Shown: one piece after another, positions 1 to 64,000 of the stretch
Layout: every line of letters starts with the position of its first letter
Position numbering within the stretch: position 1 is the first letter of the stretch
Assembly: GCA_900470195.1 (NCBI GenBank)
Contig: UEIJ01000009.1
Location: 124,001-188,000, forward strand
DNA from: Hyphomicrobiales bacterium
Lineage (GTDB): Bacteria; Pseudomonadota; Alphaproteobacteria; Rhizobiales; Rhizobiaceae
DNA length: 64,000 nucleotides
Direction: 5' to 3'
Made by a program: the position numbers and the translations under genes
The notes under the pieces: generated by a model
The model's input: the letters and a program-made list of their open reading frames with translations, nothing else
Database searches by the model: none
Told to the model about the DNA's origin: nothing

Positions 1-422
1 ACGACGCGATTGCAGACGAGGTTGCAGCCCTTCTCAACAAGCAGAAGGCGGCGGGCGGCGGGGCGAAGCGTTCCACCGATCAGGCGTCGCTCGGCGGCAA
101 GAAGAATACGGGCGGCTCCAAGCTCAGCCAGAGCGAAATGGATGCACTGCGCGGTGCGATTTCCAAGTGCTGGAACGTGCCTGCCGGTGTGGCTGACGCG
201 CCGGGACTGGTCGTCACCGTCAAGATGAAGCTGAACCAGGACGGCTCCATTCAGGGCGTCCCGGAGGTGACATCGGGCGGCGGCGGCGATGGTGTGGCTC
301 GTGCAGCAGCCGAGAGCGCCAAGCGCGCTGTCGCACGCTGCGCGCCGTACAATCTGCCAGTCGACAAATATGATTCATGGTCGGAAGTGATCGTCAATTT
401 CGACCCGAGCGAAATGTTCTGA
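1..422 (+). CDS. tolA: TolA, C-terminal part (cut by window edge)
   Basis: Open from the window edge in frame 3 to the TGA at 420-422, about 139 residues. TolA spans the periplasm and links the TolQR motor to TolB and Pal, which keeps the outer membrane attached during division. The visible part is a Gly/Lys/Ser linker followed by a compact C-terminal domain ([19 protein letters not shown], then a V-V-T-V-K-M-K-L strand) of the TolA/TonB_C type, with two Cys that could form a disulfide. It lies 50 bases before tolB, in the usual tolQRAB-pal order. The N-terminal membrane anchor is outside the window. The identification rests mainly on this gene order plus the domain pattern. Confidence 0.9.
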
Positions 423-472
423 CCGGGCTTCCGGTCGCCAACCACTGCAAGGACAAAGAGGTCCCAGAAGAC

Positions 473-1804
473 ATGAAAATCGGCATCATCAATACAAAGA
501 TCCGGACGGTCTTTTCGGCTTTCGCGTGTATGATTGCCGCAAGCCTTGTCTGCACCATGCCGGCGCGCGCCGTCGTGGAAATCAACATCAACAAGGGTGT
601 GATCGAGCCGCTGCCGATCGCCATCACCGATTTCCTTTCGGCCGACCAGCTCGGACCGAACATTACCTCGGTCATCGCCGCCGATCTTGAGCGGTCGGGC
701 CTGTTCGCGCCCATCGACAAGGGCGCCTTCATCGAAAAGATTTCCAACCCCGATGCGGCTCCGCGCTTCGAGGACTGGAAGGTCATCAATGCGCAGGCGC
801 TCGTCACGGGCCGCATCACCAAGCAGCCGGATGGCCGTCTGAAGGCCGAGTTCCGCCTGTGGGACACGTTCGGTGGCCAGCAGATGATCGGCCAGCAGTT
901 CTTCACCACGCCGGATAACTGGCGCCGCGTTGCCCATATCATCGCCGATGCGATCTATGAGCGCCTGACCGGTGAAAAGGGCTATTTCGATACGCGCGTC
1001 GTCTTCGTGGACGAATCCGGCCCGGCACAGAAGCGCGTCAAGCGCCTGGCCATCATGGACCAGGACGGCGCCAATGTGCGTTACATTTCCGACGGTCGCG
1101 CCATTTCCCTGACGCCGCGTTTCTCGCCGAACCGTCAGGAAGTCACCTATATGTCCTACGAAGGCGGTTCGCCGAAGGTGTATCTTCTGCAGCTGGAAAC
1201 CGGTCAGCGCGAGCTTGTCGGCAACTTCCCCGGCATGACCATTGCTCCGCGTTTCTCGCCCGATGGCCAGAAGGTGGTGATGAGTCTGCTTCAGGATGAC
1301 GGCAGCGCCAACATCTACACGATGGACCTCCGCAACCGTTCGACCACGCGCCTGACCAACAGCCAGGCCATCGACACCGGCGCGTCCTATTCGCCGGACG
1401 GCTCGCAGATCGTCTTCACGTCTGACCGCGGCGGGCGTCCGCAGCTCTATATCATGGGTGCCGACGGCTCGAACCCGCGCCGCATCTCCATGGGCGACGG
1501 CAGCTATTCCACGCCGGTCTGGTCTCCGCGCGGCGATCTCATCGCCTTCACCAAGCAGTCGCAGGGCCAGTTCTCCATCGGCGTGATGAAGACCGACGGT
1601 TCGGGCGAACGCCTCCTGACCTCCGGCTTCCACAATGAAGGCCCGACCTGGGCTCCGAACGGTCGCGTCCTGATGTTCTTCCGCAAGGCGGCAGGTTCGG
1701 GCGGCCCGAAGCTTTTCACCATTGACCTCACGGGCCGCAACGAGCGCCAGATTCAGACGCCGAACTTCGCGTCCGACCCGGCCTGGTCGCCGCTGCTCGA
1801 ATAG
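473..1804 (+). CDS. tolB: TolB, periplasmic Tol-Pal translocation protein
   Basis: A 443-residue periplasmic beta-propeller that binds Pal and is engaged by TolA. I start at ATG 473, which gives a signal peptide ([17 protein letters not shown]..., ending after MPARA); an upstream in-frame extension to 377 would overlap tolA and has no signal peptide. The N-terminal domain has the pattern [20 protein letters not shown]. The propeller follows, with repeated blade motifs of the type [27 protein letters not shown] and [11 protein letters not shown]. Length is normal for the family. It is followed by a T-rich hairpin (about 1835-1865), then by pal. Confidence 0.96.
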
Positions 1805-2032
1805 GTTTGGTGCGAAAGCGTTACCAAAGTTGAAGGCGCGAAGCTTCGGTTTCGCGCCTTTTTTATGGCAAATTGCCACAATCATTCTGCCCGAGCCGTG
1901 TTTCTGCCGTATTTTGCCGCCAAGGGCTGGGACAGCAGGAATTCATTAACCATACTTCTTGAGCCTGTCTTAACCTCAATATGATTATTGGGTGGTTACG
2001 CAGGAACATCAAATCTTAAGGAGCTCCGGCCC

Positions 2033-2542
2033 ATGCGCCGTATCCAGTCGATTGCACGTAGCCCGATCGCTATTGCCCTTTTCATGTCGCTCGCCGTTGC
2101 TGGTTGCGCGTCGAAGAAGAACCTTCCGAACAATGCCGGCGATCTCGGCCTCGGTGGTGCAGGCGCGGCAACGCCCGGCTCCGCGCAGGACTTCACCGTC
2201 AATGTCGGCGACCGCATCTTCTTCGATCTCGATTCGTCGCTGATCCGCGCCGATGCGCAGCAGACCCTTTCCAAGCAGGCTCAGTGGCTGCAGCGCTATC
2301 CGCAGTACTCGATCACGATCGAAGGCCATGCCGACGAACGCGGTACGCGCGAATACAACCTCGCTCTTGGCCAGCGCCGTGCTGCCGCCACCCGCGACTT
2401 CCTCGCTTCGCGTGGCGTGCCGACCAACCGTATGCGCACCATCTCCTACGGCAACGAACGTCCGGTCGCAGTCTGCGACGCCGACTCGTGCTGGTCGCAG
2501 AACCGCCGCGCCGTCACCGTTCTCAACGGTGCGGGCAGCTAA
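2033..2542 (+). CDS. pal: Peptidoglycan-associated lipoprotein Pal (Omp16)
   Basis: A 169-residue outer-membrane lipoprotein that grips peptidoglycan and is the outer-membrane end of the Tol-Pal complex. ATG 2033 has AAGGAG at 2018-2023. The lipobox is LAVAGC, so Cys24 is the likely lipidation site. The OmpA_C domain follows, with IFFDLDSSLIRADAQQTL and the NxxLGxRRAxA peptidoglycan-binding stretch (YNLALGQRRAAATRDFL). It matches Brucella Omp16 closely as I recall it; an additional Gly in the GLGGAG stretch and a few substitutions suggest the Ochrobactrum side of the genus. Own promoter likely, since 228 bases separate it from tolB. Confidence 0.97.
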   Translation: MRRIQSIARSPIAIALFMSLAVAGCASKKNLPNNAGDLGLGGAGAATPGSAQDFTVNVGDRIFFDLDSSLIRADAQQTLSKQAQWLQRYPQYSITIEGHADERGTREYNLALGQRRAAATRDFLASRGVPTNRMRTISYGNERPVAVCDADSCWSQNRRAVTVLNGAGS

Positions 2543-2570
2543 TCTGCTGACAGCTGACAGTGTTACGGAA

Positions 2571-2594
2571 AAGCGGCTTTCGGGCCGCTTTTTT
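2571..2594 (+). terminator. Rho-independent terminator after pal
   Basis: Stem AAGCGGC (2571-2577) and GCCGCTT (2584-2590) with a six-base loop, followed by TTTT. Confidence 0.85.
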
Positions 2595-2680
2595 CGTTTC
2601 GGGCCGATTGTTTGGTCGTTTCGACAAACTTTGGCCGAAGTCACCCTTGTGATAGTGAGCGTCAAAAAGCCTTCGCTTTT

Positions 2681-2728
2681 CGCATTATTCGGCGCAAAAC
2701 CGCTTCGCACTTTTGCGGTAAATGCTCT
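2681..2728 (+). repeat. Intergenic mosaic repeat, copy 1
   Basis: 48 bases (begins CGCATTATTCGGCGCAAAAC, ends AAATGCTCT) that differ at only four positions from 5981-6028. It lies in the gap between pal and cpoB, in which I see no gene. Similar short palindromic mosaic units are known between genes in Rhizobiales and Brucella; I assign it to that class by appearance only. Confidence 0.75.
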
Positions 2729-2739
2729 AAAAGCGGAGC

Positions 2740-2788
2740 TGGAGCATGTCTCCCGGAAATGGGAACCGGTTTCGGGGAAAAGACATGC
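2740..2788 (-). repeat. Intergenic mosaic repeat, second type
   Basis: A GAGCATGTCTCCCGGAAATG...AAGACATGC unit that folds on itself and resembles the reverse complement of the unit at 4491-4540: both carry GGGAACCGGTTT with flanking GCATG arms. It directly follows repeat copy 1. Confidence 0.6.
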
Positions 2789-2943
2789 GTAAAAACAAAA
2801 GGATAGAGCGGTTCCAACGCGTCATGTTCCAACCGGAACGGTTCTCGTGATGCGGCAAACCATGTTCAGCGTCCGTTCAGGCGCGGCACTTGATCATTCT
2901 GTTCGTTCGGAGCGGGATGGGTGAATTAGCAGGGGCAAAGGGA

Positions 2944-4425
2944 ATGAGGAAACCAATGAGGAAAGTGACGCTGGCAATTGCCATGCTGCCGCTTTTGGCG
3001 AGTGCTCCGGTTCTGGCGGCATCTGTTTCTTCGCAAGGGGGAATTCAGCTCGCGCAGGCAGGTGCTCCCGGCGGGGATCAGTTTTCGCAACAGGTGTGCA
3101 ATCTCGCGCATCAGAACGCGCAGTCCTATGCGCGCATCTTGCAGCTTCGCGACAAGATGCTGAAAATCCAGCGCGACAATGAAGCCCGTTTCCAGGCATT
3201 GGAAAAGGGCCGCGGCGGCGCACAGAATAGGGTCAGCATCGGCTCCACGGCGATTCTCGATGAAGCCATGCGGGATAACGGCAGCGGCGGCGGGCAGGGC
3301 GGTGGCTATCAGAGTCCCGGCTTGCAGCAGGAACTGGTGCGCAACCTGACCGGCAAGGTCGAGGATGTGGACGCCCAGATTTCGTTCACCGACAATCAGC
3401 TGCAAAAGACGCAGGAAGACAATGAATTCCGGTTTGAAGAACTGGAAAAGAAGAATGGCCTGACCTCGCCTGCTTCGAGCAGCGCGTCCCAGACGGCACC
3501 CGCAGCAGCATCGCCGGGGGCAGATTTGTGCGCGCAGGGCGTGGGCAATCCGGCGGCGATTGCCGATGCGTTGAGTGCGCGGGCGGAAGCCATGAACTTC
3601 CAGATTCTCGAAATGCAGGATCAGATGCAGAAGATGCAGGAAGCAAACGAAAGCCGCTTCCAGTTTCTCGAAACCGGCAAGCGCGCCGATGTGGAAGTCC
3701 AGCAGGCTGGCGGCGACACGTCGCTTGCCGATGCCAGCTCGGATCAGGGCAACCACGGAAACCTTGATGGCGGGGTTTCCGGAAGCGCTCCGCAGAACGG
3801 GGGATACGACGCTTCCACACAGTCCGCGGCCAGCCAGTCGTCTGGCGCCGATTCCATGGCTATTGGTTCGAATGCGCCCGCACAGGGCGGGCCTGCGCGT
3901 GGCGAACCGCCGCAAACGCTGGGCTCCATCCGCTTCGACGCCAGTGGCAATGTAATCGGTGAAACACTCGACGCCACCCCGCGCGCGGTACAGCCGGGCA
4001 ACGTCCCTTCGGGCGACACGGTCGCGTCTCTTCCGACCGACGATAATCCCAATTCGCTCTATCAGGCTTCCTATCAGTATCTGATGTCGGGCGACTACAA
4101 GGCAGCCGAAACCGGTTTCCGCGAGCATGTGAAGCGTTATCCGGCTGATCCCAATACGGCGGAAGCGCGTTTCTGGCTGGGGGAATCGCTTTACGGTCAG
4201 GGGCGCTATCCGGAAGCGGCGACGGTATTCATCGATACGCAGCGCGATTATCCCGATTCAAAGCGCGCGCCGGAAAACATGTTCAAGCTCGGCATGACGC
4301 TTGAGAAAATGGACAATCGCGATGTTGCCTGTGCGACCTTCGCGCAGATTCCGGAGCGTTACCCCAAGGCAGCGCCTGCCATTTTGAAGCGCGTTGCCGA
4401 TGAGCGCAGCCGCGCAAAGTGTTAG
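2944..4425 (+). CDS. cpoB: CpoB (YbgF), Tol-Pal associated periplasmic coordinator
   Basis: A 493-residue exported protein that ties peptidoglycan synthesis to Tol-Pal constriction. Start ATG 2944 is chosen; ATG 2956 (12 bases on, with GAGGAAA before it) is equally good. A signal peptide ends near APVLA. Three coiled-coil segments follow, each closing in a similar motif: NEARFQALEKG, NEFRFEELEKK and NESRFQFLETG. Low-complexity linkers separate them. The C-terminus carries TPR-type units (SLYQASYQYLMSGDYKAAE, then ARFWLGESLYGQGRYPEAA) typical of YbgF. It is much longer than the E. coli protein of about 260 residues because of the repeated coils and linkers. Closes the tol-pal cluster. Confidence 0.92.
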   Translation: MRKPMRKVTLAIAMLPLLASAPVLAASVSSQGGIQLAQAGAPGGDQFSQQVCNLAHQNAQSYARILQLRDKMLKIQRDNEARFQALEKGRGGAQNRVSIGSTAILDEAMRDNGSGGGQGGGYQSPGLQQELVRNLTGKVEDVDAQISFTDNQLQKTQEDNEFRFEELEKKNGLTSPASSSASQTAPAAASPGADLCAQGVGNPAAIADALSARAEAMNFQILEMQDQMQKMQEANESRFQFLETGKRADVEVQQAGGDTSLADASSDQGNHGNLDGGVSGSAPQNGGYDASTQSAASQSSGADSMAIGSNAPAQGGPARGEPPQTLGSIRFDASGNVIGETLDATPRAVQPGNVPSGDTVASLPTDDNPNSLYQASYQYLMSGDYKAAETGFREHVKRYPADPNTAEARFWLGESLYGQGRYPEAATVFIDTQRDYPDSKRAPENMFKLGMTLEKMDNRDVACATFAQIPERYPKAAPAILKRVADERSRAKC

Positions 4426-4490
4426 GATCAGAACCTGTTAGAGCGGGATGTATCTTAGTTGAATCGTTAATTCGCTCTGAATTTTTGTTT

Positions 4491-4540
4491 GAGCATGATT
4501 TTATCCGAAAACCGGTTCCCACTTTTCGGGATCATGCTCT
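4491..4540 (+). repeat. Intergenic palindromic repeat upstream of tilS
   Basis: GAGCATGATTTTATCCGAAA...GGGATCATGCTC: the outer arms GAGCATGATY and RATCATGCTC pair, and the inner part (AACCGGTTCCCACTTTTCGG) matches the unit at 2740-2788 in reverse. It ends 17 bases before the tilS start codon, so it probably forms part of the tilS leader. Confidence 0.7.
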
Positions 4541-4557
4541 GATTGCGGAGTTATTTC

Positions 4558-5928
4558 GTGGGGCTTAGCCCAAGCAATATTTCCAGATTATTCGAGCCAT
4601 TCGGATTTGAGCAGGCCAAGGCTGTGATTGCCGCCGTGTCAGGCGGCAGCGATTCTCTCGGCCTGCTTTTTCTCCTTCGGGACTATATGGCCATGCTGAA
4701 AGACCCACCCCGGCTGATCGCTGTGACGGTGGACCATCAGTTGCGCGCCGAATCGAAAGCGGAAGCCGAAAATGTCGGTGTGCTTTGCCGACACCACGGG
4801 ATCGAGCACCGCATTCTCGCCTGGGACGAAGCCAAACCCGCAAGCGGGCTTGCTGCCGCCGCGCGCACCGCGCGCTATCGCCTGTTGGCGCAGGCGGCGC
4901 GGGATGCGGGTGGCGCCTTCATTGTCACCGGGCATACGCAGGATGACCAGATCGAAACCTTTCTGATGCGCAAGGAGCGCAGCGCCCATGCCGAAGCGCG
5001 GGGGCTTGCAGCCATGTCGTCGCGTTCTTTACTGGGTGGTCTTGGGAGGGAAGGATCGGTCGAACTCGACCGCCCGCTGCTTTCCATTTCCCGGCAGGCC
5101 TTGCGTGATGAATTGCGGGAAAGGGGTATCGATTGGGTCGATGATCCCAGCAATGCCAATACGGAATACGAACGTCCACGGGTTCGTCTGGGCGTTGCTG
5201 CGCAGGCTGACAGGCAGGCGGTTCTCGACCAGATTGCCGAGGCTGGGGCTGCGCGCGAGCGGGACAATGCGGATTTGATCGCTGCACTGGCCGATCCGTC
5301 GAGCCTGCATGTCGATGCGAACGGTTCCCTGCTGGTCGATCCGCAGCTTTATGCAGCGCTTCCCGACAATGCGCGGCGGCTGTTCTCCGGACTGCTGGCC
5401 GCCATTGCCGGTGGACGCCGTTTCCTGCCGGGCGACAGCGAGCGCTCCCGCATCGAACGGCTTCTGTCGGGAGAGGATGACAACCATCGCCTGACCGTGT
5501 TTGGCGCGCTGATCGAACGTGGCGAGAAGGGTACGCCGCATCGCCTGCGCCGCGAAAAGCGCAATCTGCCGAAACTCCATCTGGAGCCGGGCAAGCCGGT
5601 TGTCTGGGACGGACGCTTCCGTTTCGCCAATGAAGGCACGATGGATTTCGAGCTCGCGGCGCCGGGGCGTCAGGAGCTTGCCGATTTCCTGAAAACACGG
5701 AACATCGAGATCGAATCCCGCAAACGTGAAGCCTTGCTGGTTTCGCCCGCCCTTTATAGTGATGGCAGGCTATTCGCCTTGCCGTTTCTGAAGAATGGGG
5801 AATTTCCGCAAGACGTTCATATCGAACGGCATTTCGCGATCTTCGATCATGTTTTGCCGGGGCATGATTTCGACCTTGCAATGGCTGTGGAAGCCCGCAT
5901 CGGGCGCGTCTGCGCCGAAATGTCCTAG
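4558..5928 (+). CDS. tilS: tRNA(Ile)-lysidine synthase TilS
   Basis: Converts C34 of the CAU anticodon of a minor tRNA-Ile to lysidine using ATP and lysine, which changes both charging and decoding. The N-terminal PP-loop ATP pyrophosphatase motif SGGSDS is at residues 28-33, followed by VTVDHQLR and [10 protein letters not shown], all typical. I choose GTG 4558 because GGAG lies seven bases upstream (4547-4550); the product then has 456 residues, normal for the family. The order cpoB-tilS-ftsH-glmM is what I expect for Brucellaceae and other Rhizobiales. Confidence 0.95.
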
Positions 5929-5966
5929 AGCTGTTCCCGATTCAACAGAATCGCCGGGAACAGCTC
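5928..5966 (+). terminator. Large imperfect hairpin at the end of tilS
   Basis: GAGCTGTTCCCG (from 5928) pairs with CGGGAACAGCTC (to 5966), overlapping the last base of the stop codon. There is no strong T-run, so it may be a repeat unit rather than a classical terminator. Confidence 0.5.
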
Positions 5967-5980
5967 CATCCTTGCTTTAA

Positions 5981-6028
5981 CGCATTATCCTGCGCAAAAC
6001 CGCTTCGCACTTTTGCTGGAAATGCTCT
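5981..6028 (+). repeat. Intergenic mosaic repeat, copy 2
   Basis: 44 of 48 bases are identical to 2681-2728. It lies in the tilS-ftsH gap. Confidence 0.75.
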
Positions 6029-6162
6029 TTTTATAAACCAGAGTGCGAAGAATCGAGGATGCGGGGTCGAACGCGCCTTGGCAAGGCCATCCTTCGATCC
6101 TATGTTAGACCGAAACATCGTTCCGTGCCCGCGGAATGGCCGTGGTATCGATTGGACCCGAT

Positions 6163-8091
6163 ATGAATCCGAACTATCGCAACTTCGCCCTCTGGGCGAT
6201 CATTGCTCTTCTTTTGATCGCGCTGTTCAACCTGTTCCAAAGCCCAGGTCAGCGTTCCAATTCCCGTGAAGTTTCCTATTCGCAATTTATAGACGACGTA
6301 TCCAACGGTCGCGTGAAATCGGTCACGATCACCGGCCAGCGGATCACCGGTACTTTTGCTGATAATGGTTCGACCTTCCAGACCTATTCGCCGGGCGATA
6401 CGGGTCTCGTTTCGCGCCTGGAAAGCAAGGATGTCGCGATCACCGCCCGCCCTGAAACCGACGGTTCCAGCTCGCTGATTGGCATTCTTCTGTCCTGGCT
6501 TCCGATGATCCTGATCCTCGGCGTGTGGATTTTCTTCATGCGCCAGATGCAGGGCGGTTCGCGCGGCGCCATGGGTTTTGGCAAGTCGAAGGCCAAGCTT
6601 TTGACGGAAGCGCATGGCCGCGTGACTTTCCAAGACGTCGCCGGCGTGGACGAAGCCAAGCAGGATCTTGAGGAAATCGTCGAATTCCTGCGCGATCCGC
6701 AGAAATTCCAGCGTCTGGGTGGCAAAATCCCGCGCGGCGTTCTTCTCGTTGGCCCTCCCGGCACCGGTAAGACGCTGCTTGCGCGCTCGGTCGCGGGCGA
6801 AGCCAATGTGCCTTTCTTCACCATTTCCGGTTCGGACTTCGTCGAAATGTTTGTCGGTGTCGGTGCAAGCCGCGTCCGCGACATGTTCGAGCAGGCCAAG
6901 AAGAATGCACCCTGCATCATCTTCATTGACGAAATCGATGCGGTGGGCCGTCATCGCGGCGCCGGTCTCGGCGGCGGCAATGACGAACGCGAACAGACGC
7001 TCAACCAGCTTCTGGTCGAGATGGACGGTTTTGAAGCCAACGAATCGATCATCCTGATCGCCGCCACCAACCGTCCCGACGTTCTCGATCCGGCACTTCT
7101 GCGTCCGGGCCGTTTCGACCGTCAGGTTGTGGTTCCGAACCCGGATATCGTCGGTCGTGAACAGATACTCAAAGTGCATGTGCGCAATGTGCCGCTTGCA
7201 CCCAATGTCGATCTCAAGGTTGTCGCACGCGGCACGCCGGGCTTCTCTGGTGCCGATCTCGCCAACCTCGTCAACGAAGCTGCCCTCATGGCCGCACGCC
7301 GCAACAAGCGCCTCGTGACCATGCAGGAATTCGAGGACGCCAAGGACAAGATCATGATGGGTGCGGAACGCCGCTCCGCCATGACGCAGGAAGAAAAGGC
7401 CAATACGGCCTATCACGAAGCAGGTCACGCCATCGTGGCGCTCAACGTGCCGAAGGCTGATCCGGTCCACAAGGCGACCATTATTCCCCGTGGCCGTGCG
7501 CTTGGCATGGTGATGCAGCTTCCGGAAGGCGACCGTTATTCGGCTACCTATACATGGATGGTGTCGCGCCTTGCCATCATGATGGGCGGTCGTGTGGCGG
7601 AAGAGCTGAAATTCGGCAAGGAAAACATCACTTCCGGTGCTTCCTCCGATATCCAGCAGGCCACCAAGCTCGCCCGTTCGATGGTTACGCAATGGGGCTA
7701 TTCGGACAAGCTGGGCCGTGTGGCCTATGGCGACAATCAGGAAGAAGTCTTCCTCGGACATTCGGTATCCCGCACGCAGAACATTTCGGAAGAAACCGCG
7801 CAGATCATCGACGCCGAAGTGCGGCGCCTGATCGACGAGGCCTATGCCGAAGCGACCCGCATCCTGACCAAGAAGAAGAAGGATTGGATCGCTCTTGCCG
7901 AAGGTCTGCTCGAATATGAAACGCTCTCCGGCGACGAGATCAAGGAACTGATTGCGGGCAACAAGCCATCGCGCGATCAGGGCAGCGATACGCCGTCGCG
8001 CGGTTCGGGCGTACCGAAGGCCGGAAGCCCGCGCAAGCGCAAGGGTAGCGAGCCCGGCAGCGAACCGGGTATGGAGCCGCAGCCGCAATAA
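6163..8091 (+). CDS. ftsH: ATP-dependent zinc metalloprotease FtsH
   Basis: A 642-residue inner-membrane AAA+ protease that degrades misassembled membrane proteins and short-lived cytoplasmic regulators. It has two membrane segments (about residues 8-25 and 104-126) around a periplasmic loop. The AAA domain carries Walker A GPPGTGKT (197-204), Walker B IIFIDEID and the second region of homology ending RPGRFDR. The zinc site HEAGH is at 418-422. ATG 6163 ([10 protein letters not shown]) gives the usual N-terminus; a GTG-type start further up is less likely. The C-terminal tail is Ser/Gly/Pro rich. RpoH, a classical FtsH substrate in E. coli, is encoded at 38 kb here. Confidence 0.97.
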
Positions 8092-8110
8092 GCTGCTCGA
8101 AATTGAATTG

Positions 8111-8140
8111 AGAAAGCCGGGGAAACCCGGCTTTCTTGTT
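8111..8140 (+). terminator. Terminator after ftsH
   Basis: Perfect 11-bp stem AGAAAGCCGGG / CCCGGCTTTCT (8111-8121 and 8126-8136) with a GAAA loop, then TGTT. Confidence 0.85.
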
Positions 8141-8392
8141 ATCCAGCTTTGTGGGAGCTTACGGCAAAGGCTCGTTAAGGATTTCGGCGCATCTTACTGC
8201 GTCAGATTACGACTTTGGACGTGGGAAGGTTGAGCCTGCAGCCAAAGGCGAAATTGCATTTGTGAGGGTTTTCGCGTTAAGAACAGCGAAATCCGCCGGC
8301 CGGACAACCGGCAGCCATTGCTCGCCCGCGAATTCGGGCGACAGATATTTGAAGATTGAGAGCGGTTCATGGCTCAACGCAAGGCGAAACAG
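8141..8392 (+). other. ftsH-glmM intergenic region, no gene seen
   Basis: About 250 bases without a supported ORF. They contain two short inverted repeats near the glmM end (GCCGGCCGGACAACCGGC around 8295-8312, and TCGCCCG/CGGGCGA at 8322-8341). These could be structure in the glmM leader. I see no named riboswitch. Confidence 0.4.
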
Positions 8393-9748
8393 ATGGCACG
8401 CAAATATTTTGGAACCGATGGCATTCGCGGACAGGCAAACAGCTTTCCGATGACCCCGGAAGTTGCCATGAAAGTCGGCATGGCGGTCGGTCACATTTTC
8501 CGCCGCAAGGGTCAGGCTTCGCGCGTGGTGATCGGCAAGGATACGCGCCGTTCCGGCTATATGCTGGAAAATGCGCTGGTGGCCGGTTTCACCGCCGCCG
8601 GCATGGATGTGTTCCTGCTCGGCCCCATTCCGACGCCGGCCGTTGCGATGCTCTGCCGATCACTGCGCGCCGATATCGGCGTCATGATCTCCGCATCGCA
8701 CAATCCGTTCTACGATAACGGCATCAAGCTTTTCGGTCCCGACGGTTACAAGCTTTCCGACGAGATCGAACTGAAGATCGAGGCGATGATCGACGGCGAT
8801 CTGTCCCCATATCTCGCCAGCCATGGCGACGTCGGTCGCGCCAAGCGCGTTGACGGCGACATTTATCGCTATATCGAATTCGCCAAGCGCACGCTGCCGC
8901 GCAACATCGACCTGAACGGCCTGCGCGTCGTGGTCGATTGCGCCAATGGCGCGGGCTACAAGGTTGCCCCTGCCGCTTTGTGGGAGCTGGGCGCGGAAGT
9001 CATCACCATTAACAACGAGCCGAACGGCATCAACATCAACGAGGATTGCGGCTCGACGCATCCGATCGGCCTGATGAAGAAAGTTCACGAAGTGCGCGCC
9101 GATGTCGGCATCGCGCTTGATGGCGATGCGGACCGTGTGCTGCTGGTCGATGAAAACGGCACTGTCATCGACGGCGACCAGTTGATGGCCGTCATCGCCG
9201 AAAGCTGGGCGGCAAGCGACCGGCTAGAAGGCGGCGGCATCGTGGCGACCGTCATGTCCAATCTTGGTCTGGAGCGCTTCCTAGCCGACCGTCACCTGAC
9301 GCTGGCTCGCACCAAGGTGGGCGACCGCTATGTGGTCGAGCATATGCGTGAGCACGGCTTCAATGTCGGCGGCGAGCAGTCCGGCCATATCGTTCTGTCC
9401 GATTTTGCGACGACGGGCGACGGACTGATCTCGGCGCTGCAGATCCTTGCCGTCGCGCAGGAACAGGGCAGGCCGATCAGCGAAGTCTGCCGCAAATTCG
9501 ATCCGGTGCCGCAGCTTCTCAAGAATGTTCGCACCGCGGGCGGCAAACCGCTGGAGAACAAGCGCGTTAAGAGCGCAATCGACGAAGCAACCGAGCGTCT
9601 TGGCCATCAGGGTCGCCTGGTTATCCGACCGTCGGGTACAGAGCCGCTCATCCGCGTCATGGCGGAAGGCGACGACCGTGGTCTGGTGGAAAAGGTCGTC
9701 AACGACATCATCGACGTGATTGCGTCCGAAGGCAGCGCGGCGGCCTGA
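8393..9748 (+). CDS. glmM: Phosphoglucosamine mutase GlmM
   Basis: Interconverts glucosamine-6-phosphate and glucosamine-1-phosphate on the way to UDP-GlcNAc, hence peptidoglycan and LPS. The phosphoserine loop [12 protein letters not shown] has the catalytic Ser at residue 102; the metal loop DGDADR and the sugar loop GGEQSGH are present. I start at ATG 8393 ([13 protein letters not shown]), with AAGG eight bases upstream, giving 451 residues, the family norm. An in-frame ATG at 8369 would add eight residues and cannot be excluded. Confidence 0.96.
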
Positions 9749-9773
9749 TTACTTCGGAACAAATTGAACAATG

Positions 9774-9798
9774 GCGCGGGTTCTGTCCCGCGCTTTTT
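9774..9798 (+). terminator. Terminator after glmM
   Basis: Stem GCGCGGG / CCCGCGC (9774-9780, 9787-9793) followed by TTTTT. It marks the end of the conserved backbone; the sequence after it becomes AT-rich. Confidence 0.88.
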
Positions 9799-10010
9799 GT
9801 TTGGAGCGCGTCGCGAAAAGCGTGAATCGGGACTAACAGCCGGGTACTTCCGTATATTAGTTATTCTTAATAATCGTGGTAAAAAAACAAGGTTATATGA
9901 TTTTTATATAATGCTATTTTATTGATAGGTAGTTTGGTTTGCTGATTAATCGAAGTTTCGGACAAAAAGTTTGTGTGAACAAACTTTTCAAGCGTGACCG
10001 TCTGTATCTA
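9799..10010. other. AT-rich left edge of the accessory block
   Basis: About 210 bases of visibly AT-rich sequence without a gene. It separates the glmM terminator from the first accessory gene, and I take the left end of the island to lie somewhere in it. I found no convincing direct repeat pairing it with the right side. Confidence 0.5.
9965..9988. repeat. AAAAGTTTGT palindrome, copy 1 of 3
   Basis: Perfect 10-bp arms AAAAGTTTGT / ACAAACTTTT around GTGA, 22 bases beyond the stop of the XRE gene. Near-identical palindromes lie at 14479-14499 and 22120-22142. Confidence 0.8.
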
Positions 10011-10223
10011 TCACTGTGCAATCTTCAGCAGTTCTGCTGGCTCGACCTCCAGCACTACTGCCAATCTGCCCAGCACGTCGATGCTAACGCCATATACACA
10101 TCGTTCTAGGGAACTGACGTAGGTTCGATCTATATCGGCGCGATGTGCAAGCTCTTCCTGCGATAGCCCTTTAGCCAGTCGCAATTTCTTCAAATTCTTT
10201 GCGAAGATTTCTCGTATGTCCAT
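10011..10223 (-). CDS. Small XRE-family helix-turn-helix regulator
   Basis: A 70-residue DNA-binding protein starting at ATG 10223 (MDIREIFAKNLKKLRLAKGL). It consists almost entirely of one HTH_3 domain: LSQEELAHRADIDRTYVSSLE, of which the recognition helix is DRTYVSSLER. The frame stays open up to a TTG at 10313, but that extension has no recognisable domain. The size and layout recall restriction-modification controller proteins and phage or plasmid repressors. It is divergent from the flgE-like gene, and the space between the two start codons is the obvious place for its operator. Weak Shine-Dalgarno. Confidence 0.85.
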   Translation of the reverse strand: MDIREIFAKNLKKLRLAKGLSQEELAHRADIDRTYVSSLERCVYGVSIDVLGRLAVVLEVEPAELLKIAQ

Positions 10224-10400
10224 CCCGAAGGATGAACTGACTTGTTGAGTATTCCGCCACGGAGTATTCTCTACATGAGATTCGCGCGCGGACCAGCTTT
10301 CTAAGGAGTTCAATTTAAGCGCGTGAAACCATAGCGGGTAATGTCAAGCTTCACGCAAGCTATAGACGGCACAAATAGGTTTGGGTTAGGGGGCAATTCA

Positions 10401-12482
10401 ATGGGTTTGTACGGAATGATGCGTACGGGCGTTTCAGGAATGAACGCTCAGGCAAATAAGCTTAGCGCAGTGGCAGACAATATCGCAAATGCCAGCACAA
10501 ATGGTTACAAGCGCGGTTCGACAGAGTTTTCGTCACTGGTGCTGCCATCAACGTCTGGCAATTACAATTCCGGCAGTGTCCTGACGCAGGTGCGTCATAA
10601 CATCGGTGCGCAGGGCGGATTGACGTCCACGAGTTCTACCACCGATCTGGCTCTTGACGGCAATGGCTTCTTCGTTGTGCAGGATGCCAATGGCATGCCT
10701 TTTCTCACGAGGGCTGGATCGTTCGTACCGGACAAGAATGGCGATCTGGTGAACGTGGCTGGCTTTACCCTCATGGGCTATCCCTATCCGTTCACAGGCG
10801 CGGGTAACGGCTTTGATGGCATGGTGCCTATCACGCTCGGACAGAGCAGCTTTCCGGCAGAGCCTACAACCAATGGCACTTTCACTGTAAATCTGCCTGC
10901 GAATGGTCCAGACGTGGGACAAGCAATCGTCAATGTTCCACCATCGGAGAATAGCCCGTATAGCGCGTGGAACCGCAAGCTGACGACGGCTAGCCTGAAT
11001 AGCGCTGGCGAATTTGTGACGACCGAGACCTATTTCACGAAGATTGCTGATAACCGCTGGGAGGTAACCATCGTTGAAACTGATGGTGCGCCATCAACAG
11101 GGTTTCCCTATGACCTGACGAGCGGCAATGTTGAATTGCGCTCCGTCCAGCTCGACTTCGATCCGGGGACCGGAGATCTGATCGACAGCAATCCGATTGT
11201 TGGCTTCGATCCGAATGATCCCTTCCTCGTTGATCTTTCCGGCTTCACGCAGGCAATAACGGGTGGTTCGACGCCAGCTGTAAAGATCAATACGAACCTG
11301 TCCACGCTGGCACCGATCCTCGACACGGCAGCAGGTGAGCTGCCAGCATCCGCTAATAGCGCCGCAAGTGCCCCGACTGAACGGATGAGCCTGCGAGGCT
11401 ATGCAGGGTTCCCAAACAATGTCGGCCTCGACGTCTATTATACGCGTACAGGGCCGGACACATGGGAAGTGGCTGTCTACAACGCTGCTGACGCGACAAG
11501 TACCGGGGCTGGAGCTCCGTTTCCTTACAGTAGTGCCCCGCTCGGCCAAACAACGCTTCAATTCGATCTCGCGACGGGTTCGCTGATCAGTGGCGGCAGT
11601 CTCAATGTGACGCTTCCGGGCGGGGAGACCTGGCCCATCGATTTCAGCGACAGTATGTCTTTGGCCGACTCCAGCCTGATGGATAATGAGGGGATATTTG
11701 CAGCGCTGAACCTTCCAGCGACCGATCCAGTCATCAAGCCTTCGGTGCTCGGCAATACGCCTGCCGATAATATGGCAAACAGCGCCTATTCGCATAAGAC
11801 CTCATTGATCGCTTATGATGATCAGGGACGGGCCGTAACGCTGGATGTCTATTTCACCAAGGGTGCGGATTTCAACTGGGAAGTCGCCGTCTTCAATCGG
11901 AACGATGCGTCACCATCGGGCGGATTTCCCTACGGTGCTCCGGGTAGCGCGCCCCTTGCGACGTCGCTCATGCGGTTTGATCCTCAAAACGGCAAGCTCC
12001 TTGAAGGTGGTACGCTTGAGATAGCAATACCCAACGGCCAGACCATGACACTTGATCTTGCAGCATCAACACAGCTTGCAGGCGATTATCAGATATCGGC
12101 TGTTGAACTGAACGGGCAAGCCCCAAGCGCGACCGTCGATACCGTTATAGGTGAAGACGGCATCGTTTATGATCGTTCGGCAAACGGTGACATGCTCGCA
12201 CGCTATCAACTCGCGATCGCCAATGTTGCAAGCCCGGACAAAATGACCGTCATCAGCGGCAACGTGTTCTCACCTTCCGCTGAATCTGGCGATGTCACGC
12301 TAGGAACTGCCGCGTCGAACGGCAACGGCAAAATCAGGACTGGTGCGCTGGAAAACTCGAACGTTGATATTGCACAAGAACTGACCGACATGATCGAGGC
12401 GCAGCGTAGCTATACGGCCAACTCGAAGGTATTCCAGACAGGCTCAGAGCTTATGGACGTTCTGGTCAACTTGAAGAGATAG
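10401..12482 (+). CDS. Orphan FlgE-like flagellar hook protein with tandem middle domains
   Basis: A 693-residue protein with the classical hook/rod N-terminus (MGLYGMMRTGVSGMNAQANK, then DNIANASTNGYKRG) and the matching C-terminus (ENSNVDIAQELTDMIEAQRS ... LVNLKR), so it is a true FlgE/FlgF/FlgG-family member. Between them are three related modules centred on TYFTKIADNRWEV, YYTRTGPDTWEV and YFTKGADFNWEV, each followed by a GFPY/PFPY element and a LQFD or MRFD strand. Ordinary hook proteins carry one such module. ATG 10401 has AGGGGG seven bases upstream. No other flagellar gene lies in the window. It belongs to the mobile block and may be paralogous to a chromosomal flgE elsewhere. Its function here is unknown. 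Confidence 0.85.
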   Translation: MGLYGMMRTGVSGMNAQANKLSAVADNIANASTNGYKRGSTEFSSLVLPSTSGNYNSGSVLTQVRHNIGAQGGLTSTSSTTDLALDGNGFFVVQDANGMPFLTRAGSFVPDKNGDLVNVAGFTLMGYPYPFTGAGNGFDGMVPITLGQSSFPAEPTTNGTFTVNLPANGPDVGQAIVNVPPSENSPYSAWNRKLTTASLNSAGEFVTTETYFTKIADNRWEVTIVETDGAPSTGFPYDLTSGNVELRSVQLDFDPGTGDLIDSNPIVGFDPNDPFLVDLSGFTQAITGGSTPAVKINTNLSTLAPILDTAAGELPASANSAASAPTERMSLRGYAGFPNNVGLDVYYTRTGPDTWEVAVYNAADATSTGAGAPFPYSSAPLGQTTLQFDLATGSLISGGSLNVTLPGGETWPIDFSDSMSLADSSLMDNEGIFAALNLPATDPVIKPSVLGNTPADNMANSAYSHKTSLIAYDDQGRAVTLDVYFTKGADFNWEVAVFNRNDASPSGGFPYGAPGSAPLATSLMRFDPQNGKLLEGGTLEIAIPNGQTMTLDLAASTQLAGDYQISAVELNGQAPSATVDTVIGEDGIVYDRSANGDMLARYQLAIANVASPDKMTVISGNVFSPSAESGDVTLGTAASNGNGKIRTGALENSNVDIAQELTDMIEAQRSYTANSKVFQTGSELMDVLVNLKR

Positions 12483-12518
12483 CGGGGCCCGTTTTGTATG
12501 CATATTCAGAGGCACCTA

Positions 12519-13751
12519 ATGGCAGGAAGTGAACGCATTGATTTGATTGCGATCACGGAGAAACTCAATCGCTCGCCGATATTCCATATGTCGTTGGGTT
12601 CCAAAGAGTTGTTTCACTCGAACTTCATTGCATGGCTTTTAATGGCCTACCCAGACGCTGTGAACTGCTTCGATATTGATGTAACCAAGCCGTTTTCGGT
12701 TATTCGAGAACAACACAATATCGATTTAGCGCTAAAGCGTGAATGCGAGCCTCCATTTTGCATCATTGAAAACAAGTTCAAAGATATTCCGCGGCGAGCG
12801 CAATTGGAGAGATACGCCGATAAAAGCCCCGCTCATTCGCGTGTTCTTCTCACTCTGGTGCCTGCATCATTTGACGTAACCCAAATAGGTTGGCAGCAGG
12901 TTCTTTATGCCGATTTTGCCGATAGGTTAAATGGATGGCTTAATCAAAACCAGAACGTCTCATTCCGTGACCGAGAATTTGTAGCCAGCTACTGCGAGAT
13001 GACTTCGGCTATCGCTTCTATCGCGGATGCTGTATTAGTGGCGCCCAGCCAAGCGAGGGACAAAATCTACTGGTTCGGATTGACGAACGAATGGCAATGC
13101 CGTTTGGACGAAATACGCTTTCTGGATACCATATCCAAACACAGTGCCGACGAAATGCAGTTCGATCTGGAACATGCGTTGCGACTAGGTCTGCCCGATC
13201 TTGTGGTCAATCCTGATGAAAAGCAGGAAAAGGACCTCCAACGGTCTGGGGTCATCTTCTGTAAAACGTGGTCGGCGCTCTTTAACAAACAGCCGTGTGT
13301 CACGGTCGAGTTGCATCGCTGGATTGCCTCAAATCAGTTTAATCTGACGATCCAGATACAAGGGAACCAATATCGTCGGCTGATTGATTGCGATTATTTC
13401 AGAATACCACGCAGCCAAAGTGCGGTTCGCAAAAATTTTGATGCACGGGGTATAATAGAAGCCAGCGATGATTATCGCTGGTTTTTCGATCCCGATATTC
13501 ATAACGGAATCGTCAACATCACAACATGGAGCCACATCGCATCAAGTAAATTTAGGACATCGATGCGAAAGCCATTCGGCACCTACGCTCCGAAAGCTAT
13601 CTATCAGTATATTACAATCAGCGATACTCCGACTAGCGATACGTTGCACGCAAGCAAGGTTACTGCCAGCGTTATTGCTGATGTCCGCTTCGGCCTAGAG
13701 TTGCTGAATGATGAGCAATACGTACAGCGCTTTGCGAACTTAAAGCAATAG
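12519..13751 (+). CDS. PD-(D/E)XK nuclease superfamily protein
   Basis: A 410-residue protein whose N-terminal third has the pattern of the PDDEXK_4-type nucleases: SKELFHSNFIAWLL (Glu30), then Asp69 in NIDLAL, Glu84-Asn-Lys86 in CIIENKFKD, and Gln95 in AQLERYADK. These fit the D...ExK...Q active site. The remainder is unrecognised. Start ATG 12519 is preferred over ATG 12498 because AGAGG lies six bases upstream. It follows the flgE-like gene by 36 bases on the same strand, so the two may be co-transcribed. Proteins of this type are often near defence or mobile genes. Substrate unknown. Confidence 0.7.
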   Translation: MAGSERIDLIAITEKLNRSPIFHMSLGSKELFHSNFIAWLLMAYPDAVNCFDIDVTKPFSVIREQHNIDLALKRECEPPFCIIENKFKDIPRRAQLERYADKSPAHSRVLLTLVPASFDVTQIGWQQVLYADFADRLNGWLNQNQNVSFRDREFVASYCEMTSAIASIADAVLVAPSQARDKIYWFGLTNEWQCRLDEIRFLDTISKHSADEMQFDLEHALRLGLPDLVVNPDEKQEKDLQRSGVIFCKTWSALFNKQPCVTVELHRWIASNQFNLTIQIQGNQYRRLIDCDYFRIPRSQSAVRKNFDARGIIEASDDYRWFFDPDIHNGIVNITTWSHIASSKFRTSMRKPFGTYAPKAIYQYITISDTPTSDTLHASKVTASVIADVRFGLELLNDEQYVQRFANLKQ

Positions 13752-13839
13752 AACGCGCAATATCCTCATTCTTCGCTCGCCCTTTTGGCCGACGGCTATA
13801 TCCGGGACGAAACAACGACGTTTCGGAAAGGATCACAGC

Positions 13840-14283
13840 ATGTCCCATCTCAAGGCGCTTAAGCTTGCAACCGCAGCTCCCGCCCGCACGAACGACCCTG
13901 TTTTGCGGTCACGAGAAAAAATGATCGCGGCACTCTCCGAGCAGAAACTCATGGTTGCTGCGGCGCTTGAGGGTCGCAAGTATCACACCTTCCGCAAGGT
14001 TTGGCGCACGAACGCCGAAGGGCAGAAGGTCCAGACGGAGGCACTGCGACGTGTTCGTCAGGGCTGGTTCGAAGATCTTATGGGCAAGACATTTTTTGTC
14101 TTACGTTATGCTGGCAAGACCATCGAAATCGCCAAGGACAAGAACGCCATCGAGGTCAGCGAATTGAAGGCGCTGCCTGCAATTCTCGATACGTTGATCG
14201 AAGCTGTTCGCGCTGGTGAGCTTGATGCGCAACTGGCTGCGGCATCGGCAGAACGCAAGAAGCAGCTGCACAAAACTGAATAA
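13840..14283 (+). CDS. Conserved hypothetical, charged C-terminus
   Basis: 147 residues, ATG 13840 preceded by GGAAAGGA. It is soluble, with a basic middle (TFRKVWRTNAEGQKVQ) and a Lys/Glu-rich C-terminus. It resembles a family of small alphaproteobacterial proteins of unknown function (I think DUF6641, from memory). The gene lies between the nuclease-like gene and the replication region, and ends at a pair of perfect palindromes. No function can be assigned. Confidence 0.65.
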   Translation: MSHLKALKLATAAPARTNDPVLRSREKMIAALSEQKLMVAAALEGRKYHTFRKVWRTNAEGQKVQTEALRRVRQGWFEDLMGKTFFVLRYAGKTIEIAKDKNAIEVSELKALPAILDTLIEAVRAGELDAQLAAASAERKKQLHKTE

Positions 14284-14304
14284 CAGCACAGATATCTGTG
14301 CTGT
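14283..14304. repeat. Perfect 22-bp palindrome
   Basis: ACAGCACAGAT followed directly by its reverse complement ATCTGTGCTGT. It starts on the last base of the preceding stop codon. With no loop it looks like a protein-binding site as much as an RNA hairpin. Confidence 0.85.
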
Positions 14305-14308
14305 CTTC

Positions 14309-14350
14309 AAACCCCATGGGATCAATATGATCCCATGGGGTTTGTCTTTT
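14309..14350 (+). terminator. Very long perfect hairpin with T-rich tail
   Basis: A 16-bp perfect stem (AAACCCCATGGGATCA, 14309-14324, with its complement 14328-14343) around a 3-base loop, followed by GTCTTTTTC. It is a strong terminator for the 13840 gene and, because the arms begin with AAA and end with TTT, partly bidirectional. Confidence 0.85.
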
Positions 14351-14478
14351 TCAGCAATCATCATAGAGCGTCAACGGCAAGCGTTTATCATCGGATGCTG
14401 CTTGGCTGCTTATCTGGCCTTGTCCTCGTTCCTTGACGCTTCTCTGCTTCTTAACGATAGCGATGAAGTTGCCCCGCA

Positions 14479-14499
14479 AAAGTTTGTTCAACAAACTTT
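14479..14499. repeat. AAAGTTTGTT palindrome, copy 2 of 3
   Basis: Perfect 10-bp arms AAAGTTTGTT / AACAAACTTT around a single C, touching the stop codon of the replication protein gene. See 9965-9988 and 22120-22142. Confidence 0.8.
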
Positions 14500-15860
14500 C
14501 ATCGACGTCCCATACTGCCGGTCGAAGCGCCATCGCGCTGAGCGAGGGCAATGCTATGCAGACGCTCTTTCAGACTGATGACATTTCCGGCAAATTTAAA
14601 TGACCGGCCAACATCATATGCCTCATGGTTCCAAAGTTCTTCGCTCTCGTCTTCTGTCCAGTTCGTATCTGTATAAGGGTTCTTATACCTTATATCATTG
14701 ACAGAACTTCCCCAATTAATAACTCCTTCGTCTTCAACACAAATCCCATGAGCTGAGTATTCATCAAGAAAACCATCATCGACTTCGACAGCATCTGTCT
14801 GATCGAAACGGTCATCGAATGCTTCGTCGACCAATTCAATACCGTCGAGATCATCATCAGCAATGACCTGCATCTGTGATGTGCCCGGCTTGGCCGACAA
14901 ATCATTCGACGCCGAATTTGCGACACCAGCACTGGCTCTTTTGCCCTTCACGCCCAAGGAAAAGCGAAGCGACTGAAACCCCGAGTTTTTCTCGCAGAGC
15001 CATTCCGCATATGTCTTGACATCTTCAGCTGGCCACCACTTCCTGTTGGCCAGATCATATTTTCCAGAACTGCAGTTGCTATCAGCCGCCTTGAAATCCG
15101 CTTCGATACGGAACTTCAGCGCGTACTGGATCACCGATTTGATGTTGAGGCCGACCCTCTGGCTGGCCGTAAACGGTTTGATATCGACCTGATAGGCTGC
15201 GCCGTATCCGTTGTTGCGGAAGGCATCGGCGACCTCGGAAACGGAGAGTTGATCCAGCCGAACAATCGCATGAAGGTGTGGTCGCCAGATAGTCGTGTCG
15301 TCGGACCAGACCAAGGGAATGCCAAGCTGTTCCAGCGCAATCTGCGAGTTACGGCCCATTCCTTCAAAATCGCTGTACGTCATCCGGTCAGTCTCCCACC
15401 AACCGAGGATTTCGAAGTTGTCCCAGCGGCTGTCCTTCCGGCGTTTCAGGCTCACCATATTGCGAATGCGCGTTTTCTCGGTGTCGATGATATCGGAGAC
15501 ATCGGAAAGCATGGTTGCCATCGGTAAAAGGATCGTCGCGAACGCCAATTGCTCATTGGGCACGCCGACGAACCGCTGTCGTGTCGCTTGCTTTATCTGC
15601 TTGCTCCGCTCCGTCATGAAACAGCGCGGACACAATGGGATACCGCAACGCCGCATGTAGTTGGTGTCGGGATCCTCAATCCTCCCGCAGCGGGTAGCCT
15701 TTCCTCGTAGCGGATGACCGTAGCCGAGGGATTCCATCAGCACGGTCCGTTGCTGTTCGTTCCCTTCGCTGAGCCAGCGAAATCTCTTCTTGTCGTCCCG
15801 ATCAATATATCCGGGCGCGGCCCAAATCGCATTCCTTAGCTTCCACATGGCGCTCGTCAT
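14499..15860 (-). CDS. HUH-type (rolling-circle) replication initiator-like protein
   Basis: 453 residues from ATG 15860, with GGAGA upstream. A cysteine cluster (Cys58, and CGIPLCPRC at 72-80) suggests a zinc site. RPHLHAIVRL places the His-x-His of an HUH endonuclease at 195/197, and VIQYALKF supplies a candidate catalytic Tyr246 with Lys249, the YxxK motif of rolling-circle Rep proteins. The C-terminal third is acidic and probably disordered. I infer that this unit is or was a replicon (plasmid, phage or satellite) now in the chromosome. Divergent from the 15958 gene. Confidence 0.7.
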   Translation of the reverse strand: MTSAMWKLRNAIWAAPGYIDRDDKKRFRWLSEGNEQQRTVLMESLGYGHPLRGKATRCGRIEDPDTNYMRRCGIPLCPRCFMTERSKQIKQATRQRFVGVPNEQLAFATILLPMATMLSDVSDIIDTEKTRIRNMVSLKRRKDSRWDNFEILGWWETDRMTYSDFEGMGRNSQIALEQLGIPLVWSDDTTIWRPHLHAIVRLDQLSVSEVADAFRNNGYGAAYQVDIKPFTASQRVGLNIKSVIQYALKFRIEADFKAADSNCSSGKYDLANRKWWPAEDVKTYAEWLCEKNSGFQSLRFSLGVKGKRASAGVANSASNDLSAKPGTSQMQVIADDDLDGIELVDEAFDDRFDQTDAVEVDDGFLDEYSAHGICVEDEGVINWGSSVNDIRYKNPYTDTNWTEDESEELWNHEAYDVGRSFKFAGNVISLKERLHSIALAQRDGASTGSMGRR

Positions 15861-15883
15861 AAAAATCTCCTTTTTGAAATAAC

Positions 15884-15901
15884 GTGCTATTTATAAAGCA
15901 C
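15884..15901. promoter_or_regulatory. Inverted repeat between rep-like gene and its divergent partner
   Basis: GTGCT ATTTATAA AGCAC in the 97-base AT-rich divergent promoter region. A candidate operator or replication-control element; its role is inferred only from position. Confidence 0.45.
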
Positions 15902-15957
15902 CATTTTAACACCTCCTATGTTCTGAATTAAATATATTTTTCAATAGGATAGGTATA

Positions 15958-16248
15958 ATGAAGCTTGTAGAAATATATGCGGCCATGCACCAGGCACGCC
16001 TTACAAAATCGCAAATGGAATTCTCGACAATCTGGCTTGGTCGCAGTCCGCGCTATTATTCGTATCTGCTTGCAACCCAGCGGGAGCCGGGACTTGCAAC
16101 CCTTTGCGGTATTGCGTGGCGATTGGAACAATTTTTAGAAAACATGTCCGCAGATCATGCGGATGAATTGCTAGAACTCAAGCGTTCAATCAACGTGGAC
16201 ATTGCGCATCGATCTATTGTTGATGTTCGTGGTCGGAAGTTCCGATAG
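15958..16248 (+). CDS. Small conserved protein divergent from rep, probable regulator
   Basis: 96 residues (MKLVEIYAAMHQARLTKSQ...), with AGGATAGG just before ATG 15958. The core SPRYYSYLLATQREPGLATL matches small alphaproteobacterial proteins that I recall as DUF6626, and looks like a helix-turn-helix with the adjacent helices, though I cannot prove DNA binding. Its position opposite the rep-like gene fits a copy-control or repressor role. Terminated by the hairpin at 16282-16310. Confidence 0.6.
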   Translation: MKLVEIYAAMHQARLTKSQMEFSTIWLGRSPRYYSYLLATQREPGLATLCGIAWRLEQFLENMSADHADELLELKRSINVDIAHRSIVDVRGRKFR

Positions 16249-16281
16249 GTGCCCAAGAAGGCAATGGAAGAAAAGGAAAAA

Positions 16282-16310
16282 CCCGGATTGCTGTCAGGAA
16301 ACAATCCGGG
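16282..16310 (+). terminator. Hairpin after the small regulator-like gene
   Basis: CCCGGATTG (16282-16290) pairs with CAATCCGGG (16302-16310). The T-run is weak. Confidence 0.55.
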
Positions 16311-16391
16311 CTCAAATGAAACCGTGGGCTTAACCCTGTTATGCGAGGGAGGGCGTCTTCTCCCTCTAACAGCATCTTGCTCACATTCTAT

Positions 16392-17450
16392 TTATGCCTT
16401 CATGCCAAGTGCATGGTAGAGCTTGCCACCATCGAAAAACCTGTCACCGACATTTATTGCGAGATTGCGCGCTTCTATTCGCCACCGGCCTACCTCTGCA
16501 CGGCTCAGGGCTACACGCAAGAACGCGACCAATTGCGATTTATGCCGCAAATAATTGTCCCAGTTGCTGGTCCATTCAGATGGATACAGACAATCTTCGG
16601 GATACATTTCCGAGTAGGAAAGCCGATTGGGCGCAATCGGGATTGCGCCGCAAACAAGCCCTTCCCACAATCCGATTCCAAGTGTTTCCTGCAAGCTTGC
16701 CGAAAACACGGCCACGGCTTCACCAAGCAATGTATGATATTCCGGCTTGGTTAGTTTTCGCTCCTGACAGACACGAAACTCGTAGTCTGGAAACTCGGTT
16801 GTCAGATCGCGGAAAATATCGACCTGTTTTTCCGGTGCAATGCGGTGCGGAAAGAGGACGAGTTTGCGCTTTTGCCGGTTTTGGTATGTTGCAAGCATTC
16901 CCGGCATGTACTCCATCGGCCAGCCAGCTCGTAAAATCCGGCTATCATCCTGTACTTGATGGACGCTCTTGAAAAGATCGACATGGAATTGCGTTGCAAA
17001 CACATTCACGTCAATCGCCTCAAACAGCGACCGTTCAAAATGCCGCGCCCATGTAACGTCAGGAATGCGTCCGAGGAAATCATGTGGGTCGTGGCTGGCA
17101 GCGTGCCATAGAGCAACCGTTCGGACAGGAATTTGCAGAAGATCGCTCATATAACGCAGGGCTGTAATTCCGTAATGCCATGCATCCGTAAACAGAAAGC
17201 AATCACCCGCTTTGACTACCTGCCTTTCAAACAGATCTGCGATTTCGGCAATTTGCTGCGACTTGAAGATATTTGTCGCTGCAAAATTTAAGAAGGCCCC
17301 CGGCGTCGTTTCTTGCCGGTTGGCCGTACCTTCTATGATACACACTTGCTCATTTGGTAGCGCATGACGGATTTGCTGCGGTAAATAGTGCGCCCACTCA
17401 ACCGTATACCGCTGCTGGTGCTGCTCAAGCCCGACTATATGAATTGTCAT
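16392..17450 (-). CDS. GT-B fold glycosyltransferase (GT4-like)
   Basis: 352 residues from ATG 17450. The C-terminal half has the retaining GT4-type E-x7-E motif: ETLGIGLWEGLVCGAIPIAP (Glu255 and Glu263). Before it come the PHRIAPEKQ phosphate-loop-like stretch near residue 201 and a conserved TDAWHYG at 88-94. It therefore probably transfers a sugar from a nucleotide donor. Its ATG overlaps the stop of the transporter gene by four bases (ATGA), so it is the last gene of the operon DpdA-like, transporter, glycosyltransferase. This coupling makes a nucleobase or DNA substrate plausible, but the acceptor is unknown. Confidence 0.8.
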   Translation of the reverse strand: MTIHIVGLEQHQQRYTVEWAHYLPQQIRHALPNEQVCIIEGTANRQETTPGAFLNFAATNIFKSQQIAEIADLFERQVVKAGDCFLFTDAWHYGITALRYMSDLLQIPVRTVALWHAASHDPHDFLGRIPDVTWARHFERSLFEAIDVNVFATQFHVDLFKSVHQVQDDSRILRAGWPMEYMPGMLATYQNRQKRKLVLFPHRIAPEKQVDIFRDLTTEFPDYEFRVCQERKLTKPEYHTLLGEAVAVFSASLQETLGIGLWEGLVCGAIPIAPNRLSYSEMYPEDCLYPSEWTSNWDNYLRHKSQLVAFLRVALSRAEVGRWRIEARNLAINVGDRFFDGGKLYHALGMKA

Positions 17451-17983
17451 GCTGGCTGTACCTTGGCAGACTGCTTCCACATCAAAAACGCCCAAACGAT
17501 CGTCGTGCCGATCATTTTCAGGGCTACGCCAACCATCAAGGTTTTGGCATCAAGAATGTTGAGCAAGTAGAAAAGAAGGCCGGTATCAACCGGAACGCTG
17601 ATCAGCGAAGACAGCAACATTCGCTGGAGGAATGGGCGTTTCGTAATCGAAAAGACGACATAATCGACCAGTTCCGAAACCAGAAACGCGACTACGCTCA
17701 CGAACGCGATATCAGGGCCGGCCAGCCAGTATGTTGCCAATGCTGCTGCGAGCATGACCGCCAGAACGGAATGGCCTAAATCCATCTGGGCGTAATCGCG
17801 AAATACGAACACCAAGCCGAACAGGATGATCGCGGGCGGAATGACTACACCGAATATCTCAATCGGCGCCATCCAGACCAGAAGTAGATTGCTTACGACG
17901 ATGGTTACGAAATAGAGCGCTGACCACGCAAAGCGCAATTGACGGGTGGTGGGCGCGTTCGGGTCACGATATGAAATTGTCAT
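17447..17983 (-). CDS. VUT/YhhQ family transporter, probable queuosine-precursor (preQ0/preQ1) importer
   Basis: 178 residues with about five or six hydrophobic segments and the family signature region FRDYAQMDLGHSVLAV and VAFLVSELVDYVVFS, in line with the VUT (DUF165, YhhQ) family. E. coli YhhQ imports 7-deazaguanine precursors. Placed 43 bases after the DpdA-like gene and overlapping the glycosyltransferase gene, it would supply the base that a DpdA-type enzyme inserts. Homologues are known next to dpdA genes in phages, which supports the functional link. Substrate choice is inferred. Confidence 0.8.
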   Translation of the reverse strand: MTISYRDPNAPTTRQLRFAWSALYFVTIVVSNLLLVWMAPIEIFGVVIPPAIILFGLVFVFRDYAQMDLGHSVLAVMLAAALATYWLAGPDIAFVSVVAFLVSELVDYVVFSITKRPFLQRMLLSSLISVPVDTGLLFYLLNILDAKTLMVGVALKMIGTTIVWAFLMWKQSAKVQPA

Positions 17984-18026
17984 CGTTCAAGTGCTTTCTT
18001 GCAGAAAATACGAATGGGAAATCGGG

Positions 18027-19376
18027 CTAGCCTGCTGCCAGTGTGTCGAGAAATTGCCCCCAATCCTTGGTCTTCGATTGCGGATCGGCCCAGATGTCTT
18101 CGATTGCGAAACGCAGCCCTTTGAGCAAGACGGGAATGTCCGTTTCGAACTCTTTGGGATTGTCGAAAATCCTGTTCACCTGCTTGAACACACGCAGATA
18201 GGCTTCGGCGTTGTGGTTCATGAGGATCATGATGCTATCATTGTCGAGATCGGACGAGCCGTTCGACCCGACGCAGATTTCATTGACCGCCACACGTGCG
18301 CCGACCGTCGTTGACACGGGGATCGCGTAGAGGGTCTGTCCGTCTTGGATGGCTTTACTGCCTCGCTTGGCTTTCGGGCGACGTTGTGCAATTTCCCATG
18401 CAAGCTCGTTCAGAGAGCGGGCATCCGAGGGGCTTCCCTCTTTCGGCATGGATACCGTCGAGAACGTCCATCCGGTCTTATCCAGCCGGTGGGTCACCAG
18501 CGCCTGAAATTTCGCAGCGGAAATAAATGGGCCTGCCGTGTCGAACGTGATCTGGAGATCGGGATTTATTTTGGTCACGCAGCGTTGCAGCGCGTTGAAC
18601 AGGTAGGCAATAGAGGGCGTGGAAATGCCCAATATGTGTATCCACTTCGCTGATTGCAGCAGGCCATCGTTGCGCATGTCATGAAGACGGTTGAGCAGTA
18701 ACGAAAAGGAGTTCTGGTGCGCGCCAGCAAAGGCCCAGCCTTCGAAGCCATAACCCTTCACGGCCTCGTACCATGCCTTGCTTTCCGGCTCGTTTCGTCC
18801 CTGAAGGACGTTGAGCAGTTTCGTTGCCCCCGGCTTTCGGTTTTGCACGAAATAATCGAGATTGAGCAAAGACTGTTTCAGGCAGGCATTGAAATCCAGT
18901 GACAGGTCGTTTGCCGCGCACATCGCATCGAGATTATGGCCTTCAGCTATCAGCCGCTCGGCATGCATGGCGACGTTTCCAGACGTGATGCCACCTGTGG
19001 GGAAATCCAGCGACATCGAATAGTCGGAATGTGTTTCCAGCCAGCGCAACATGCGTTCGCACGTCGGATCGCCAGTGAACTTGATCCTATTGCCCTGTAT
19101 CTGGAAGCCGCCGCTGTCACCGATGACCGTGGTCGCCTTCCGGTCACGCAGCTTCACGATGTTGTCTTCGAGTGCCGAGTTCGCCGTCTTTGCGGCCTGA
19201 CCTGCACTGTAGAGCGCATAGGGATAGTGAAACAGGCCGCTCTTCGGGTCGAGAAAGTTCAGGTCAGTTTCCAGAAACGCAAAGCTGCGCTTAAGGTGCT
19301 GCGAATATCCGAGCTTCGCAAATTCCTGACTGATCGCAGGGGTGTATATGGCATATTTTGAAGGCTTGTTAATCAT
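18027..19376 (-). CDS. dpdA: DpdA-like DNA 7-deazaguanine transglycosylase (TGT fold)
   Basis: 449 residues from ATG 19376. Its motifs line up with tRNA-guanine transglycosylases: VIGDSGGFQ (Asp87 to Gln92, the base-binding DSGGFQ), MSLDFP (Asp124), LLNVLQGR (188-194, like VQGG), FEGWAFAGAH (like the GLAVGE region), HILGISTP (like YLMGVGTP) and QITFDTAGP with Asp279 where TGT has its nucleophile in FDCVMPTR. I see no CxCxxC zinc motif, so it is not an ordinary Tgt. DpdA enzymes exchange guanine in DNA for preQ0. The reading frame extends upstream to 19889, but that part overlaps the divergent gene and has no TGT similarity. Confidence 0.78.
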   Translation of the reverse strand: MINKPSKYAIYTPAISQEFAKLGYSQHLKRSFAFLETDLNFLDPKSGLFHYPYALYSAGQAAKTANSALEDNIVKLRDRKATTVIGDSGGFQIQGNRIKFTGDPTCERMLRWLETHSDYSMSLDFPTGGITSGNVAMHAERLIAEGHNLDAMCAANDLSLDFNACLKQSLLNLDYFVQNRKPGATKLLNVLQGRNEPESKAWYEAVKGYGFEGWAFAGAHQNSFSLLLNRLHDMRNDGLLQSAKWIHILGISTPSIAYLFNALQRCVTKINPDLQITFDTAGPFISAAKFQALVTHRLDKTGWTFSTVSMPKEGSPSDARSLNELAWEIAQRRPKAKRGSKAIQDGQTLYAIPVSTTVGARVAVNEICVGSNGSSDLDNDSIMILMNHNAEAYLRVFKQVNRIFDNPKEFETDIPVLLKGLRFAIEDIWADPQSKTKDWGQFLDTLAAG

Positions 19377-19475
19377 GTCGTCCGTTAAAGAATTTTCGCA
19401 TTGGGATCGTCTGCAAATTTTTAAGGATTGCATCGTCTGATTGCGCCGGTTTGAATAAAGTGCGTGAGGCATCCA

Positions 19476-22151
19476 GTGGGAATAGCGGTTAAAAAACAAA
19501 CAATTCGCGACCAAAATTATTTCGAAGCACAGTTCGCCACGATCAAAAGTGCGGCCAGTGCATTCGAACAGTACGAGAGCAAGACAGAAAACCTGTTGCA
19601 TGTCGCGTTGGACAAGATTTTCGAGTTCGGTGAAAACATCCGCCAAGACCCGCAGGCATTCGAAAGATTCCTGAGCAGCCACGAAAAAGCCTGCAACAAG
19701 GTGACAAAAGCCAATCCCTACAATGCTCTTGTCGATCTGGCCTTTTCCGGTGAGCGGAGCAAATCGTGGCGCAGTCAGATGACCAATGTTCTCGCTCTCG
19801 CAGCGGAAACAATCGGCGATCAGCAGTTTGTCGATTGGCTCGTCAGCAACGGCGGCGTGTCGGGCTGTTACCTTCTCGCCGTCAAGCACTTTGCCCGACC
19901 GGCGACAGCCAAGGCCGAAAAGCTGCGTTCGGTCCGGTTGAATACGATATCGGAAGAGTTAAAGCGCAAGCCGATTGTAAAAACCGCTTTGCCGGGTGTC
20001 AGCCTGCCGGATGGCTTTCATCGGTCGATGCTGTTTTCGCAGGGCGGCCAGACCTTCCTTGTGGATATCCGCGAAGACGATAGCGACGCGACAATCGAAA
20101 AGTACCTGCTGGAAGCGATAGGTGACAGGGTCGTTACAACTCATCCGCTTGCTGACAAGCCGCTGTTTTCTCTGTATCGCGCCATCGATCTGATTTCCGG
20201 CACCTGCAAACTGTCATCGGCAGATCAGTTGCAATGCATTGCCATCTGGAACGAGGATGCCCAAGACGGCCCTGTTACAAAACTCCGCTTTCTTTCCGAA
20301 GCTTACAGCTTCACCAATGCCACGGTCACGCTCGCCCATGCGCTTCCCGAATTGAATGGCAAGGGACAGCGCATTCTTGATCTGGCCAAGGCCGATATCT
20401 TCCGGCAGCAGTTTCAGCAGGACACTGCTTGGACGATCCATGAGGATAATAGCGAACTGATCTTGGCCGACAACGCTAAATCCCCCACGCGTCTGACATT
20501 GTTACCGGTGTCTGACTACGCAGATAGAAAGCTTCGGCAGTGCCGCAAACTCGGATTGCGCACACGGCACTTCACGATGCTGCTGGACGCGATGCAACGC
20601 GATAGCAAGAATCTCGATATCGCGATGACCCTGTTTCAGAAGGCAAACGCGCAAAGGACGACGCTCATCTCGCGACCGAAGCGGTTCCAGTGGGTGTTTA
20701 ACGGCAAGCATATCGAACTCGGTTTCGAACAGACGTCTGGCATGATGAACACCAACTATCGGTCTGTTGCGTTCAAGGACACGACGACCACGTTGCCCCA
20801 AAACGAGCTTTTGCCTGCCGATGCGCAGGCTGTCTGGAATTCCTTCGTCGCCCATGGGGAAGACATTGGCGGATACATCGCGCACGGCGAAGTCGAAGAC
20901 GCTGCATTTTGCATTGAACATACCTTCGTCAATGGCGATACCGTGGAATACAGATCGCCGTTGATCATCGGAAGGAAGATGGACCCGACGCAGATTTGCG
21001 AACCGTTCGTTCAGGCAACCGTACCAACGCCGCCTGCACCACGAACGCCGCCGCAGGGATCAAAAGGTTCAACGCAATCGGGAAACTCCGGCGAATCTTC
21101 TGGCAAAACGAAAGCGAGTTCGACTCCTGCTAGCACTGCTACGAGTGCTACAGCCGCTCTCAATCATAGCCCCCGAAACTACGCATTGATCGAGAAGAAC
21201 CATAGAAAAAAGACGAACTTCCCGGCCACACCATTATCCTGCCGAAATGCTTTCGGAGCATTCATCACGAGCTACCTTCCCAGCGATCCAGAACAGCGCG
21301 AAAGCCGGAAATTCGATCTTGAATGGCAACTGGAATGGTGGCGACGGATGACCGACATCCCGGTTCACATCATTGCCTCGAACTGGAGCGATGAAGACGT
21401 TGCCGCAAGCAAAGAACTAGGCTTGCTGGCTGGGCATGGGGGCAACATTTCCCGCGTCGGGCCACGCATTCTCATTGAGAACCGCATCGATTGCTTCAAT
21501 CAGCTTTACATGAGCGCATTCGATTGGGGCATCATGATGGATGACGATGCCGTACTGATGCAGGCCGAGAACCATAACAGCAGCTACCGTCTGTTCTCGG
21601 AGATGGCTGAAAACGGCGTAACTGCCTACGATGGCGTTGACGTGTTCGCCCCCATTTATAGCCGGAAAGTGCCGTTCAATAAGGAGCTCAATGGCGACGG
21701 CAATCCATATACGGCCAATCACGTGTTCAAGAAGAACACCGATCTCAAAGGCAGCATGATCGTGGTAAGGAACTTTCGGAAGGAAGGCCGCGAACTGCTG
21801 CTTCCCGATCGGAGTTTCCGAACGCACGGCGAAGACACTTATCTTGCCTTGCAGGCGGTTGCGCTTGGCTATTCCACCATGACGAGTTGGAACATGGTTC
21901 TGGAGGAACTCTCCGGTAAAAGCACGTTCGCCGATGGCGACGATGACAGGACGGAAAAGATGCGGGAGGGCCATGAACAACTCGTCGCAAAATTCGGCCA
22001 GCTTGGTTTGCGCATGAAGGCAGCCTCTCATTCCCTCTATAAGAAGGAATTCGAAACCCGCTGCTGGGGCGCAAAGGCAAAACGGATAGAAGTCCCCAAG
22101 CCACACGTAGCATCGCTGGAAAAGTTCGTTGAGCGAACTTTTGCCGCATGA
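19476..22151 (+). CDS. Large fusion protein with C-terminal GT-A-like glycosyltransferase domain
   Basis: 891 residues from GTG 19476 (GAGG six bases upstream; an alternative GTG lies at 19464). The N-terminal 500 residues are unrecognised. A Pro/Ser/Thr linker (about 518-565) leads to a C-terminal domain with FGAFITSYLPSDP, IPVHIIASNW, then FDWGIMMDDDAVLM, in which Asp689-691 would be the metal- and nucleotide-sugar-binding DxD of a GT-A fold, and RTHGEDTYLALQA further on. This resembles the glycosyltransferases of DNA-modification loci and the GREB1/base-J family as I remember them. Divergent from the DpdA-like gene, with a 99-base shared promoter region. Confidence 0.65.
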   Translation: MGIAVKKQTIRDQNYFEAQFATIKSAASAFEQYESKTENLLHVALDKIFEFGENIRQDPQAFERFLSSHEKACNKVTKANPYNALVDLAFSGERSKSWRSQMTNVLALAAETIGDQQFVDWLVSNGGVSGCYLLAVKHFARPATAKAEKLRSVRLNTISEELKRKPIVKTALPGVSLPDGFHRSMLFSQGGQTFLVDIREDDSDATIEKYLLEAIGDRVVTTHPLADKPLFSLYRAIDLISGTCKLSSADQLQCIAIWNEDAQDGPVTKLRFLSEAYSFTNATVTLAHALPELNGKGQRILDLAKADIFRQQFQQDTAWTIHEDNSELILADNAKSPTRLTLLPVSDYADRKLRQCRKLGLRTRHFTMLLDAMQRDSKNLDIAMTLFQKANAQRTTLISRPKRFQWVFNGKHIELGFEQTSGMMNTNYRSVAFKDTTTTLPQNELLPADAQAVWNSFVAHGEDIGGYIAHGEVEDAAFCIEHTFVNGDTVEYRSPLIIGRKMDPTQICEPFVQATVPTPPAPRTPPQGSKGSTQSGNSGESSGKTKASSTPASTATSATAALNHSPRNYALIEKNHRKKTNFPATPLSCRNAFGAFITSYLPSDPEQRESRKFDLEWQLEWWRRMTDIPVHIIASNWSDEDVAASKELGLLAGHGGNISRVGPRILIENRIDCFNQLYMSAFDWGIMMDDDAVLMQAENHNSSYRLFSEMAENGVTAYDGVDVFAPIYSRKVPFNKELNGDGNPYTANHVFKKNTDLKGSMIVVRNFRKEGRELLLPDRSFRTHGEDTYLALQAVALGYSTMTSWNMVLEELSGKSTFADGDDDRTEKMREGHEQLVAKFGQLGLRMKAASHSLYKKEFETRCWGAKAKRIEVPKPHVASLEKFVERTFAA
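22120..22142. repeat. AAAAGTTCG palindrome, copy 3 of 3
   Basis: Perfect 9-bp arms AAAAGTTCG / CGAACTTTT around TTGAG, within the last codons of the preceding gene. It is a C/G variant of copies 1 and 2. Confidence 0.75.
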
Positions 22152-22158
22152 GCAGCGG

Positions 22159-22728
22159 TCAGAGCAAATCGACCGCCGCTTTCATCATTTCATCCCGCAC
22201 GTCGATATAACGCTGGGTTGTCGTCAAATTGCGATGCCCCGCCAGTGTCATGATGACTTTCGGACTGACGCCAGAATGTGCAAGGCGGGTAATGAACCAG
22301 CGCCGACCGCTATGCGATGTTGCGCCATCAAGGCCAGCGTGCCGATATAGTTGGCCCATCAACTGACAAAGCGTGTTGGCGGAAAATGCAGTGTGTTTTT
22401 GCGTCAGAAGCAATGGCGCATCCGGCAAACGTTCAACCTGCCATTCGCCGCAATAACGTTCGATCTCCCGGCGCAGCTTTTCGTTGACAAAAACCACTCG
22501 GGCATGACCGCCTTTGGTAATTTCAGCACGTAATCGCAATTGCGCCCGCACAAAACCATCTCCATCAAACACATCACGCACAGTCAGCGCTGCAATTTCT
22601 CCGACCCGTAATCCCGCCATATGCGACAGCATCAACGCCAGTCGATTGCGGCCTGCGTGTCGGGATTGTGCGACCACTGCAAGCAACCGTTTGAATTCCG
22701 CGTCCGTCAGCACACGCGCTTGTTTCAT
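22159..22728 (-). CDS. Short tyrosine recombinase (catalytic domain only)
   Basis: 189 residues from ATG 22728. All catalytic residues are visible: Arg41 (GLRVGE), Lys72, His139 and Arg142 in SHSGRR, His165 in LAGHRN, and Tyr174 in TQRYID. The usual N-terminal core-binding (SAM-like) domain is missing, so it belongs to the compact integrase class seen in some satellites, integrative elements and XerC-like helpers, or is a trimmed integrase. It ends seven bases beyond the convergent glycosyltransferase gene and is the outermost gene of the unit, where an integrase is expected. Confidence 0.88.
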   Translation of the reverse strand: MKQARVLTDAEFKRLLAVVAQSRHAGRNRLALMLSHMAGLRVGEIAALTVRDVFDGDGFVRAQLRLRAEITKGGHARVVFVNEKLRREIERYCGEWQVERLPDAPLLLTQKHTAFSANTLCQLMGQLYRHAGLDGATSHSGRRWFITRLAHSGVSPKVIMTLAGHRNLTTTQRYIDVRDEMMKAAVDLL

Positions 22729-22869
22729 GACAACCTCACAAAATGCAGAGTTTCCATGCCTTTCGTTATGTTACCAAAGGACAGGAAGGGCGAGCGCAGA
22801 ATGACGTCGAAAATTATTCAATGGGTGCAGTGCTTTAGGGATCGCCGAGATGACAATCTAACAAAATGC
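22728..22869 (+). repeat. 19-bp direct repeat beside the integrase start
   Basis: TGACAACCTCACAAAATGC (22728-22746) and TGACAATCTAACAAAATGC (22851-22869) agree at 17 of 19 positions, 123 bases apart. The first copy touches the recombinase start codon. Candidate recombinase binding or attachment sites, by position only. Confidence 0.6.
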
Positions 22870-23059
22870 GTATTTTTTTAGGTTAATCGGAAGAGAATTT
22901 AGCAGTGGCAACGGTACTCACAACGCGTATCACGCCAACAAGGTTTCCGATTTGTTCACGAGGCAATATGCCTTCGAGGCAATCATCATCGGAGATTGTA
23001 CTTATGGGGTATTGAATGTGGAATGCAGCTGGCATCGGCGGTGGGGCGAACAATTACAA
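22729..23059. other. Gap between integrase and LAB_N gene
   Basis: 331 bases. They hold the direct repeat above and an AT-rich stretch near 22855-22900. The frame of the next gene stays open up to about 22950, but I cannot recognise that extension; it could be a remnant of a lost upstream glycosyltransferase gene. The right end of the first mobile unit probably lies here. Confidence 0.4.
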
Positions 23060-23332
23060 ATGACTGCATATCTCACCTCTGAAACCATGTGGATTATCAT
23101 AGGCTTTCTTGGTCAAGCCATGTTCTCCATGCGCTTTATCGTGCAATGGATCGCCTCTGAAAAAGCCGGGAATAGCATTATTCCGCACACATTCTGGTAT
23201 TTCAGCATCGGCGGCGGGCTTGCCCTGTGCGCGTATGCGATTTACCGGCAAGACTTGGTTTTCATTCTCGGCCAAAGCACCGGCCTGTTTATCTATGCGC
23301 GCAATCTGTACCTCATCCGGCGCAAGGAATAG
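23060..23332 (+). CDS. LAB_N (lipid A biosynthesis N-terminal domain) membrane protein
   Basis: 90 residues with three hydrophobic segments: IIIGFLGQAMFSMRFIVQW, FWYFSIGGGLALCAYAIY and FILGQSTGLFIYARNLYLI. This is the small LAB_N (PF07578-type) unit. Such proteins usually sit between a dolichol-phosphate-mannose-synthase-like GT2 and an ArnT-like transferase and help to decorate lipid A or other envelope glycans. ATG 23060 is chosen by homology of the N-terminus; no strong ribosome site is seen. Followed after 38 bases by the ArnT-like gene. Confidence 0.85.
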   Translation: MTAYLTSETMWIIIGFLGQAMFSMRFIVQWIASEKAGNSIIPHTFWYFSIGGGLALCAYAIYRQDLVFILGQSTGLFIYARNLYLIRRKE

Positions 23333-23370
23333 CAAACCGTTGTCGCTCAATAAGTACAAGGACCTGCCTA

Positions 23371-24756
23371 GTGAATTTTTCTACCATAGCCAAAAATCTG
23401 TGGCTCCCTTTCGTTATCTTCGCCTTGTTCTTGACCGCCATTGCGTTCCGGCCTTTGCTGCCGGTTGATGAAACGCGCTATATGACGGTCGCGTGGGAAA
23501 TGTTTTTGCGCCAAGGCTGGCTCCAGCCCTTGACAGTGAATTTTGAGCCGTACCACCACAAGCCGCCGCTGCTATTCTGGCTGATAAATCTTTCATGGTC
23601 GGTATTCGGGATAAGCCGGTGGGCGGGCCTTATCCCTATTGTGCTGTTCTCGATGGCCTGCGTCTATCTGACGGGCTTTTTAAGCAAGCGTCTTTTCCCT
23701 GAAATCCAAGACCGCCAGCGCGTCCAGCTTATCATGGCGGGCGGCATTCCGTTTATGATCTATGGCACGCTGGTCATGTTTGATTTCGTGCTGTGTGCCT
23801 TCGTGCTTCTTTCCCTGATTTGCCTTTACTATTTCCGGCAGGAACGCCACTTACGCTATGCACTGCTCATGGGCCTGTGCTTTGGCATGGGCGTGTTGAC
23901 CAAAGGCCCGGTGGCTTATCTCTATGTCTTGCCGGTCGCGCTTCTGGCCCCGTTCTGGATGAAAGAATTTTCCCGGCCCGCGCAATGGTACGGCGGCATA
24001 TTGGCCGCGCTTGCCGTTTCCGTACTGCCGGTTTTATTCTGGCTGGTTCCCGTTCTGAAAGCGGCGGATAGCGACTTTGCATTCTGGTTGGTCTGGAATC
24101 AGACCGCCGGGCGGATAACGGGGAATTTCAACGCCGCGCATGTGCGCCCGTTCTGGTTTTACTTGCCATTCATCCCGGTCATTTTCATGCCGTGGCTTTT
24201 CTTTCCGTCATTCTGGCGCGGCCTGTCCCATGCCAAGGCCGGGCTGAACGGGCACGAGGGTTTGCGCTTTCTTGCTTTCTGGCTCGTGCCGGTCGTGATC
24301 GCCTTTTCCCTGATAAGCGGAAAGCAGCCGCATTATCTCGTCCCGCTGGTGCCAGGCGTCGCCATGCTTGCGTCGTATTGCCTTCAAAGGCTTGAAACGC
24401 GAACGCTGGTCAAGGCTTTCGCCGCCGTTCTGGTGCTTTTCATCGGTGGGCAGATGATCGCCTCGCACAATTTTCTCAAGCGATACACGCTTGAGTATGT
24501 CGCGGACATCGTGAAGACGCAGCCGACGCGCGATCTGGCCTTTGTCAGCAGTTATCACGGCGAATTAGGCTTTATGGCGCGGCGTGAAACGCCGGTCGAC
24601 AGCCTGCAAATAGAGCAGCTTGCGGCATGGTTTGAAGCGCACCCGGACGGGTGGGCGGTCGTGCGTTTCAAGGACGACCAGCCGGAAATTAAAAATCTCA
24701 AGATGATTTTCGCCCACCGTTACCGCGGTAAAAATCTCGGAGTGTTCGAGAAATGA
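23371..24756 (+). CDS. ArnT-like polyprenyl-phosphate glycosyltransferase (GT83 type)
   Basis: 461 residues with about a dozen membrane segments. The first periplasmic loop has PVDETRYMTVAWEMF and YHHKPPLLFW, the acidic and basic motifs of ArnT/PMT-type transferases that move a sugar from undecaprenyl phosphate to lipid A or a related acceptor; VLTKGPVAYLY is also typical. GTG 23371 has AAGGA eight bases upstream. Paired with LAB_N, but the GT2 that would charge the lipid carrier is not present beside it. The sugar and acceptor are unknown. Confidence 0.85.
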   Translation: MNFSTIAKNLWLPFVIFALFLTAIAFRPLLPVDETRYMTVAWEMFLRQGWLQPLTVNFEPYHHKPPLLFWLINLSWSVFGISRWAGLIPIVLFSMACVYLTGFLSKRLFPEIQDRQRVQLIMAGGIPFMIYGTLVMFDFVLCAFVLLSLICLYYFRQERHLRYALLMGLCFGMGVLTKGPVAYLYVLPVALLAPFWMKEFSRPAQWYGGILAALAVSVLPVLFWLVPVLKAADSDFAFWLVWNQTAGRITGNFNAAHVRPFWFYLPFIPVIFMPWLFFPSFWRGLSHAKAGLNGHEGLRFLAFWLVPVVIAFSLISGKQPHYLVPLVPGVAMLASYCLQRLETRTLVKAFAAVLVLFIGGQMIASHNFLKRYTLEYVADIVKTQPTRDLAFVSSYHGELGFMARRETPVDSLQIEQLAAWFEAHPDGWAVVRFKDDQPEIKNLKMIFAHRYRGKNLGVFEK

Positions 24757-24899
24757 AATGGCTATACGATAAAAAGTGGTGCTCCCCAGCCGTTGTGCAA
24801 TGGATTCATGATCCCGCCGGATTGAAGGTTACTGAACGTTCGACACTAGAGTATTTACCACGATCTATATGGAGATCTCATAAAAGTGCAAATATATAG
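24753..24899 (+). CDS. Possible small or truncated ORF overlapping the ArnT-like gene
   Basis: 48 residues (MKWLYDKKWCSPAVVQWIHD...), with ATG overlapping the previous stop as ATGA, a sign of translational coupling. It is not recognised. The AT-rich sequence begins just after it, so it may be the first part of a fourth operon gene cut by the neighbouring recombinase unit. Confidence 0.35.
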   Translation: MKWLYDKKWCSPAVVQWIHDPAGLKVTERSTLEYLPRSIWRSHKSANI

Positions 24900-24944
24900 T
24901 CAGGGCTTGAAGCTAGCGCAAAATTAGCACATGCGATAAAAGTG

Positions 24945-24963
24945 TAATAATATCAAATTATTA
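24945..24963 (-). terminator. AT-only hairpin beyond the serine recombinase gene
   Basis: TAATAAT / ATTATTA with a 5-base loop in an AT-rich stretch. Weak as a terminator; alternatively part of the element end. Confidence 0.3.
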
Positions 24964-25003
24964 TTGGCATATCACCTAATTGAAAATGCGCACGTTGACC
25001 TTT

Positions 25004-27100
25004 CTAGGGGGTAAGGGCTAAGTCCTTCATCGGTACGATTTCGACGTCGATCAACGTGGATTCGTCTGCGTTGCGTCGCACCAGAACAACTGAATGGGCT
25101 GCGATTGCCGCTTTCATGAGTGCTGTGAAATCCTCAAGGATTGGCTCGATAGGATTATCTTGCAGTTTTACCCATTCATCGGGGAGCACAATATTATCGT
25201 ATTGCTCGTAAGTTGCCTTAATGGGCCAATCCCGATGAATGAGCCTTTCCGGTGCGAGCAAATGAACTGTCTTTTTGAATACGGCGTCATAAAGGGCATT
25301 AGTGCGGTGGGACTTTTGCTCGTAGTCGTATAGCATTTTGATTGGCTGCCCGCTCGTGTCCAAGCGTACCGCTTCTCCAGCTTTTTGCTTCTCACGCATA
25401 ACCTTTGACAATTTTTCATGTCGCGATTCATCTCCTTGTGCGAAATGCTCCATTTTCAACGGAGACACGCCAATCGACGAATGTGATGTTGCAAGATCGA
25501 ACTTGTTCGTCATTCGACCTTGCTTGTCGAATTCGTAAGCCACAATACCAAAGCCGATAATCACACGGAAACAGCGCGTATTCATGTCGAACGATATAAA
25601 GTCGATAATCTGCTTGAGTGCTTGCGCTATCTTTGAACGGCTTTCGTAGACTTTCTCGTCCGATCCGGTTTCCCATATCGTGCGCTCGCTGGCGATCCGT
25701 TCGGCAAGTGAGTTAGCGTTACGTTCTGCACTGTCCAGCGTCATTAAATCCGCGCGAAATATTTCGAGTTCGGCTTTCGTGCTGTCCTCACGGGATCGAC
25801 GGTCACTTAACTCGCGCATCAATTCGGCTCGAACTTCGTCTCTATCGGCCAATGCTGCAACTGCTATAAGGTTCTTGCGCTGCCTCTCCAATTCCGCGAG
25901 TGTGGTTTCGTGGCTCGCAATCTTCTCCTGCAATTGCTGCTTTCCGGTGGTGTTGTTCTCACGAGCGAAGGCCGAGAACGAATGAAACTCCTTCACGTGG
26001 TCGAGAATGGCGCTCTCAACCTTATCATACCGGAATTGTCCGGTTGGTCCGGTGCATGTGCCGCCACGGTAATTGTTGTCGCAACGAATGTACTTCTGAG
26101 GATTGTTTGCAGCGCCGCCCGTTTTAATGAGCATTCGGCCCTGACAATGGGCGCATGTTGCGAGCGGCCCGATTAAGTTCGTGAGCCTTTCGCCTTTTCG
26201 TCCAGCTGAATTACGAACACGCTTGTTCTTTTGCACTCGCCAGAACAGTTCCTCGTTTATCGTGGCGGGGAGATAACCGCGCAGCGCTTCGCCGTATGGT
26301 TGTGACTTTCCGTTAACGCGATGAACCGGCTGATACGTTCCGATCACCGCTTCGTTCCGTAAAATTAACCCTACCGTTGGCTGTTGCCACACACCTTTGC
26401 CCGTAAGGGTAGGGGTCTTCGCCTCATTGAGACGGCGAGTAATTACGATCTGGCCTATGCCTGCATCGGCCCATTCGTATATCTGCCGCACAGTGTCGGC
26501 ATGTTTGTTCAGCCGGTACTCATATTTGTCCGGCGCAATCTCGATTTGATCGAGCCAACGAAACATATGATGCGAAAAGCGTGTCTCACCAGCAAGCGCC
26601 CGTTTGCGTCTGCCTTCTGCTGCTCGTTGCAGTCGGTCACTCTTCGTCTGGCTCTCTTCATGTGCGCGAGACATGATTGCCAGCGACATCATTAATTGCG
26701 TCCAATTCTCGTCAACGGTCGCATCCGAGTAAACCTGCTTATCTGCAAGCGTTACAATGGTTATTCCGGCGTTGATTAGTTCGATGAACGGGCCGAGCGC
26801 ATTGCGAACTTGCAGTCGTGAAAGACGATCCAACGACTCCACGAGCAGGTAACTACCGCGTTTGATTTGTCCGCTTTGTACGAGTTGCAAAAACTGTCCA
26901 AGCGCACCGGATCGCACGTTTGCGCCAGTGTAAGCGCTGACGCCAATATCGTGCAGTGTGTCGTCCAGACGGAGGTTGTTTTCGGCTGCATATTCGCGAC
27001 TGCGTTCAAGCTGGCGACGAAGCGAATCACCCTTCAACTGCTGTTGGGTACTCATGCGCACATAAGAATATGCGGTGGGGCGAATGTCGGTTTCTTCCAT
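25004..27100 (-). CDS. Large serine recombinase
   Basis: 698 residues from ATG 27100. The N-terminal resolvase domain has YSYVRMSTQQQLKGDS with Arg15 and the nucleophile Ser17, then LLVESLDRLSR. A recombinase domain follows (RQIYEWADAGIGQIVITRRL, QPTVGLILRNEAVIG), then a zinc ribbon (CAHCQGRMLIK ... CDNNYRGGTC) and a long coiled coil (EKIASHETTLAELERQRKNL). The last 200 residues are unusual for this family and are not recognised. Such enzymes integrate and excise phages and islands. No other phage or transfer genes accompany it, so it may be a solitary mobile recombinase or the end gene of a collapsed element. Confidence 0.92.
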   Translation of the reverse strand: MEETDIRPTAYSYVRMSTQQQLKGDSLRRQLERSREYAAENNLRLDDTLHDIGVSAYTGANVRSGALGQFLQLVQSGQIKRGSYLLVESLDRLSRLQVRNALGPFIELINAGITIVTLADKQVYSDATVDENWTQLMMSLAIMSRAHEESQTKSDRLQRAAEGRRKRALAGETRFSHHMFRWLDQIEIAPDKYEYRLNKHADTVRQIYEWADAGIGQIVITRRLNEAKTPTLTGKGVWQQPTVGLILRNEAVIGTYQPVHRVNGKSQPYGEALRGYLPATINEELFWRVQKNKRVRNSAGRKGERLTNLIGPLATCAHCQGRMLIKTGGAANNPQKYIRCDNNYRGGTCTGPTGQFRYDKVESAILDHVKEFHSFSAFARENNTTGKQQLQEKIASHETTLAELERQRKNLIAVAALADRDEVRAELMRELSDRRSREDSTKAELEIFRADLMTLDSAERNANSLAERIASERTIWETGSDEKVYESRSKIAQALKQIIDFISFDMNTRCFRVIIGFGIVAYEFDKQGRMTNKFDLATSHSSIGVSPLKMEHFAQGDESRHEKLSKVMREKQKAGEAVRLDTSGQPIKMLYDYEQKSHRTNALYDAVFKKTVHLLAPERLIHRDWPIKATYEQYDNIVLPDEWVKLQDNPIEPILEDFTALMKAAIAAHSVVLVRRNADESTLIDVEIVPMKDLALTP

Positions 27101-27197
27101 CGATACAGCCTTCTTTAACCATTAACAGCTATGGTTAAGAAACTCCTTTCATTTAGCAGTTGCTAACTAAGTCGCTTAACGTAATAGCACAATACAA

Positions 27198-27222
27198 AAC
27201 TTAACGTTAAGTTGTATTTAAC
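27198..27222 (+). promoter_or_regulatory. CtrA-type box inside a TTAAC-rich palindrome
   Basis: TTAA GTTGTAT TTAAC at 27207-27222 matches the TTAA-N7-TTAAC consensus of CtrA exactly. It overlaps a perfect 16-bp palindrome AACTTAACGTTAAGTT (27198-27213), and CTTAACGT is repeated at 27173-27180. The box lies 77 bases before the porin start codon and 98 bases behind the recombinase start. Confidence 0.6.
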
Positions 27223-27298
27223 TTTTGCCGAATAGTCTTCCCCGCAAACATCCGTACCCGTCGCTTTCTGCGGCGTGATTCTCCGATGGGGCAGACAT

Positions 27299-28153
27299 AT
27301 GAAACGTCTTACGAAAACTCTTTTTGCCGGTGTGGCGGCATCGGTTGCCCTCACGGTTATGGCACCTCTCGCGCTGGCGGCCGATATCATTGAACCTGTA
27401 CCGGAAGTTCCAGAAGTCGTTGTCGCTCCGCCTGCTGTGGGTGGTTGGTATCTGCGCGGCGATATCGGTTACTCAAAGGCCAAGTTCAAGGATGCGGATT
27501 ACGCGACCATCGATAATTGCGACACCTGCGGCGGCGGTTCGCCGACCTTCGGCAGCAACACGCTTTATGGCGATCTGAAAGGTTCGTTCCTTGTTGGTGG
27601 CGGCGTCGGCTATCAGGTGACGGATTATTTCCGCACCGACCTGACGGTCGACTACATGACGCGCGCCAAGTTCAACGGTCATACCTACGGTTCGGCCTGT
27701 AATGGCGATATCGACTGCGCTTCCGATGAGCGCGGCCGTTTCTCGGCCCTCTCCATTCTGGCCAATGCCTATGTCGATCTCGGCAATTTTGCCGGCTTCA
27801 CGCCCTATGTCGGCGCCGGTATCGGCGGCACTCGCGTGAAGTGGGGCGACCTTGATGATGTTCGGTATGGCGGCACGCAGGAAGGCGCTGCCAATTGGCG
27901 CTTTACCTATGCGCTCATGGCCGGTGCATCCGTCGATCTCACGCAGAACCTCAAGCTCGATGCGGGCTATCGTTATCGCCATATCAATGGCGGCAAGATG
28001 TTCGAGGGCAACCAGTGGATCGGTGACGGTTACGACAAGGGCATGAACGTGCACGACGTGCGTGTGGGCTTGCGCTACATGTTCGGCGGTGCAGCTCCAG
28101 CCTATGCCCCGCAGCAGGTTTCGACCATCGTGGACGGCCCCGTTTACAAGTAA
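27299..28153 (+). CDS. Omp25/Omp31-type outer-membrane beta-barrel protein
   Basis: 284 residues, ATG 27299 with GGGG seven bases upstream. The signal peptide ends at LALAA. The mature part begins with GGWYLRGDIGYS, contains ANAYVDLGNFAGFTPYVGAG and ends in alternating beta strands (VRVGLRYMF, then a Pro/Val tail ending VYK), as in the Brucella Omp25/Omp31 family of eight-stranded surface proteins. Two Cys pairs (NCDTC, ACNGDIDC) in surface loops are notable. Likely regulated by CtrA through the upstream box. Confidence 0.9.
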   Translation: MKRLTKTLFAGVAASVALTVMAPLALAADIIEPVPEVPEVVVAPPAVGGWYLRGDIGYSKAKFKDADYATIDNCDTCGGGSPTFGSNTLYGDLKGSFLVGGGVGYQVTDYFRTDLTVDYMTRAKFNGHTYGSACNGDIDCASDERGRFSALSILANAYVDLGNFAGFTPYVGAGIGGTRVKWGDLDDVRYGGTQEGAANWRFTYALMAGASVDLTQNLKLDAGYRYRHINGGKMFEGNQWIGDGYDKGMNVHDVRVGLRYMFGGAAPAYAPQQVSTIVDGPVYK

Positions 28154-28178
28154 AAAAGCAAATTGCCGAAACGAAAAG

Positions 28179-28203
28179 AGGCCCGGTCATCCGGGCCTTA
28201 TTC
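28179..28203 (+). terminator. Terminator after the first porin gene
   Basis: AGGCCCGG / CCGGGCCT stem (28179-28186, 28191-28198) with a TCAT loop, then TATTC. Confidence 0.85.
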
Positions 28204-28296
28204 ATTTAGAAATACGGTAAATATATCCCTATATTTATGCGATCTTAACCATGTTCATTCATACATGACGATACATTCATAAGCGGGGATTTCATC

Positions 28297-28986
28297 ATGT
28301 ACATGCAATGGCGTGCTTTCTGTTCGCCGGCTGCGCTGCTGGCCGGATTCTGCATCGTATCGCAGTCCTTTGCCGCCGATCTCGATATGATCAGCTATGA
28401 GCCGGGCGCTCCGGCGCAGCAGCCGGTCGAAGTAGGCTCCGGCTGGTATCTGCGCGGCGATATCGGCTACAACATTTCCTCCAAGGTCAAGGTTCAGACC
28501 GAGACGGCTTTCTGGAGCGCATCGCAAAGCTACGATCTGGACAAGAATGTCGTGCCGTCCGTTGGCGTCGGCTATCAGTTCACGGATAACCTGCGCGGCG
28601 ACGTGACGCTCGGCTATTCCAAGCAGGGCTTCGACGACCTGGACGTCGATGTTCGCAGTTGGGACATGATGGCCAATGCCTATGTCGATCTCGGCAATTA
28701 TTATGGTTTCACGCCCTATCTTGGTGCGGGCCTTGGCTTCGCCAATGTGCGCTATTCCATCAATACGGCCTATGGCGACTACAAGACGGACGATGATTAT
28801 CGTCTTGCCTGGGCGCTGATGGCGGGTGTCGGCATCGATGTGGCATCCAATATCAAGCTCGATATCGGCTATCGCTATGGCGTCATCGAGGGTGCCGATG
28901 TTGCGAGTGCGGCAGGCATCACGCTCAGCGACAAGGACATTCAGTCCCATCAGTTGCGCGCCGGTGTGCGCTTTACCACCTGGTAA
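28297..28986 (+). CDS. Second Omp25/Omp31-type outer-membrane beta-barrel protein
   Basis: 229 residues, ATG 28297 (GCGGGGA just upstream; ATG 28303 is also possible). The signal peptide ends at QSFAA. It shares GWYLRGDIGYN, ANAYVDLGNYYGFTPYLGAG and KLDIGYRYG with its neighbour, so the two are paralogues, but its loops are shorter and lack Cys. The C-terminal GVRFTTW ends in an aromatic residue as expected for barrel assembly. It has its own promoter region after a terminator. Confidence 0.9.
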   Translation: MYMQWRAFCSPAALLAGFCIVSQSFAADLDMISYEPGAPAQQPVEVGSGWYLRGDIGYNISSKVKVQTETAFWSASQSYDLDKNVVPSVGVGYQFTDNLRGDVTLGYSKQGFDDLDVDVRSWDMMANAYVDLGNYYGFTPYLGAGLGFANVRYSINTAYGDYKTDDDYRLAWALMAGVGIDVASNIKLDIGYRYGVIEGADVASAAGITLSDKDIQSHQLRAGVRFTTW

Positions 28987-29080
28987 TACCAAGCCTCATC
29001 GAGACTTGGTTAAGGCCGTGCGGCAATTGAGCCTTTTCAGGGCGTGATGCGTTAGCATCTTAGCGCCCCGCTGTAATTGC

Positions 29081-29106
29081 AGCGGGCCTCCTGGCCCGCT
29101 TTGCAG
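29081..29106 (+). terminator. Terminator after the second porin gene
   Basis: AGCGGGCC / GGCCCGCT stem (29081-29088, 29093-29100) with a TCCT loop, then TTGC. Confidence 0.7.
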
Positions 29107-29208
29107 TTCATTTGTTTAAGCGCCAGCGAATTTTTCGTTTTCATATGCGCCCCAAATCCTTACAGGTGACAGAACGCGTCGAATGCGTTTCCTGAAAGGG
29201 GAGGGGTT

Positions 29209-30165
29209 ATGAAAGCAATCGCTGCACTATCGGATTTTGTTGGCCGCACCTTTGCGGTCTGGGTCATTGTCTTTGCCGTTCTCGGCTTCCTGCTGCCGTC
29301 CACGTTCAGCATTTTCGCGCCATGGATCGTGGTGCTGCTCGGCATCATCATGTTCGGCATGGGCCTGACCATTTCGGGTAAGGATTTTGCCGAAGTCGCC
29401 AAGCGGCCTTTCGATGTCGCCATCGGCGTGCTGGCGCAGTTCATCATCATGCCGCTTCTCGCCGTATTGCTAACGCGGATCATTCCGATGTCGCCTGAAG
29501 TGGCGGCGGGCGTCATTCTGGTGGGTTGCTGCCCCGGCGGCACGGCTTCCAACGTCATGACCTATCTGTCGAAGGGCGACGTGGCGCTGAGCGTTGCCTG
29601 CACCAGCGTCACAACCTTGCTGGCGCCGCTCGTGACGCCATTCCTCGTCTGGTTCTTCGCCAGCCAGTATCTGCCGGTGGATGCAATGAGCATGTTCATC
29701 AGCATCGTGAAGGTGATCCTCGTGCCGCTGGCGCTTGGTTTCGTGTTGCAGAAGCTGGTGCCGGGACTGGTCAAGGCGGCGGTGCCGATGCTGCCACTGG
29801 TGTCTGTGGCGGGCATCGTGCTGATCGTGGCGGCGGTGGTCGCGGTCAACAAGGCGGCCATCGTCCAGTCCGGCCTACTGATCTTCGCGGTCGTGGTCCT
29901 GCACAATTGCTGCGGCCTGCTGCTCGGCTATTTCGCCGCGCGTTTCGCGGGCCTGTCGCTTGCCAAGCGCAAGGCGATCAGCATCGAGGTCGGCATGCAG
30001 AACAGCGGCCTTGGGGCTGCGCTCGCCAATGCGCATTTCTCGCCGCTGGCGGCGGTGCCGAGCGCGGTTTTCAGCGTCTGGCACAATATTTCGGGTGCGC
30101 TGGTCGCGAACTATTATGCGCGCATGGAAGACGATGCTCCCGAAACGCAGACGGCGACACGGTAA
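29209..30165 (+). CDS. Bile acid:sodium symporter (BASS) family transporter
   Basis: 318 residues with about ten membrane segments. The motifs MFGMGLTISGKDF, GVILVGCCPGGTASNVMTYL and EVGMQNSGLGAALA are the characteristic conserved regions of the BASS family, which includes bile-acid, pyruvate and pantothenate carriers. ATG 29209 has AAAGGGGAGG upstream. The substrate cannot be told from the sequence. It stands alone, with its own terminator, before serC. Confidence 0.92.
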   Translation: MKAIAALSDFVGRTFAVWVIVFAVLGFLLPSTFSIFAPWIVVLLGIIMFGMGLTISGKDFAEVAKRPFDVAIGVLAQFIIMPLLAVLLTRIIPMSPEVAAGVILVGCCPGGTASNVMTYLSKGDVALSVACTSVTTLLAPLVTPFLVWFFASQYLPVDAMSMFISIVKVILVPLALGFVLQKLVPGLVKAAVPMLPLVSVAGIVLIVAAVVAVNKAAIVQSGLLIFAVVVLHNCCGLLLGYFAARFAGLSLAKRKAISIEVGMQNSGLGAALANAHFSPLAAVPSAVFSVWHNISGALVANYYARMEDDAPETQTATR

Positions 30166-30175
30166 TGAAATTCTA

Positions 30176-30205
30176 CCGCCCGAAGCAATTCGGGCGGGTT
30201 TCGTT
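30176..30205 (+). terminator. Terminator after the BASS gene
   Basis: CCGCCCGAA / TTCGGGCGG stem (30176-30184, 30189-30197) with a GCAA loop, then GTTTCGTT. Confidence 0.82.
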
Positions 30206-30215
30206 AAAATATTCC

Positions 30216-30307
30216 CCGAAAGCCGTATTGAGGAAAAACGCGCTTTCGGCTATCCCGGTAAGTGGGCCACGTCTCCCCAACGAGACGCGTGCTATCTGAG
30301 AGGATAG
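30216..30307 (+). promoter_or_regulatory. Structured serC leader, possible serC RNA motif
   Basis: Three helices can be drawn: CCGAAAGC/GCTTTCGG (30216-30223, 30242-30249), CGTCTC/GAGACG (30270-30275, 30282-30287) and CTATC/GATAG (30292-30296, 30303-30307). The last one closes over TGAGAG, the apparent ribosome-binding site of serC. A structured serC motif is known from alphaproteobacterial serC leaders; I cannot check the match to its consensus. Confidence 0.5.
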
Positions 30308-30314
30308 AAACAAC

Positions 30315-31490
30315 ATGACGACGATTGCGAAGCCGGCAGTTCGCCCGGCTAATCCTAATTTTTCATCCGGTCCCTGCGCAAAACGCCCCGGCTGGTCGCT
30401 GAATGCGCTGGTCGATGCAGCTCTTGGCCGTTCGCACCGCGCGAAAATCGGCAAGACGAAGCTGAAAGACGCCATCGACCTTACCCGCGAAATTCTTCAG
30501 GTGCCTGCCGATTACCGTATCGGCATCGTGCCGGCATCCGATACCGGCGCTGTCGAAATGGCGCTCTGGTCCATGCTCGGCGCGCGCGGCGTCGACATGG
30601 TCGCGTGGGAAAGCTTCGGCTCGGGCTGGGTCACGGATGTCACCAAGCAGCTCAAGCTCGAAGATGTGCGCACCTTCGAGGCGCCTTATGGCGAGATTGT
30701 CGATTTCAGCCAGGTCGATTTCGACCGCGATGTGGTCTTCACCTGGAACGGCACCACGTCGGGCGCACGCGTGCCGAACGCCGATTTCATTCCGGCCGAC
30801 CGCAAGGGCCTGACCTTCTGCGACGCCACTTCGGCGGCTTTCGCGCAGCGTCTCGATTTTGCCAAGCTCGATGTCGTCACCTTCTCCTGGCAGAAGGTGC
30901 TGGGCGGCGAAGGCGCGCATGGGATGCTGATCCTCAGCCCGCGTGCTGTCGAGCGTCTGGAAAGCTACAAGCCTGCATGGCCTCTGCCGAAGATTTTCCG
31001 CATGACCAAGGGCGGCAAGCTGATCGAAGGCATCTTCACTGGCGAAACCATTAACACGCCGTCCATGCTCTGCGTGGAAGATTATCTCGATGCGCTGAAC
31101 TGGGCGAAATCGCTCGGCGGTCTCGACGCGCTGGTTGCGCGCGCCGATGCGAATTTCGCTGTCCTGAACGCTTTCGTGGAAAAGACGCCGTGGATCGCCA
31201 ATCTGGCCGTGAAGCCGGAGACGCGCTCCAACACCTCCGTCTGCCTCACGATTGTCGATCCGGAAGTAACCGCCTTGTCAGCCGATGAGCAGGCCGCTTT
31301 CGCCAAGGGCATCGTCACTGCGCTCGACAAGGAAGGCGTTGCCTATGATATCGGCGCTTATCGCGACGCGCCTTCGGGCCTGCGCATCTGGGCTGGCGCG
31401 ACGGTGGAAGCTTCCGATCTGGAAGCGCTGACGCATTGGCTGGATTGGGCTTTTGCAACGCAGAAGGCAGCGCTGAAAGCTGCTGCCTGA
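30315..31490 (+). CDS. serC: Phosphoserine transaminase SerC
   Basis: 391 residues. A PLP-dependent aminotransferase making phosphoserine from 3-phosphohydroxypyruvate and glutamate, the second step of serine synthesis. The Schiff-base Lys is Lys194 in [15 protein letters not shown]. The N-terminus [15 protein letters not shown] and [12 protein letters not shown] are typical of the long alphaproteobacterial SerC. It lies 140 bases before serA, so the pair encodes the first two steps, and is headed by the structured leader. Confidence 0.96.
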
Positions 31491-31630
31491 TACGCATTTC
31501 ATGCATGACACCGTGGTCCGCGTTGGGGCGGCCACGGTCCGCATTCCCCCATTACAGCGCATTTCCTGAAGCAGAACGGTCTGCGTCATCACAGGAATGC
31601 ATGGTTTGAAAATGTTTGAAGGAGGCCTCA

Positions 31631-33232
31631 ATGGCACCTCGCGTTCTCGTATCCGATAAGCTTTCGCCCACTGCCGTCCAGATTTTCAAGGATCGCGGCG
31701 TGGAAGTCGACTATCTGCCCGATCTCGGCAAGGACAAGGAAAAGCTTCTCGAAGTCATCGGCGATTATGACGGTCTGGCGATCCGTTCGGCCACCAAGGT
31801 CACGGAAAAGCTGATTGCCGCCGCCAAAAAGCTCAAGGTCGTCGGTCGCGCCGGTATCGGCGTGGACAATGTCGATATTCCGGCGGCTTCGCGCCGCGGT
31901 ATCATTGTCATGAACACGCCATTCGGCAATTCGATCACCACCGCCGAACATGCCATTGCGCTGATGTTCGCCGTGGCGCGGCAATTGCCTGAGGCCGACA
32001 CATCCACCCGCGCCGGCAAGTGGGAAAAGAACCGCTTCATGGGCGTGGAAATCACCGGCAAGACGCTCGGCGTCGTTGGTTGCGGCAATATCGGTTCGAT
32101 CGTCGCGACCCGCGCCATCGGCCTGAAAATGCATGTGGTGGCTTTCGATCCTTTCCTGTCCGAAGCCCGTGCGCAGGAACTGGGCGTGGAAAAAGTCGAA
32201 CTGGACGAGTTGCTCGCCCGCGCCGATTTCATCACGCTGCACACGCCGCTGACCGACAAGACCCGCAATATCATCAACGCGGAAAACCTCGCCAAGACCA
32301 AGCCCGGCGTGCGCATCGTCAATTGCGCGCGCGGCGGGCTGATCGTGGAAAAGGATCTGGTGGCGGCGTTGAAGTCCGGCCATGTGGCAGGTGCGGGTAT
32401 CGACGTCTACGAAACAGAGCCAGCGACCGAAAACGAACTTTTCTCGCTGCCCAATGTCGTTTGCACGCCGCATCTTGGCGCGTCGACAGCGGAAGCGCAG
32501 GAAAATGTAGCGCTTCAGGTGGCCGAACAGATGTCGGATTATCTGGTGAAGGGCGCCGTTTCCAATGCCATCAACATGCCGTCGATCACGGCGGAGGAAG
32601 CGCCACGCCTGAAGCCGTTCGTGAAGCTCGCCGATGTGCTTGGCGCTTTCGTCGGTCAGGTCACGGACGAGCCGATCCAGGAAGTGGAAGTGCTGTTCGA
32701 CGGTGCCACCGCCACCATGAACACACGCGCTTTGCTGAGCGCGGCGCTGGCCGGTCTTATCCGTCCGCAGGTCGCCGATGTGAACATGGTTTCCGCGCCG
32801 ATCATGGTGAAGGAACGCGGCATCATCGTTTCGGAGGTCAAGCGCGACAAGTCGGGCATCTTCGATGGCTATATCAAGCTGACGGTGAAGACCACCCTGC
32901 GTGAGCGTTCCATCGCCGGAACCTGCTTCTCGGACGGCAAGCCGCGTTTCATCCAGATCAAGGGAATCAATCTCGATGCCGAGGTTGGTCCGCACATGCT
33001 CTACGTCACCAACAAGGACGTTCCGGGCATGATCGGCCTGCTTGGCACGATCTGCGGCAAGCACAACATCAACATCGCAAACTTCTCGCTCGGACGCGAC
33101 CATCCGGGTGGCGATGCGATCGCCATGCTCTATGTGGATGAACAGATTCCACAGGCAGCACTTGACGAACTGACGGCTCAAGAGGCAATCAAGGCGGCAA
33201 CACCGCTTGAGTTCAACGTCGGAGAAGTTTGA
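31631..33232 (+). CDS. serA: D-3-phosphoglycerate dehydrogenase SerA
   Basis: 533 residues, ATG 31631 with GAAGGAGG six bases upstream. It oxidises 3-phosphoglycerate to 3-phosphohydroxypyruvate with NAD. Seen in order: GRAGIGVDNVDIPAA, the NAD-binding GVVGCGNIGS, the catalytic region NCARGGLIVEKDLVAAL, and the His-containing CTPHLGASTAEAQENVA. A C-terminal intervening domain and an ACT domain (VTNKDVPGMIGLLGTICGKH) probably give feedback control by serine. The length is that of the long, ACT-containing class. Confidence 0.97.
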   Translation: MAPRVLVSDKLSPTAVQIFKDRGVEVDYLPDLGKDKEKLLEVIGDYDGLAIRSATKVTEKLIAAAKKLKVVGRAGIGVDNVDIPAASRRGIIVMNTPFGNSITTAEHAIALMFAVARQLPEADTSTRAGKWEKNRFMGVEITGKTLGVVGCGNIGSIVATRAIGLKMHVVAFDPFLSEARAQELGVEKVELDELLARADFITLHTPLTDKTRNIINAENLAKTKPGVRIVNCARGGLIVEKDLVAALKSGHVAGAGIDVYETEPATENELFSLPNVVCTPHLGASTAEAQENVALQVAEQMSDYLVKGAVSNAINMPSITAEEAPRLKPFVKLADVLGAFVGQVTDEPIQEVEVLFDGATATMNTRALLSAALAGLIRPQVADVNMVSAPIMVKERGIIVSEVKRDKSGIFDGYIKLTVKTTLRERSIAGTCFSDGKPRFIQIKGINLDAEVGPHMLYVTNKDVPGMIGLLGTICGKHNINIANFSLGRDHPGGDAIAMLYVDEQIPQAALDELTAQEAIKAATPLEFNVGEV

Positions 33233-33236
33233 GAAA

Positions 33237-33746
33237 ATGGTTGAAGAGATGGTACAGCCGGAATGGCGGCGCATGCACGAGCATGATATTGCGAGCGTGA
33301 CCGCCGTCGCCAATGTTGTCCATCTCGATTTCTTCGAAGATGAGGCGGTCTTCCGGGACCGCTTCAAACTCTACCCGGCGGGCTGTTTTGTGCTTGCCCG
33401 CGAGAGCGAGATTCTGGGTTACGGCGTCAGCCATCCGTGGAAGCTCGATACGGTTCCGGCCCTCAACGCCGTTCTGGGCGAACTGCCGGAAGACACCAAC
33501 ACCTATTACATCCACGATATTGCGCTTCTGCCCGAAGCCCGCTCCGGCGGTGCCGCCACGCGCGTCGTCGAACTGATGGCCTTGCAGGCCGAACGCGACG
33601 GTTTCGTCACCATGTCACTCGTCGCCGTTAATGGCTCGCAGGGCTTCTGGGAAAAGAAGGGCTTTGTCGTCCGCGATCTCCCGGCGCTGGAGGAAAAGCT
33701 GAGAAGCTATTCGGAGGATGCCCTTTATATGGTCCGCGCCGGCTAG
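33237..33746 (+). CDS. GNAT family N-acetyltransferase
   Basis: 169 residues starting four bases after the serA stop, so probably co-transcribed. The acetyl-CoA motif region is IHDIALLPEARSGGAATRVVELM, a variant of the usual R/Q-x-x-G-x-G/A loop, followed by MSLVAVNGSQGFWEKKGFVV, the typical GNAT closing strand and helix. ATG 33237 is chosen; ATG 33249 is possible. The substrate is unknown, and the link to serine synthesis is by position only. Confidence 0.88.
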   Translation: MVEEMVQPEWRRMHEHDIASVTAVANVVHLDFFEDEAVFRDRFKLYPAGCFVLARESEILGYGVSHPWKLDTVPALNAVLGELPEDTNTYYIHDIALLPEARSGGAATRVVELMALQAERDGFVTMSLVAVNGSQGFWEKKGFVVRDLPALEEKLRSYSEDALYMVRAG

Positions 33747-34063
33747 GTCGCAGATATTCCGATTCTGGCGGTCTGCAAATGGCGTGATCTTTTCGCTTCC
33801 GGTGCTCACGTACTTTTAAGTACGCTGCGCGCCGGTTCTCAAATCCCACCATTTTCGCCACGCCATAAACGGAATCTCAAGCGACCCAAGCGCCCATCGC
33901 TTCTGGCGGCGTTCAAAAATCGCGAATTTCTTGCACGAAAGAGTCGCGTAATCCCGTTTCAATCTGTATAGAGACGAGGGATCAGCACCCTGTAGCCTCC
34001 GCTGGCGATGACCGGGCCGCTTCGATCCTTGGATTTTCAAATAGAAGCCAAGGAGTTTCTTCA
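33747..34063. other. GNAT-purA intergenic region
   Basis: 317 bases without a supported gene. A short inverted repeat CGTACTT/AAGTACG lies at 33809-33824. The stretch before purA probably contains its promoter; AAGGAG at 34050-34055 is the purA ribosome site. Confidence 0.45.
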
Positions 34064-35353
34064 ATGGCAAATGTGGTTGTCGTCGGGTCGCAATGGGGCG
34101 ACGAGGGCAAGGGTAAGATCGTTGACTGGCTGTCCGAACGCGCCGATGTCATCGTGCGCTACCAGGGCGGTCATAATGCAGGTCATACGCTGGTCATCGA
34201 CGGCGTCAGCTACAAGCTTTCGCTGCTGCCGTCCGGCCTTGTACGCGGCAAGCTGAGCGTCATCGGCAACGGTGTCGTTGTCGATCCGCATCATTTCGTT
34301 TCCGAAGTCGAGAAACTGCGCGCGCAGGGCATCGACATCAATCCGGACGTGCTGCGCATTGCCGAAAATGCCCCGCTCATCCTGTCTCTTCATCGCGATC
34401 TCGATGCCATGCGCGAAGGTTCCAATTCGGGCCTCAAGATCGGCACGACCAAGCGCGGCATCGGCCCGGCCTATGAAGACAAGGTTGGCCGTCGCGCTAT
34501 CCGGGTCATCGATCTGGCCGAGCCGGAAACGCTGGAGCCGAAGGTCGAACGCCTGCTCGCGCACCACAATCTGCTGCGCCGCGGCATGGGTCTTGAGGAA
34601 ATCGCGGTCGAAACCATTCTGACCGAACTGACCTCGGTTGCCGACCAGATCCTGCCCTATATCGATCAGGTTTGGCGCGTTCTCGATGAACGCCGCAAGG
34701 CGGGCGACCGCATCTTGTTCGAAGGCGCACAGGGCGCTTTGCTCGACAACGACCATGGCACCTATCCGTTCGTGACATCTTCCAACACGGTTGCCGGTCA
34801 GGCCGCCGCCGGTTCGGGTCTTGGCCCGACGGCTATCGGCTATGTGCTGGGCATCACCAAGGCCTATACGACCCGCGTGGGCGAGGGGCCTTTCCCGACC
34901 GAACTCAACGACGAGATTGGCGAATTCCTCGGCACCAAGGGCCATGAATTCGGCGTGGTGACAGGTCGCAAGCGTCGCTGCGGCTGGTTTGACGCCGTGA
35001 TCGTGCGCCAGACGGTTCGTACTTCCGGCATCACCGGCATCGCGCTCACCAAGCTCGATGTTCTCGACGGTCTGGATGAGATCAAGATTTGCGTTGCGTA
35101 TGAACTCGATGGCAAGCGCATCGACTATCTGCCGTCCTCCATGGGCGCGCAGGCGCGCGTGAAGCCGATCTATGAAACCTTGCCGGGCTGGTCGGAAACG
35201 ACCGCAGGTGCGCGTTCGTGGAACGATCTTCCGGCGCAGGCTGTCAAATATGTCCGTCATATCGAAGAACTGATCGGCGCGCCGGTGGCGATGCTCTCCA
35301 CCAGCCCGGAACGCGAGGACACCATTCTCGTTACCGATCCATTCCACGACTGA
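34064..35353 (+). CDS. purA: Adenylosuccinate synthetase PurA
   Basis: 429 residues. It joins IMP and aspartate with GTP, the first committed step to AMP. The GTP-binding start [19 protein letters not shown], the IMP loop [25 protein letters not shown] and the signature [19 protein letters not shown] are all present. The length is normal. ATG 34064 has a clear AAGGAG. Monocistronic by its terminator. Confidence 0.97.
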
Positions 35354-35378
35354 TAGCGTTTGGACACAAAGCTTGTTC

Positions 35379-35405
35379 GGAGTGGCCTTCCCCGAAGGCC
35401 ACTCC
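35379..35405 (+). terminator. Hairpin after purA
   Basis: GGAGTGGCCTTC / GAAGGCCACTCC, 12-bp perfect stem with a CCC loop. Only a weak T-run follows. Confidence 0.7.
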
Positions 35406-35610
35406 AAATTCATTTGTATAGGGCGGTGAACCAGTATCAAAAGCGTCGCAACAGGGCGAATTTTGCCACTATTTTACCGCATCGTTTTGAAAGTCTTCGC
35501 TAAATCGTAGCCGGAGACTTTGCTTTCCCTTGATTATTGTGATTATTGAGACATTTATTGCATCCTGTGCTTATTGTTCATCTGGACGGGCGGAAACCGG
35601 GTAAGACGGA

Positions 35611-37044
35611 ATGGCGGATTTTGTAGCGGTACTGAAAAAGACGATCGATGCGCAGACGGACAAGTCTCCTGAATTGCGCCAGCGCGTTTACGCGAAAGCG
35701 CGCGCCACGATCGAGCAGAAGCTTGTCACGGCAAATGCCTCGCAGGCTGTGGCTGTCCGCCAGCGCAATATTCTCGAAGATGCCATTGCCGAGGTTGAAG
35801 CCTTTTATGCGCCACCCGCCGCAGCACCCGAGCCGCCGGTCGAGGATGCGCTGGACAATTTTCTGCAGGAGGCGAATCAGGATGCGGCAGCGCGCGCGCC
35901 GTCCCATGAGGACGATGACGCGCCCGCGTTCCCCAGCGCGCCGCACGACGAGCGTCGCGGCAGTCTCTCCGGCGAAGATGATGACGCACCAGCTATTGCA
36001 GCCGAGCGCAGCGACGACTGGAAACTGGACCGCGCCAAGGAAAAGGCGCAGGCCCGCCGCAGCGAATATATCGAGCGCACCGCCAGGAAAGAGCAGCGTT
36101 CCTACAAGGGCTTGATTGCGGCTCTGGTTGCCGTCCTGGTCCTTGGCGGCGCCGGTTACGCGGTCTGGGCCAACAAGGACAAGATTCAGGAACTGGCCTC
36201 GAGCCTCGGGCGCAGCGATGCGCCTTCAACGGGTTCCGACACCCAAACACATCCTGAAGGCACGACGCCGCCAGCCGACACCAATACCGCGACGACCGGC
36301 GGCGAACAGACGCCGGAACAACCGCAACAGCCTGCGGGCGAGCCGAAGCTGACACAGCGGCTTATGCCGGACGGCAGCGAAACCGATAGCGGGCCTGCCG
36401 GCGGCGCGAATGGCATCGGGGAGGGCACGTCCACAGCCGCTTCCACCCCTGCGCCTGCCGAAACGAACACGCAGAGCGGCGCGCAACCGGGGCAGAACCA
36501 GACCGTTGCCGTCGGCCAGCAGGCGCTTCTTTATGAAGAACGCGGCGGCGCCGGTTCGGATTCGGTCGAGCGCGGCAATGTGGTCTGGTCGACCATCGAG
36601 GAAAGCCCGGAAGACGGTCAGCCGGCCCAGCCCGCCGTGCGCGCAACCGTTACGATGCCGACCAGCAAGGTCGAGTTGAAAATGACCATTCGCAAGAATA
36701 CGGATCAATCCATTCCGGCGAGCCATCTGATCGAAATGGTCTTCACTGTGCCTGAAGGCTTCCCCGGCGGTGCGGTGGATAATGTGCAGCGCGTCACCTT
36801 CAAGGATACGGAGCAGGCAGCGGGCAATCCGCTGATCGCCGTGCCGTCGAAGATCGGCGACAATTTCTTCATCGTATGGCTGAACGATGCCCGCACCGCG
36901 CAGGATACCAATCTGTCCCTGATGCGCCGCCTGCAGTGGATCGATATTCCGATCTCCTACCGCAACGGTCGCCGCGGCCTCATCAGTCTTGAAAAGGGCG
37001 TACCGGGGGAGAAGGCGTTCAACGACGTGCTGGGCGCGAATTAA
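35611..37044 (+). CDS. Conserved alphaproteobacterial single-pass membrane protein
   Basis: 477 residues with no recognised catalytic domain. The N-terminal 100 residues are helical (VLKKTIDAQTDKSPELRQRV, a short conserved pattern). An acidic linker follows, then a membrane span near 168-190 (GLIAALVAVLVLGGAGYAVW), a long Pro/Thr/Gly-rich region, and a folded C-terminal domain (about 290-477) with LIEMVFTVPEGFPGGAVDNV and RTAQDTNLSLMRR. It is probably anchored in the inner membrane with the C-terminal domain in the periplasm. I recall homologues in Rhizobiales annotated only as hypothetical. Confidence 0.8.
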   Translation: MADFVAVLKKTIDAQTDKSPELRQRVYAKARATIEQKLVTANASQAVAVRQRNILEDAIAEVEAFYAPPAAAPEPPVEDALDNFLQEANQDAAARAPSHEDDDAPAFPSAPHDERRGSLSGEDDDAPAIAAERSDDWKLDRAKEKAQARRSEYIERTARKEQRSYKGLIAALVAVLVLGGAGYAVWANKDKIQELASSLGRSDAPSTGSDTQTHPEGTTPPADTNTATTGGEQTPEQPQQPAGEPKLTQRLMPDGSETDSGPAGGANGIGEGTSTAASTPAPAETNTQSGAQPGQNQTVAVGQQALLYEERGGAGSDSVERGNVVWSTIEESPEDGQPAQPAVRATVTMPTSKVELKMTIRKNTDQSIPASHLIEMVFTVPEGFPGGAVDNVQRVTFKDTEQAAGNPLIAVPSKIGDNFFIVWLNDARTAQDTNLSLMRRLQWIDIPISYRNGRRGLISLEKGVPGEKAFNDVLGAN

Positions 37045-37059
37045 TCTTCTTGCGAAACG

Positions 37060-37086
37060 AAAAAGGCCGCTTCGAGCGGCCTTTTT
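37060..37086. terminator. Bidirectional terminator between convergent genes
   Basis: Perfect 11-bp stem AAAAAGGCCGC / GCGGCCTTTTT with a TTCGA loop, serving both the + gene to its left and the - pyrophosphatase gene to its right. Confidence 0.92.
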
Positions 37087-37115
37087 GTTTGGTCGCGATC
37101 AGGGATCGCTTGCCG

Positions 37116-37718
37116 TTACTTCTTTTCGGTGAAAGCCTTGATGGCCTTGGCGACTTCGTTCTGCGCGGCTTCCGCACTGTCGAAACCAGCCAGTTCAACC
37201 ACCTTGCGGCCTTCCGGCAACTGCTTGTAGACGCGGAAGAAGGCTTCAAGGCGCTGCTGTTCGATCTTCGGAAGATCGGTGATTTCCTTGATGTTGTCAT
37301 AGGTCGGATCGATGTCCGTGGTCGGGACCGCGACGATCTTGTCGTCCTGGTCGCCGCCATCGATCATCTTCAGGACGCCGATGGGACGAACCTTGATGAT
37401 TGCGCCGGGAACAATCGGCTCGCGGGTATAGATCAGCGCGTCGAGCGGGTCGCCGTCGCCCGCAAGCGTGCTGGTGATCGAGCCGTAATTGGCCGGATAG
37501 ATCACAGGCATGGACTGATAACGGTCGACGACGATATGGCCGGTCTTGTCGTCGATTTCATATTTGGTGAAGCTGCCTTGCGGGATTTCGATGGCCGTGA
37601 AGAACTCCTTCCCGTCCTGCTCCTTCTGCGGATAGTCGAGGAAGGAGACATATTCGGAAGCAGATGCGGCAGTGGCAGCGGTAAGCGCAAGAGCTGCGGC
37701 GAGCAGGAGCTTTTTCAT
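37116..37718 (-). CDS. ppa: Inorganic pyrophosphatase (family I) with signal peptide
   Basis: 200 residues. The first 20 (MKKLLLAAALALTAATAASA) look like a Sec signal peptide, which is absent from the usual cytoplasmic enzyme. The rest is a family I pyrophosphatase: IEIPQGSFTKYEID, YPANYGSI, and the metal-binding GDGDPLDALI with Asp88, Asp90 and Asp93, then DQDDKIVAVP. The C-terminus (TEKK) is also typical. It therefore appears to act in the periplasm or at the envelope. A separate cytoplasmic Ppa may exist elsewhere in the genome. Confidence 0.9.
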   Translation of the reverse strand: MKKLLLAAALALTAATAASASEYVSFLDYPQKEQDGKEFFTAIEIPQGSFTKYEIDDKTGHIVVDRYQSMPVIYPANYGSITSTLAGDGDPLDALIYTREPIVPGAIIKVRPIGVLKMIDGGDQDDKIVAVPTTDIDPTYDNIKEITDLPKIEQQRLEAFFRVYKQLPEGRKVVELAGFDSAEAAQNEVAKAIKAFTEKK

Positions 37719-37832
37719 GGGATGACCTTCAGGCTTGGTTGGAACACGCCTTCGTCCCTAAAGCCAATCCATTACAGTTGTTTGACGGTTTTATATCGGT
37801 TGGATGACAGCTTCTGCGAAAAGCCGCGGGCG

Positions 37833-38060
37833 CTACTCAGCCGGGCGGATGCCGATCTTCTGGCGGAAGTGATGGCGGAGCGTATGGGCGCTTCCAAAAC
37901 CGACCGCAGCGGCAATATCGTCAATGGCTGCTTTCCCTGGAGAAAGCAGTTCCTTAGCCGCCGCGACCCGCTCAATGGCGAGCCAGTCGCCGGGCGCGGC
38001 GCCGGTTGCGTCGGCAAAGCGCCGCGGGAATGTGCGCGGGCTGGATCACGAGGGATTTGA
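37833..38060 (-). pseudogene. AraC-family (GlxA-like) regulator remnant
   Basis: On the - strand one frame reads ARTFPRRFADATGAAPGDWL, IERVAAAKELL, then DDIAAAVGFGSAHTLRHHF and RQKIGIRPAE before a stop at 37833. This is the double helix-turn-helix C-terminus of an AraC/GlxA regulator. No start codon or sensor domain is joined to it, and the longest open frame here (to 38095) is a different frame. I infer decay by truncation and frameshift. Confidence 0.75.
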
Positions 38061-38100
38061 ACTCGCGAAAGGCGAGGCGGGTCAGTAACGTTCAAATAAA

Positions 38101-38135
38101 TACTGCCGCAAATGGTCTCCCATTTTGCGGCAGTA
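38101..38135 (-). terminator. Terminator after rpoH
   Basis: TACTGCCGCAAATGG pairs with CCATTTTGCGGCAGTA with one bulge; read on the - strand it is followed by TTTATTTG. Confidence 0.82.
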
Positions 38136-38160
38136 AAATTGCATGCTGATTATATCAGTT

Positions 38161-39072
38161 TCAGGCGTGCGCTTCCTCGACATGGTTCAGCGCCTTCTGC
38201 TGCTTGAAAGCTGCGGCCTTGACGGCCGCCTGCACCTTTTCAAACGCACGCACCTCGATCTGGCGCACACGCTCGCGGCTGATGCCGAATTCGCCGGAAA
38301 GATCTTCCAGCGTCATCGGATCTTCCGACAGGCGACGCGCCTCGAAAATGCGGCGTTCGCGGTCGTTCAGCGTATCCATCGCCTGTTCGAGCATGGAGCG
38401 GCGGTTGTCCAGCTCGTCCTGTTCGATGAGGACCTGCTCCTGGCTGCTGCTGTCATCGACAAGCCAGTCCTGCCATTCGCCCGATTCGCCTTCCGAAGCG
38501 CGCAGCGGCGCATTCAGCGAAGCGTCACCGGACAGACGGCGGTTCATGGAAACCACTTCGTCTTCGCTGACATTGAGCTTGGTCGCGATCTGCTTGACCT
38601 GATCCGGGTTGAGATCGCCGTCATCAAGCGCCTGTATCTTGCTCTTCATCTTGCGCAGATTGAAGAACAGGCGCTTCTGATTGGCGGTCGTACCCATCTT
38701 CACGAGGCTCCACGAGCGCAGGATATATTCCTGGATCGAGGCCTTGATCCACCACATGGCATAGGTGGCAAGGCGGAAACCGCGTTCAGGCTCGAAACGC
38801 TTGACGGCCTGCATGAGACCGACATTGCCTTCCGAGATGACTTCACCGATCGGCAGGCCATAGCCGCGATAACCCATGGCGATCTTGGCCACGAGACGCA
38901 GATGGCTCGTCACCAGCTTGTGGGCGGCCTTGGGGTCGGTATGTTCGTGATAACGCTTGGCCAGCATGTATTCTTCCTGCGGCTCAAGCATGGGAAAACG
39001 TCGGATTTCTTCCAGATAACGGGTAAGACCGCCGTCACCTGACGTGATGCTTGGGAGATTCATCTGGGCCAT
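38161..39072 (-). CDS. rpoH: Heat-shock sigma factor RpoH (sigma-32)
   Basis: 303 residues from ATG 39072, with GGAGG upstream. Region 2 contains LVTSHLRLVAKIAMGYRGYG, GNVGLMQAVKRFEPERGFRL and ATYAMWWIKASIQEYIL. The RpoH box QKRLFFNLRK marks it as sigma-32 rather than RpoD. Region 4 ends with FGISRERVRQIEVRAFEKVQ. Brucella and relatives have two RpoH paralogues; which one this is cannot be settled here, although the position suggests RpoH1. It would direct chaperone and protease genes, including ftsH-type targets. Confidence 0.95.
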   Translation of the reverse strand: MAQMNLPSITSGDGGLTRYLEEIRRFPMLEPQEEYMLAKRYHEHTDPKAAHKLVTSHLRLVAKIAMGYRGYGLPIGEVISEGNVGLMQAVKRFEPERGFRLATYAMWWIKASIQEYILRSWSLVKMGTTANQKRLFFNLRKMKSKIQALDDGDLNPDQVKQIATKLNVSEDEVVSMNRRLSGDASLNAPLRASEGESGEWQDWLVDDSSSQEQVLIEQDELDNRRSMLEQAMDTLNDRERRIFEARRLSEDPMTLEDLSGEFGISRERVRQIEVRAFEKVQAAVKAAAFKQQKALNHVEEAHA

Positions 39073-39385
39073 AGAGCACCCTCCTTTATGATTTCAGGTT
39101 CCCGTTTGGCGAACCTGTCGCGGGGGCTGCCTCCTGCACTTCCCTCTCGCGAGCCTCCATATATAGGCATGATTTTGGCGAAAACACGATCCTTTAACTC
39201 ATGAAACAATCTGTCACTACAATGTGAACGCCGCTTAAAGCCAAAGGTTGCGCTAGCAATTTGAAATGAAATGTTTTTGTGGTGAGAGAGCAGCTTGCAC
39301 CGCAACCGCGCCCCCGATCTTGATGACGGAAGAGCCGATTTTTATCAGCGATCCATCCTTCGGCCAACCATGATAGTTGCCAGTA
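39073..39385 (-). other. rluD-rpoH intergenic region
   Basis: 313 bases with no supported gene, containing the rpoH promoter and leader. I see AT-rich stretches near 39175-39240 but no clear consensus that I could defend. Confidence 0.4.
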
Positions 39386-40390
39386 TTATATAGAGTGCTT
39401 CCGGAAATTTTCCAGAAGGTGCTCCATATCTTCCGGCACTGGCGCTTCAAAACGCATCAGTTCCCCGGTGGCCGGATGGGTGAAGGCGAGCAGCCATGCG
39501 TGCAATGCCTGACGGTGAAAGCCGCGCACGGCCTCTTTCAGCGGTTCCGGCAGCTTGTTGGCCTTGGTCTTGTAGGCGCTGCCATAATCCATGTCGCCGA
39601 CAAGCGGATGGCCGATATGCGCCATATGCACGCGAATCTGGTGGGTGCGTCCTGTCTCCAGGCGGCATTCGACCAGCGAGGCCAGTGCGGTGGCATCTTC
39701 GCGGGGACCGAATTTTTCAACTGTCACATAATGGGTGATGGCGTGGCGGGCATCCTCGCGCTCTTCATTGACCACGGCCTGCTTGGTGCGGTCGCGATGC
39801 GAGCGCCCGAGATGCGCGTCGATGTAGCCCTGCGGGCGCTCTGTCATGCCCCAGACAAGTGCGAGATAGGCGCGCTCCAGATCGCCGGTGCGGCCATGGT
39901 CGGCAAACTGTTCGCTCAGATGCCGGTGCGAAAGATCGTTCTTGGCAACGACCATGACGCCGCTCGTATCCTTGTCGAGGCGATGGACGATGCCGGGACG
40001 GCGGATTCCGCCGATGCCCGACAAGCTATCGCCACAATGATATATGAGGGCATTGACCAGTGTTCCCGTCCAGTTGCCGTTGCCGGGGTGAACAACAAGC
40101 CCGGCGGGCTTGTTGATCACGATGAGATCATCGTCCTCGTAAAGAATATCGAGCGGTATGTTCTCGGCAATCGGCTCTGCTGGCTCCGGCTCGGGCAGCA
40201 CGATGGCGATTGTCATGCCTTCGCGCAGCTTCTGCTTGGTTTCACGGGCGGGCGCGCCGTCGATGGTCACATGGCCGTCGGCAATAAGGGACTGAACGCG
40301 GCTGCGCGAGAGTTCCGGCCCCAATGCTGCGGCCAGCCACTGGTCGAGACGCTTGCCGGTGGCATCGGAGTCGGTCGTAAGCTCTTTCAC
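39386..40390 (-). CDS. rluD: 23S rRNA pseudouridine synthase RluD
   Basis: 334 residues from GTG 40390 (AGAGGAAG about seven bases upstream). The frame continues to 40594, but that part has no family similarity and would overlap the divergent gene. An S4 RNA-binding domain (RLDQWLAAAL, SRSRVQSLIADGHVTIDG) precedes the pseudouridine synthase domain, with DLIVINKPAGLVVHPG and the catalytic GIVHRLDKDTSG. RluD modifies helix 69 of 23S rRNA and aids ribosome assembly. The length is as expected. Confidence 0.95.
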   Translation of the reverse strand: MKELTTDSDATGKRLDQWLAAALGPELSRSRVQSLIADGHVTIDGAPARETKQKLREGMTIAIVLPEPEPAEPIAENIPLDILYEDDDLIVINKPAGLVVHPGNGNWTGTLVNALIYHCGDSLSGIGGIRRPGIVHRLDKDTSGVMVVAKNDLSHRHLSEQFADHGRTGDLERAYLALVWGMTERPQGYIDAHLGRSHRDRTKQAVVNEEREDARHAITHYVTVEKFGPREDATALASLVECRLETGRTHQIRVHMAHIGHPLVGDMDYGSAYKTKANKLPEPLKEAVRGFHRQALHAWLLAFTHPATGELMRFEAPVPEDMEHLLENFRKHSI

Positions 40391-40558
40391 TCGTGTCTTC
40401 CTCTGTGAGAGCGGCTCTGTCTTAACGAAATCGTCAGAACTGCTCTGTCTCTTGATTTTACCGCATTTATGCGGCGTCAAATGTTTCCATTTGGCTGCAA
40501 AATGCTCTATCACGCGCCACACGCCGTAACATGGCGCAGTTCGAACCGGAGTCGTTGA

Positions 40559-41038
40559 ATGCAGGATCCACACTATCCGAGATACCAGAATCATCAGGAT
40601 TCAGGCTATCAGGACTATCAGCAGGGCTATTACCCGGATGAACAGGCCGAGCCCCCGCTTGATCCAGCCATGGAACGTGTGCGCCGCAAAATGATCCGGC
40701 TTCTGGCCGTCTCCATCGGTGTCATGCTGATCGGTCTTATGGCGGTGCTTGTCGCCGTTGTCTACAAGATCAATCGCGCGCCGGAAACCCCGCCGGCTGA
40801 AGAAGCCCGTTCCGATATTCCCGGACAGGCCGCTCCCGTGCCCGCAAAGCCCGAGCCGCCGAAGCTGATCGAGTCGCAGATCAACCTGACGCCTGGCACC
40901 CGTCTTCTTTCGCAAAGCCTTTCAGGCAACGAGCTTTCCCTGGAAACGCTGCTGCCGGACGGCGGCACGGAACTCATCATCTATGACTATCGTGAGTCCC
41001 GCATCATCGGCCGCATCAAGCTCGGCAACGTCGAATAG
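40559..41038 (+). CDS. Conserved small membrane protein of Rhizobiales
   Basis: 159 residues. The N-terminus is a Tyr/Gln-rich tail (PHYPRYQNHQDSGYQDYQ), followed by one membrane span (MIRLLAVSIGVMLIGLMAVL, about 46-68) and a periplasmic domain of about 60 residues with SLETLLPDGGTELIIYDYRE. I recall homologues as hypothetical proteins (DUF6476-like), always near rluD. ATG 40559 with GGAG upstream; divergent from rluD. Confidence 0.8.
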   Translation: MQDPHYPRYQNHQDSGYQDYQQGYYPDEQAEPPLDPAMERVRRKMIRLLAVSIGVMLIGLMAVLVAVVYKINRAPETPPAEEARSDIPGQAAPVPAKPEPPKLIESQINLTPGTRLLSQSLSGNELSLETLLPDGGTELIIYDYRESRIIGRIKLGNVE

Positions 41039-41056
41039 GGCGAACAAGGTCTGAAC

Positions 41057-41085
41057 AGGGCGGCGTGATCGCCGCCTTGCTTCTT
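41057..41085 (+). terminator. Terminator after the 40559 gene
   Basis: GGCGGCG / CGCCGCC stem with a TGAT loop, then TTGCTTCTTT. Confidence 0.75.
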
Positions 41086-41143
41086 TCTGTCCGCGAGGAT
41101 TGCGCTTTTTCTTTTTGGCGCTTATATCAGCGATATGACTCAG

Positions 41144-41218
41144 GCGCCCATCGTCTAGCGGTCAGGACGGCGCCCTCTCACGGCGCAAACAGGGGTTCGA
41201 TTCCCCTTGGGCGTACCA
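41144..41218 (+). tRNA. tRNA-Glu (anticodon CTC)
   Basis: 75 bases with an encoded CCA. The acceptor GCGCCCA pairs with TGGGCGT (one G-T). The anticodon stem-loop GCGCC-CTCTCAC-GGCGC places CTC at the anticodon, and the T arm AGGGG-TTCGATT-CCCCT is perfect. tRNA genes are frequent insertion targets, and a variable patch follows it. Confidence 0.95.
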
Positions 41219-41224
41219 GCAAGT

Positions 41225-41338
41225 TCAATCACTGAAATCGTTGGCGAAGGGCGTTGTTTCATAATCGTCAATAAACGGTTCTGTATCGGCGATTTGTGCA
41301 TCCATCTCATCTAAACTGCCGCCTCTAATTCTAAAACA
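41225..41338 (-). pseudogene. Possible gene remnant beside tRNA-Glu
   Basis: On the - strand, 38 codons end with SLDEMDAQIADTEPFIDDYE, TTPFANDFSD and a stop at 41225. The sequence reads like the acidic end of a protein, but it has no upstream continuation. Either a 26-residue ORF from its internal ATG or a remnant. Confidence 0.35.
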
Positions 41339-41378
41339 TCAATAATAGCTTCAACGATGGGGCGAGACGGTCTCGGTT

Positions 41379-41768
41379 TCAATTGAAGCACACTAATATC
41401 GCAGTGATGGAGTGATTTCTTTTCCCGTTCAATTCGTGGGGAATGGCAAAAAATATACTCTGGTCAATGTCTGCTTCCGCTATCTGAGAAAACCGCTCGG
41501 GAACAGAGCATTTGTCACCGTTTCCATAGCTGAAGGCAATGAGGTTTGGTGTCGAAATGACCCATAGTCCGTTATCGAGTGCAAACTTGGCCCTTTCATC
41601 GTCATTCCAAGAGTGGAAAAAGCAGGATGAACGGATATTGCCCAGATTTCCGCTCGGGTTAATTTCGATATTATCGAAGGTTGTCTGCAATGGGTTGTCC
41701 AACTCAATGTACGCGCCATCGGTAAAATCGATGGTAATTTTCAACTCTTTTATACTAAGAAGCGACAC
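41379..41768 (-). CDS. Hypothetical protein in the tRNA-Glu patch
   Basis: 129 residues (MSLLSIKELKITIDFTDGAY...), probably soluble and rich in beta strands, with two Cys. It shows no family that I recognise. Base composition is visibly more AT-rich than the backbone, which suggests recent acquisition. Proteins of this size and look are sometimes immunity partners, but nothing here proves that. Confidence 0.5.
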   Translation of the reverse strand: MSLLSIKELKITIDFTDGAYIELDNPLQTTFDNIEINPSGNLGNIRSSCFFHSWNDDERAKFALDNGLWVISTPNLIAFSYGNGDKCSVPERFSQIAEADIDQSIFFAIPHELNGKRNHSITAILVCFN

Positions 41769-41905
41769 ACACTGGTGGTTCCCTGACGGACGAGAATTTT
41801 GGTTGCATTCGAAGAATTTGAAGCCAACCTAACATATTCCCAGCCACTTCATACTGTCCTTGCCCGCGCTAATGGACACGACGCACTTGCAGACCGAGCG
41901 AGTAG

Positions 41906-42280
41906 ATGAAAAAGACATTTATTACAGTACTGTTCTCCATGTCCGTAGTTCATACTGCATCGGCGGACACCTCCATGGCGCCAACCTTTCCGCCACGCAT
42001 CTCTCGGCAAGACTTTATTACCTACATGGCCGGAGCCATGGCTGCTGGCTTATATTGTGAAGGTTTAGACCTTAATATTGAATATGTTAAAGGTTTTCAG
42101 GATGCTACCGGCCTTATGTTTCCTTTCGCAGATCCTAGCTACCGGGAGGAATTTGCGCGGCGAGAGAAGGAAGCGAAGGAAGACCCGGAGAATTACTGTA
42201 AAGTTGCGATTGTCATGTTCCACAAAGATGCAAAGCCAAGAGCGGCGCTGGCACCCTTGTTGATGAACAAAATCCGATAA
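41906..42280 (+). CDS. Small exported hypothetical protein
   Basis: 124 residues with a signal peptide (MKKTFITVLFSMSVVHTASA) and a short mature domain (FITYMAGAMAAGLYCEGLDL ... NYCKVAIVMFHKD) carrying two Cys that could form a disulfide. The family is not recognised. It lies in the variable stretch after tRNA-Glu. The ribosome site is weak (GAGCGAGTAG). Confidence 0.55.
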   Translation: MKKTFITVLFSMSVVHTASADTSMAPTFPPRISRQDFITYMAGAMAAGLYCEGLDLNIEYVKGFQDATGLMFPFADPSYREEFARREKEAKEDPENYCKVAIVMFHKDAKPRAALAPLLMNKIR

Positions 42281-42516
42281 AGAATTTTCAGGCAACGACA
42301 CCACCTGGCAATAGCTAGACGCATCTGTCCAATCTCTCTGTTGTTCGGATTCTTCCAAAAGGGCGCGTGTGGAACCGATCGGAGCGGAGTATGATCGTGT
42401 TTCAATATTCAGGTCCGGCTTGCTTGTCCGCACAAAGTTTTTGGATTAGTTAAAATTGCAATCATCCCGTGTTTACGGGGTATGAACGCGGCGTATGGTA
42501 GTGTTAAACTGGATGC

Positions 42517-42789
42517 ATGTGGAAAATTGGATCGACTATTTATCCTCAAATCCATAATGCCGTCAGGGTGAAAGGCATTCTTGCCGAACCTTTCACGCCG
42601 AGAGACGTGCGTCGCGTCGCTCCGGGCTGGCCATATTCGCGATACTTCTCCTTCCTCGCCGAAAACTGCACCGCCAATCAACCGGAAGGCGATGCGCTTT
42701 TCGTACGGGTGGGCAGGGGACAATACCATCTGAACGACAAGGTGTCCGGCCCGCGGACGGAACCCGGTCACCAAGCGCAATCCCAATAA
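42517..42789 (+). CDS. Small conserved hypothetical upstream of the Fur-family gene
   Basis: 90 residues (MWKIGSTIYPQIHNAVRVKG, then RDVRRVAPGWPYSRYFSFLA). The pattern looks like a short helix-turn-helix or winged-helix protein, but I cannot name the family. Backbone-like base composition supports it as real. Its last codons run into the 18-bp tandem repeat, so its end may vary between strains. Confidence 0.5.
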   Translation: MWKIGSTIYPQIHNAVRVKGILAEPFTPRDVRRVAPGWPYSRYFSFLAENCTANQPEGDALFVRVGRGQYHLNDKVSGPRTEPGHQAQSQ

Positions 42790-42822
42790 GGGGCGCAATC
42801 CCAATAAGGGCTGGCCAATAAG
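42775..42822 (+). repeat. 18-bp tandem repeat before the Fur-family gene
   Basis: GCGCAATCCCAATAAGGG occurs twice in perfect tandem (42775-42810), with a partial third copy CCAATAAGG at 42814-42822. A likely variable-number tract. Confidence 0.9.
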
Positions 42823-42844
42823 GACTGGGGAGATCGGCCCGCTG

Positions 42845-42868
42845 CCAGTTGCAAAAATTTGCAACTGG
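42845..42868. promoter_or_regulatory. Perfect palindrome just upstream of the Fur-family gene
   Basis: 11-bp arms CCAGTTGCAAA / TTTGCAACTGG around AA, ending 25 bases before the start codon. A strong candidate operator, possibly for autoregulation; it is not a classical Irr ICE box or RirA box. Confidence 0.65.
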
Positions 42869-42893
42869 AGCCTGGACAGTGCATAATTGCCGC

Positions 42894-43319
42894 ATGAGTG
42901 AATCGTACAAGAAACCTGATTATGAGCAGGAACTGCGCCAGGCAGGCGTTCGCATCACGCGGCCGCGCCGGATCATCCTGAACATATTGACCGAGACGGA
43001 AGATCACCCCGACGCGCTGGAGATTTTTCGCCGGGCGGTCGAAATCGACAGCAGCATTTCGCTGTCCACCGTTTACCGCACGATGAAGCTTCTGGAAGAG
43101 CGCGGCGCCATTCACCGGCACGCCTTTGCCGGCGGGCCTTCGCGTTTTGAACAGGCGAGCGGCGCGCATCACGACCATATCATCGACATGGACTCCGGCG
43201 ATGTGGTGGAATTCCGCTCCGACAAGATCGAAAAGCTGCAGGAAGAAATCGCCCGGTCGCTCGGTTACGAGATCGTGCATCACCGGCTCGAACTTTATTG
43301 CAAAAAAATCCGGAACTGA
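42894..43319 (+). CDS. mur: Fur-family metal regulator, probably Mur
   Basis: 141 residues from ATG 42894 ([20 protein letters not shown]). The N-terminal winged helix has [13 protein letters not shown] and [16 protein letters not shown]; the metal site has [20 protein letters not shown], as in Fur and Mur. It lacks the haem-type features that I associate with Irr. The position next to the general stress locus matches the Brucella gene known as mur, a manganese-responsive Fur, so I use that name with caution. The upstream palindrome suggests autoregulation. Confidence 0.8.
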
Positions 43320-43484
43320 CGGAACCAAGTTCCCTCTTGTGCGTTTAGCGCCCATGAAGGCCGTGACCCCGCCCCCACAACGCGGCTTTCAGAGTTCGCC
43401 TCAACCTCCCCGCACGAGGCGAGCGGCGAGAATGCCGCGCTAACCGTCAAACGTTGAGCAGCTGGCGTTCCGCAAATTCAGAGC

Positions 43485-43530
43485 AAGCCGCCGTGGTTCC
43501 GCCTAAGCCGAACCATGGCGGCTTTTTTTT
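43485..43530 (+). terminator. Strong hairpin with T8 after the Fur-family gene
   Basis: AAGCCGCCGTGGTTC pairs with GAACCATGGCGGCTT (43485-43499, 43510-43524), followed by T-run 43523-43530. It is 165 bases beyond the stop. The stretch between holds no recognisable gene. Confidence 0.85.
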
Positions 43531-43546
43531 GGATGGACGCTACGCG

Positions 43547-44557
43547 TCAGGCGTCGAACTGCTCGGTCGGGATGACGAGCGAATAAACAGCCCCGGTGCC
43601 GTCGATGCGATAATCGGCATGGCCGTTGACGGAGGCGGGGACGATGCGTTGAAGCACGGCGCTGCCGAAGCGTGGATCATGCTCGAAAACCTCGGGCATC
43701 GCCGGATTGGTTTCTTCCCAGAGGAATTCCAGGCGGTCAACGCCGCTGGCCAGATGAAGGACCTTCGCCGAAATCTTCACCTGGCCATAGGGGATGGAGA
43801 GACCGCCGAAGGACGTGGCATTGACCACCAACTCGTGCAGCGCAAGGCCAACATGCAGCGCGGCACCGGGAAAAAGATAGGGGTTGTCTCCCTCGACGCT
43901 CACGCGTTCATCGCTGACGTCGATATATTTTTCGACCTGCGAATGCACGAGATCCCGAAACAATGCGCCGCGCCAGTTCGAATCGGTCACCAGATCCTGC
44001 GAATAGGACAGAGACTGAATGCGCCCGCGAAACTTCAGCAGAAAATCGTCGATGGAATCGGTGAAGCGCGCCGTCTGGCTGGCGATGCTCTGGACGATAG
44101 CCAGAAGATTTTTCGAGCGGTGGCTGACCTCGCGCAGCAGGGTTTTCAGCACCTGCTCGCGCCGCTTCAGTTCGCTGATTTCAATGGCGGTGGTAACGAG
44201 ACCCAGAATATTGCCCTCATCGTCGCGGTCGCAATCGATGTGAAATTCTATCCAGCGCAGCTTGTCGCCGTCATTGATAGCAATCTCGACATTCTGCGCT
44301 TCGCCAGTGTCGAGCGCCGCATGCTTGGCGCCGTCCAGCTTGTGCAGGGTGGAAGAGAAGATGAAATCGCAGTCGTTGCCGCCGACTTTCCACCGTTCCT
44401 GCCAGTAAATCGGGATGTTTTCTCCCCATGCATAAGCCAAATCGGGCTTCTGATAGAGCACGCAGACATTGCTGTTGCGCACCGCCCGCAACAGGGCCCG
44501 CAGGCGGGCTGCGTCGGGTTCGGTGTCCTGCACGGTGAATTTTGCGCCAGCCGTCAT
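43547..44557 (-). CDS. PAS-domain HWE/HisKA2-type sensor histidine kinase
   Basis: 336 residues. The N-terminal PAS-like domain (about 17-130, NVCVLYQKPDLAYAW ... VTTAIEISELKRRE) is followed by the phosphoacceptor region EVSHRSKNLLAIVQSIASQT with His146. The ATP-binding part has LALHELVVNATSFGGL and the FLWEE of the HWE class. It is soluble, with no membrane span. The location beside phyR makes it a likely regulator of PhyR phosphorylation. The G-boxes look degenerate, so activity as a kinase should not be assumed. Confidence 0.85.
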   Translation of the reverse strand: MTAGAKFTVQDTEPDAARLRALLRAVRNSNVCVLYQKPDLAYAWGENIPIYWQERWKVGGNDCDFIFSSTLHKLDGAKHAALDTGEAQNVEIAINDGDKLRWIEFHIDCDRDDEGNILGLVTTAIEISELKRREQVLKTLLREVSHRSKNLLAIVQSIASQTARFTDSIDDFLLKFRGRIQSLSYSQDLVTDSNWRGALFRDLVHSQVEKYIDVSDERVSVEGDNPYLFPGAALHVGLALHELVVNATSFGGLSIPYGQVKISAKVLHLASGVDRLEFLWEETNPAMPEVFEHDPRFGSAVLQRIVPASVNGHADYRIDGTGAVYSLVIPTEQFDA

Positions 44558-44568
44558 ATGTGCCCCGA

Positions 44569-44658
44569 TTATCCCGCAACCGAACCCAATTCGCCCGTCT
44601 GCAACACGACCAATTCTTCAGAAACGCTGATCGGAAACTTGCGTGCCATGGCGTCCAT
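44569..44658 (-). CDS. Possible 29-codon ORF coupled to the kinase gene
   Basis: MDAMARKFPISVSEELVVLQ followed by TGELGSVAG, ending 11 bases before the kinase start. The frame is open further upstream without a good start. The peptide looks protein-like but is unrecognised; it may be a leader peptide or the end of a decayed gene. Confidence 0.3.
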   Translation of the reverse strand: MDAMARKFPISVSEELVVLQTGELGSVAG

Positions 44659-44736
44659 TTTCTTCGACCAGTCGGCGGGTCTCGGTCGAGCATCGACCTT
44701 CCGATCCTTGAACTGTCCCGAATCCTGAAACCTGTA

Positions 44737-44763
44737 AACCGCCGCATGACTTATGCGGCGGTT
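44737..44763 (-). terminator. Perfect hairpin after the DUF1328 gene
   Basis: 11-bp arms AACCGCCGCAT / ATGCGGCGGTT with a 5-base loop; on the - strand it is followed by TTTAC. Confidence 0.7.
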
Positions 44764-44831
44764 AGCTTCACTAAGGCGTAATATAGGCTGGCGTTTCAGG
44801 AGGTCAAAAACAGCCTTCGACTTTATGCGGG

Positions 44832-44996
44832 TTATGCCTTGCGGATCGCCGACGCGATGAGCGAAATGACGAGCAAGGCAAGGAACACGAAGAACAGAAT
44901 CTGCGCTATACCAGCCGACGCACCAGCGATGCCGCCGAAACCGAGCGCACCTGCCACGAGTGCCACCACGAGAAATACAAGCGCATAATAAAGCAT
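44832..44996 (-). CDS. Small DUF1328 (YtjA-like) membrane protein
   Basis: 54 residues ([20 protein letters not shown] ... [10 protein letters not shown]), two hydrophobic helices joined by a Gly/Ala turn, a common stress-induced envelope protein of unknown role. ATG 44996 has GAGGAG eight bases upstream. GTTCC at 45049-45053 with AACT 17 bases to its left is one mismatch from a sigma-EcfG promoter on the - strand, so general-stress control is plausible. Confidence 0.85.
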
Positions 44997-45215
44997 TTTC
45001 GGTCTCCTCTTTATTGGATGAAGAAGAAACTCTGCTGAAGCGGTATTGGTTCCGTGCTTCCGGGAAAATTAGGGCGCTCACAACTCTAAATACTCATGAC
45101 GGGACGTAAGGCGGTGTGATCGGGCAATGGGCGAAGCACCGACGACCGAAATCCCGAAAGGTATGCGCCTTCCGGGATTTTGCGGTTCTTATGCAGTACT
45201 TCACTTCCCCTGCCG

Positions 45216-46010
45216 CTAGGCTGCGACCTGCGAGGCTTCCTCGAAGAAGAGTGCCTGGCTGATCAGCGCTTTCACCATATCCGGGTTGAAGGGCTTGGTG
45301 ACGAGGAAGGTAGGCTCGGGGCGTTCGCCCGTCAGCAGCCGTTCCGGGAAAGCGGTGATGAAAATGACGGGGATCGCATCGTTCTGCAGGATTTCATTCA
45401 CCGCATCGATGCCGGAGCTGCCATCGGCAAGCTGGATGTCGGCCAGCACCATGCGCGGCTTTTCCTGTTTGTAGAGGGCAACCGCCTCGTCCTTCGTGCG
45501 CGCAATGCCCACGACCTCATGGCCGAGGCTTTCCACCATCTGCTCAATATCCATCGCGATCAGCGGCTCATCCTCGATAATCATGATGCGCGTCGCCACC
45601 TGGCGCGAGATTTCGGTCGAGGCGACCGAGAGCACGCGGCTCAGTTCGGCGTCGTCCAGTTCGAGAATTTCGGCGGCTTCCTTGTCGGAAAAGCCTTCCA
45701 CCGCGACAAGCAGGAATGCCTGACGCGGGAGAGGTGCGATATGGGCGAGATTTCTCGCCGCCCGCTGCTCCCATGCAAATTCCGACGCCGGTTCCGGCAC
45801 GCGGACGGAGGCCGTCTTGTACAGGTTGCAAAAAAGGCGATAGAGGCCGATCCGGTCGGACGAACCCTCCGGGAATATGCTCACATCGGCGATCAATGCT
45901 TCAAGAGCTGCCGCGACATAGGCATCGCCCGAAGCCTGGGAGCCTGTAAGAGCGCGGGAAAAACGACGGAGATAGGGAAGATGCGGCGCGATACGCGTCG
46001 ATAACGTCAT
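45216..46010 (-). CDS. phyR: General stress response regulator PhyR
   Basis: 264 residues from ATG 46010 (MTLSTRIAPHLPYLRRFSRA). The N-terminal half imitates an ECF sigma factor (regions 2 and 4); the C-terminal half is a receiver domain, RIMIIEDEPLIAMDIEQMVE, with phospho-acceptor Asp191 in VLADIQLADGSSG and Lys in VTKPFNPD. When phosphorylated it captures NepR and frees the sigma factor EcfG. It is divergent from nepR-ecfG, with a sigma-EcfG promoter upstream (46117-46141). Confidence 0.96.
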   Translation of the reverse strand: MTLSTRIAPHLPYLRRFSRALTGSQASGDAYVAAALEALIADVSIFPEGSSDRIGLYRLFCNLYKTASVRVPEPASEFAWEQRAARNLAHIAPLPRQAFLLVAVEGFSDKEAAEILELDDAELSRVLSVASTEISRQVATRIMIIEDEPLIAMDIEQMVESLGHEVVGIARTKDEAVALYKQEKPRMVLADIQLADGSSGIDAVNEILQNDAIPVIFITAFPERLLTGERPEPTFLVTKPFNPDMVKALISQALFFEEASQVAA

Positions 46011-46016
46011 GGTAAT

Positions 46017-46042
46017 GGAACTCCTCAACTGCCGCTTTCGTT
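46017..46042 (+). promoter_or_regulatory. Sigma-EcfG-type promoter, + strand
   Basis: GGAAC (46017-46021), 17-base spacer, CGTT (46039-46042). It matches the alphaproteobacterial general-stress consensus and points to nepR-ecfG, about 200 bases away. Confidence 0.6.
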
Positions 46043-46116
46043 CATTGAATGCACATTGGCGGACAAGTTTTGACCCTCTCCCGCCTATGCTTTGAGCGCA
46101 GCATTATGTTACCTTA

Positions 46117-46141
46117 AACGGGGCGTTTTGAAAAAAGTTCC
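46117..46141 (-). promoter_or_regulatory. Sigma-EcfG-type promoter for phyR, - strand
   Basis: On the - strand GGAAC (46141-46137), 16-base spacer, CGTT (46120-46117). About 107 bases before the phyR start, implying positive feedback. Confidence 0.7.
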
Positions 46142-46246
46142 GTGAGCGGGAGATATATTCGGAACTTTTCAGAAGCCTGCGCATTTCCCGGACAAGCAGG
46201 GGCTTAGATTAATAGGGTAGGGCAATCAGCCCGGAATGATCAAGAT

Positions 46247-46474
46247 ATGGCAGAAAAAGAAAACCTTCACATGAACGGAGCCGGGGTTCGGTCGTCCCGC
46301 CGCGTTCAGAAGGATATATTAGGACCAAATTGTGAAGTCGGATTGAAACTAAAGGCGCTGTACACCTCGATACAGGATGAGATGATCCCGGACCGCTTCC
46401 TCGATCTTCTCGAAAAACTCGATCAGGCTGAACAGGAGAGTATGCGTGAACACAGCACCCGGTCCGTCGGTTGA
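46247..46474 (+). CDS. nepR: Anti-sigma factor NepR
   Basis: 75 residues. The family core is LKLKALYTSIQDEMIPDRFL and DLLEKLDQAE, the two helices that clamp EcfG and are displaced by the sigma-like half of PhyR. ATG 46247 is taken; ATG 46271 is an alternative, and neither has a strong ribosome site. It overlaps the ecfG start by 29 bases, which ties the dose of anti-sigma to sigma. Confidence 0.93.
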   Translation: MAEKENLHMNGAGVRSSRRVQKDILGPNCEVGLKLKALYTSIQDEMIPDRFLDLLEKLDQAEQESMREHSTRSVG

Positions 46475-47018
46475 GAGTAATGCACAATTCAAGCGAGAGC
46501 TCTTGTCATCGCTGCCGAGCCTGCGCGCCTTTGCGGTGTCGCTGATCGGCCAGCACGACAAGGCGGACGATCTCGTTCAAGATACGATCATGAAAGCCTG
46601 GGCCAAACAGGAGTCCTTCGAGATGGGGACCAATATGAAAGCCTGGCTCTTCACGATCCTGCGCAATGAATTCTACACGCAAATGCGCAAGCGCGGCCGC
46701 GAGGTGCAGGACACGGACGGCGTGTTCAGCGAACAGCTTGCCGTGCATCCTTCGCAATATGGCACGCTCGACCTGCAGGATTTTCGCGCGGCGCTTGAGC
46801 AGCTGCCCGACGATCAGCGCGAAGCGATCATTTTGATCGGCGCTTCGGGCTTTGCCTATGAGGAAGCTGCCGAGATCTGCGGTTGTGCCGTCGGAACGAT
46901 CAAGAGCCGTGTAAGCCGCGCGCGCACCCGCTTGCAGGAAATCCTGAAGATCGAAGGCGAAAGCGATTACGGCCCCGATGCGGATTCGTCGCGGGCGACC
47001 TTGAGAAGCTTCGCATGA
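46446..47018 (+). CDS. rpoE1: General stress ECF sigma factor EcfG (RpoE1)
   Basis: 190 residues from GTG 46446, with AGGAG about seven bases upstream, inside the end of nepR. Region 2 has AFAVSLIGQHDKADDLVQDT and AWLFTILRNEFYTQMRKRGR; region 4 has ALEQLPDDQREAIILIGASG and CAVGTIKSRVSRARTRLQEI. Both are typical of the EcfG group. It directs the general stress regulon through GGAAC-N16/17-CGTT promoters, several of which are seen in this window. Confidence 0.95.
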   Translation: MNTAPGPSVESNAQFKRELLSSLPSLRAFAVSLIGQHDKADDLVQDTIMKAWAKQESFEMGTNMKAWLFTILRNEFYTQMRKRGREVQDTDGVFSEQLAVHPSQYGTLDLQDFRAALEQLPDDQREAIILIGASGFAYEEAAEICGCAVGTIKSRVSRARTRLQEILKIEGESDYGPDADSSRATLRSFA

Positions 47019-47189
47019 TGCATCACGGATCTCCCCTTCCGGCGGGCGGGGGAGAACCTGTGTTGCCAAAACCCCAAACCTTTGCCAGTTTTTGCTCCCA
47101 GCGATTGCTTTTTATATCCAGTCACTTGTAGGTTAGTGATTGCTGATATTTCGTGTCGGCAAAGTGATCGTTGTTTGTAGGTTGCGTCC

Positions 47190-48596
47190 TTGCCTTCAGC
47201 CTTGTTGCAAAAACGGCTTCAATCGTCATCGAAGCCGGTTGCGGTTATCGTGTCGCTTGGCCTCGTGCTGCTGTCGGCAATCATGACATTGTTCTTATCG
47301 TCCGGGGTCAACCATCAGGTGATCGATATTTCGCGCAACTATGCCCTGCGCCAGCAGGTCGACAAGGTTGCGCGCCTTGCCAGCAATATAGAGATGAGCC
47401 GCCGCGGCTATCTTCTGACGCTCGACGAGACCTACCTCGATCTTTATCGCAATACGATCCTGAGCGTTGACAAGACGCTTGCCGATCTTGAAGCCCTGAC
47501 GGATCAGAACCCGCAGCAGGATGCGCGGGTCCGGCAGATTCGTGCGCTGGTCGAACGTGAGCAGGAAGATGTGCGCGAGACGGTCGGCCTCGCCCAGTCG
47601 GGCGATGTGACGGCAGCGGTCGAAAAAGTGCGCGGCGATGAGGGCAAGGTGCTGATGGACCAGCTTGCCAGCACGGTAACGCAGTTCATAGACGCGGAAG
47701 AACAGCAGCTTCTCGAACGCAACAAGCGGATCAACCGCATGCGCTACTGGATGACGGCAACCTCCATCGTGGCGCTGGCATCCGCCGCCACGCTGGCGCT
47801 TTTGCTGTTCAGCCGCGTGCAGCGTTATGCGCGCTCCATGTTCGAGGGGCAGACCGCGCTGCGTTCCGAAAAGCAATTGCTGGAACAGCGCGTGAAGGAA
47901 CGGACCGCCGAGCTGGAAGAGGAACGCCGCATTGCCGAGCGCGAGCGCCAGCGGGTCGAGCTTTTGCTGCAGGATACCAACCATCGCATCGGCAATTCGC
48001 TGGCAACGGTTTCATCCCTGCTTGGCCTCCAGATGCGGCAGACGCGCAGCGAGGATGCCCGCGCCGCCCTTGCCGCCGCCCGCGATCGCGTCCAGACCGT
48101 GTCGACGGCGCATCGGCGTCTGCGTCTGGGCGAGGACATGGAATCGGCCCGTGTCGATGATTTTCTGGGAAGCGTCATCGACGATATACGCAGCGCCATC
48201 GGGCAGGACCGAAAGATCGAGTTCACCACCGATCTGGCGCCGCTCGACCTGAAAGCCCGCGATGTGACGACGATCGGCATCATTCTGGGCGAGCTTGTCA
48301 CCAATGCCATCAAACATGCCTTCAAGGGACGCGCGGAAGGCCATATCCGCATCAGCCTGAAGCCGGGCGAGGACGCTGTTCCAGTGCTGGTTGTGGAAGA
48401 TGACGGCGTTGGCCTGGACGCGGATCATCATAAGTCCGGCGAAAAGAATGGTCTCGGGACGCTCGTCATCGAACAGCTTTGCATGCAGTTCGGTGAAAAG
48501 CCGGTTTACTGCAAGACCGATAATGGTGTGGGGACAAAGGTGATCGTTCGGCTGTCGTCACTCCTCGAATGCTCCGACAAGGCAGCCGGAAAATAG
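47190..48596 (+). CDS. CHASE3-domain HWE/HisKA2 sensor kinase of the general stress locus
   Basis: 468 residues. Membrane segment near 17-36, a periplasmic CHASE3 domain (RLASNIEMSRRGYLLTLDET), a second span near 188-207, a coiled coil, then DTNHRIGNSLATVSSLLGLQ with His265 and the ATP-binding region ILGELVTNAIKHAFKG, VVEDDGVGL and NGLGTLVIEQLC. This is the architecture of a PhyK-type kinase that feeds phosphate to PhyR. The start is uncertain: TTG 47190 is used because no ATG or GTG fits the span; nearby TTG codons at 47202 and 47205 are possible. Confidence 0.9.
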   Translation: MPSALLQKRLQSSSKPVAVIVSLGLVLLSAIMTLFLSSGVNHQVIDISRNYALRQQVDKVARLASNIEMSRRGYLLTLDETYLDLYRNTILSVDKTLADLEALTDQNPQQDARVRQIRALVEREQEDVRETVGLAQSGDVTAAVEKVRGDEGKVLMDQLASTVTQFIDAEEQQLLERNKRINRMRYWMTATSIVALASAATLALLLFSRVQRYARSMFEGQTALRSEKQLLEQRVKERTAELEEERRIAERERQRVELLLQDTNHRIGNSLATVSSLLGLQMRQTRSEDARAALAAARDRVQTVSTAHRRLRLGEDMESARVDDFLGSVIDDIRSAIGQDRKIEFTTDLAPLDLKARDVTTIGIILGELVTNAIKHAFKGRAEGHIRISLKPGEDAVPVLVVEDDGVGLDADHHKSGEKNGLGTLVIEQLCMQFGEKPVYCKTDNGVGTKVIVRLSSLLECSDKAAGK

Positions 48597-49046
48597 GCGC
48601 ATTGGCTTCCAAAAGCGGGAACCGCTCTGAGCGCCGGGTATAGACCGATGTCGAATGGCACGGCATTTTGTCCCTGCCTGAGCGGCAAAGCGATTTTCAA
48701 CTTTGATCTGAGATTCAGCACTTTCGCGACAAAGGCCATGTCAGCTTTCGCGCCCCAGCCTGTCGTCCGTTTCAGGATGCAACGACGCAAAAATGGGCTT
48801 TGCAGGATAGTGGTGAGCCCGAATCTTCCAGATAAGAGATTCTGGGAGTTCTTGCGGCAGAAGAATTGATTGACGAGGTAGCTCTGGCCCATTATGTGCT
48901 GTGACCAAGGTTCCGGCACCTGCCGCCTGCGACGCAAGTCACGGTGAAGCCCGGATCGATGTGACAACTCACTCTCGAAGCATTTCGCGCGGTGGGCAAT
49001 GCAGGCCCCCATTCCACCTTGAAATGCCTCACAAGAGGAGTGAGCG
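48597..49046. other. 450-base gap before the MATE gene
   Basis: No recognisable gene. A - strand frame through about 48600-48900 reads VNQFFCRKNSQNLLSGRFGL and FVAKVLNLRSKLKIALPLRQ but I cannot assign it; it may be the scar of an insertion event. A good ribosome site (AAGAGGAG, 49033-49040) for the next gene closes the gap. Confidence 0.4.
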
Positions 49047-50450
49047 ATGTCTACGCGGCACGCTGCCCAAGAGGTTAACCCATTTCTGACCGCCCCTATC
49101 GGGCGGCTGTTTGTGTCCAATGCCTTTCCCATGGCTGTGGTCATGTCGATGGGCGGAGTTCTTAACATTGTCGACGGGATTTTCGTCGGCCACTTCATCG
49201 GGTCCGACGCGCTCGCGGCGGTGAGCCTGGCCTTTCCGGTGGCCATGGTGCTGTCCGCGCTAACAACCCTGGTGGGCGGCGGCATGTCTAGCCCTATGGC
49301 CCGATATCTAGGTGCCGGAGATCGCACGTCTGCCGGACGCGTGTTTGCCGGGGCGCACGGGCTGGCGCTGGCGATTTCGATTGGCCTTGCTGCGCTATGG
49401 GCGGTGCTCGGCACGGCGCTCATCGATTTTATGGCCGCAGGCAATCCTAAAGTCGGCGGATTGGCTCAGGATTATCTACGGATCATAATTCTTGGCGCGC
49501 CAGCGCAACTGATGCTCGGCGTTCATGCCGATGCCCTGCGCAATGAGGGGCGGGCAGGTATGATTGCCGTCCTGGCTGTGTTGGTCAACCTGCTCAATAT
49601 GGGTGCGAACTGGTGTGGGATCGTGATGCTTGACCTTGGAATTTCAGGGTCGGCGCTTGGTACGGTTGCAGCCCAAGCCTTTGGATTGATGCTGTTGGTA
49701 GGGGTGAGAAGGCGCGGCAAGGGGCTGCTTCAGCTGTCTGTTCTAAGTTCGCAGAACTGGCTAGGGGCGTGGTCAGAGATCGTTCGGCTGGGCCTGCCGC
49801 TGTGCCTAAGTTTCATCGGTATTGCCGTGGTCGCTAGCATCGTGATCCTGTCCTTGCGGTTTTCTGCCGATCCCGGGAAATATGATGCCCTGGTAGCCGC
49901 TTATGGCGTGGTGACGCGACTTCTAAGTTTCGCCTTTCTACCGCAGATGGCGATTGCGCTCGCGGCGCAGAGCATCGCCGGTAACAACGCCGGCGGGGGA
50001 CTGCATGATAGAGCGAGAGCGGCATTGTGGTTGGCGATGGGAACAGCTTTCCTCTGGTGTCTGGCGGTTGTGCTGATCGGGATATCTGGGGGAGCCATCC
50101 TCGGCAGTTTGTTCAGTGACGACCCTACCGTGATCGAAGCCGTTGCGGAGATATTGCGGCCAATGATGCTGCTTTACGCGGCATCAGGCCCGGTGCTTGT
50201 CCTGGCGTTATATTTTCAGGCTCTTGGTCAACCGGGTCAGACGGCGGCGCTAACTTTGGTAAAGCCTTGGCTTTTGATGCCCACGCTCATATTGGCGCTT
50301 TCTGTCGGCTACGGTGTGTCTGGCATTTGGCTGGCCTTTCCCATGGCGGACGCGATCATTGTTATGCTCGCCGTGATGATTGGGCGCAGCGCCCTGCACA
50401 GCGCAGGCGCGCCGGCCGTCAATGCGGGGGGAATACATGAAGATCAATGA
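49047..50450 (+). CDS. MATE family multidrug efflux transporter
   Basis: 467 residues with about twelve membrane segments. The conserved start of each half is seen: FPMAVVMSMGGVLNIVDGIF, VGHFIGSDALAAVSLAFPVA, and later YGVVTRLLSFAFLPQMAIAL. MATE pumps exchange drugs or cations for Na+ or H+. The stop overlaps the start of the following gene by 14 bases. Codon choice and the mosaic flanks differ from the neighbours, and the pair separates the stress kinase from other stress genes, so I suspect insertion. Confidence 0.9.
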   Translation: MSTRHAAQEVNPFLTAPIGRLFVSNAFPMAVVMSMGGVLNIVDGIFVGHFIGSDALAAVSLAFPVAMVLSALTTLVGGGMSSPMARYLGAGDRTSAGRVFAGAHGLALAISIGLAALWAVLGTALIDFMAAGNPKVGGLAQDYLRIIILGAPAQLMLGVHADALRNEGRAGMIAVLAVLVNLLNMGANWCGIVMLDLGISGSALGTVAAQAFGLMLLVGVRRRGKGLLQLSVLSSQNWLGAWSEIVRLGLPLCLSFIGIAVVASIVILSLRFSADPGKYDALVAAYGVVTRLLSFAFLPQMAIALAAQSIAGNNAGGGLHDRARAALWLAMGTAFLWCLAVVLIGISGGAILGSLFSDDPTVIEAVAEILRPMMLLYAASGPVLVLALYFQALGQPGQTAALTLVKPWLLMPTLILALSVGYGVSGIWLAFPMADAIIVMLAVMIGRSALHSAGAPAVNAGGIHEDQ

Positions 50451-50868
50451 TGCAAAAGCGCAAGCCAAAACCTTGCGCGCTGCCCTTCAGGCGAAGGGAA
50501 CTGCGATCAGCCATGCACAGGCGTTGGAACTGATAGCCAGGCAACACGGGGCAAGGGACTGGAACACGTTCCATGCCCGGCTGGCTCTGTGCAACGCCCC
50601 GCCAGAACTTGCACTAAACGATCGGGTGCGTGGCCTCTACCTTGGTCAGCCTTTCACCGGGCAGATAATCGGCCTTTCCGGCCCGGCTAACCATCGGGAG
50701 ATTTCCATCCGCTTCGATACGCCAGTTGATGTGGTCCGGTTCGAGAGCTTCTCGAACTGGCGCCGCCAGATCAAAGGCACGATCAACGAACATGGCCGCT
50801 CACATCGCCATACCTCAGATGGTGAACCTCAGTTGATTGTTGAACCGGAGAAAGGCCACCCCTCCTGA
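50437..50868 (+). CDS. Small glyoxalase-superfamily-like protein
   Basis: 143 residues. The N-terminal part KINDAKAQAKTLRAALQAKG, SHAQALELIARQHGARDWNT is the conserved helical motif of proteins annotated as glyoxalase superfamily (Glyoxalase_8 type); the rest (FTGQIIGLSGPANHREISIR) is a small beta domain. No metal-ligand pattern of a true glyoxalase is visible, so enzymatic activity is doubtful. It overlaps the MATE gene and must be co-transcribed with it. Confidence 0.7.
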   Translation: MKINDAKAQAKTLRAALQAKGTAISHAQALELIARQHGARDWNTFHARLALCNAPPELALNDRVRGLYLGQPFTGQIIGLSGPANHREISIRFDTPVDVVRFESFSNWRRQIKGTINEHGRSHRHTSDGEPQLIVEPEKGHPS

Positions 50869-51142
50869 ACTTCCGAACTGTTGCACAAATTCGAGTTTTT
50901 GAGTGGACCAGAAGTTTCCGTCCCAGCTACAGGTGCAAAAGTCGTCCTACCCGAGCGACCTTTGCGATGCAGGATAGCCGCTTACCTTCTGCAAGCCCGG
51001 AAGTCGCCTGACGGTTTCCCACCCCATATCCGATATATGCAGATCGGTATTGCAATGACCGTCTTTGGCGCCAGACGGCGCTCAGAAGGCCCAATATCGT
51101 GGCATTCGATACCGGCATTTTCGTGAAATGGGATGAAGCGGT
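50869..51142. other. Gap after the MATE pair
   Basis: 274 bases with no supported gene. CTGTTGCACAAATTCG near 50877-50893 is reminiscent of insertion-sequence ends, but no matching end or transposase is seen. Confidence 0.35.
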
Positions 51143-51583
51143 TCAGCTTCGCGGCGGGCGCTTTTTCTTGTCCGAAAGCAGCGAGACCAGAGCGATGCCG
51201 GCAAGCGGCAGCGCGGCGGCCAGTATCGGGCGTTTCAGGATGGCGGGGACGGTTGCGATTGCTGCCGTTGCCATCATGGCCGTCTTGTCAGCCTCCATTT
51301 TCTGCTTGCGTTTTTTCTCCTCGGACGCAGCCTGAATCTTCATGATCGCGAGGATAAGAAGCGCCACGATCAGCGACAATGCCGCAAGAATGAGAGCTGC
51401 CAGCGGACCGCCATAGCTCTGCGCGAGCGCCAGAAAAGCGGCGACGCAGAGAAAGGTGACCGCAATGATGAAGAAGATCGCGATGGCCGCTCCAAATATC
51501 GCGGCGCGTTTCGTCCGGCCTGCCACGAACTTCAGTTCCTCGCCTGCCATTGCAGACAACAGGGGCATGAGAGCTTTCAGCAT
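51143..51583 (-). CDS. Phage-holin-like (Holin-X/DUF1469-type) membrane protein
   Basis: 146 residues. Two central hydrophobic segments (AAIFGAAIAIFFIIAVTFLC and GPLAALILAALSLIVALLIL), an amphipathic basic stretch, a third segment (ILAAALPLAGIALVSLL) and a Lys/Arg tail. Annotation pipelines call this family phage holin, but in alphaproteobacteria it occurs beside DUF883-like stress proteins, as here. It starts eight bases after the stop of the next gene upstream, so the two form an operon. Confidence 0.75.
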   Translation of the reverse strand: MLKALMPLLSAMAGEELKFVAGRTKRAAIFGAAIAIFFIIAVTFLCVAAFLALAQSYGGPLAALILAALSLIVALLILAIMKIQAASEEKKRKQKMEADKTAMMATAAIATVPAILKRPILAAALPLAGIALVSLLSDKKKRPPRS

Positions 51584-51591
51584 GGTCCGCC

Positions 51592-51945
51592 TCAGCGGCG
51601 CGAGAGCAGGGCCAGCAGATAGCCGACACCAAGTGCAGTGGCGAGCGAGGCAATCGGGCGTTCGCGCACCGTTGCCGTCAGCTGGGCTTCGAGGTCCTGC
51701 GCCTTGTTGCGCAAATCGTCGATGGCGTCTTCGCCCTGAATATAGGCGCTCTGGTAGGTCTCCTTCGCGCTGCGTTTGGCGTCGCGGACCGTCTGCGAAC
51801 CGAGATTGGCCAGTGTCGCCGCGATGGCGGCAATATCCTCCTTAAGCTGCTCGACCTGTGCCTGAAGGTCTTCCGCGCTGGCATCGGTCAGCGCTTCCTC
51901 GATCTTTTCTTCGATCTTGCTCGTTTTCGCGGATGCTCGCGCCAT
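51592..51945 (-). CDS. ElaB/DUF883-like membrane-anchored coiled-coil protein
   Basis: 117 residues from ATG 51945 (GGAG upstream). A long helical region (EDLQAQVEQLKEDIAAIAAT ... NKAQDLEAQLTATVRERPIA) ends in a C-terminal membrane anchor (SLATALGVGYLLALLSRR), the plan of ElaB/YqjD/DUF883 proteins, which are stress-induced and bind ribosomes or the membrane in enterics. GTTGC at 52104-52108 read with AACG at 51984 does not fit a promoter spacing, but GTTGC at 52004-52008 and AACG at 51984-51987 (16 apart) is one mismatch from a sigma-EcfG promoter on the - strand. Confidence 0.8.
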   Translation of the reverse strand: MARASAKTSKIEEKIEEALTDASAEDLQAQVEQLKEDIAAIAATLANLGSQTVRDAKRSAKETYQSAYIQGEDAIDDLRNKAQDLEAQLTATVRERPIASLATALGVGYLLALLSRR

Positions 51946-52127
51946 ATCGGCTCTCCTGTTCATTCTCTGCTTATCGCTCGGATAACGTGCGGGTGTCCCA
52001 ATGGTTGCATGCAAAGCCGCCAGCGGCAACAAAACCGACCGGTTGTTGCGCGTCATGGTAAATGGCGGCGCAAATGACCGTTATCCGCGGAAGCATCGTG
52101 TTGGCTGCTTCCGCGGATGGGCGGACC

Positions 52128-52982
52128 TTATTCGGCTTCGCCGTGCAGGATCGTGCCCTCGGGGTCCTTCTTGTAGGCTTCAGCCGAATAGGCGGGCTGC
52201 GCCTCAAGCTGCTCCTTGGTGAACTGCGTGAAGACGTTGAGCTTGTCGTCCTTGCCGCTCGCCACATCAAGATTGGCGATGGAGACGGCAACAGGCTTGG
52301 AGTTGATGCCGAGGAACCCGCCGACATCGACCACGAACGCCTCGGTCTGGCCGTCAGCCGACATCAGCACATCGCCGACCGTTCCGATCTTCGTCTCGTC
52401 GGCGCCGAAGACCGTCGCTCCGATCAGCTTGTCGGCGCTCAGTCCTTCCGACGGAACCGGTTTCATGCCGTCGGGCATGGTCCTGTCCGCCTTCTGGCTG
52501 GTGATCGTCGTTTCGGAGGCTGGCGGTTCGGCACGCGGCGCGCCATCTGCCGCGAAAGCCGCATTGCGGTCGAATGCCGGTGCCTTTTCAAGCTGTTCCT
52601 TGGTGGCATCCACGATCAGCCAGCGCTTGCCGTCATCGCGAACCACCCAGGACAGATGGTCAAAGCCGATGGCGACATTCTTTTCTCCCACGCCGAGAAA
52701 GCCGCCGACCCCGATCACCACCGCCTGCGGGCTGCCATCGGCGCCGAGGATCATGTCATTGACCGTGCCGATATTGGCGGCATTGTCCGAGGGGCCGTTA
52801 TAGACCGCCTGTCCGATGAAGCCAGACACCAGAAGCTGGCCGGGCGACGCAACGAAATATCCATTCTCGCTGGCGATCGGCTTTTCCTGTTTCTCATCGG
52901 AGAAAATCGGCGAACGGTCCTGAGCGAAAGCGGGCAGGGCGATCAGCGCGGCAAGAGCCGTGGAGGCGAGAAATCTTTTCAT
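52128..52982 (-). CDS. Exported protein with two PRC-barrel domains
   Basis: 284 residues. The signal peptide is MKRFLASTALAALIALPAFA. Two copies of a PRC-barrel unit follow: VSGFIGQAVYNGPSDNAANI with QAVVIGVGGFLGVGEKNVAI, and ADKLIGATVFGADETKIGTV with EAFVVDVGGFLGINSKPVAV. Each is followed by a similar QLEKAPAF or QLEAQPAY element. Such proteins are common, stress-induced and functionally obscure in Rhizobiales. A full sigma-EcfG promoter lies at 53050-53074, 68 bases before the start codon. Confidence 0.88.
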   Translation of the reverse strand: MKRFLASTALAALIALPAFAQDRSPIFSDEKQEKPIASENGYFVASPGQLLVSGFIGQAVYNGPSDNAANIGTVNDMILGADGSPQAVVIGVGGFLGVGEKNVAIGFDHLSWVVRDDGKRWLIVDATKEQLEKAPAFDRNAAFAADGAPRAEPPASETTITSQKADRTMPDGMKPVPSEGLSADKLIGATVFGADETKIGTVGDVLMSADGQTEAFVVDVGGFLGINSKPVAVSIANLDVASGKDDKLNVFTQFTKEQLEAQPAYSAEAYKKDPEGTILHGEAE

Positions 52983-53049
52983 GAAAACTCCTGTCGGTAA
53001 TTAAGGCAAACCGAAGGCGAGAGCCAATCTCGCCGTCAACAGGAGAAAA

Positions 53050-53074
53050 AACGAGGGGAAACGCTTTCAGTTCC
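53050..53074 (-). promoter_or_regulatory. Sigma-EcfG-type promoter for the PRC-barrel gene
   Basis: On the - strand GGAAC (53074-53070), 16-base spacer, CGTT (53053-53050): a perfect match. Confidence 0.75.
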
Positions 53075-53171
53075 GCTCAAATTCTGTGTTATTCGAACGT
53101 CTAAATTGCGAAGGCCGCGGCTTTTTGGTGGCAAAATTGCGGCAATTGGCTTTTCAGGTTGTAATTTTCGC

Positions 53172-53336
53172 TTACGCCAGCAGCAGGTAAGCTGCCCCAG
53201 CCAGCATGATGACGGCCAATCCGACATGGGCTGGCTTCAATGAGCGCTGTTGGACGGGCAGCGGATCGTCATTCCCCGCCATGGCAGTGCGTGCCGCATG
53301 TTCAAGCGTCTGGATATCCTTGAGCATCATTGGCAT
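53172..53336 (-). CDS. Tiny tail-anchored membrane protein
   Basis: 54 residues (MPMMLKDIQTLEHAARTAMA ... HVGLAVIMLAGAAYLLLA), ending in a single hydrophobic helix. GGAGGG lies just upstream; ATG 53336 or 53329 may be the start. Unrecognised, but backbone-like in composition and next to other small stress proteins. Confidence 0.5.
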   Translation of the reverse strand: MPMMLKDIQTLEHAARTAMAGNDDPLPVQQRSLKPAHVGLAVIMLAGAAYLLLA

Positions 53337-53547
53337 GTCCCTCCAGAGTTCCGGCTCAATTCCGGTCCGAGCGGAATCGCATATCCTCCCCCACGCCCGG
53401 AATTTTCCTTTAAATCCAATCCTCAAGCGCTTCGGTCGTCCTATCAGGTCTGATTTGGCGCGAATGTGCAACTGGCAAAAAGGCGGGTGCCCGAAAATCT
53501 TGCGGCATCCCGGGATTGCACGACGAAAATGCCTTCAGTATTAAAAC

Positions 53548-53561
53548 ATGACTTGCGTCAT
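53548..53561. promoter_or_regulatory. Short palindrome upstream of exbB
   Basis: ATGAC TTGC GTCAT, 103 bases before the exbB start, in an otherwise AT-rich promoter region. A candidate iron-regulator site by position; it is not a standard Fur, Irr or RirA box. Confidence 0.4.
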
Positions 53562-53663
53562 CATATTATTGGGAGTTAAGAAGAAACCCAACAGGCGGCG
53601 CGACGGCCTGCATGAAGGTTTGGTCATGTGCGCGCGGATTTGAACAATCAAAAGGCGATCGAA

Positions 53664-54635
<972 letters not shown>

Positions 54636-54640
54636 GCACC

Positions 54641-55129
54641 ATGGCTGGTAAAGTTCGCGAAGGCGGCAGTGACGATCTCGAGCTGAACCACGAGATCAAT
54701 GTGACGCCCTTCATCGACGTCATGCTGGTTCTGCTCATCATTTTCATGGTGGCGGCACCACTGGCCACGGTTGACGTAAAGGTGGACCTGCCTGCGTCGA
54801 CGGCAGCGCCCGCACCGCGCCCGGACAAGCCGCTTTATGTGACCCTGAAGGAAGACCTCAGCGTCAGCGTTGGCAATGATGTGGTGGACCGGGAACACCT
54901 CGGCGTGGCGCTGGACGGCCTGTCCGAAAAGAACAAGGAAGCGCGCATCTTCCTGCGCGCCGACAAGAATGTCGGCTATGGCGAATTGATGCGGGTGATG
55001 AACCTTCTGCGTGAAGCGGGCTATCTGAAGATCGCGCTGGTGGGTCTTGAAACCGTTGGCGCAAACGCCACAGAGACAGCACCTGCGTCTTCCACTTCCG
55101 CACCGGCACCGCAGGGAGCCGCGCAATGA
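54641..55129 (+). CDS. exbD: ExbD, TonB motor subunit
   Basis: 162 residues. A single N-terminal membrane helix follows HEINVTPFIDVMLVLLIIFM, which carries the conserved Asp of the proton path; the periplasmic domain contains IFLRADKNVGYGELMRVMNL. It begins five bases after exbB and overlaps tonB by four (ATGA). The C-terminal Ala/Pro/Ser tail is longer than in E. coli. Confidence 0.95.
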   Translation: MAGKVREGGSDDLELNHEINVTPFIDVMLVLLIIFMVAAPLATVDVKVDLPASTAAPAPRPDKPLYVTLKEDLSVSVGNDVVDREHLGVALDGLSEKNKEARIFLRADKNVGYGELMRVMNLLREAGYLKIALVGLETVGANATETAPASSTSAPAPQGAAQ

Positions 55130-56100
55130 ATGCACTCCCGCCCGAGCATCCCCCGATAAAGGTGGCTTCGGCCGACGTTCACCATCATTCCTTCTGGCAT
55201 GATGCAGGGCGCTGGCTCGGCGCGGGCATTCTTGTTCTGACCGTTCATGCCGCCGGTGCCTATGCCATCCACATGGCACAGGAAGAAGACCAGCCTGACG
55301 GCACGCAGGTTGCCGCGATGGTGGTGGAACTTGCGCCGGAGCCGGAAGCGCCGATGGAAGAACAGGTTGCGGAGGAAGCCCAGCCGGAAACGGCTGAAGC
55401 GCCGCAAGAACAGGCAGAGCCGGAGCCGCAACCGGAACCCGTGCAGGAAGAGCCGACACCGCCCGAACCGGAAGAGGTGACGCCGCCCGAACCCGCGCCC
55501 GAACCGCAGGCCGTTCAGGAACCGGAAGAAGTTATCCCGGATGTGGTCGAGGCTGAAAAGCCCGAAGTCGCCGTTCCACTGCCGGTTGAAAAGCCCGAGG
55601 TAAAGCCGGAACCCAAGCCGGAGCCGAAGCCGGAACCGAAAAAGGTCGAGAAGCCGAAGCCGGAAAAGCCCAAGCAGCCCAAGGCCGAAAAGCCGAAGCC
55701 CAAGAAGGCTGAAAAGGCACTGGAAACCCGTCAGGCCGCCGCGCCGCGTATGGATGCTGACAGTGGGACAAAAACGACTGCCAACCGACGCGGACAGAAT
55801 TCTGCCGAGGCGGGGGTGAGTTCGGACAAGTGGAAGTCCAAACTTTATTCGCACATGATAAGGCGTACTCGTTACCTGAAACGCCAATTGGGAAGGGATG
55901 CCAGAGGCGTCTTGCAGCTTCAAATCGTCGTGGATCCTTCGGGAAATATCCTTTCCGCGAAGCTGGCGGGATCATCGGGTAATCCAAAATTGGATCAGCT
56001 TGCGCTTGAGGCGGCAAAACGAGCTTCCCCTTTGCCCGCGCCTCCTGCTGCTTTGGCTCAGCCCCGGAATGCAGTTTTGGTGCCTATGAAGTTTGAATAG
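55126..56100 (+). CDS. tonB: TonB energy-transducing protein
   Basis: 324 residues: one membrane anchor (GRWLGAGILVLTVHAAGAYA), a very long Pro/Glu then Pro/Lys region (about 70-200, with repeats of the type EPKPEPKP) that spans the periplasm, and the C-terminal domain YLKRQLGRDARGVLQLQIVV, GNPKLDQLALEAAKRASPLP, ending LVPMKFE. Partner of ExbB/ExbD. Confidence 0.95.
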   Translation: MNALPPEHPPIKVASADVHHHSFWHDAGRWLGAGILVLTVHAAGAYAIHMAQEEDQPDGTQVAAMVVELAPEPEAPMEEQVAEEAQPETAEAPQEQAEPEPQPEPVQEEPTPPEPEEVTPPEPAPEPQAVQEPEEVIPDVVEAEKPEVAVPLPVEKPEVKPEPKPEPKPEPKKVEKPKPEKPKQPKAEKPKPKKAEKALETRQAAAPRMDADSGTKTTANRRGQNSAEAGVSSDKWKSKLYSHMIRRTRYLKRQLGRDARGVLQLQIVVDPSGNILSAKLAGSSGNPKLDQLALEAAKRASPLPAPPAALAQPRNAVLVPMKFE

Positions 56101-56116
56101 TGTTGAAATAAGAGAA

Positions 56117-56144
56117 GCCGGTCTGGAAATCAGACCGGCCTTTT
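56117..56144 (+). terminator. Terminator after tonB
   Basis: GCCGGTCTG / CAGACCGGC stem (56117-56125, 56131-56139) with a GAAAT loop, then CTTTTC. Confidence 0.85.
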
Positions 56145-56156
56145 CATTGTCAGCGA

Positions 56157-56927
56157 TCACTCCACAAATCCGAACATCGGGCCATAGCCTCCATGCCAGG
56201 ATATATCGTTCCGCTCCAGCGTTGGAACGTAAATGCCAGCACCGCCGCCGCCATCCAGAAACAGGGCGTTCGGGCATTCAAGATGGTCTCGAAACAGTTT
56301 TGCAAAGTCGTGGAAGTTGACCGCATCTTCACTGACCGCGAAGCGGATCGCGCCGCCATCGCAAACGCCGACGCCGCTGCGCCGTGTCCTGTCGGTCGAG
56401 CCGACGATGAAAATCGGATTGATCCTGTTGCGGATAACCAGCATCGGCCCGGACTGGGTGGCCAGTCGCGGCTTGATCTTCTGTTTCAGGAAACGGTCCG
56501 TCGCCAGGATTTCCGCGCCCTTTTCGCCGAGATAGAAGATGCCGTTCGGCTTCTTGTAGAAGTTCGGCACCGGACCGGAGCGGTGGACGGCTGTGGTCTT
56601 GCTTGCCGGGCGAAGCTCGCGGCCATCTTCGACATAGAGACCCATCGGTGAAAAATCAGGCTGGTACATTCCGGCATTGAGCGCGAAAACCAGATTTTTG
56701 CCCCGGCTTGCGGCAGCGTCGGCCAGTTTTGAAAAATTGCGGTACGGCTCGCCATCCGCATTCTTCCAGAACAGGCGCAAGCCGTCAGCTTTCGCGTCGC
56801 AGATGACGTAGTTCGTGTTTTCATATGCTTCGCGGTTGCAAGCTTCAGCCCGGCCCGGCTGCGTCAGGGCAGCAATCGCGGCAAACATCAGGGCGGCAGC
56901 GAACAGGGCTCGCCTGAGAAGAATCAT
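56157..56927 (-). CDS. Exported phosphodiester glycosidase family protein
   Basis: 256 residues from ATG 56927, with a signal peptide ending near GRAEA. The body has KNLVFALNAGMYQPDFSPMG, VHRSGPVPNFYKKPNGIFYL, GPMLVIRNRINP and CPNALFLDGGGGAGIY, the conserved pattern of the NAGPA/DUF2233 (YcdF-like) family of phosphodiester glycosidases. The frame is open far upstream (to 57758), but that part lies inside macB and is not real. It lies 29 bases downstream of macB on the same strand, so may be co-transcribed. Substrate unknown. Confidence 0.85.
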   Translation of the reverse strand: MILLRRALFAAALMFAAIAALTQPGRAEACNREAYENTNYVICDAKADGLRLFWKNADGEPYRNFSKLADAAASRGKNLVFALNAGMYQPDFSPMGLYVEDGRELRPASKTTAVHRSGPVPNFYKKPNGIFYLGEKGAEILATDRFLKQKIKPRLATQSGPMLVIRNRINPIFIVGSTDRTRRSGVGVCDGGAIRFAVSEDAVNFHDFAKLFRDHLECPNALFLDGGGGAGIYVPTLERNDISWHGGYGPMFGFVE

Positions 56928-56956
56928 CTGTGCACTGCCTTTGGCTCGAAAATGCT

Positions 56957-58912
56957 TTATTCGGATGACAGTGCCACAGCCGGGAGCAGGCGGGAAGCCT
57001 TGCGCGCTGGCAGGAAGCCGAAGATCAAGCCGGTGGCGAAAGCGCAGGCGAAGGCCAGCAGAACAGGCCCGACACTGTAACCAACCGAAAGACCGGCCCA
57101 GCCCGCGATGGCAGCAGCGCCGAGCCCGATCACGACGCCAAATGCGCCGCCAATGGCCGAAACGGTCAATGCTTCGGTGATGAATTGCAGCAGAATATCG
57201 CGCCGCCTTGCGCCTGTTGCCATGCGCACGCCGATCTCGCGGGTGCGTTCTGTCACGCTCACCAGCATGATGTTCATGACGCCGATGCCGCCGACGAGAA
57301 GCGAGATTGCCGCGACAGACCCCAGAAACAGCGTCATCGTGTTGCCCATCGCCGTCGCATCCTCGCGGATGGAGGACATGTTGGTTATCATCGTGTCCTG
57401 TTTCTTGTGGCGCTGGTCGAGCAGGTCCTGAATCTGTTCCTGCGTTGTGTTGATGAGGTCGGAATCCTTCACCTGCACGGTGATGGTGCGCACATATTTC
57501 TGGCCGAACAGCCGCAGATTGCCGGTCGAAAGCGGCACGACCACCACATCGTCCTGATCCGAACCGCCAAAGCCCGCGCCCTTGGGTTCCAGTGTTCCGA
57601 TCACCTGAAACGGAATTTTCTGGATCAGGATATATTGGCCGATCGGGTTGCTGCTGTCGGGAAACAAGGTGTTGACGACGGTTTTGCCCAGCACGGCGAC
57701 GGGCGCATAATTGTCCAGATCGCTCTGGCTGATGAAGTCGCCGGTCGCAACCTTCCACGACTTGGCTTCGGAAAAGGCGGGGACGGTGCCGTTTGCCTGC
57801 GACTGGTAATCGACATTGCCGCGGCGCAGCGTCACCGTGCCGGTCACTTCCGGGACCGCGGTCTTGATGTTCGGCAATTCCAGAATGGCGGTGGCATCCT
57901 CGGGAACCAGCGTCGCTATCGAGCCCGTTCCGCGAAAGCCCGCCATGGATGGGCGCACCAGAATGAGATCGGTGCCCATGGCATTGATGCGGTCGAGAAT
58001 CGAGTTCTGCGCACCGGTGCCGATGGCGAGCATCGTCACCACGGAACTGACGCCGATGATGATGCCGAGCAGGGTGAGGACCGTGCGGAAGATGTTGGCC
58101 TTCAGCGCACGCATCGCCATCTTCACCGCTTCCGAAACATCGGCGATGCGGGCGGAACTGCCGTCAAGCGTCTGGCGGAGGCGGAGAGGGGCCTGCGTAT
58201 CCGGAATGGCGCGCTTCACCGTATCGGACAGGATCTGCCCGTCGCGGATTTCGATCAGACGGTCGGCGCGTTCGGCCACTTCGCGGGCATGGGTGATGAC
58301 GATGACGGTATGGCCTTGCTCGTGCATGGAGCGCAGCAGTTCCATCACGTCCTCACCGCTCTGGCTGTCGAGTGCGCCGGTCGGTTCGTCGGCAAGGATG
58401 ATGCGCCCGCCATTCATCAGCGCGCGGGCGATGGAAACACGCTGCTGCTGGCCGCCGGAAAGCTGGTTCGGGCGATGATCGAGGCGGTCGCCAAGCTTCA
58501 ACTGGTTGAGCAGTTCGGCGGCGCGGGCATGGCGTTCGGATGCGGGCAGGCCTGCATAGATCGCGGGAACCTCGACGTTTTCCTGCGCTGTCGAGGTCGA
58601 GATAAGATTATAGCTCTGGAAAACGAAGCCGAAAGTGCGGCGGCGCAGCGCTGCCAGCGCATCGGCATCCAGCGTCGAGACGTCCTCGCCGTCGAGCAGA
58701 TATTGCCCGCCGCTGGGGCTGTCGAGACAGCCCAGAATGTTCATCAGCGTCGACTTGCCGGAGCCGGAAGCGCCCATGATCGCGACGAATTCGCCCGCCT
58801 GAATATCGAGCGTGATACCGTGCAGCACCTCAACGGCAAGATCGCCATTGTGATAGGTCTTGCGAATGTCATCCAGTCTGATGAGAGGCGTGTCGGTCAT
58901 TTGACGGCTCAT
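56957..58912 (-). CDS. macB: MacB, ABC efflux permease/ATPase
   Basis: 651 residues. ABC domain: Walker [12 protein letters not shown]-loop FVFQSYNL, signature [15 protein letters not shown], Walker [12 protein letters not shown]. Then a membrane helix near 270-300, a large periplasmic MacB domain, and three C-terminal helices ([40 protein letters not shown]). A homodimeric mechanotransmission pump for macrolides, peptides or envelope substrates that works with MacA and TolC. ATG 58912 shares one base with the macA stop; ATG 58900 is an alternative. Confidence 0.94.
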
Positions 58913-60177
58913 CAGAACAGGCGCATGCCGGGCCTGCGGCCGCGCTGTCCCGCGGCGGCTTCGGCACCGCTGGAAGCGCTGGTGACGATGACCTTGTCGC
59001 CTTCTTCGAGCCCGCTCCTGATCTCGGTCTGCACGCGATTACGCACGCCGATTTCGACCTGACGTTCGGTGACTGCGCCATTGTCGCTTACGACCTTCAC
59101 CGAAATCTGCGGCTTGCCTCTCTGGTTCTGGCCTTTCTGATTCTGGTCGGCACGCTTGTAGTTCAGCGCCGAGGAGGGGACGATCAACACGTCCTTTGCT
59201 TCATCAAGAATGAAATAGACCTGCGTGCTCATATTGATCATCAGCTCGCCGGTCGGATTCGGAACGTCGAACAGGGCGTAATAGAGAACGACATTGTTCT
59301 CGGTCGCGGGCGTCGGCTTGATCTGGCGGAGCGTGCCGGTGAAACGCTTTTCGGGCTGGCCGAGCAGGGTAAAATAGACCGGCATTCCGGGCTTCAGCCT
59401 GCCGATGTCGGCCTCTGACACCTGTGCTTCCACGGTCATGACCTTGAGATCGGCCACGGTGACGATGGTCGGCGCGCTCTGCACTGCATTCAGCGTTTCG
59501 CCTTCCTTGGCGGCCTGATCGACGACCGTGCCTTCCATGGGGCTGTAAATCTTGGTGTAGCCGAGATCGACCTTGTCGCTGGCAAGCTGTGCTTCCTGCT
59601 GGCGGATCTGCGCGCCGAGCGCCTTCACGTCAGCATCGGCCATGGCGAGGTCGGCATCGGCCTGATCGACGGTGGACTGTGATACGCCCCGCGTGGCCAG
59701 AAGCGAGCGCTGGCGGGCCGCATTGGCCTTTTTCAACGTCAGCTGTGCCTGTTTGCTCAGAAGCTGCGCCTTGAGATTATCGAGCTGGGCGCTTGCGATT
59801 TCCACCTTCTTCTCGAAGGGCGACGGGTCGATTTCAGCGATGAGCTGGCCTTGCTTCACCTGATCGCCCACTTCGACCTTCACGCTTTTGAGCTGGCCGG
59901 AGACCTGCGCGCCGACATTGATGCTGCGCAGCGCGCTGAGCGTGCCGACGGCGGTAATGGCGTTCTCGATGTCGCCCCGCGTGACTGTTTCGGCGAGATA
60001 ATTCGTCTTCTGTCCGCCAGCTTCGCCCGAGCCGTAGAAATACCAGCCGACGCCCAACGCGATTGCAGCCAGCAAAAGCCAGAGCCACCAGCGGCGCGCC
60101 TTGCGTGGGGCACTCTTCGGCGACGGTGCCTTGCGCTGCCCGGTTTTGGAAGAATCCGAAGTTGTAAGCACCGTCAA
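58912..60177 (-). CDS. macA: MacA, periplasmic adaptor of the MacAB pump
   Basis: 421 residues: a membrane anchor ([20 protein letters not shown]), then biotinyl-lipoyl, alpha-hairpin and beta-barrel segments ([48 protein letters not shown] at the end). It is the membrane-fusion protein for the following macB gene, with which it overlaps by one base. The outer-membrane TolC partner is not encoded here. Confidence 0.93.
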
Positions 60178-60672
60178 ACCCTCAAAGCTTTCAGAACCGC
60201 CGTCGTCGGAGATTCGTTATCATGTCCCGCATAATTTCTGCCGCATGCAACCAAAGCGGGACGTCGCGCGCTCTGATCGCACATTGCTTTCGGGATATCT
60301 ATGCTTCTCCGGTCAGGATTTCATCTTAATTATTTGTCATGCAATAATTGCCGGTGACACAAAGGCTGGAGGCTTCCCTGTGGCTGGCGGCAATCGCGTG
60401 GACAGCAAGCGGTGAAGCATCGAAAGTTGGCGTCAAGATACAACTGCAAGTTATTCTTTCCAGTTTTGACGGCAAAAGAAAATCTGGTATAAAAATTAAG
60501 TGTTCTTAAATTATATCATGCTGAAATAAGGCCGGGAAATTACAATCAGAAAGTAGACTGAAGAATTAAGAACGTGGCTGTCCAGAAAGGCGGATGGTCG
60601 GCGCATGCATGATGCATGTTGCTTCAAACTGGCATGGGAATAAGGTTTCACTGCTCTTGGACGGGAGGGCAA
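60178..60672. other. macA-tadE intergenic region
   Basis: 495 bases with no supported gene. They contain the divergent promoter regions, an AT-rich stretch at about 60480-60530, and GGGAGG at 60663-60668 as the ribosome site of the next gene. Confidence 0.45.
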
Positions 60673-61170
60673 ATGGCTTACCTTATTATGGGGCGGAAAA
60701 AGTTCTTATTTGTGAGGAACAGGTTTCACACCGTGTTCCGAAGAATACCTTCATTACGGTCTTTCGATCGAAATAAAAGCGGCACGGCAGCGGTCGAGTT
60801 CGCAATATTGGCGCCGGTATTTCTTTTGATATTGATGGGCATGATTGCGTTCGGCCTTTATCTGGGCGTGGCGAATGCCGTGCAGCAGCTTGCGGCTGAC
60901 GCGACCCGGACGGCATTGGCGGGCATCGATCCGCCGGAGCGGCTCACCCTGGCGACCAGCTATATCCAGAAGAACGCGGCGAAATATTCGCTGATCGATC
61001 CGGCAAAGATGCAGGTGAATGTCGACAATGCTCAGTCCGATCCGAACCAGTTCACGGTGACGATCCGCTACGACGCGGAAAACCTGCCGATCTGGAACCT
61101 GATGACGGGCCTGCCGCTTCCGGACACGACCATCACGAGAGCATCGACAATAAGGCTTGGCGGAATCTGA
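60673..61170 (+). CDS. TadE-family pilus-assembly-like protein
   Basis: 165 residues from ATG 60673. The N-terminal TadE motif is KSGTAAVEFAILAPVFLLIL, a pilin-like membrane helix after a basic tail; the rest is a small periplasmic domain. Tad systems build Flp pili, but no secretion ATPase or pilin gene lies nearby, so this is a stand-alone TadE/TadG pair. Followed after 22 bases by the TadG-like gene. Confidence 0.85.
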   Translation: MAYLIMGRKKFLFVRNRFHTVFRRIPSLRSFDRNKSGTAAVEFAILAPVFLLILMGMIAFGLYLGVANAVQQLAADATRTALAGIDPPERLTLATSYIQKNAAKYSLIDPAKMQVNVDNAQSDPNQFTVTIRYDAENLPIWNLMTGLPLPDTTITRASTIRLGGI

Positions 61171-61192
61171 GGCAGGGTGGGGGGCATTCGAT

Positions 61193-62932
61193 ATGCGAGG
61201 TTTGGTATCGCGTTTCCTGCGCGCGCGGGGCGGTAATCTGGCGACGATGGCGGCGCTGGTCGCTCCGGTTTTTCTGGCCGTGGCAGCTTTCTGCGTGGAT
61301 ACAGGCTCACTGTTTCTCGAGCGGCGCCAGTTGCAGAGCATGGCCGATCTTGCTGCCGTTGCCGGTGCGGCCTCTCTTTCGCAGGCCGATGACGCGGTGC
61401 TGCGGCAATTGCAGGCAAACGGCGTCGATCCGGTGTTGATGAGCGGCAGCTACGATCCATCCATTGTCAACGGGAAGACCGACAACAAAACGCGGGTCTG
61501 GGTGGAGAAGGGCAATTATTTTCCCGACAAGAGCCGTGCGGTCGAAAACCGTTTCGTGGCCGGAGGGGCAAATCCGGATGCGGTTCGCGTCCGGCTGGCG
61601 CGGCCCGGCAATCTCTATTTCGGCCAGTCGTTCATCAGTCGACCTGCGCTTGGCGCCACGGGCATGGCGGCGACGAAGGCAGAGGCGGCTTTCTCCATCG
61701 GTTCGCGATTGTTGAGCCTGAATACCGATCAGAGTGTGCTCAATGGCCTTCTGGGCGGGCTTCTGGGAACCTCCCTTAATCTGAAGCTTGTTGACTACAA
61801 TGCCCTGGCTGCGACCGATATCAATTTACTCGGTTTTCTGGACAAGCTTGCTCCGAAAGTCGGGTTGACGGCTGGGACCTATGACCAGTTGTTGAATACG
61901 GATGTTTCAGTCGGGACGCTGGCAACTGTGCTGGCCGAGGTGGTGACGAACAATCCGACGGCCAAAGCAGCACTCGGTATTCTGGGCAAGGATGCCGTGG
62001 CATTGGCTACGAAACTGCCGGTCGGAAAGCTGCTCGGGCTCGGATCGTTGGCTAAGGCTTCCATAGGCTCGGGAGCCGGATACAACATAACCGCCAATGT
62101 TCTGCAGCTGGTTTCAGCCGCGGTCATGATTGGAGGCAAGCATCAAGTTGATATTGCATCGGGCTTGAACGTCCCGGGCCTGCTTGGCGTCACTCTAAAA
62201 GTATTGGTGGGAGAAGCGCCGGCAGGCACCCCATTTTTCAGGATTGGTGCAGCCGGGACTTTCGTGCGCACAGCACAGATTCGTTTGCAACTCGGTATCC
62301 GCGTCGGAGGGCAATCAGGCAATCCTTTGCTCGGTGTGGAACTCCTCAATCTCAATTTGCCGATAGCGATCGATATTGCCTCGGGTGAAGGAGAACTCAG
62401 AAACATCAGTTGTCCATCAGGCCCCAAGAGCGCCAATGTCACGATTGCGGCAAAGCCCGGTATCGTTGGCATTTACCTTGGTGAGGTCAGTTCCTTTAAT
62501 GATTTGAATCGGAAACCGTCCGTGAGCAAAACGAGTATAGCTAAGGTACAGTTATACCTTTTGGGGCTTCCAATCGGACTGGTCGATCTTGACGCAAAAG
62601 CTGAAGTGAAACTGGGAGAAAAAACAACGTCGCTGACATTCAACTACAACGATATTCAGAATAAAAAGATCAAGACTGCTTATTCGAACGATTTGGTGTC
62701 TTCGCTTTCAAGCTCGCTTCTCAAGAACATTGATATTGATTTGACATTGCTAAAAATAATAAAGCTGCCGCTAGGAGATGTTGTGGGGCTGTTGGGAGTT
62801 TTGCTGACGCCTGTTGCTCCGGTAATCGATAATCTGCTTTTCGGAATTCTCGACTTGCTCGGTGTCAAACTGGGCGAGGCCGATGTTCAGGTCACTGGCG
62901 TTCTCTGCCAGCGCGCCGTTCTTACACAGTGA
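61193..62932 (+). CDS. Large TadG-like exported protein
   Basis: 579 residues from ATG 61193. The N-terminal helix (GGNLATMAALVAPVFLAVAA, followed by FCVDTGSLFLERRQLQSMAD, LAAVAGAASLSQ) is the TadE/TadG and pilus-assembly signature with a Tad-like repeat. The remaining 450 residues have no von Willebrand domain that I can see and are rich in Leu/Gly/Val (LLGGLLGTSLNLKL, VVGLLGVLLTPVAPVIDNLL). Only two Cys occur near the C-terminal part. Probably an envelope-attached protein; its function is unknown. Confidence 0.8.
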   Translation: MRGLVSRFLRARGGNLATMAALVAPVFLAVAAFCVDTGSLFLERRQLQSMADLAAVAGAASLSQADDAVLRQLQANGVDPVLMSGSYDPSIVNGKTDNKTRVWVEKGNYFPDKSRAVENRFVAGGANPDAVRVRLARPGNLYFGQSFISRPALGATGMAATKAEAAFSIGSRLLSLNTDQSVLNGLLGGLLGTSLNLKLVDYNALAATDINLLGFLDKLAPKVGLTAGTYDQLLNTDVSVGTLATVLAEVVTNNPTAKAALGILGKDAVALATKLPVGKLLGLGSLAKASIGSGAGYNITANVLQLVSAAVMIGGKHQVDIASGLNVPGLLGVTLKVLVGEAPAGTPFFRIGAAGTFVRTAQIRLQLGIRVGGQSGNPLLGVELLNLNLPIAIDIASGEGELRNISCPSGPKSANVTIAAKPGIVGIYLGEVSSFNDLNRKPSVSKTSIAKVQLYLLGLPIGLVDLDAKAEVKLGEKTTSLTFNYNDIQNKKIKTAYSNDLVSSLSSSLLKNIDIDLTLLKIIKLPLGDVVGLLGVLLTPVAPVIDNLLFGILDLLGVKLGEADVQVTGVLCQRAVLTQ

Positions 62933-62948
62933 GAAAAGCTGCAATAAA

Positions 62949-62978
62949 AAAGCCCGGCTTAGCCGGGCTTTGTTTGCG
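62949..62978 (+). terminator. Terminator between TadG-like gene and dut
   Basis: AAAGCCCGGC / GCCGGGCTTT stem with a TTA loop, then GTTTG; it can serve both convergent genes. Confidence 0.88.
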
Positions 62979-62988
62979 TTTTGTATAC

Positions 62989-63462
62989 TTACGCGGTGCC
63001 GGTCGAACCGAAACCGCCTGCGCCGCGTGCCGTGTCGGTCACTTCGGCGCGTTCCTCGATCTTCGGCTGGACGACCGGCGCGAAAACGGCCTGCGCGATG
63101 CGCATCCCGCGCTCGATGCGAAAATCGTCATCGCCGAGATTTATGAGCAGGACCTTCACCTCGCCGCGATAATCGGAATCGATGGTGCCGGGCGTGTTGA
63201 GACAGGTGATGCCATTCTTGAAGGCAAGGCCGGAACGCGGGCGAATCTGTACCTCGAAGCCTTCCGGAATCTCGAAGATCAGGCCCGTTGGAACCAGCGT
63301 GCGGCGTCCCGGCAGGAGAACGATCTGGCGATCTTCGGCAACGGCTGCGCGCAGGTCCATGCCGGCAGAACCGGATGTCTCATAGGCTGGGAGTTCGAGG
63401 CCCTCCGCATGTTTGAGGCGGATGATGCCGAGCGTTGGCGCGGAAGAGGATGCTGCGGTCAT
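62989..63462 (-). CDS. dut: dUTPase Dut
   Basis: 157 residues from ATG 63462 ([20 protein letters not shown]). Five trimeric dUTPase motifs are visible: [49 protein letters not shown] and [11 protein letters not shown], the last with the Phe that stacks on uracil. It removes dUTP and makes dUMP. The longer open frame upstream (to 63981) is not part of it. Confidence 0.96.
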
Positions 63463-63687
63463 GAGGGAGCCTTTCCTGCGGGGATTCGAATTGGCGATGC
63501 TCATACGTGAAAACAGATCAAAGGTGTACCGCCTATTTGGCGTTTTGCAATGATAGTACGGCACAGGGTCATGCAATTTGCACCGGGAATAGTCCGTGCG
63601 GGATGAAAAGCAGCCGACCGCGCCCTTATGGAACAAATCCGTCCTTCGCCTGTTGGACCTCGTGTCCAAAGGATAAGGATTTGAAAA

Positions 63688-64000
63688 ATGCCCAACCCCG
63701 AAGTGACCAGATGTATTGATGCCTGCCTCGATTGCTATCGCATTTGCCTCGACACCGCCTCCAGCCATTGTCTGGAAGAGGGCGGGGCGCATGTCGAGCC
63801 GAAACATTACCGCATCATGCTGGCTTGCGTGGAAAGCTGCCGGACGGCAGCCCACATAATGTTGCTGGACACGCCCCTTCACCGTGCAACCTGCGGCGCC
63901 TGCGCGAAGATTTGCGAAGCCTGCGCGGAATCCTGCCGGGAGATTGGCGGCATGGAGAAGTGCGTCGAAGCGTGTGACCATTGTGCGGCGCTCTGCCGGG
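63688..64000 (+). CDS. Four-helix Cys-rich copper-binding protein (Csp/DUF326 type), cut by window edge
   Basis: The first 104 residues are in the window. Cys recur in a helical spacing ([60 protein letters not shown]), as in the copper-storage Csp proteins and DUF326 four-helix bundles, which fill their core with Cu(I). No signal peptide, so it is the cytosolic type. GGAAC (63630-63634), 16 bases, TGTT is one mismatch from a sigma-EcfG promoter upstream. Confidence 0.85.

What the first reader, a model, noticed from the sequence alone, without database searches (positions are those of the whole stretch)
16392..22151. Candidate glycosylated 7-deazaguanine DNA modification module on a mobile unit
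Seen: an operon of a TGT-fold protein with DpdA-like motifs, a VUT/YhhQ transporter and a GT-B glycosyltransferase (ATGA overlap), divergent from an 891-residue protein with a GT-A-like DDD domain. Known: DpdA enzymes put preQ0-type bases into DNA, and YhhQ imports the precursor; some phages pair the two and escape restriction. Inferred: two glycosyltransferases would add a sugar to a 7-deazaguanine derivative in DNA, a combination that I do not know as a described system. The linked HUH Rep and integrase suggest that the element modifies its own DNA.
Basis: partly seen in the sequence, partly recalled or inferred. Interest (0 to 1): 0.9.

Follow-up and report, generated by a model that had tools for sequence, protein, structure and literature searches.

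The report
Sugar-coated 7-deazaguanine DNA modification module
A mobile element in a bacterium carries genes, with relatives in hundreds of virus sequences, that probably swap guanines in DNA for a modified base and then attach sugars to it, a kind of DNA chemistry that we did not find described in the papers we could search.

Summary
The 449-residue protein has a TGT/DpdA-type fold (model pLDDT 90; the only PDB match at E<=0.001 is queuine-tRNA transglycosylase QTRT1/2; viral matches include a Vibrio nt-1 protein); two presumed catalytic Asp are kept in 111 of 111 aligned rows. Its GT-B partner is tied to deazaguanine genes: 80 of 80 examined viral GT-B loci carry a DpdA-type or Que/FolE gene, and in PA5oct-like, ACP17 and X1 phages it lies directly beside DpdA or DpdA2. 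By profile it is nearer to tRNA-queuosine mannosyltransferases than to 12 ordinary GT4 loci. Eight alphaproteobacterial elements share VUT + GT-B + DpdA; seven also carry a second probable glycosyltransferase, of four different families (four of the seven have Pfam matches to glycosyltransferases). Best reading: DpdA puts a 7-deazaguanine into DNA, GT-B adds a sugar, the second enzyme extends it. Not shown: chemistry, DNA versus RNA as target, the sugar, and the GT-A fold (model failed). I found no description in the papers searched; two key papers were not held. New variant of a known kind, high interest.

The parts
18027..19376 (-). DpdA-like transglycosylase (TGT fold), 449 aa
   Evidence: relatives in 13 phage records; model pLDDT 90; best PDB match QTRT1/2 (2.4e-5); Asp87 and Asp279 in 111 of 111 rows of A7 (window + 110 of 148 available relatives)
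17447..17983 (-). VUT/YhhQ-type membrane protein, 178 aa, probable 7-deazapurine transporter
   Evidence: Vut_1 1.6e-6 (over cut-off), phrog_4899 1.5e-27, TIGR00697 below cut-off; relatives near DpdA in L097, L098, L103-L107, L008
16392..17450 (-). GT-B (GT4-like) glycosyltransferase, 352 aa, start overlaps the VUT stop (ATGA)
   Evidence: R203, K208, E255, E263 invariant in 14 of 14 rows of A6; found with DpdA in phages and bacteria
19476..21239 (+). N-terminal ~590 aa of the divergent protein: element protein of unknown role
   Evidence: 27% identity over 527 residues to a stand-alone protein in L098; similar-sized proteins at the same place in L104-L107 judged by eye, not found by BLAST at 1e-3; no Pfam match
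21240..22151 (+). C-terminal GT-A-like domain (MMDDDAV, GEDT), probable second glycosyltransferase
   Evidence: 40% to a phage Phosso protein annotated glycosyltransferase, 46% to a stand-alone protein in L103; AlphaFold model poor
22159..22728 (-). Short tyrosine recombinase, 189 aa
   Evidence: PF00589 5.2e-26; 52-78% identity to integrases at DpdA loci L098, L005, L104, L106, L107
15958..16248 (+). DUF6626 protein, perhaps an element regulator
   Evidence: PF20331 1.3e-12; relatives at L009, L097, L106
14499..15860 (-). Candidate HUH-type Rep protein, 453 aa
   Evidence: HLH motif read by eye; no Pfam or NCBIfam match, one PHROG match at E 0.24; 43% relative at DpdA locus L009
13840..14283 (+). 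DUF6641 protein of the element
   Evidence: PF20346 2.3e-10, phrog_31551 1.4e-18; relatives in L104 and L106

Best explanation
A module on an integrative element that makes glycosylated 7-deazaguanine in DNA. The host probably makes preQ0/preQ1 for queuosine (QueC, QueF and Tgt are present); the VUT protein may top up the pool by uptake. The DpdA-like enzyme exchanges guanine in DNA for the 7-deazaguanine by the TGT base-exchange mechanism (two catalytic Asp). The GT-B enzyme adds a first sugar from an NDP-sugar to the inserted base, much as QTMAN sugars queuosine in tRNA. The second transferase (here the GT-A-like domain fused to an element protein) probably adds a second sugar, as the T6-type enzyme does on hydroxymethylcytosine. 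The likely benefit is protection of the element's or host's DNA from restriction, as unglycosylated 7-deazaguanines do for phages. Shown here: fold of DpdA by model, family signals for VUT and GT-B, conserved linkage, host precursor genes. Inferred: DNA as target, order of steps, sugar, benefit.
For: DpdA model pLDDT 90.0, pTM 0.90; only PDB match at E<=0.001 is QTRT1/2 (TM 0.47/0.53); viral matches include Motura 'tRNA guanine transglycosylase' and a Vibrio nt-1 protein. Profile link to DpdA2 of ACP17, prob 94.9, versus at most 1.2 for 46 background ORFs. Of 19 phage records with a GT-B relative, 12 carry a P0001-type DpdA and 3 a DpdA2. Viral loci: 80 of 80 GT-B loci carry a DpdA-type or Que/FolE gene, 64 of 80 the P0001-type DpdA; 59 of 80 DpdA loci carry GT-B, same strand 59 of 59. 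Bacteria: 12 of 13 GT-B loci carry DpdA, 7 of 13 VUT too. GT-B profile matches 8 of 8 QTMAN better than any of 17 control ORFs from 12 GT4 loci. Gene clusters near viral GT-B: PMM-type 18, epimerase 32, nucleotidyltransferase 33 of 80 loci (one member of each named by Pfam). Host QueC, QueF, Tgt.
Against: No nucleoside chemistry. preQ0 has a nitrile and preQ1 an amine, not the hydroxyl that sugar transferases usually use, so an unseen step or an N-linked sugar is needed. The DpdA profile is only weakly linked by sequence to the host Tgt (prob 23.6) and to DpdA2 of X1 (15.9), and the Foldseek match to QTRT1/2 is of modest quality (13% identity, rmsd 8.0). The GT-A domain is unproven. GT-B is found in only 3 of 70 DpdA2 phage records and not in the Vibrio 2.275.O record. 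Four viral DpdA loci with more than 9 kb downstream lack GT-B, three of them the closest to the window protein. A relative in phage PhiXhv-12 without queuosine genes nearby (P0016) matches the GT-B profile better (prob 99.6) than QTMAN does, so the fold family is not confined to deazaguanine clusters. The 80 loci are the best of at least 586, not independent, and the profiles were built partly from the same loci.
Confidence: 0.68

Rival explanations
1. The module modifies RNA: the TGT-like enzyme exchanges guanine in a tRNA and the QTMAN-like enzyme glycosylates queuosine or preQ1 there, as animals and some bacteria do.
For: Best solved match is the tRNA enzyme QTRT1/2 bound to tRNA; GT-B is nearest to QTMAN among the named families tested; the host has Q-pathway genes.
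Against: The host has its own Tgt; the phage relatives sit in preQ0 clusters, and the same GT-B family pairs with DpdA2, whose nt-1 member goes with dPreQ0 in DNA (PMC6884629, passages).
Confidence: 0.15
2. DpdA inserts plain preQ0/preQ1 in DNA; the glycosyltransferases act on something else, for example cell surface or virion glycans, and are only cargo.
For: Mobile elements often carry surface glycosyltransferases (recalled); a relative (P0016) sits in a GlmS/deacetylase cluster without queuosine genes in the 8 kb on either side; second transferases are of mixed families.
Against: GT-B lies directly beside DpdA or DpdA2 in PA5oct-like, ACP17 and X1 phages, and 80 of 80 examined viral loci carry deazaguanine-type genes.
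Confidence: 0.12
3. The module makes a free glycosylated 7-deazapurine nucleoside (a secondary metabolite), exported by the VUT protein.
For: VUT is a transporter-type protein and direction is unknown; preQ0 feeds nucleoside antibiotics elsewhere (recalled).
Against: TGT-fold enzymes act on polynucleotides (recalled); VUT is rare in the phage GT-B loci (1 of 80).
Confidence: 0.05

Closest known systems
Phage DpdA/DpdA2 7-deazaguanine DNA modification (phage 9g, Vibrio nt-1; Hutinet 2019)
   Same: TGT-fold enzyme, preQ0 genes in the phage relatives, occasional VUT/YhhQ transporter
   Different: P0001 is a separate lineage (nt-1 is not among the 13 records at E<=0.01); a glycosyltransferase is added; the stem 'glycos' has 0 occurrences in that paper's main text
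Dpd island of bacteria (Salmonella Montevideo type; recalled)
   Same: A bacterial genomic island with a DpdA enzyme
   Different: Here VUT and glycosyltransferases go with it; no PADLOC model matched the four proteins at E<=1
tRNA-queuosine mannosyltransferase QTMAN (PF12038)
   Same: Profile similarity (prob 95.5-97.6); sugar on a 7-deazaguanine nucleoside
   Different: P0003 does not match PF12038 at E<=1; partner is DpdA-type; QueA, QueG and QueH were not found in the viruses analysed by Hutinet 2019
T-even DNA glucosyltransferases and the T6-type second-sugar enzyme (TAGT)
   Same: Post-replicative sugar on a modified base, second enzyme extends it (TAGT role: PMC13390438, passages)
   Different: Base would be 7-deazaguanine, not hydroxymethylcytosine; GT-A resemblance to phrog_842 only E 0.67
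PA5oct deazaguanine system (Iyer 2021, PMC7824862)
   Same: Same phage, presumably the same DpdA locus
   Different: Passages read name a deazaguanine synthesis/incorporation system, not the adjacent glycosyltransferase

Membership tests
DpdA / TGT superfamily | TGT-type fold | tested here: met
   Model pLDDT 90; 9hn7_A QTRT1/2 2.4e-5 is the only PDB hit at E<=0.001
DpdA / TGT superfamily | Two catalytic Asp (DSGGFQ and FD motifs) | tested here: met
   D87 and D279 in 111 of 111 rows; the FD motif aligns with that of the host Tgt and both with DpdA2 of ACP17; catalytic role recalled
DpdA / TGT superfamily | Match to Pfam TGT PF01702 | tested here: not met
   No match at E<=1; the search of the own genome finds only Tgt at E<=0.001
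DpdA / TGT superfamily | Acts on DNA | not testable with these tools
   Inferred from relatives only
YhhQ/VUT transporter | Pfam Vut_1 above cut-off | tested here: met
   29 vs 27.2 bits
YhhQ/VUT transporter | NCBIfam equivalog TIGR00697 above cut-off | tested here: not met
   29.2 vs 50.95 bits
GT4/GT-B glycosyltransferase | EX7E and R/K nucleotide-sugar motifs | tested here: met
   R203, K208, E255, E263 invariant in 14 of 14 rows; motif meaning recalled
GT4/GT-B glycosyltransferase | Pfam PF00534 above cut-off | tested here: not met
   15 vs 26.4 bits
QTMAN | Match to PF12038 N-terminal domain | tested here: not met
   No match at E<=1
QTMAN | Closer to QTMAN than to generic GT4 | tested here: met
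   8 of 8 QTMAN prob 95.5-97.6; best of 17 control ORFs from 12 GT4 loci 84.2; but phage protein P0016 is nearer still, 99.6
GT-A glycosyltransferase (P0004 C-terminus) | GT-A fold | tested here: inconclusive
   Model pLDDT 43.9 from 2 sequences; no PDB profile hit at E<=5
HUH Rep element | HUH Rep family match | tested here: inconclusive
   Motif only; no Pfam or NCBIfam match, PHROG best E 0.24

The most novel reading that the evidence does not exclude
A widespread family of phages and alphaproteobacterial integrative elements carries sugar chains on 7-deazaguanine in DNA, built by re-using queuosine-tRNA chemistry (TGT-type exchange plus QTMAN-type glycosylation), with the outer sugar changed from element to element by swapping the second glycosyltransferase (GT-A-like, GT2, GT4, DUF6734), so that each element's DNA bears its own coat against restriction enzymes that read modified DNA.
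Probability: 0.4. Interest if true: 0.92.

Novelty: new variant of a known kind. Interest (0 to 1): 0.82.

Why it matters
It would join two known kinds of DNA protection, 7-deazaguanine bases and sugar coats, in one pathway whose core genes have relatives in hundreds of viral contigs and in cultured jumbo phages such as Paride and PA5oct. It gives a ready test (mass spectrometry of phage DNA), candidate enzymes for writing sugar-bearing bases into DNA, and a possible reason for resistance of such DNA to restriction. It also suggests that tRNA-queuosine enzymes and DNA-modifying enzymes were exchanged in evolution.

Tried and rejected
Ordinary tRNA Tgt for P0001: rejected, since PF01702 does not match it and the host Tgt is elsewhere. 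Unrelated TIM barrel: the next barrels score E 0.009 or worse against 2.4e-5 for QTRT1/2 (50 of 838 rows seen). Sequence search of the PDB for P0001: only phage gp45 spike proteins at E 0.007-0.014, taken as chance; no hit with the profile. GREB1/base-J type enzyme for the GT-A part: no support. Wider spread of the GT-A domain: three viral scans gave no relative and 1 of 385 class genomes, the window's own. Unknown 156-aa neighbour as a QueD substitute: not supported (prob 14.3; ACP17 has both). Plasmid search for P0003 and P0004: none at E<=0.001. Empty-site definition by the right flank: same-genus matches too short and diverged, so att sites and element ends are not defined. Structure of GT-A: failed.

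Literature: ten searches. Passages only were read of PMC6884629, PMC7824862, PMC13282480, PMC13329287, PMC12028318 and PMC13390438; the other listed papers were seen as titles and abstract starts only. The paper on four further natural 7-deazaguanines (Cui 2023) and the 2024 review of 7-deazaguanines are not held, so they could describe this.
Full report
WHAT IS THERE. The window is G000:C30:124001-188000 of a 5.15 Mb genome of 68 contigs. The reported genes are present at the reported places: GT-B 16392-17450(-), VUT 17447-17983(-), a DpdA-like protein 18027-19376(-) and a divergent 891-residue protein 19476-22151(+), followed by a tyrosine recombinase 22159-22728(-). Upstream lie a DUF6626 protein, a candidate HUH Rep and a DUF6641 protein. 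The stretch from about 12 to 23 kb has lower GC (0.49-0.55) than most of the window (about 0.56-0.64), but the low GC goes on to about 29 kb, so it does not mark the element's ends.

THE DpdA-LIKE PROTEIN. No Pfam, PHROG, NCBIfam or PADLOC model matches it at E<=1. tblastn finds 13 of 50,697 phage records: Sinorhizobium jumbo phage Phosso (34%, 4e-76), Vibrio phage 2.275.O and 11 PA5oct-like Pseudomonas records. In Vibrio 2.275.O the gene lies near genes annotated as 7-cyano-7-deazaguanine reductase, vitamin uptake transporter, queuosine biosynthesis protein and GTP cyclohydrolase I. An AlphaFold2 model from 111 rows (window plus 110 of the 148 relatives available) is confident (pLDDT 90.0, pTM 0.90). 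Among solved structures the only match at E<=0.001 is mouse QTRT1/2 with tRNA (2.4e-5, prob 1.00, TM 0.47/0.53, 13% identity); the next barrels score 0.009 or worse. Among viral models, 15 matches have E<=0.001, among them Achromobacter phage Motura 'tRNA guanine transglycosylase' (2.9e-12), a Vibrio nt-1 protein (6.6e-9) and a Microbacterium phage queuine tRNA-ribosyltransferase (1.7e-5). D87, D124, H247, G250, D279, P283 and H388 are invariant in 111 of 111 rows. By profile comparison the family is linked to DpdA2 of ACP17 (prob 94.9; 95.2), weakly to the host Tgt (23.6) and DpdA2 of X1 (15.9); the best of 46 background ORFs reaches 1.2. That ACP17 and X1 carry DpdA2 rests on the tblastn link of the ACP17 protein to Vibrio nt-1 (35.7%, 8e-38) and X1 and on the paper that defined DpdA2 from nt-1 (PMC6884629, passages). 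I did not check the accession of the nt-1 protein.

THE GT-B PROTEIN IS TIED TO DEAZAGUANINE GENES. tblastn finds 19 phage records. Eleven Pseudomonas records and Phosso are also on the DpdA list. In Paride the annotated genes overlap by one base (95895); the match spacing is the same in the other records. ACP17 (two records) and X1 carry it directly beside DpdA2, with folE, queD or queC-like, and queE genes around. In Phosso it lies near folE- and queE-like genes, about 172 kb from the DpdA gene. The remaining four records (PhiXhv-12, -15, -16, Ep032; 25.5% over 60% of the query) are on neither TGT list, and the one inspected lies in a GlmS/deacetylase cluster. Conversely 12 of 13 P0001-type records have GT-B, but only 3 of 70 DpdA2 records do.

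VIRAL CONTIGS. Of 80 GT-B loci, 80 carry a DpdA-type or Que/FolE gene, 64 the P0001-type DpdA; in the 16 without it the GT-B frame starts within 3.4 kb of the left end of the held stretch. Of 80 DpdA loci, 59 carry GT-B, always on the same strand; of the 21 without, 17 have less than 3.8 kb downstream and 4 (L110, L111, L112, L156) have more than 9 kb. Three of these four are the viral sequences closest to the window protein, which counts against a universal pairing within 10 kb. The loci are selected as nearest to the query and are not independent, and the profiles were built partly from the same loci.

NEIGHBOURS IN VIRUSES. Around the 80 viral GT-B genes (within 7 kb) clusters recur. One representative of each was scanned with Pfam: phosphoribosyltransferase (62 loci), HIT (36), nucleotidyltransferase (33), NAD-dependent epimerase with GDP-mannose dehydratase similarity (32), eukaryotic-type phosphomannomutase (18). 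The last three are enzyme types of sugar-nucleotide synthesis. Two unnamed families (156 aa in 72 loci, 178 aa in 68 loci) also flank DpdA2 and GT-B in ACP17.

NEAREST KNOWN GLYCOSYLTRANSFERASE. R203, K208, E255 and E263 are invariant in 14 of 14 aligned GT-B relatives. Pfam gives only a sub-threshold GT4 match (E 0.018), and a profile search of PDB sequences only weak matches to glycosyltransferases (best E 0.025). I took eight bacterial QTMAN proteins (PF12038 matched in 14 of 150 phylum genomes; the eight with loci) and 12 GT4 loci of the own genome (of 18 matches). The GT-B profile matches 8 of 8 QTMAN at prob 95.5-97.6; the 17 control ORFs (some antisense frames) reach 84.2, 59.2, 56.8 and then 8.5 or less; the PhiXhv-12 protein reaches 99.6. 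So the family is nearer to the tRNA-queuosine mannosyltransferases than to ordinary GT4, although PF12038 itself does not match and one phage enzyme without known role is nearer still.

THE BACTERIAL ELEMENTS. A scan of one genome for each of 84,980 species with GT-B patterns gave 13 loci: 12 of 13 carry DpdA, 7 of 13 also VUT. With the window, eight elements have VUT, GT-B and DpdA: Devosia, Azospirillum isscasi, Pelagibacterium, Thalassobius, two Sulfitobacter, Shimia. Seven of the eight carry a second probable glycosyltransferase: GT-A-like in the window (fused) and Pelagibacterium (stand-alone), DUF6734 in Azospirillum (2.7e-31), GT2 in Thalassobius (1.4e-12, over cut-off), GT4 in the two Sulfitobacter (over cut-off) and Shimia (9.6e-5, below cut-off). 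So four of the seven have a Pfam glycosyltransferase match; the GT-A-like pair has none, and that DUF6734 is a glycosyltransferase is my reading. None was seen in Devosia. The window's integrase is 78% identical to that of A. isscasi and 52-69% to those at L005, L104, L106 and L107. In Azospirillum B510 the integrase and a DpdA occur without VUT or GT-B in the stretch. Among 200 relatives, 4 had a P0001 match at E<=1e-5, the own genome included.

THE GT-A DOMAIN. The last ~300 residues of the 891-residue protein are 40% identical to a 290-residue Phosso protein annotated glycosyltransferase (the only phage record of 50,697) and 46% to the Pelagibacterium protein, with MDDDA and EDT kept in all three. 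The fold is not established.

HOST PRECURSOR. The own genome has QueC (7.6e-58), QueF (1.1e-32) and Tgt; QueD, QueE, QueA and QueG were not searched. So preQ0 and preQ1 are likely available.

MECHANISM. Host preQ0 or preQ1, or an imported base, is exchanged into DNA by the DpdA-like enzyme; GT-B glycosylates the base; the second transferase extends the sugar. Steps shown: TGT-type fold and conserved Asp, GT-B family signals, genetic linkage. Steps inferred: DNA as target, acceptor group, sugar, order and benefit. The acceptor is the weakest point: preQ0 and preQ1 lack a hydroxyl, so either N-glycosylation or another step is needed.

LITERATURE. In the library (CC-licensed PMC), searches for deazaguanine with glycosyltransferase or glycosylated DNA and phage and for PA5oct with DNA modification listed no paper whose title or abstract start reports glycosylated 7-deazaguanine DNA; I read passages of six papers only. 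Iyer 2021 names a deazaguanine synthesis/incorporation system in PA5oct. A Vibrio phage paper reports dPreQ1 at 15% of dG in phage 6E351A (PMC12028318, passages). Two central papers are not held, so the statement of novelty is limited to that.

VERDICT. Real, conserved and functionally coherent; probably a pathway for sugar-bearing 7-deazaguanine in DNA. A new variant of known kinds, with a direct test in cultured phages.

Noticed in passing
window 12498-13751: A PD-(D/E)XK_4 protein with similarity to candidate defence models PDC-S26 (1.8e-12) lies beside the element.
   Followed up: no
window 25004-27100: A large serine recombinase (Resolvase, Recombinase, Zn ribbon) lies 2.3 kb beyond the integrase, perhaps a second mobile element.
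   Followed up: no
L035:9262-9729 and L022:8751-9284: Two unnamed protein families of 156 and 178 aa flank GT-B/DpdA in 72 and 68 of 80 viral loci and in ACP17; likely further parts of the phage pathway.
   Followed up: partly
L026:12130-12684: A phosphoribosyltransferase in 62 of 80 viral GT-B loci; it could salvage the guanine released by base exchange.
   Followed up: no
L005 (Azospirillum B510 plasmid pAB510d): The same integrase type with a DpdA-like gene and a 579-aa protein, but no VUT or GT-B in the stretch.
   Followed up: partly
L015 (Xanthomonas phage PhiXhv-12): A GT-B relative next to genes annotated as glutamine-fructose-6-phosphate aminotransferase and deacetylase, possibly another sugar pathway.
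   Followed up: no
   Followed up: no
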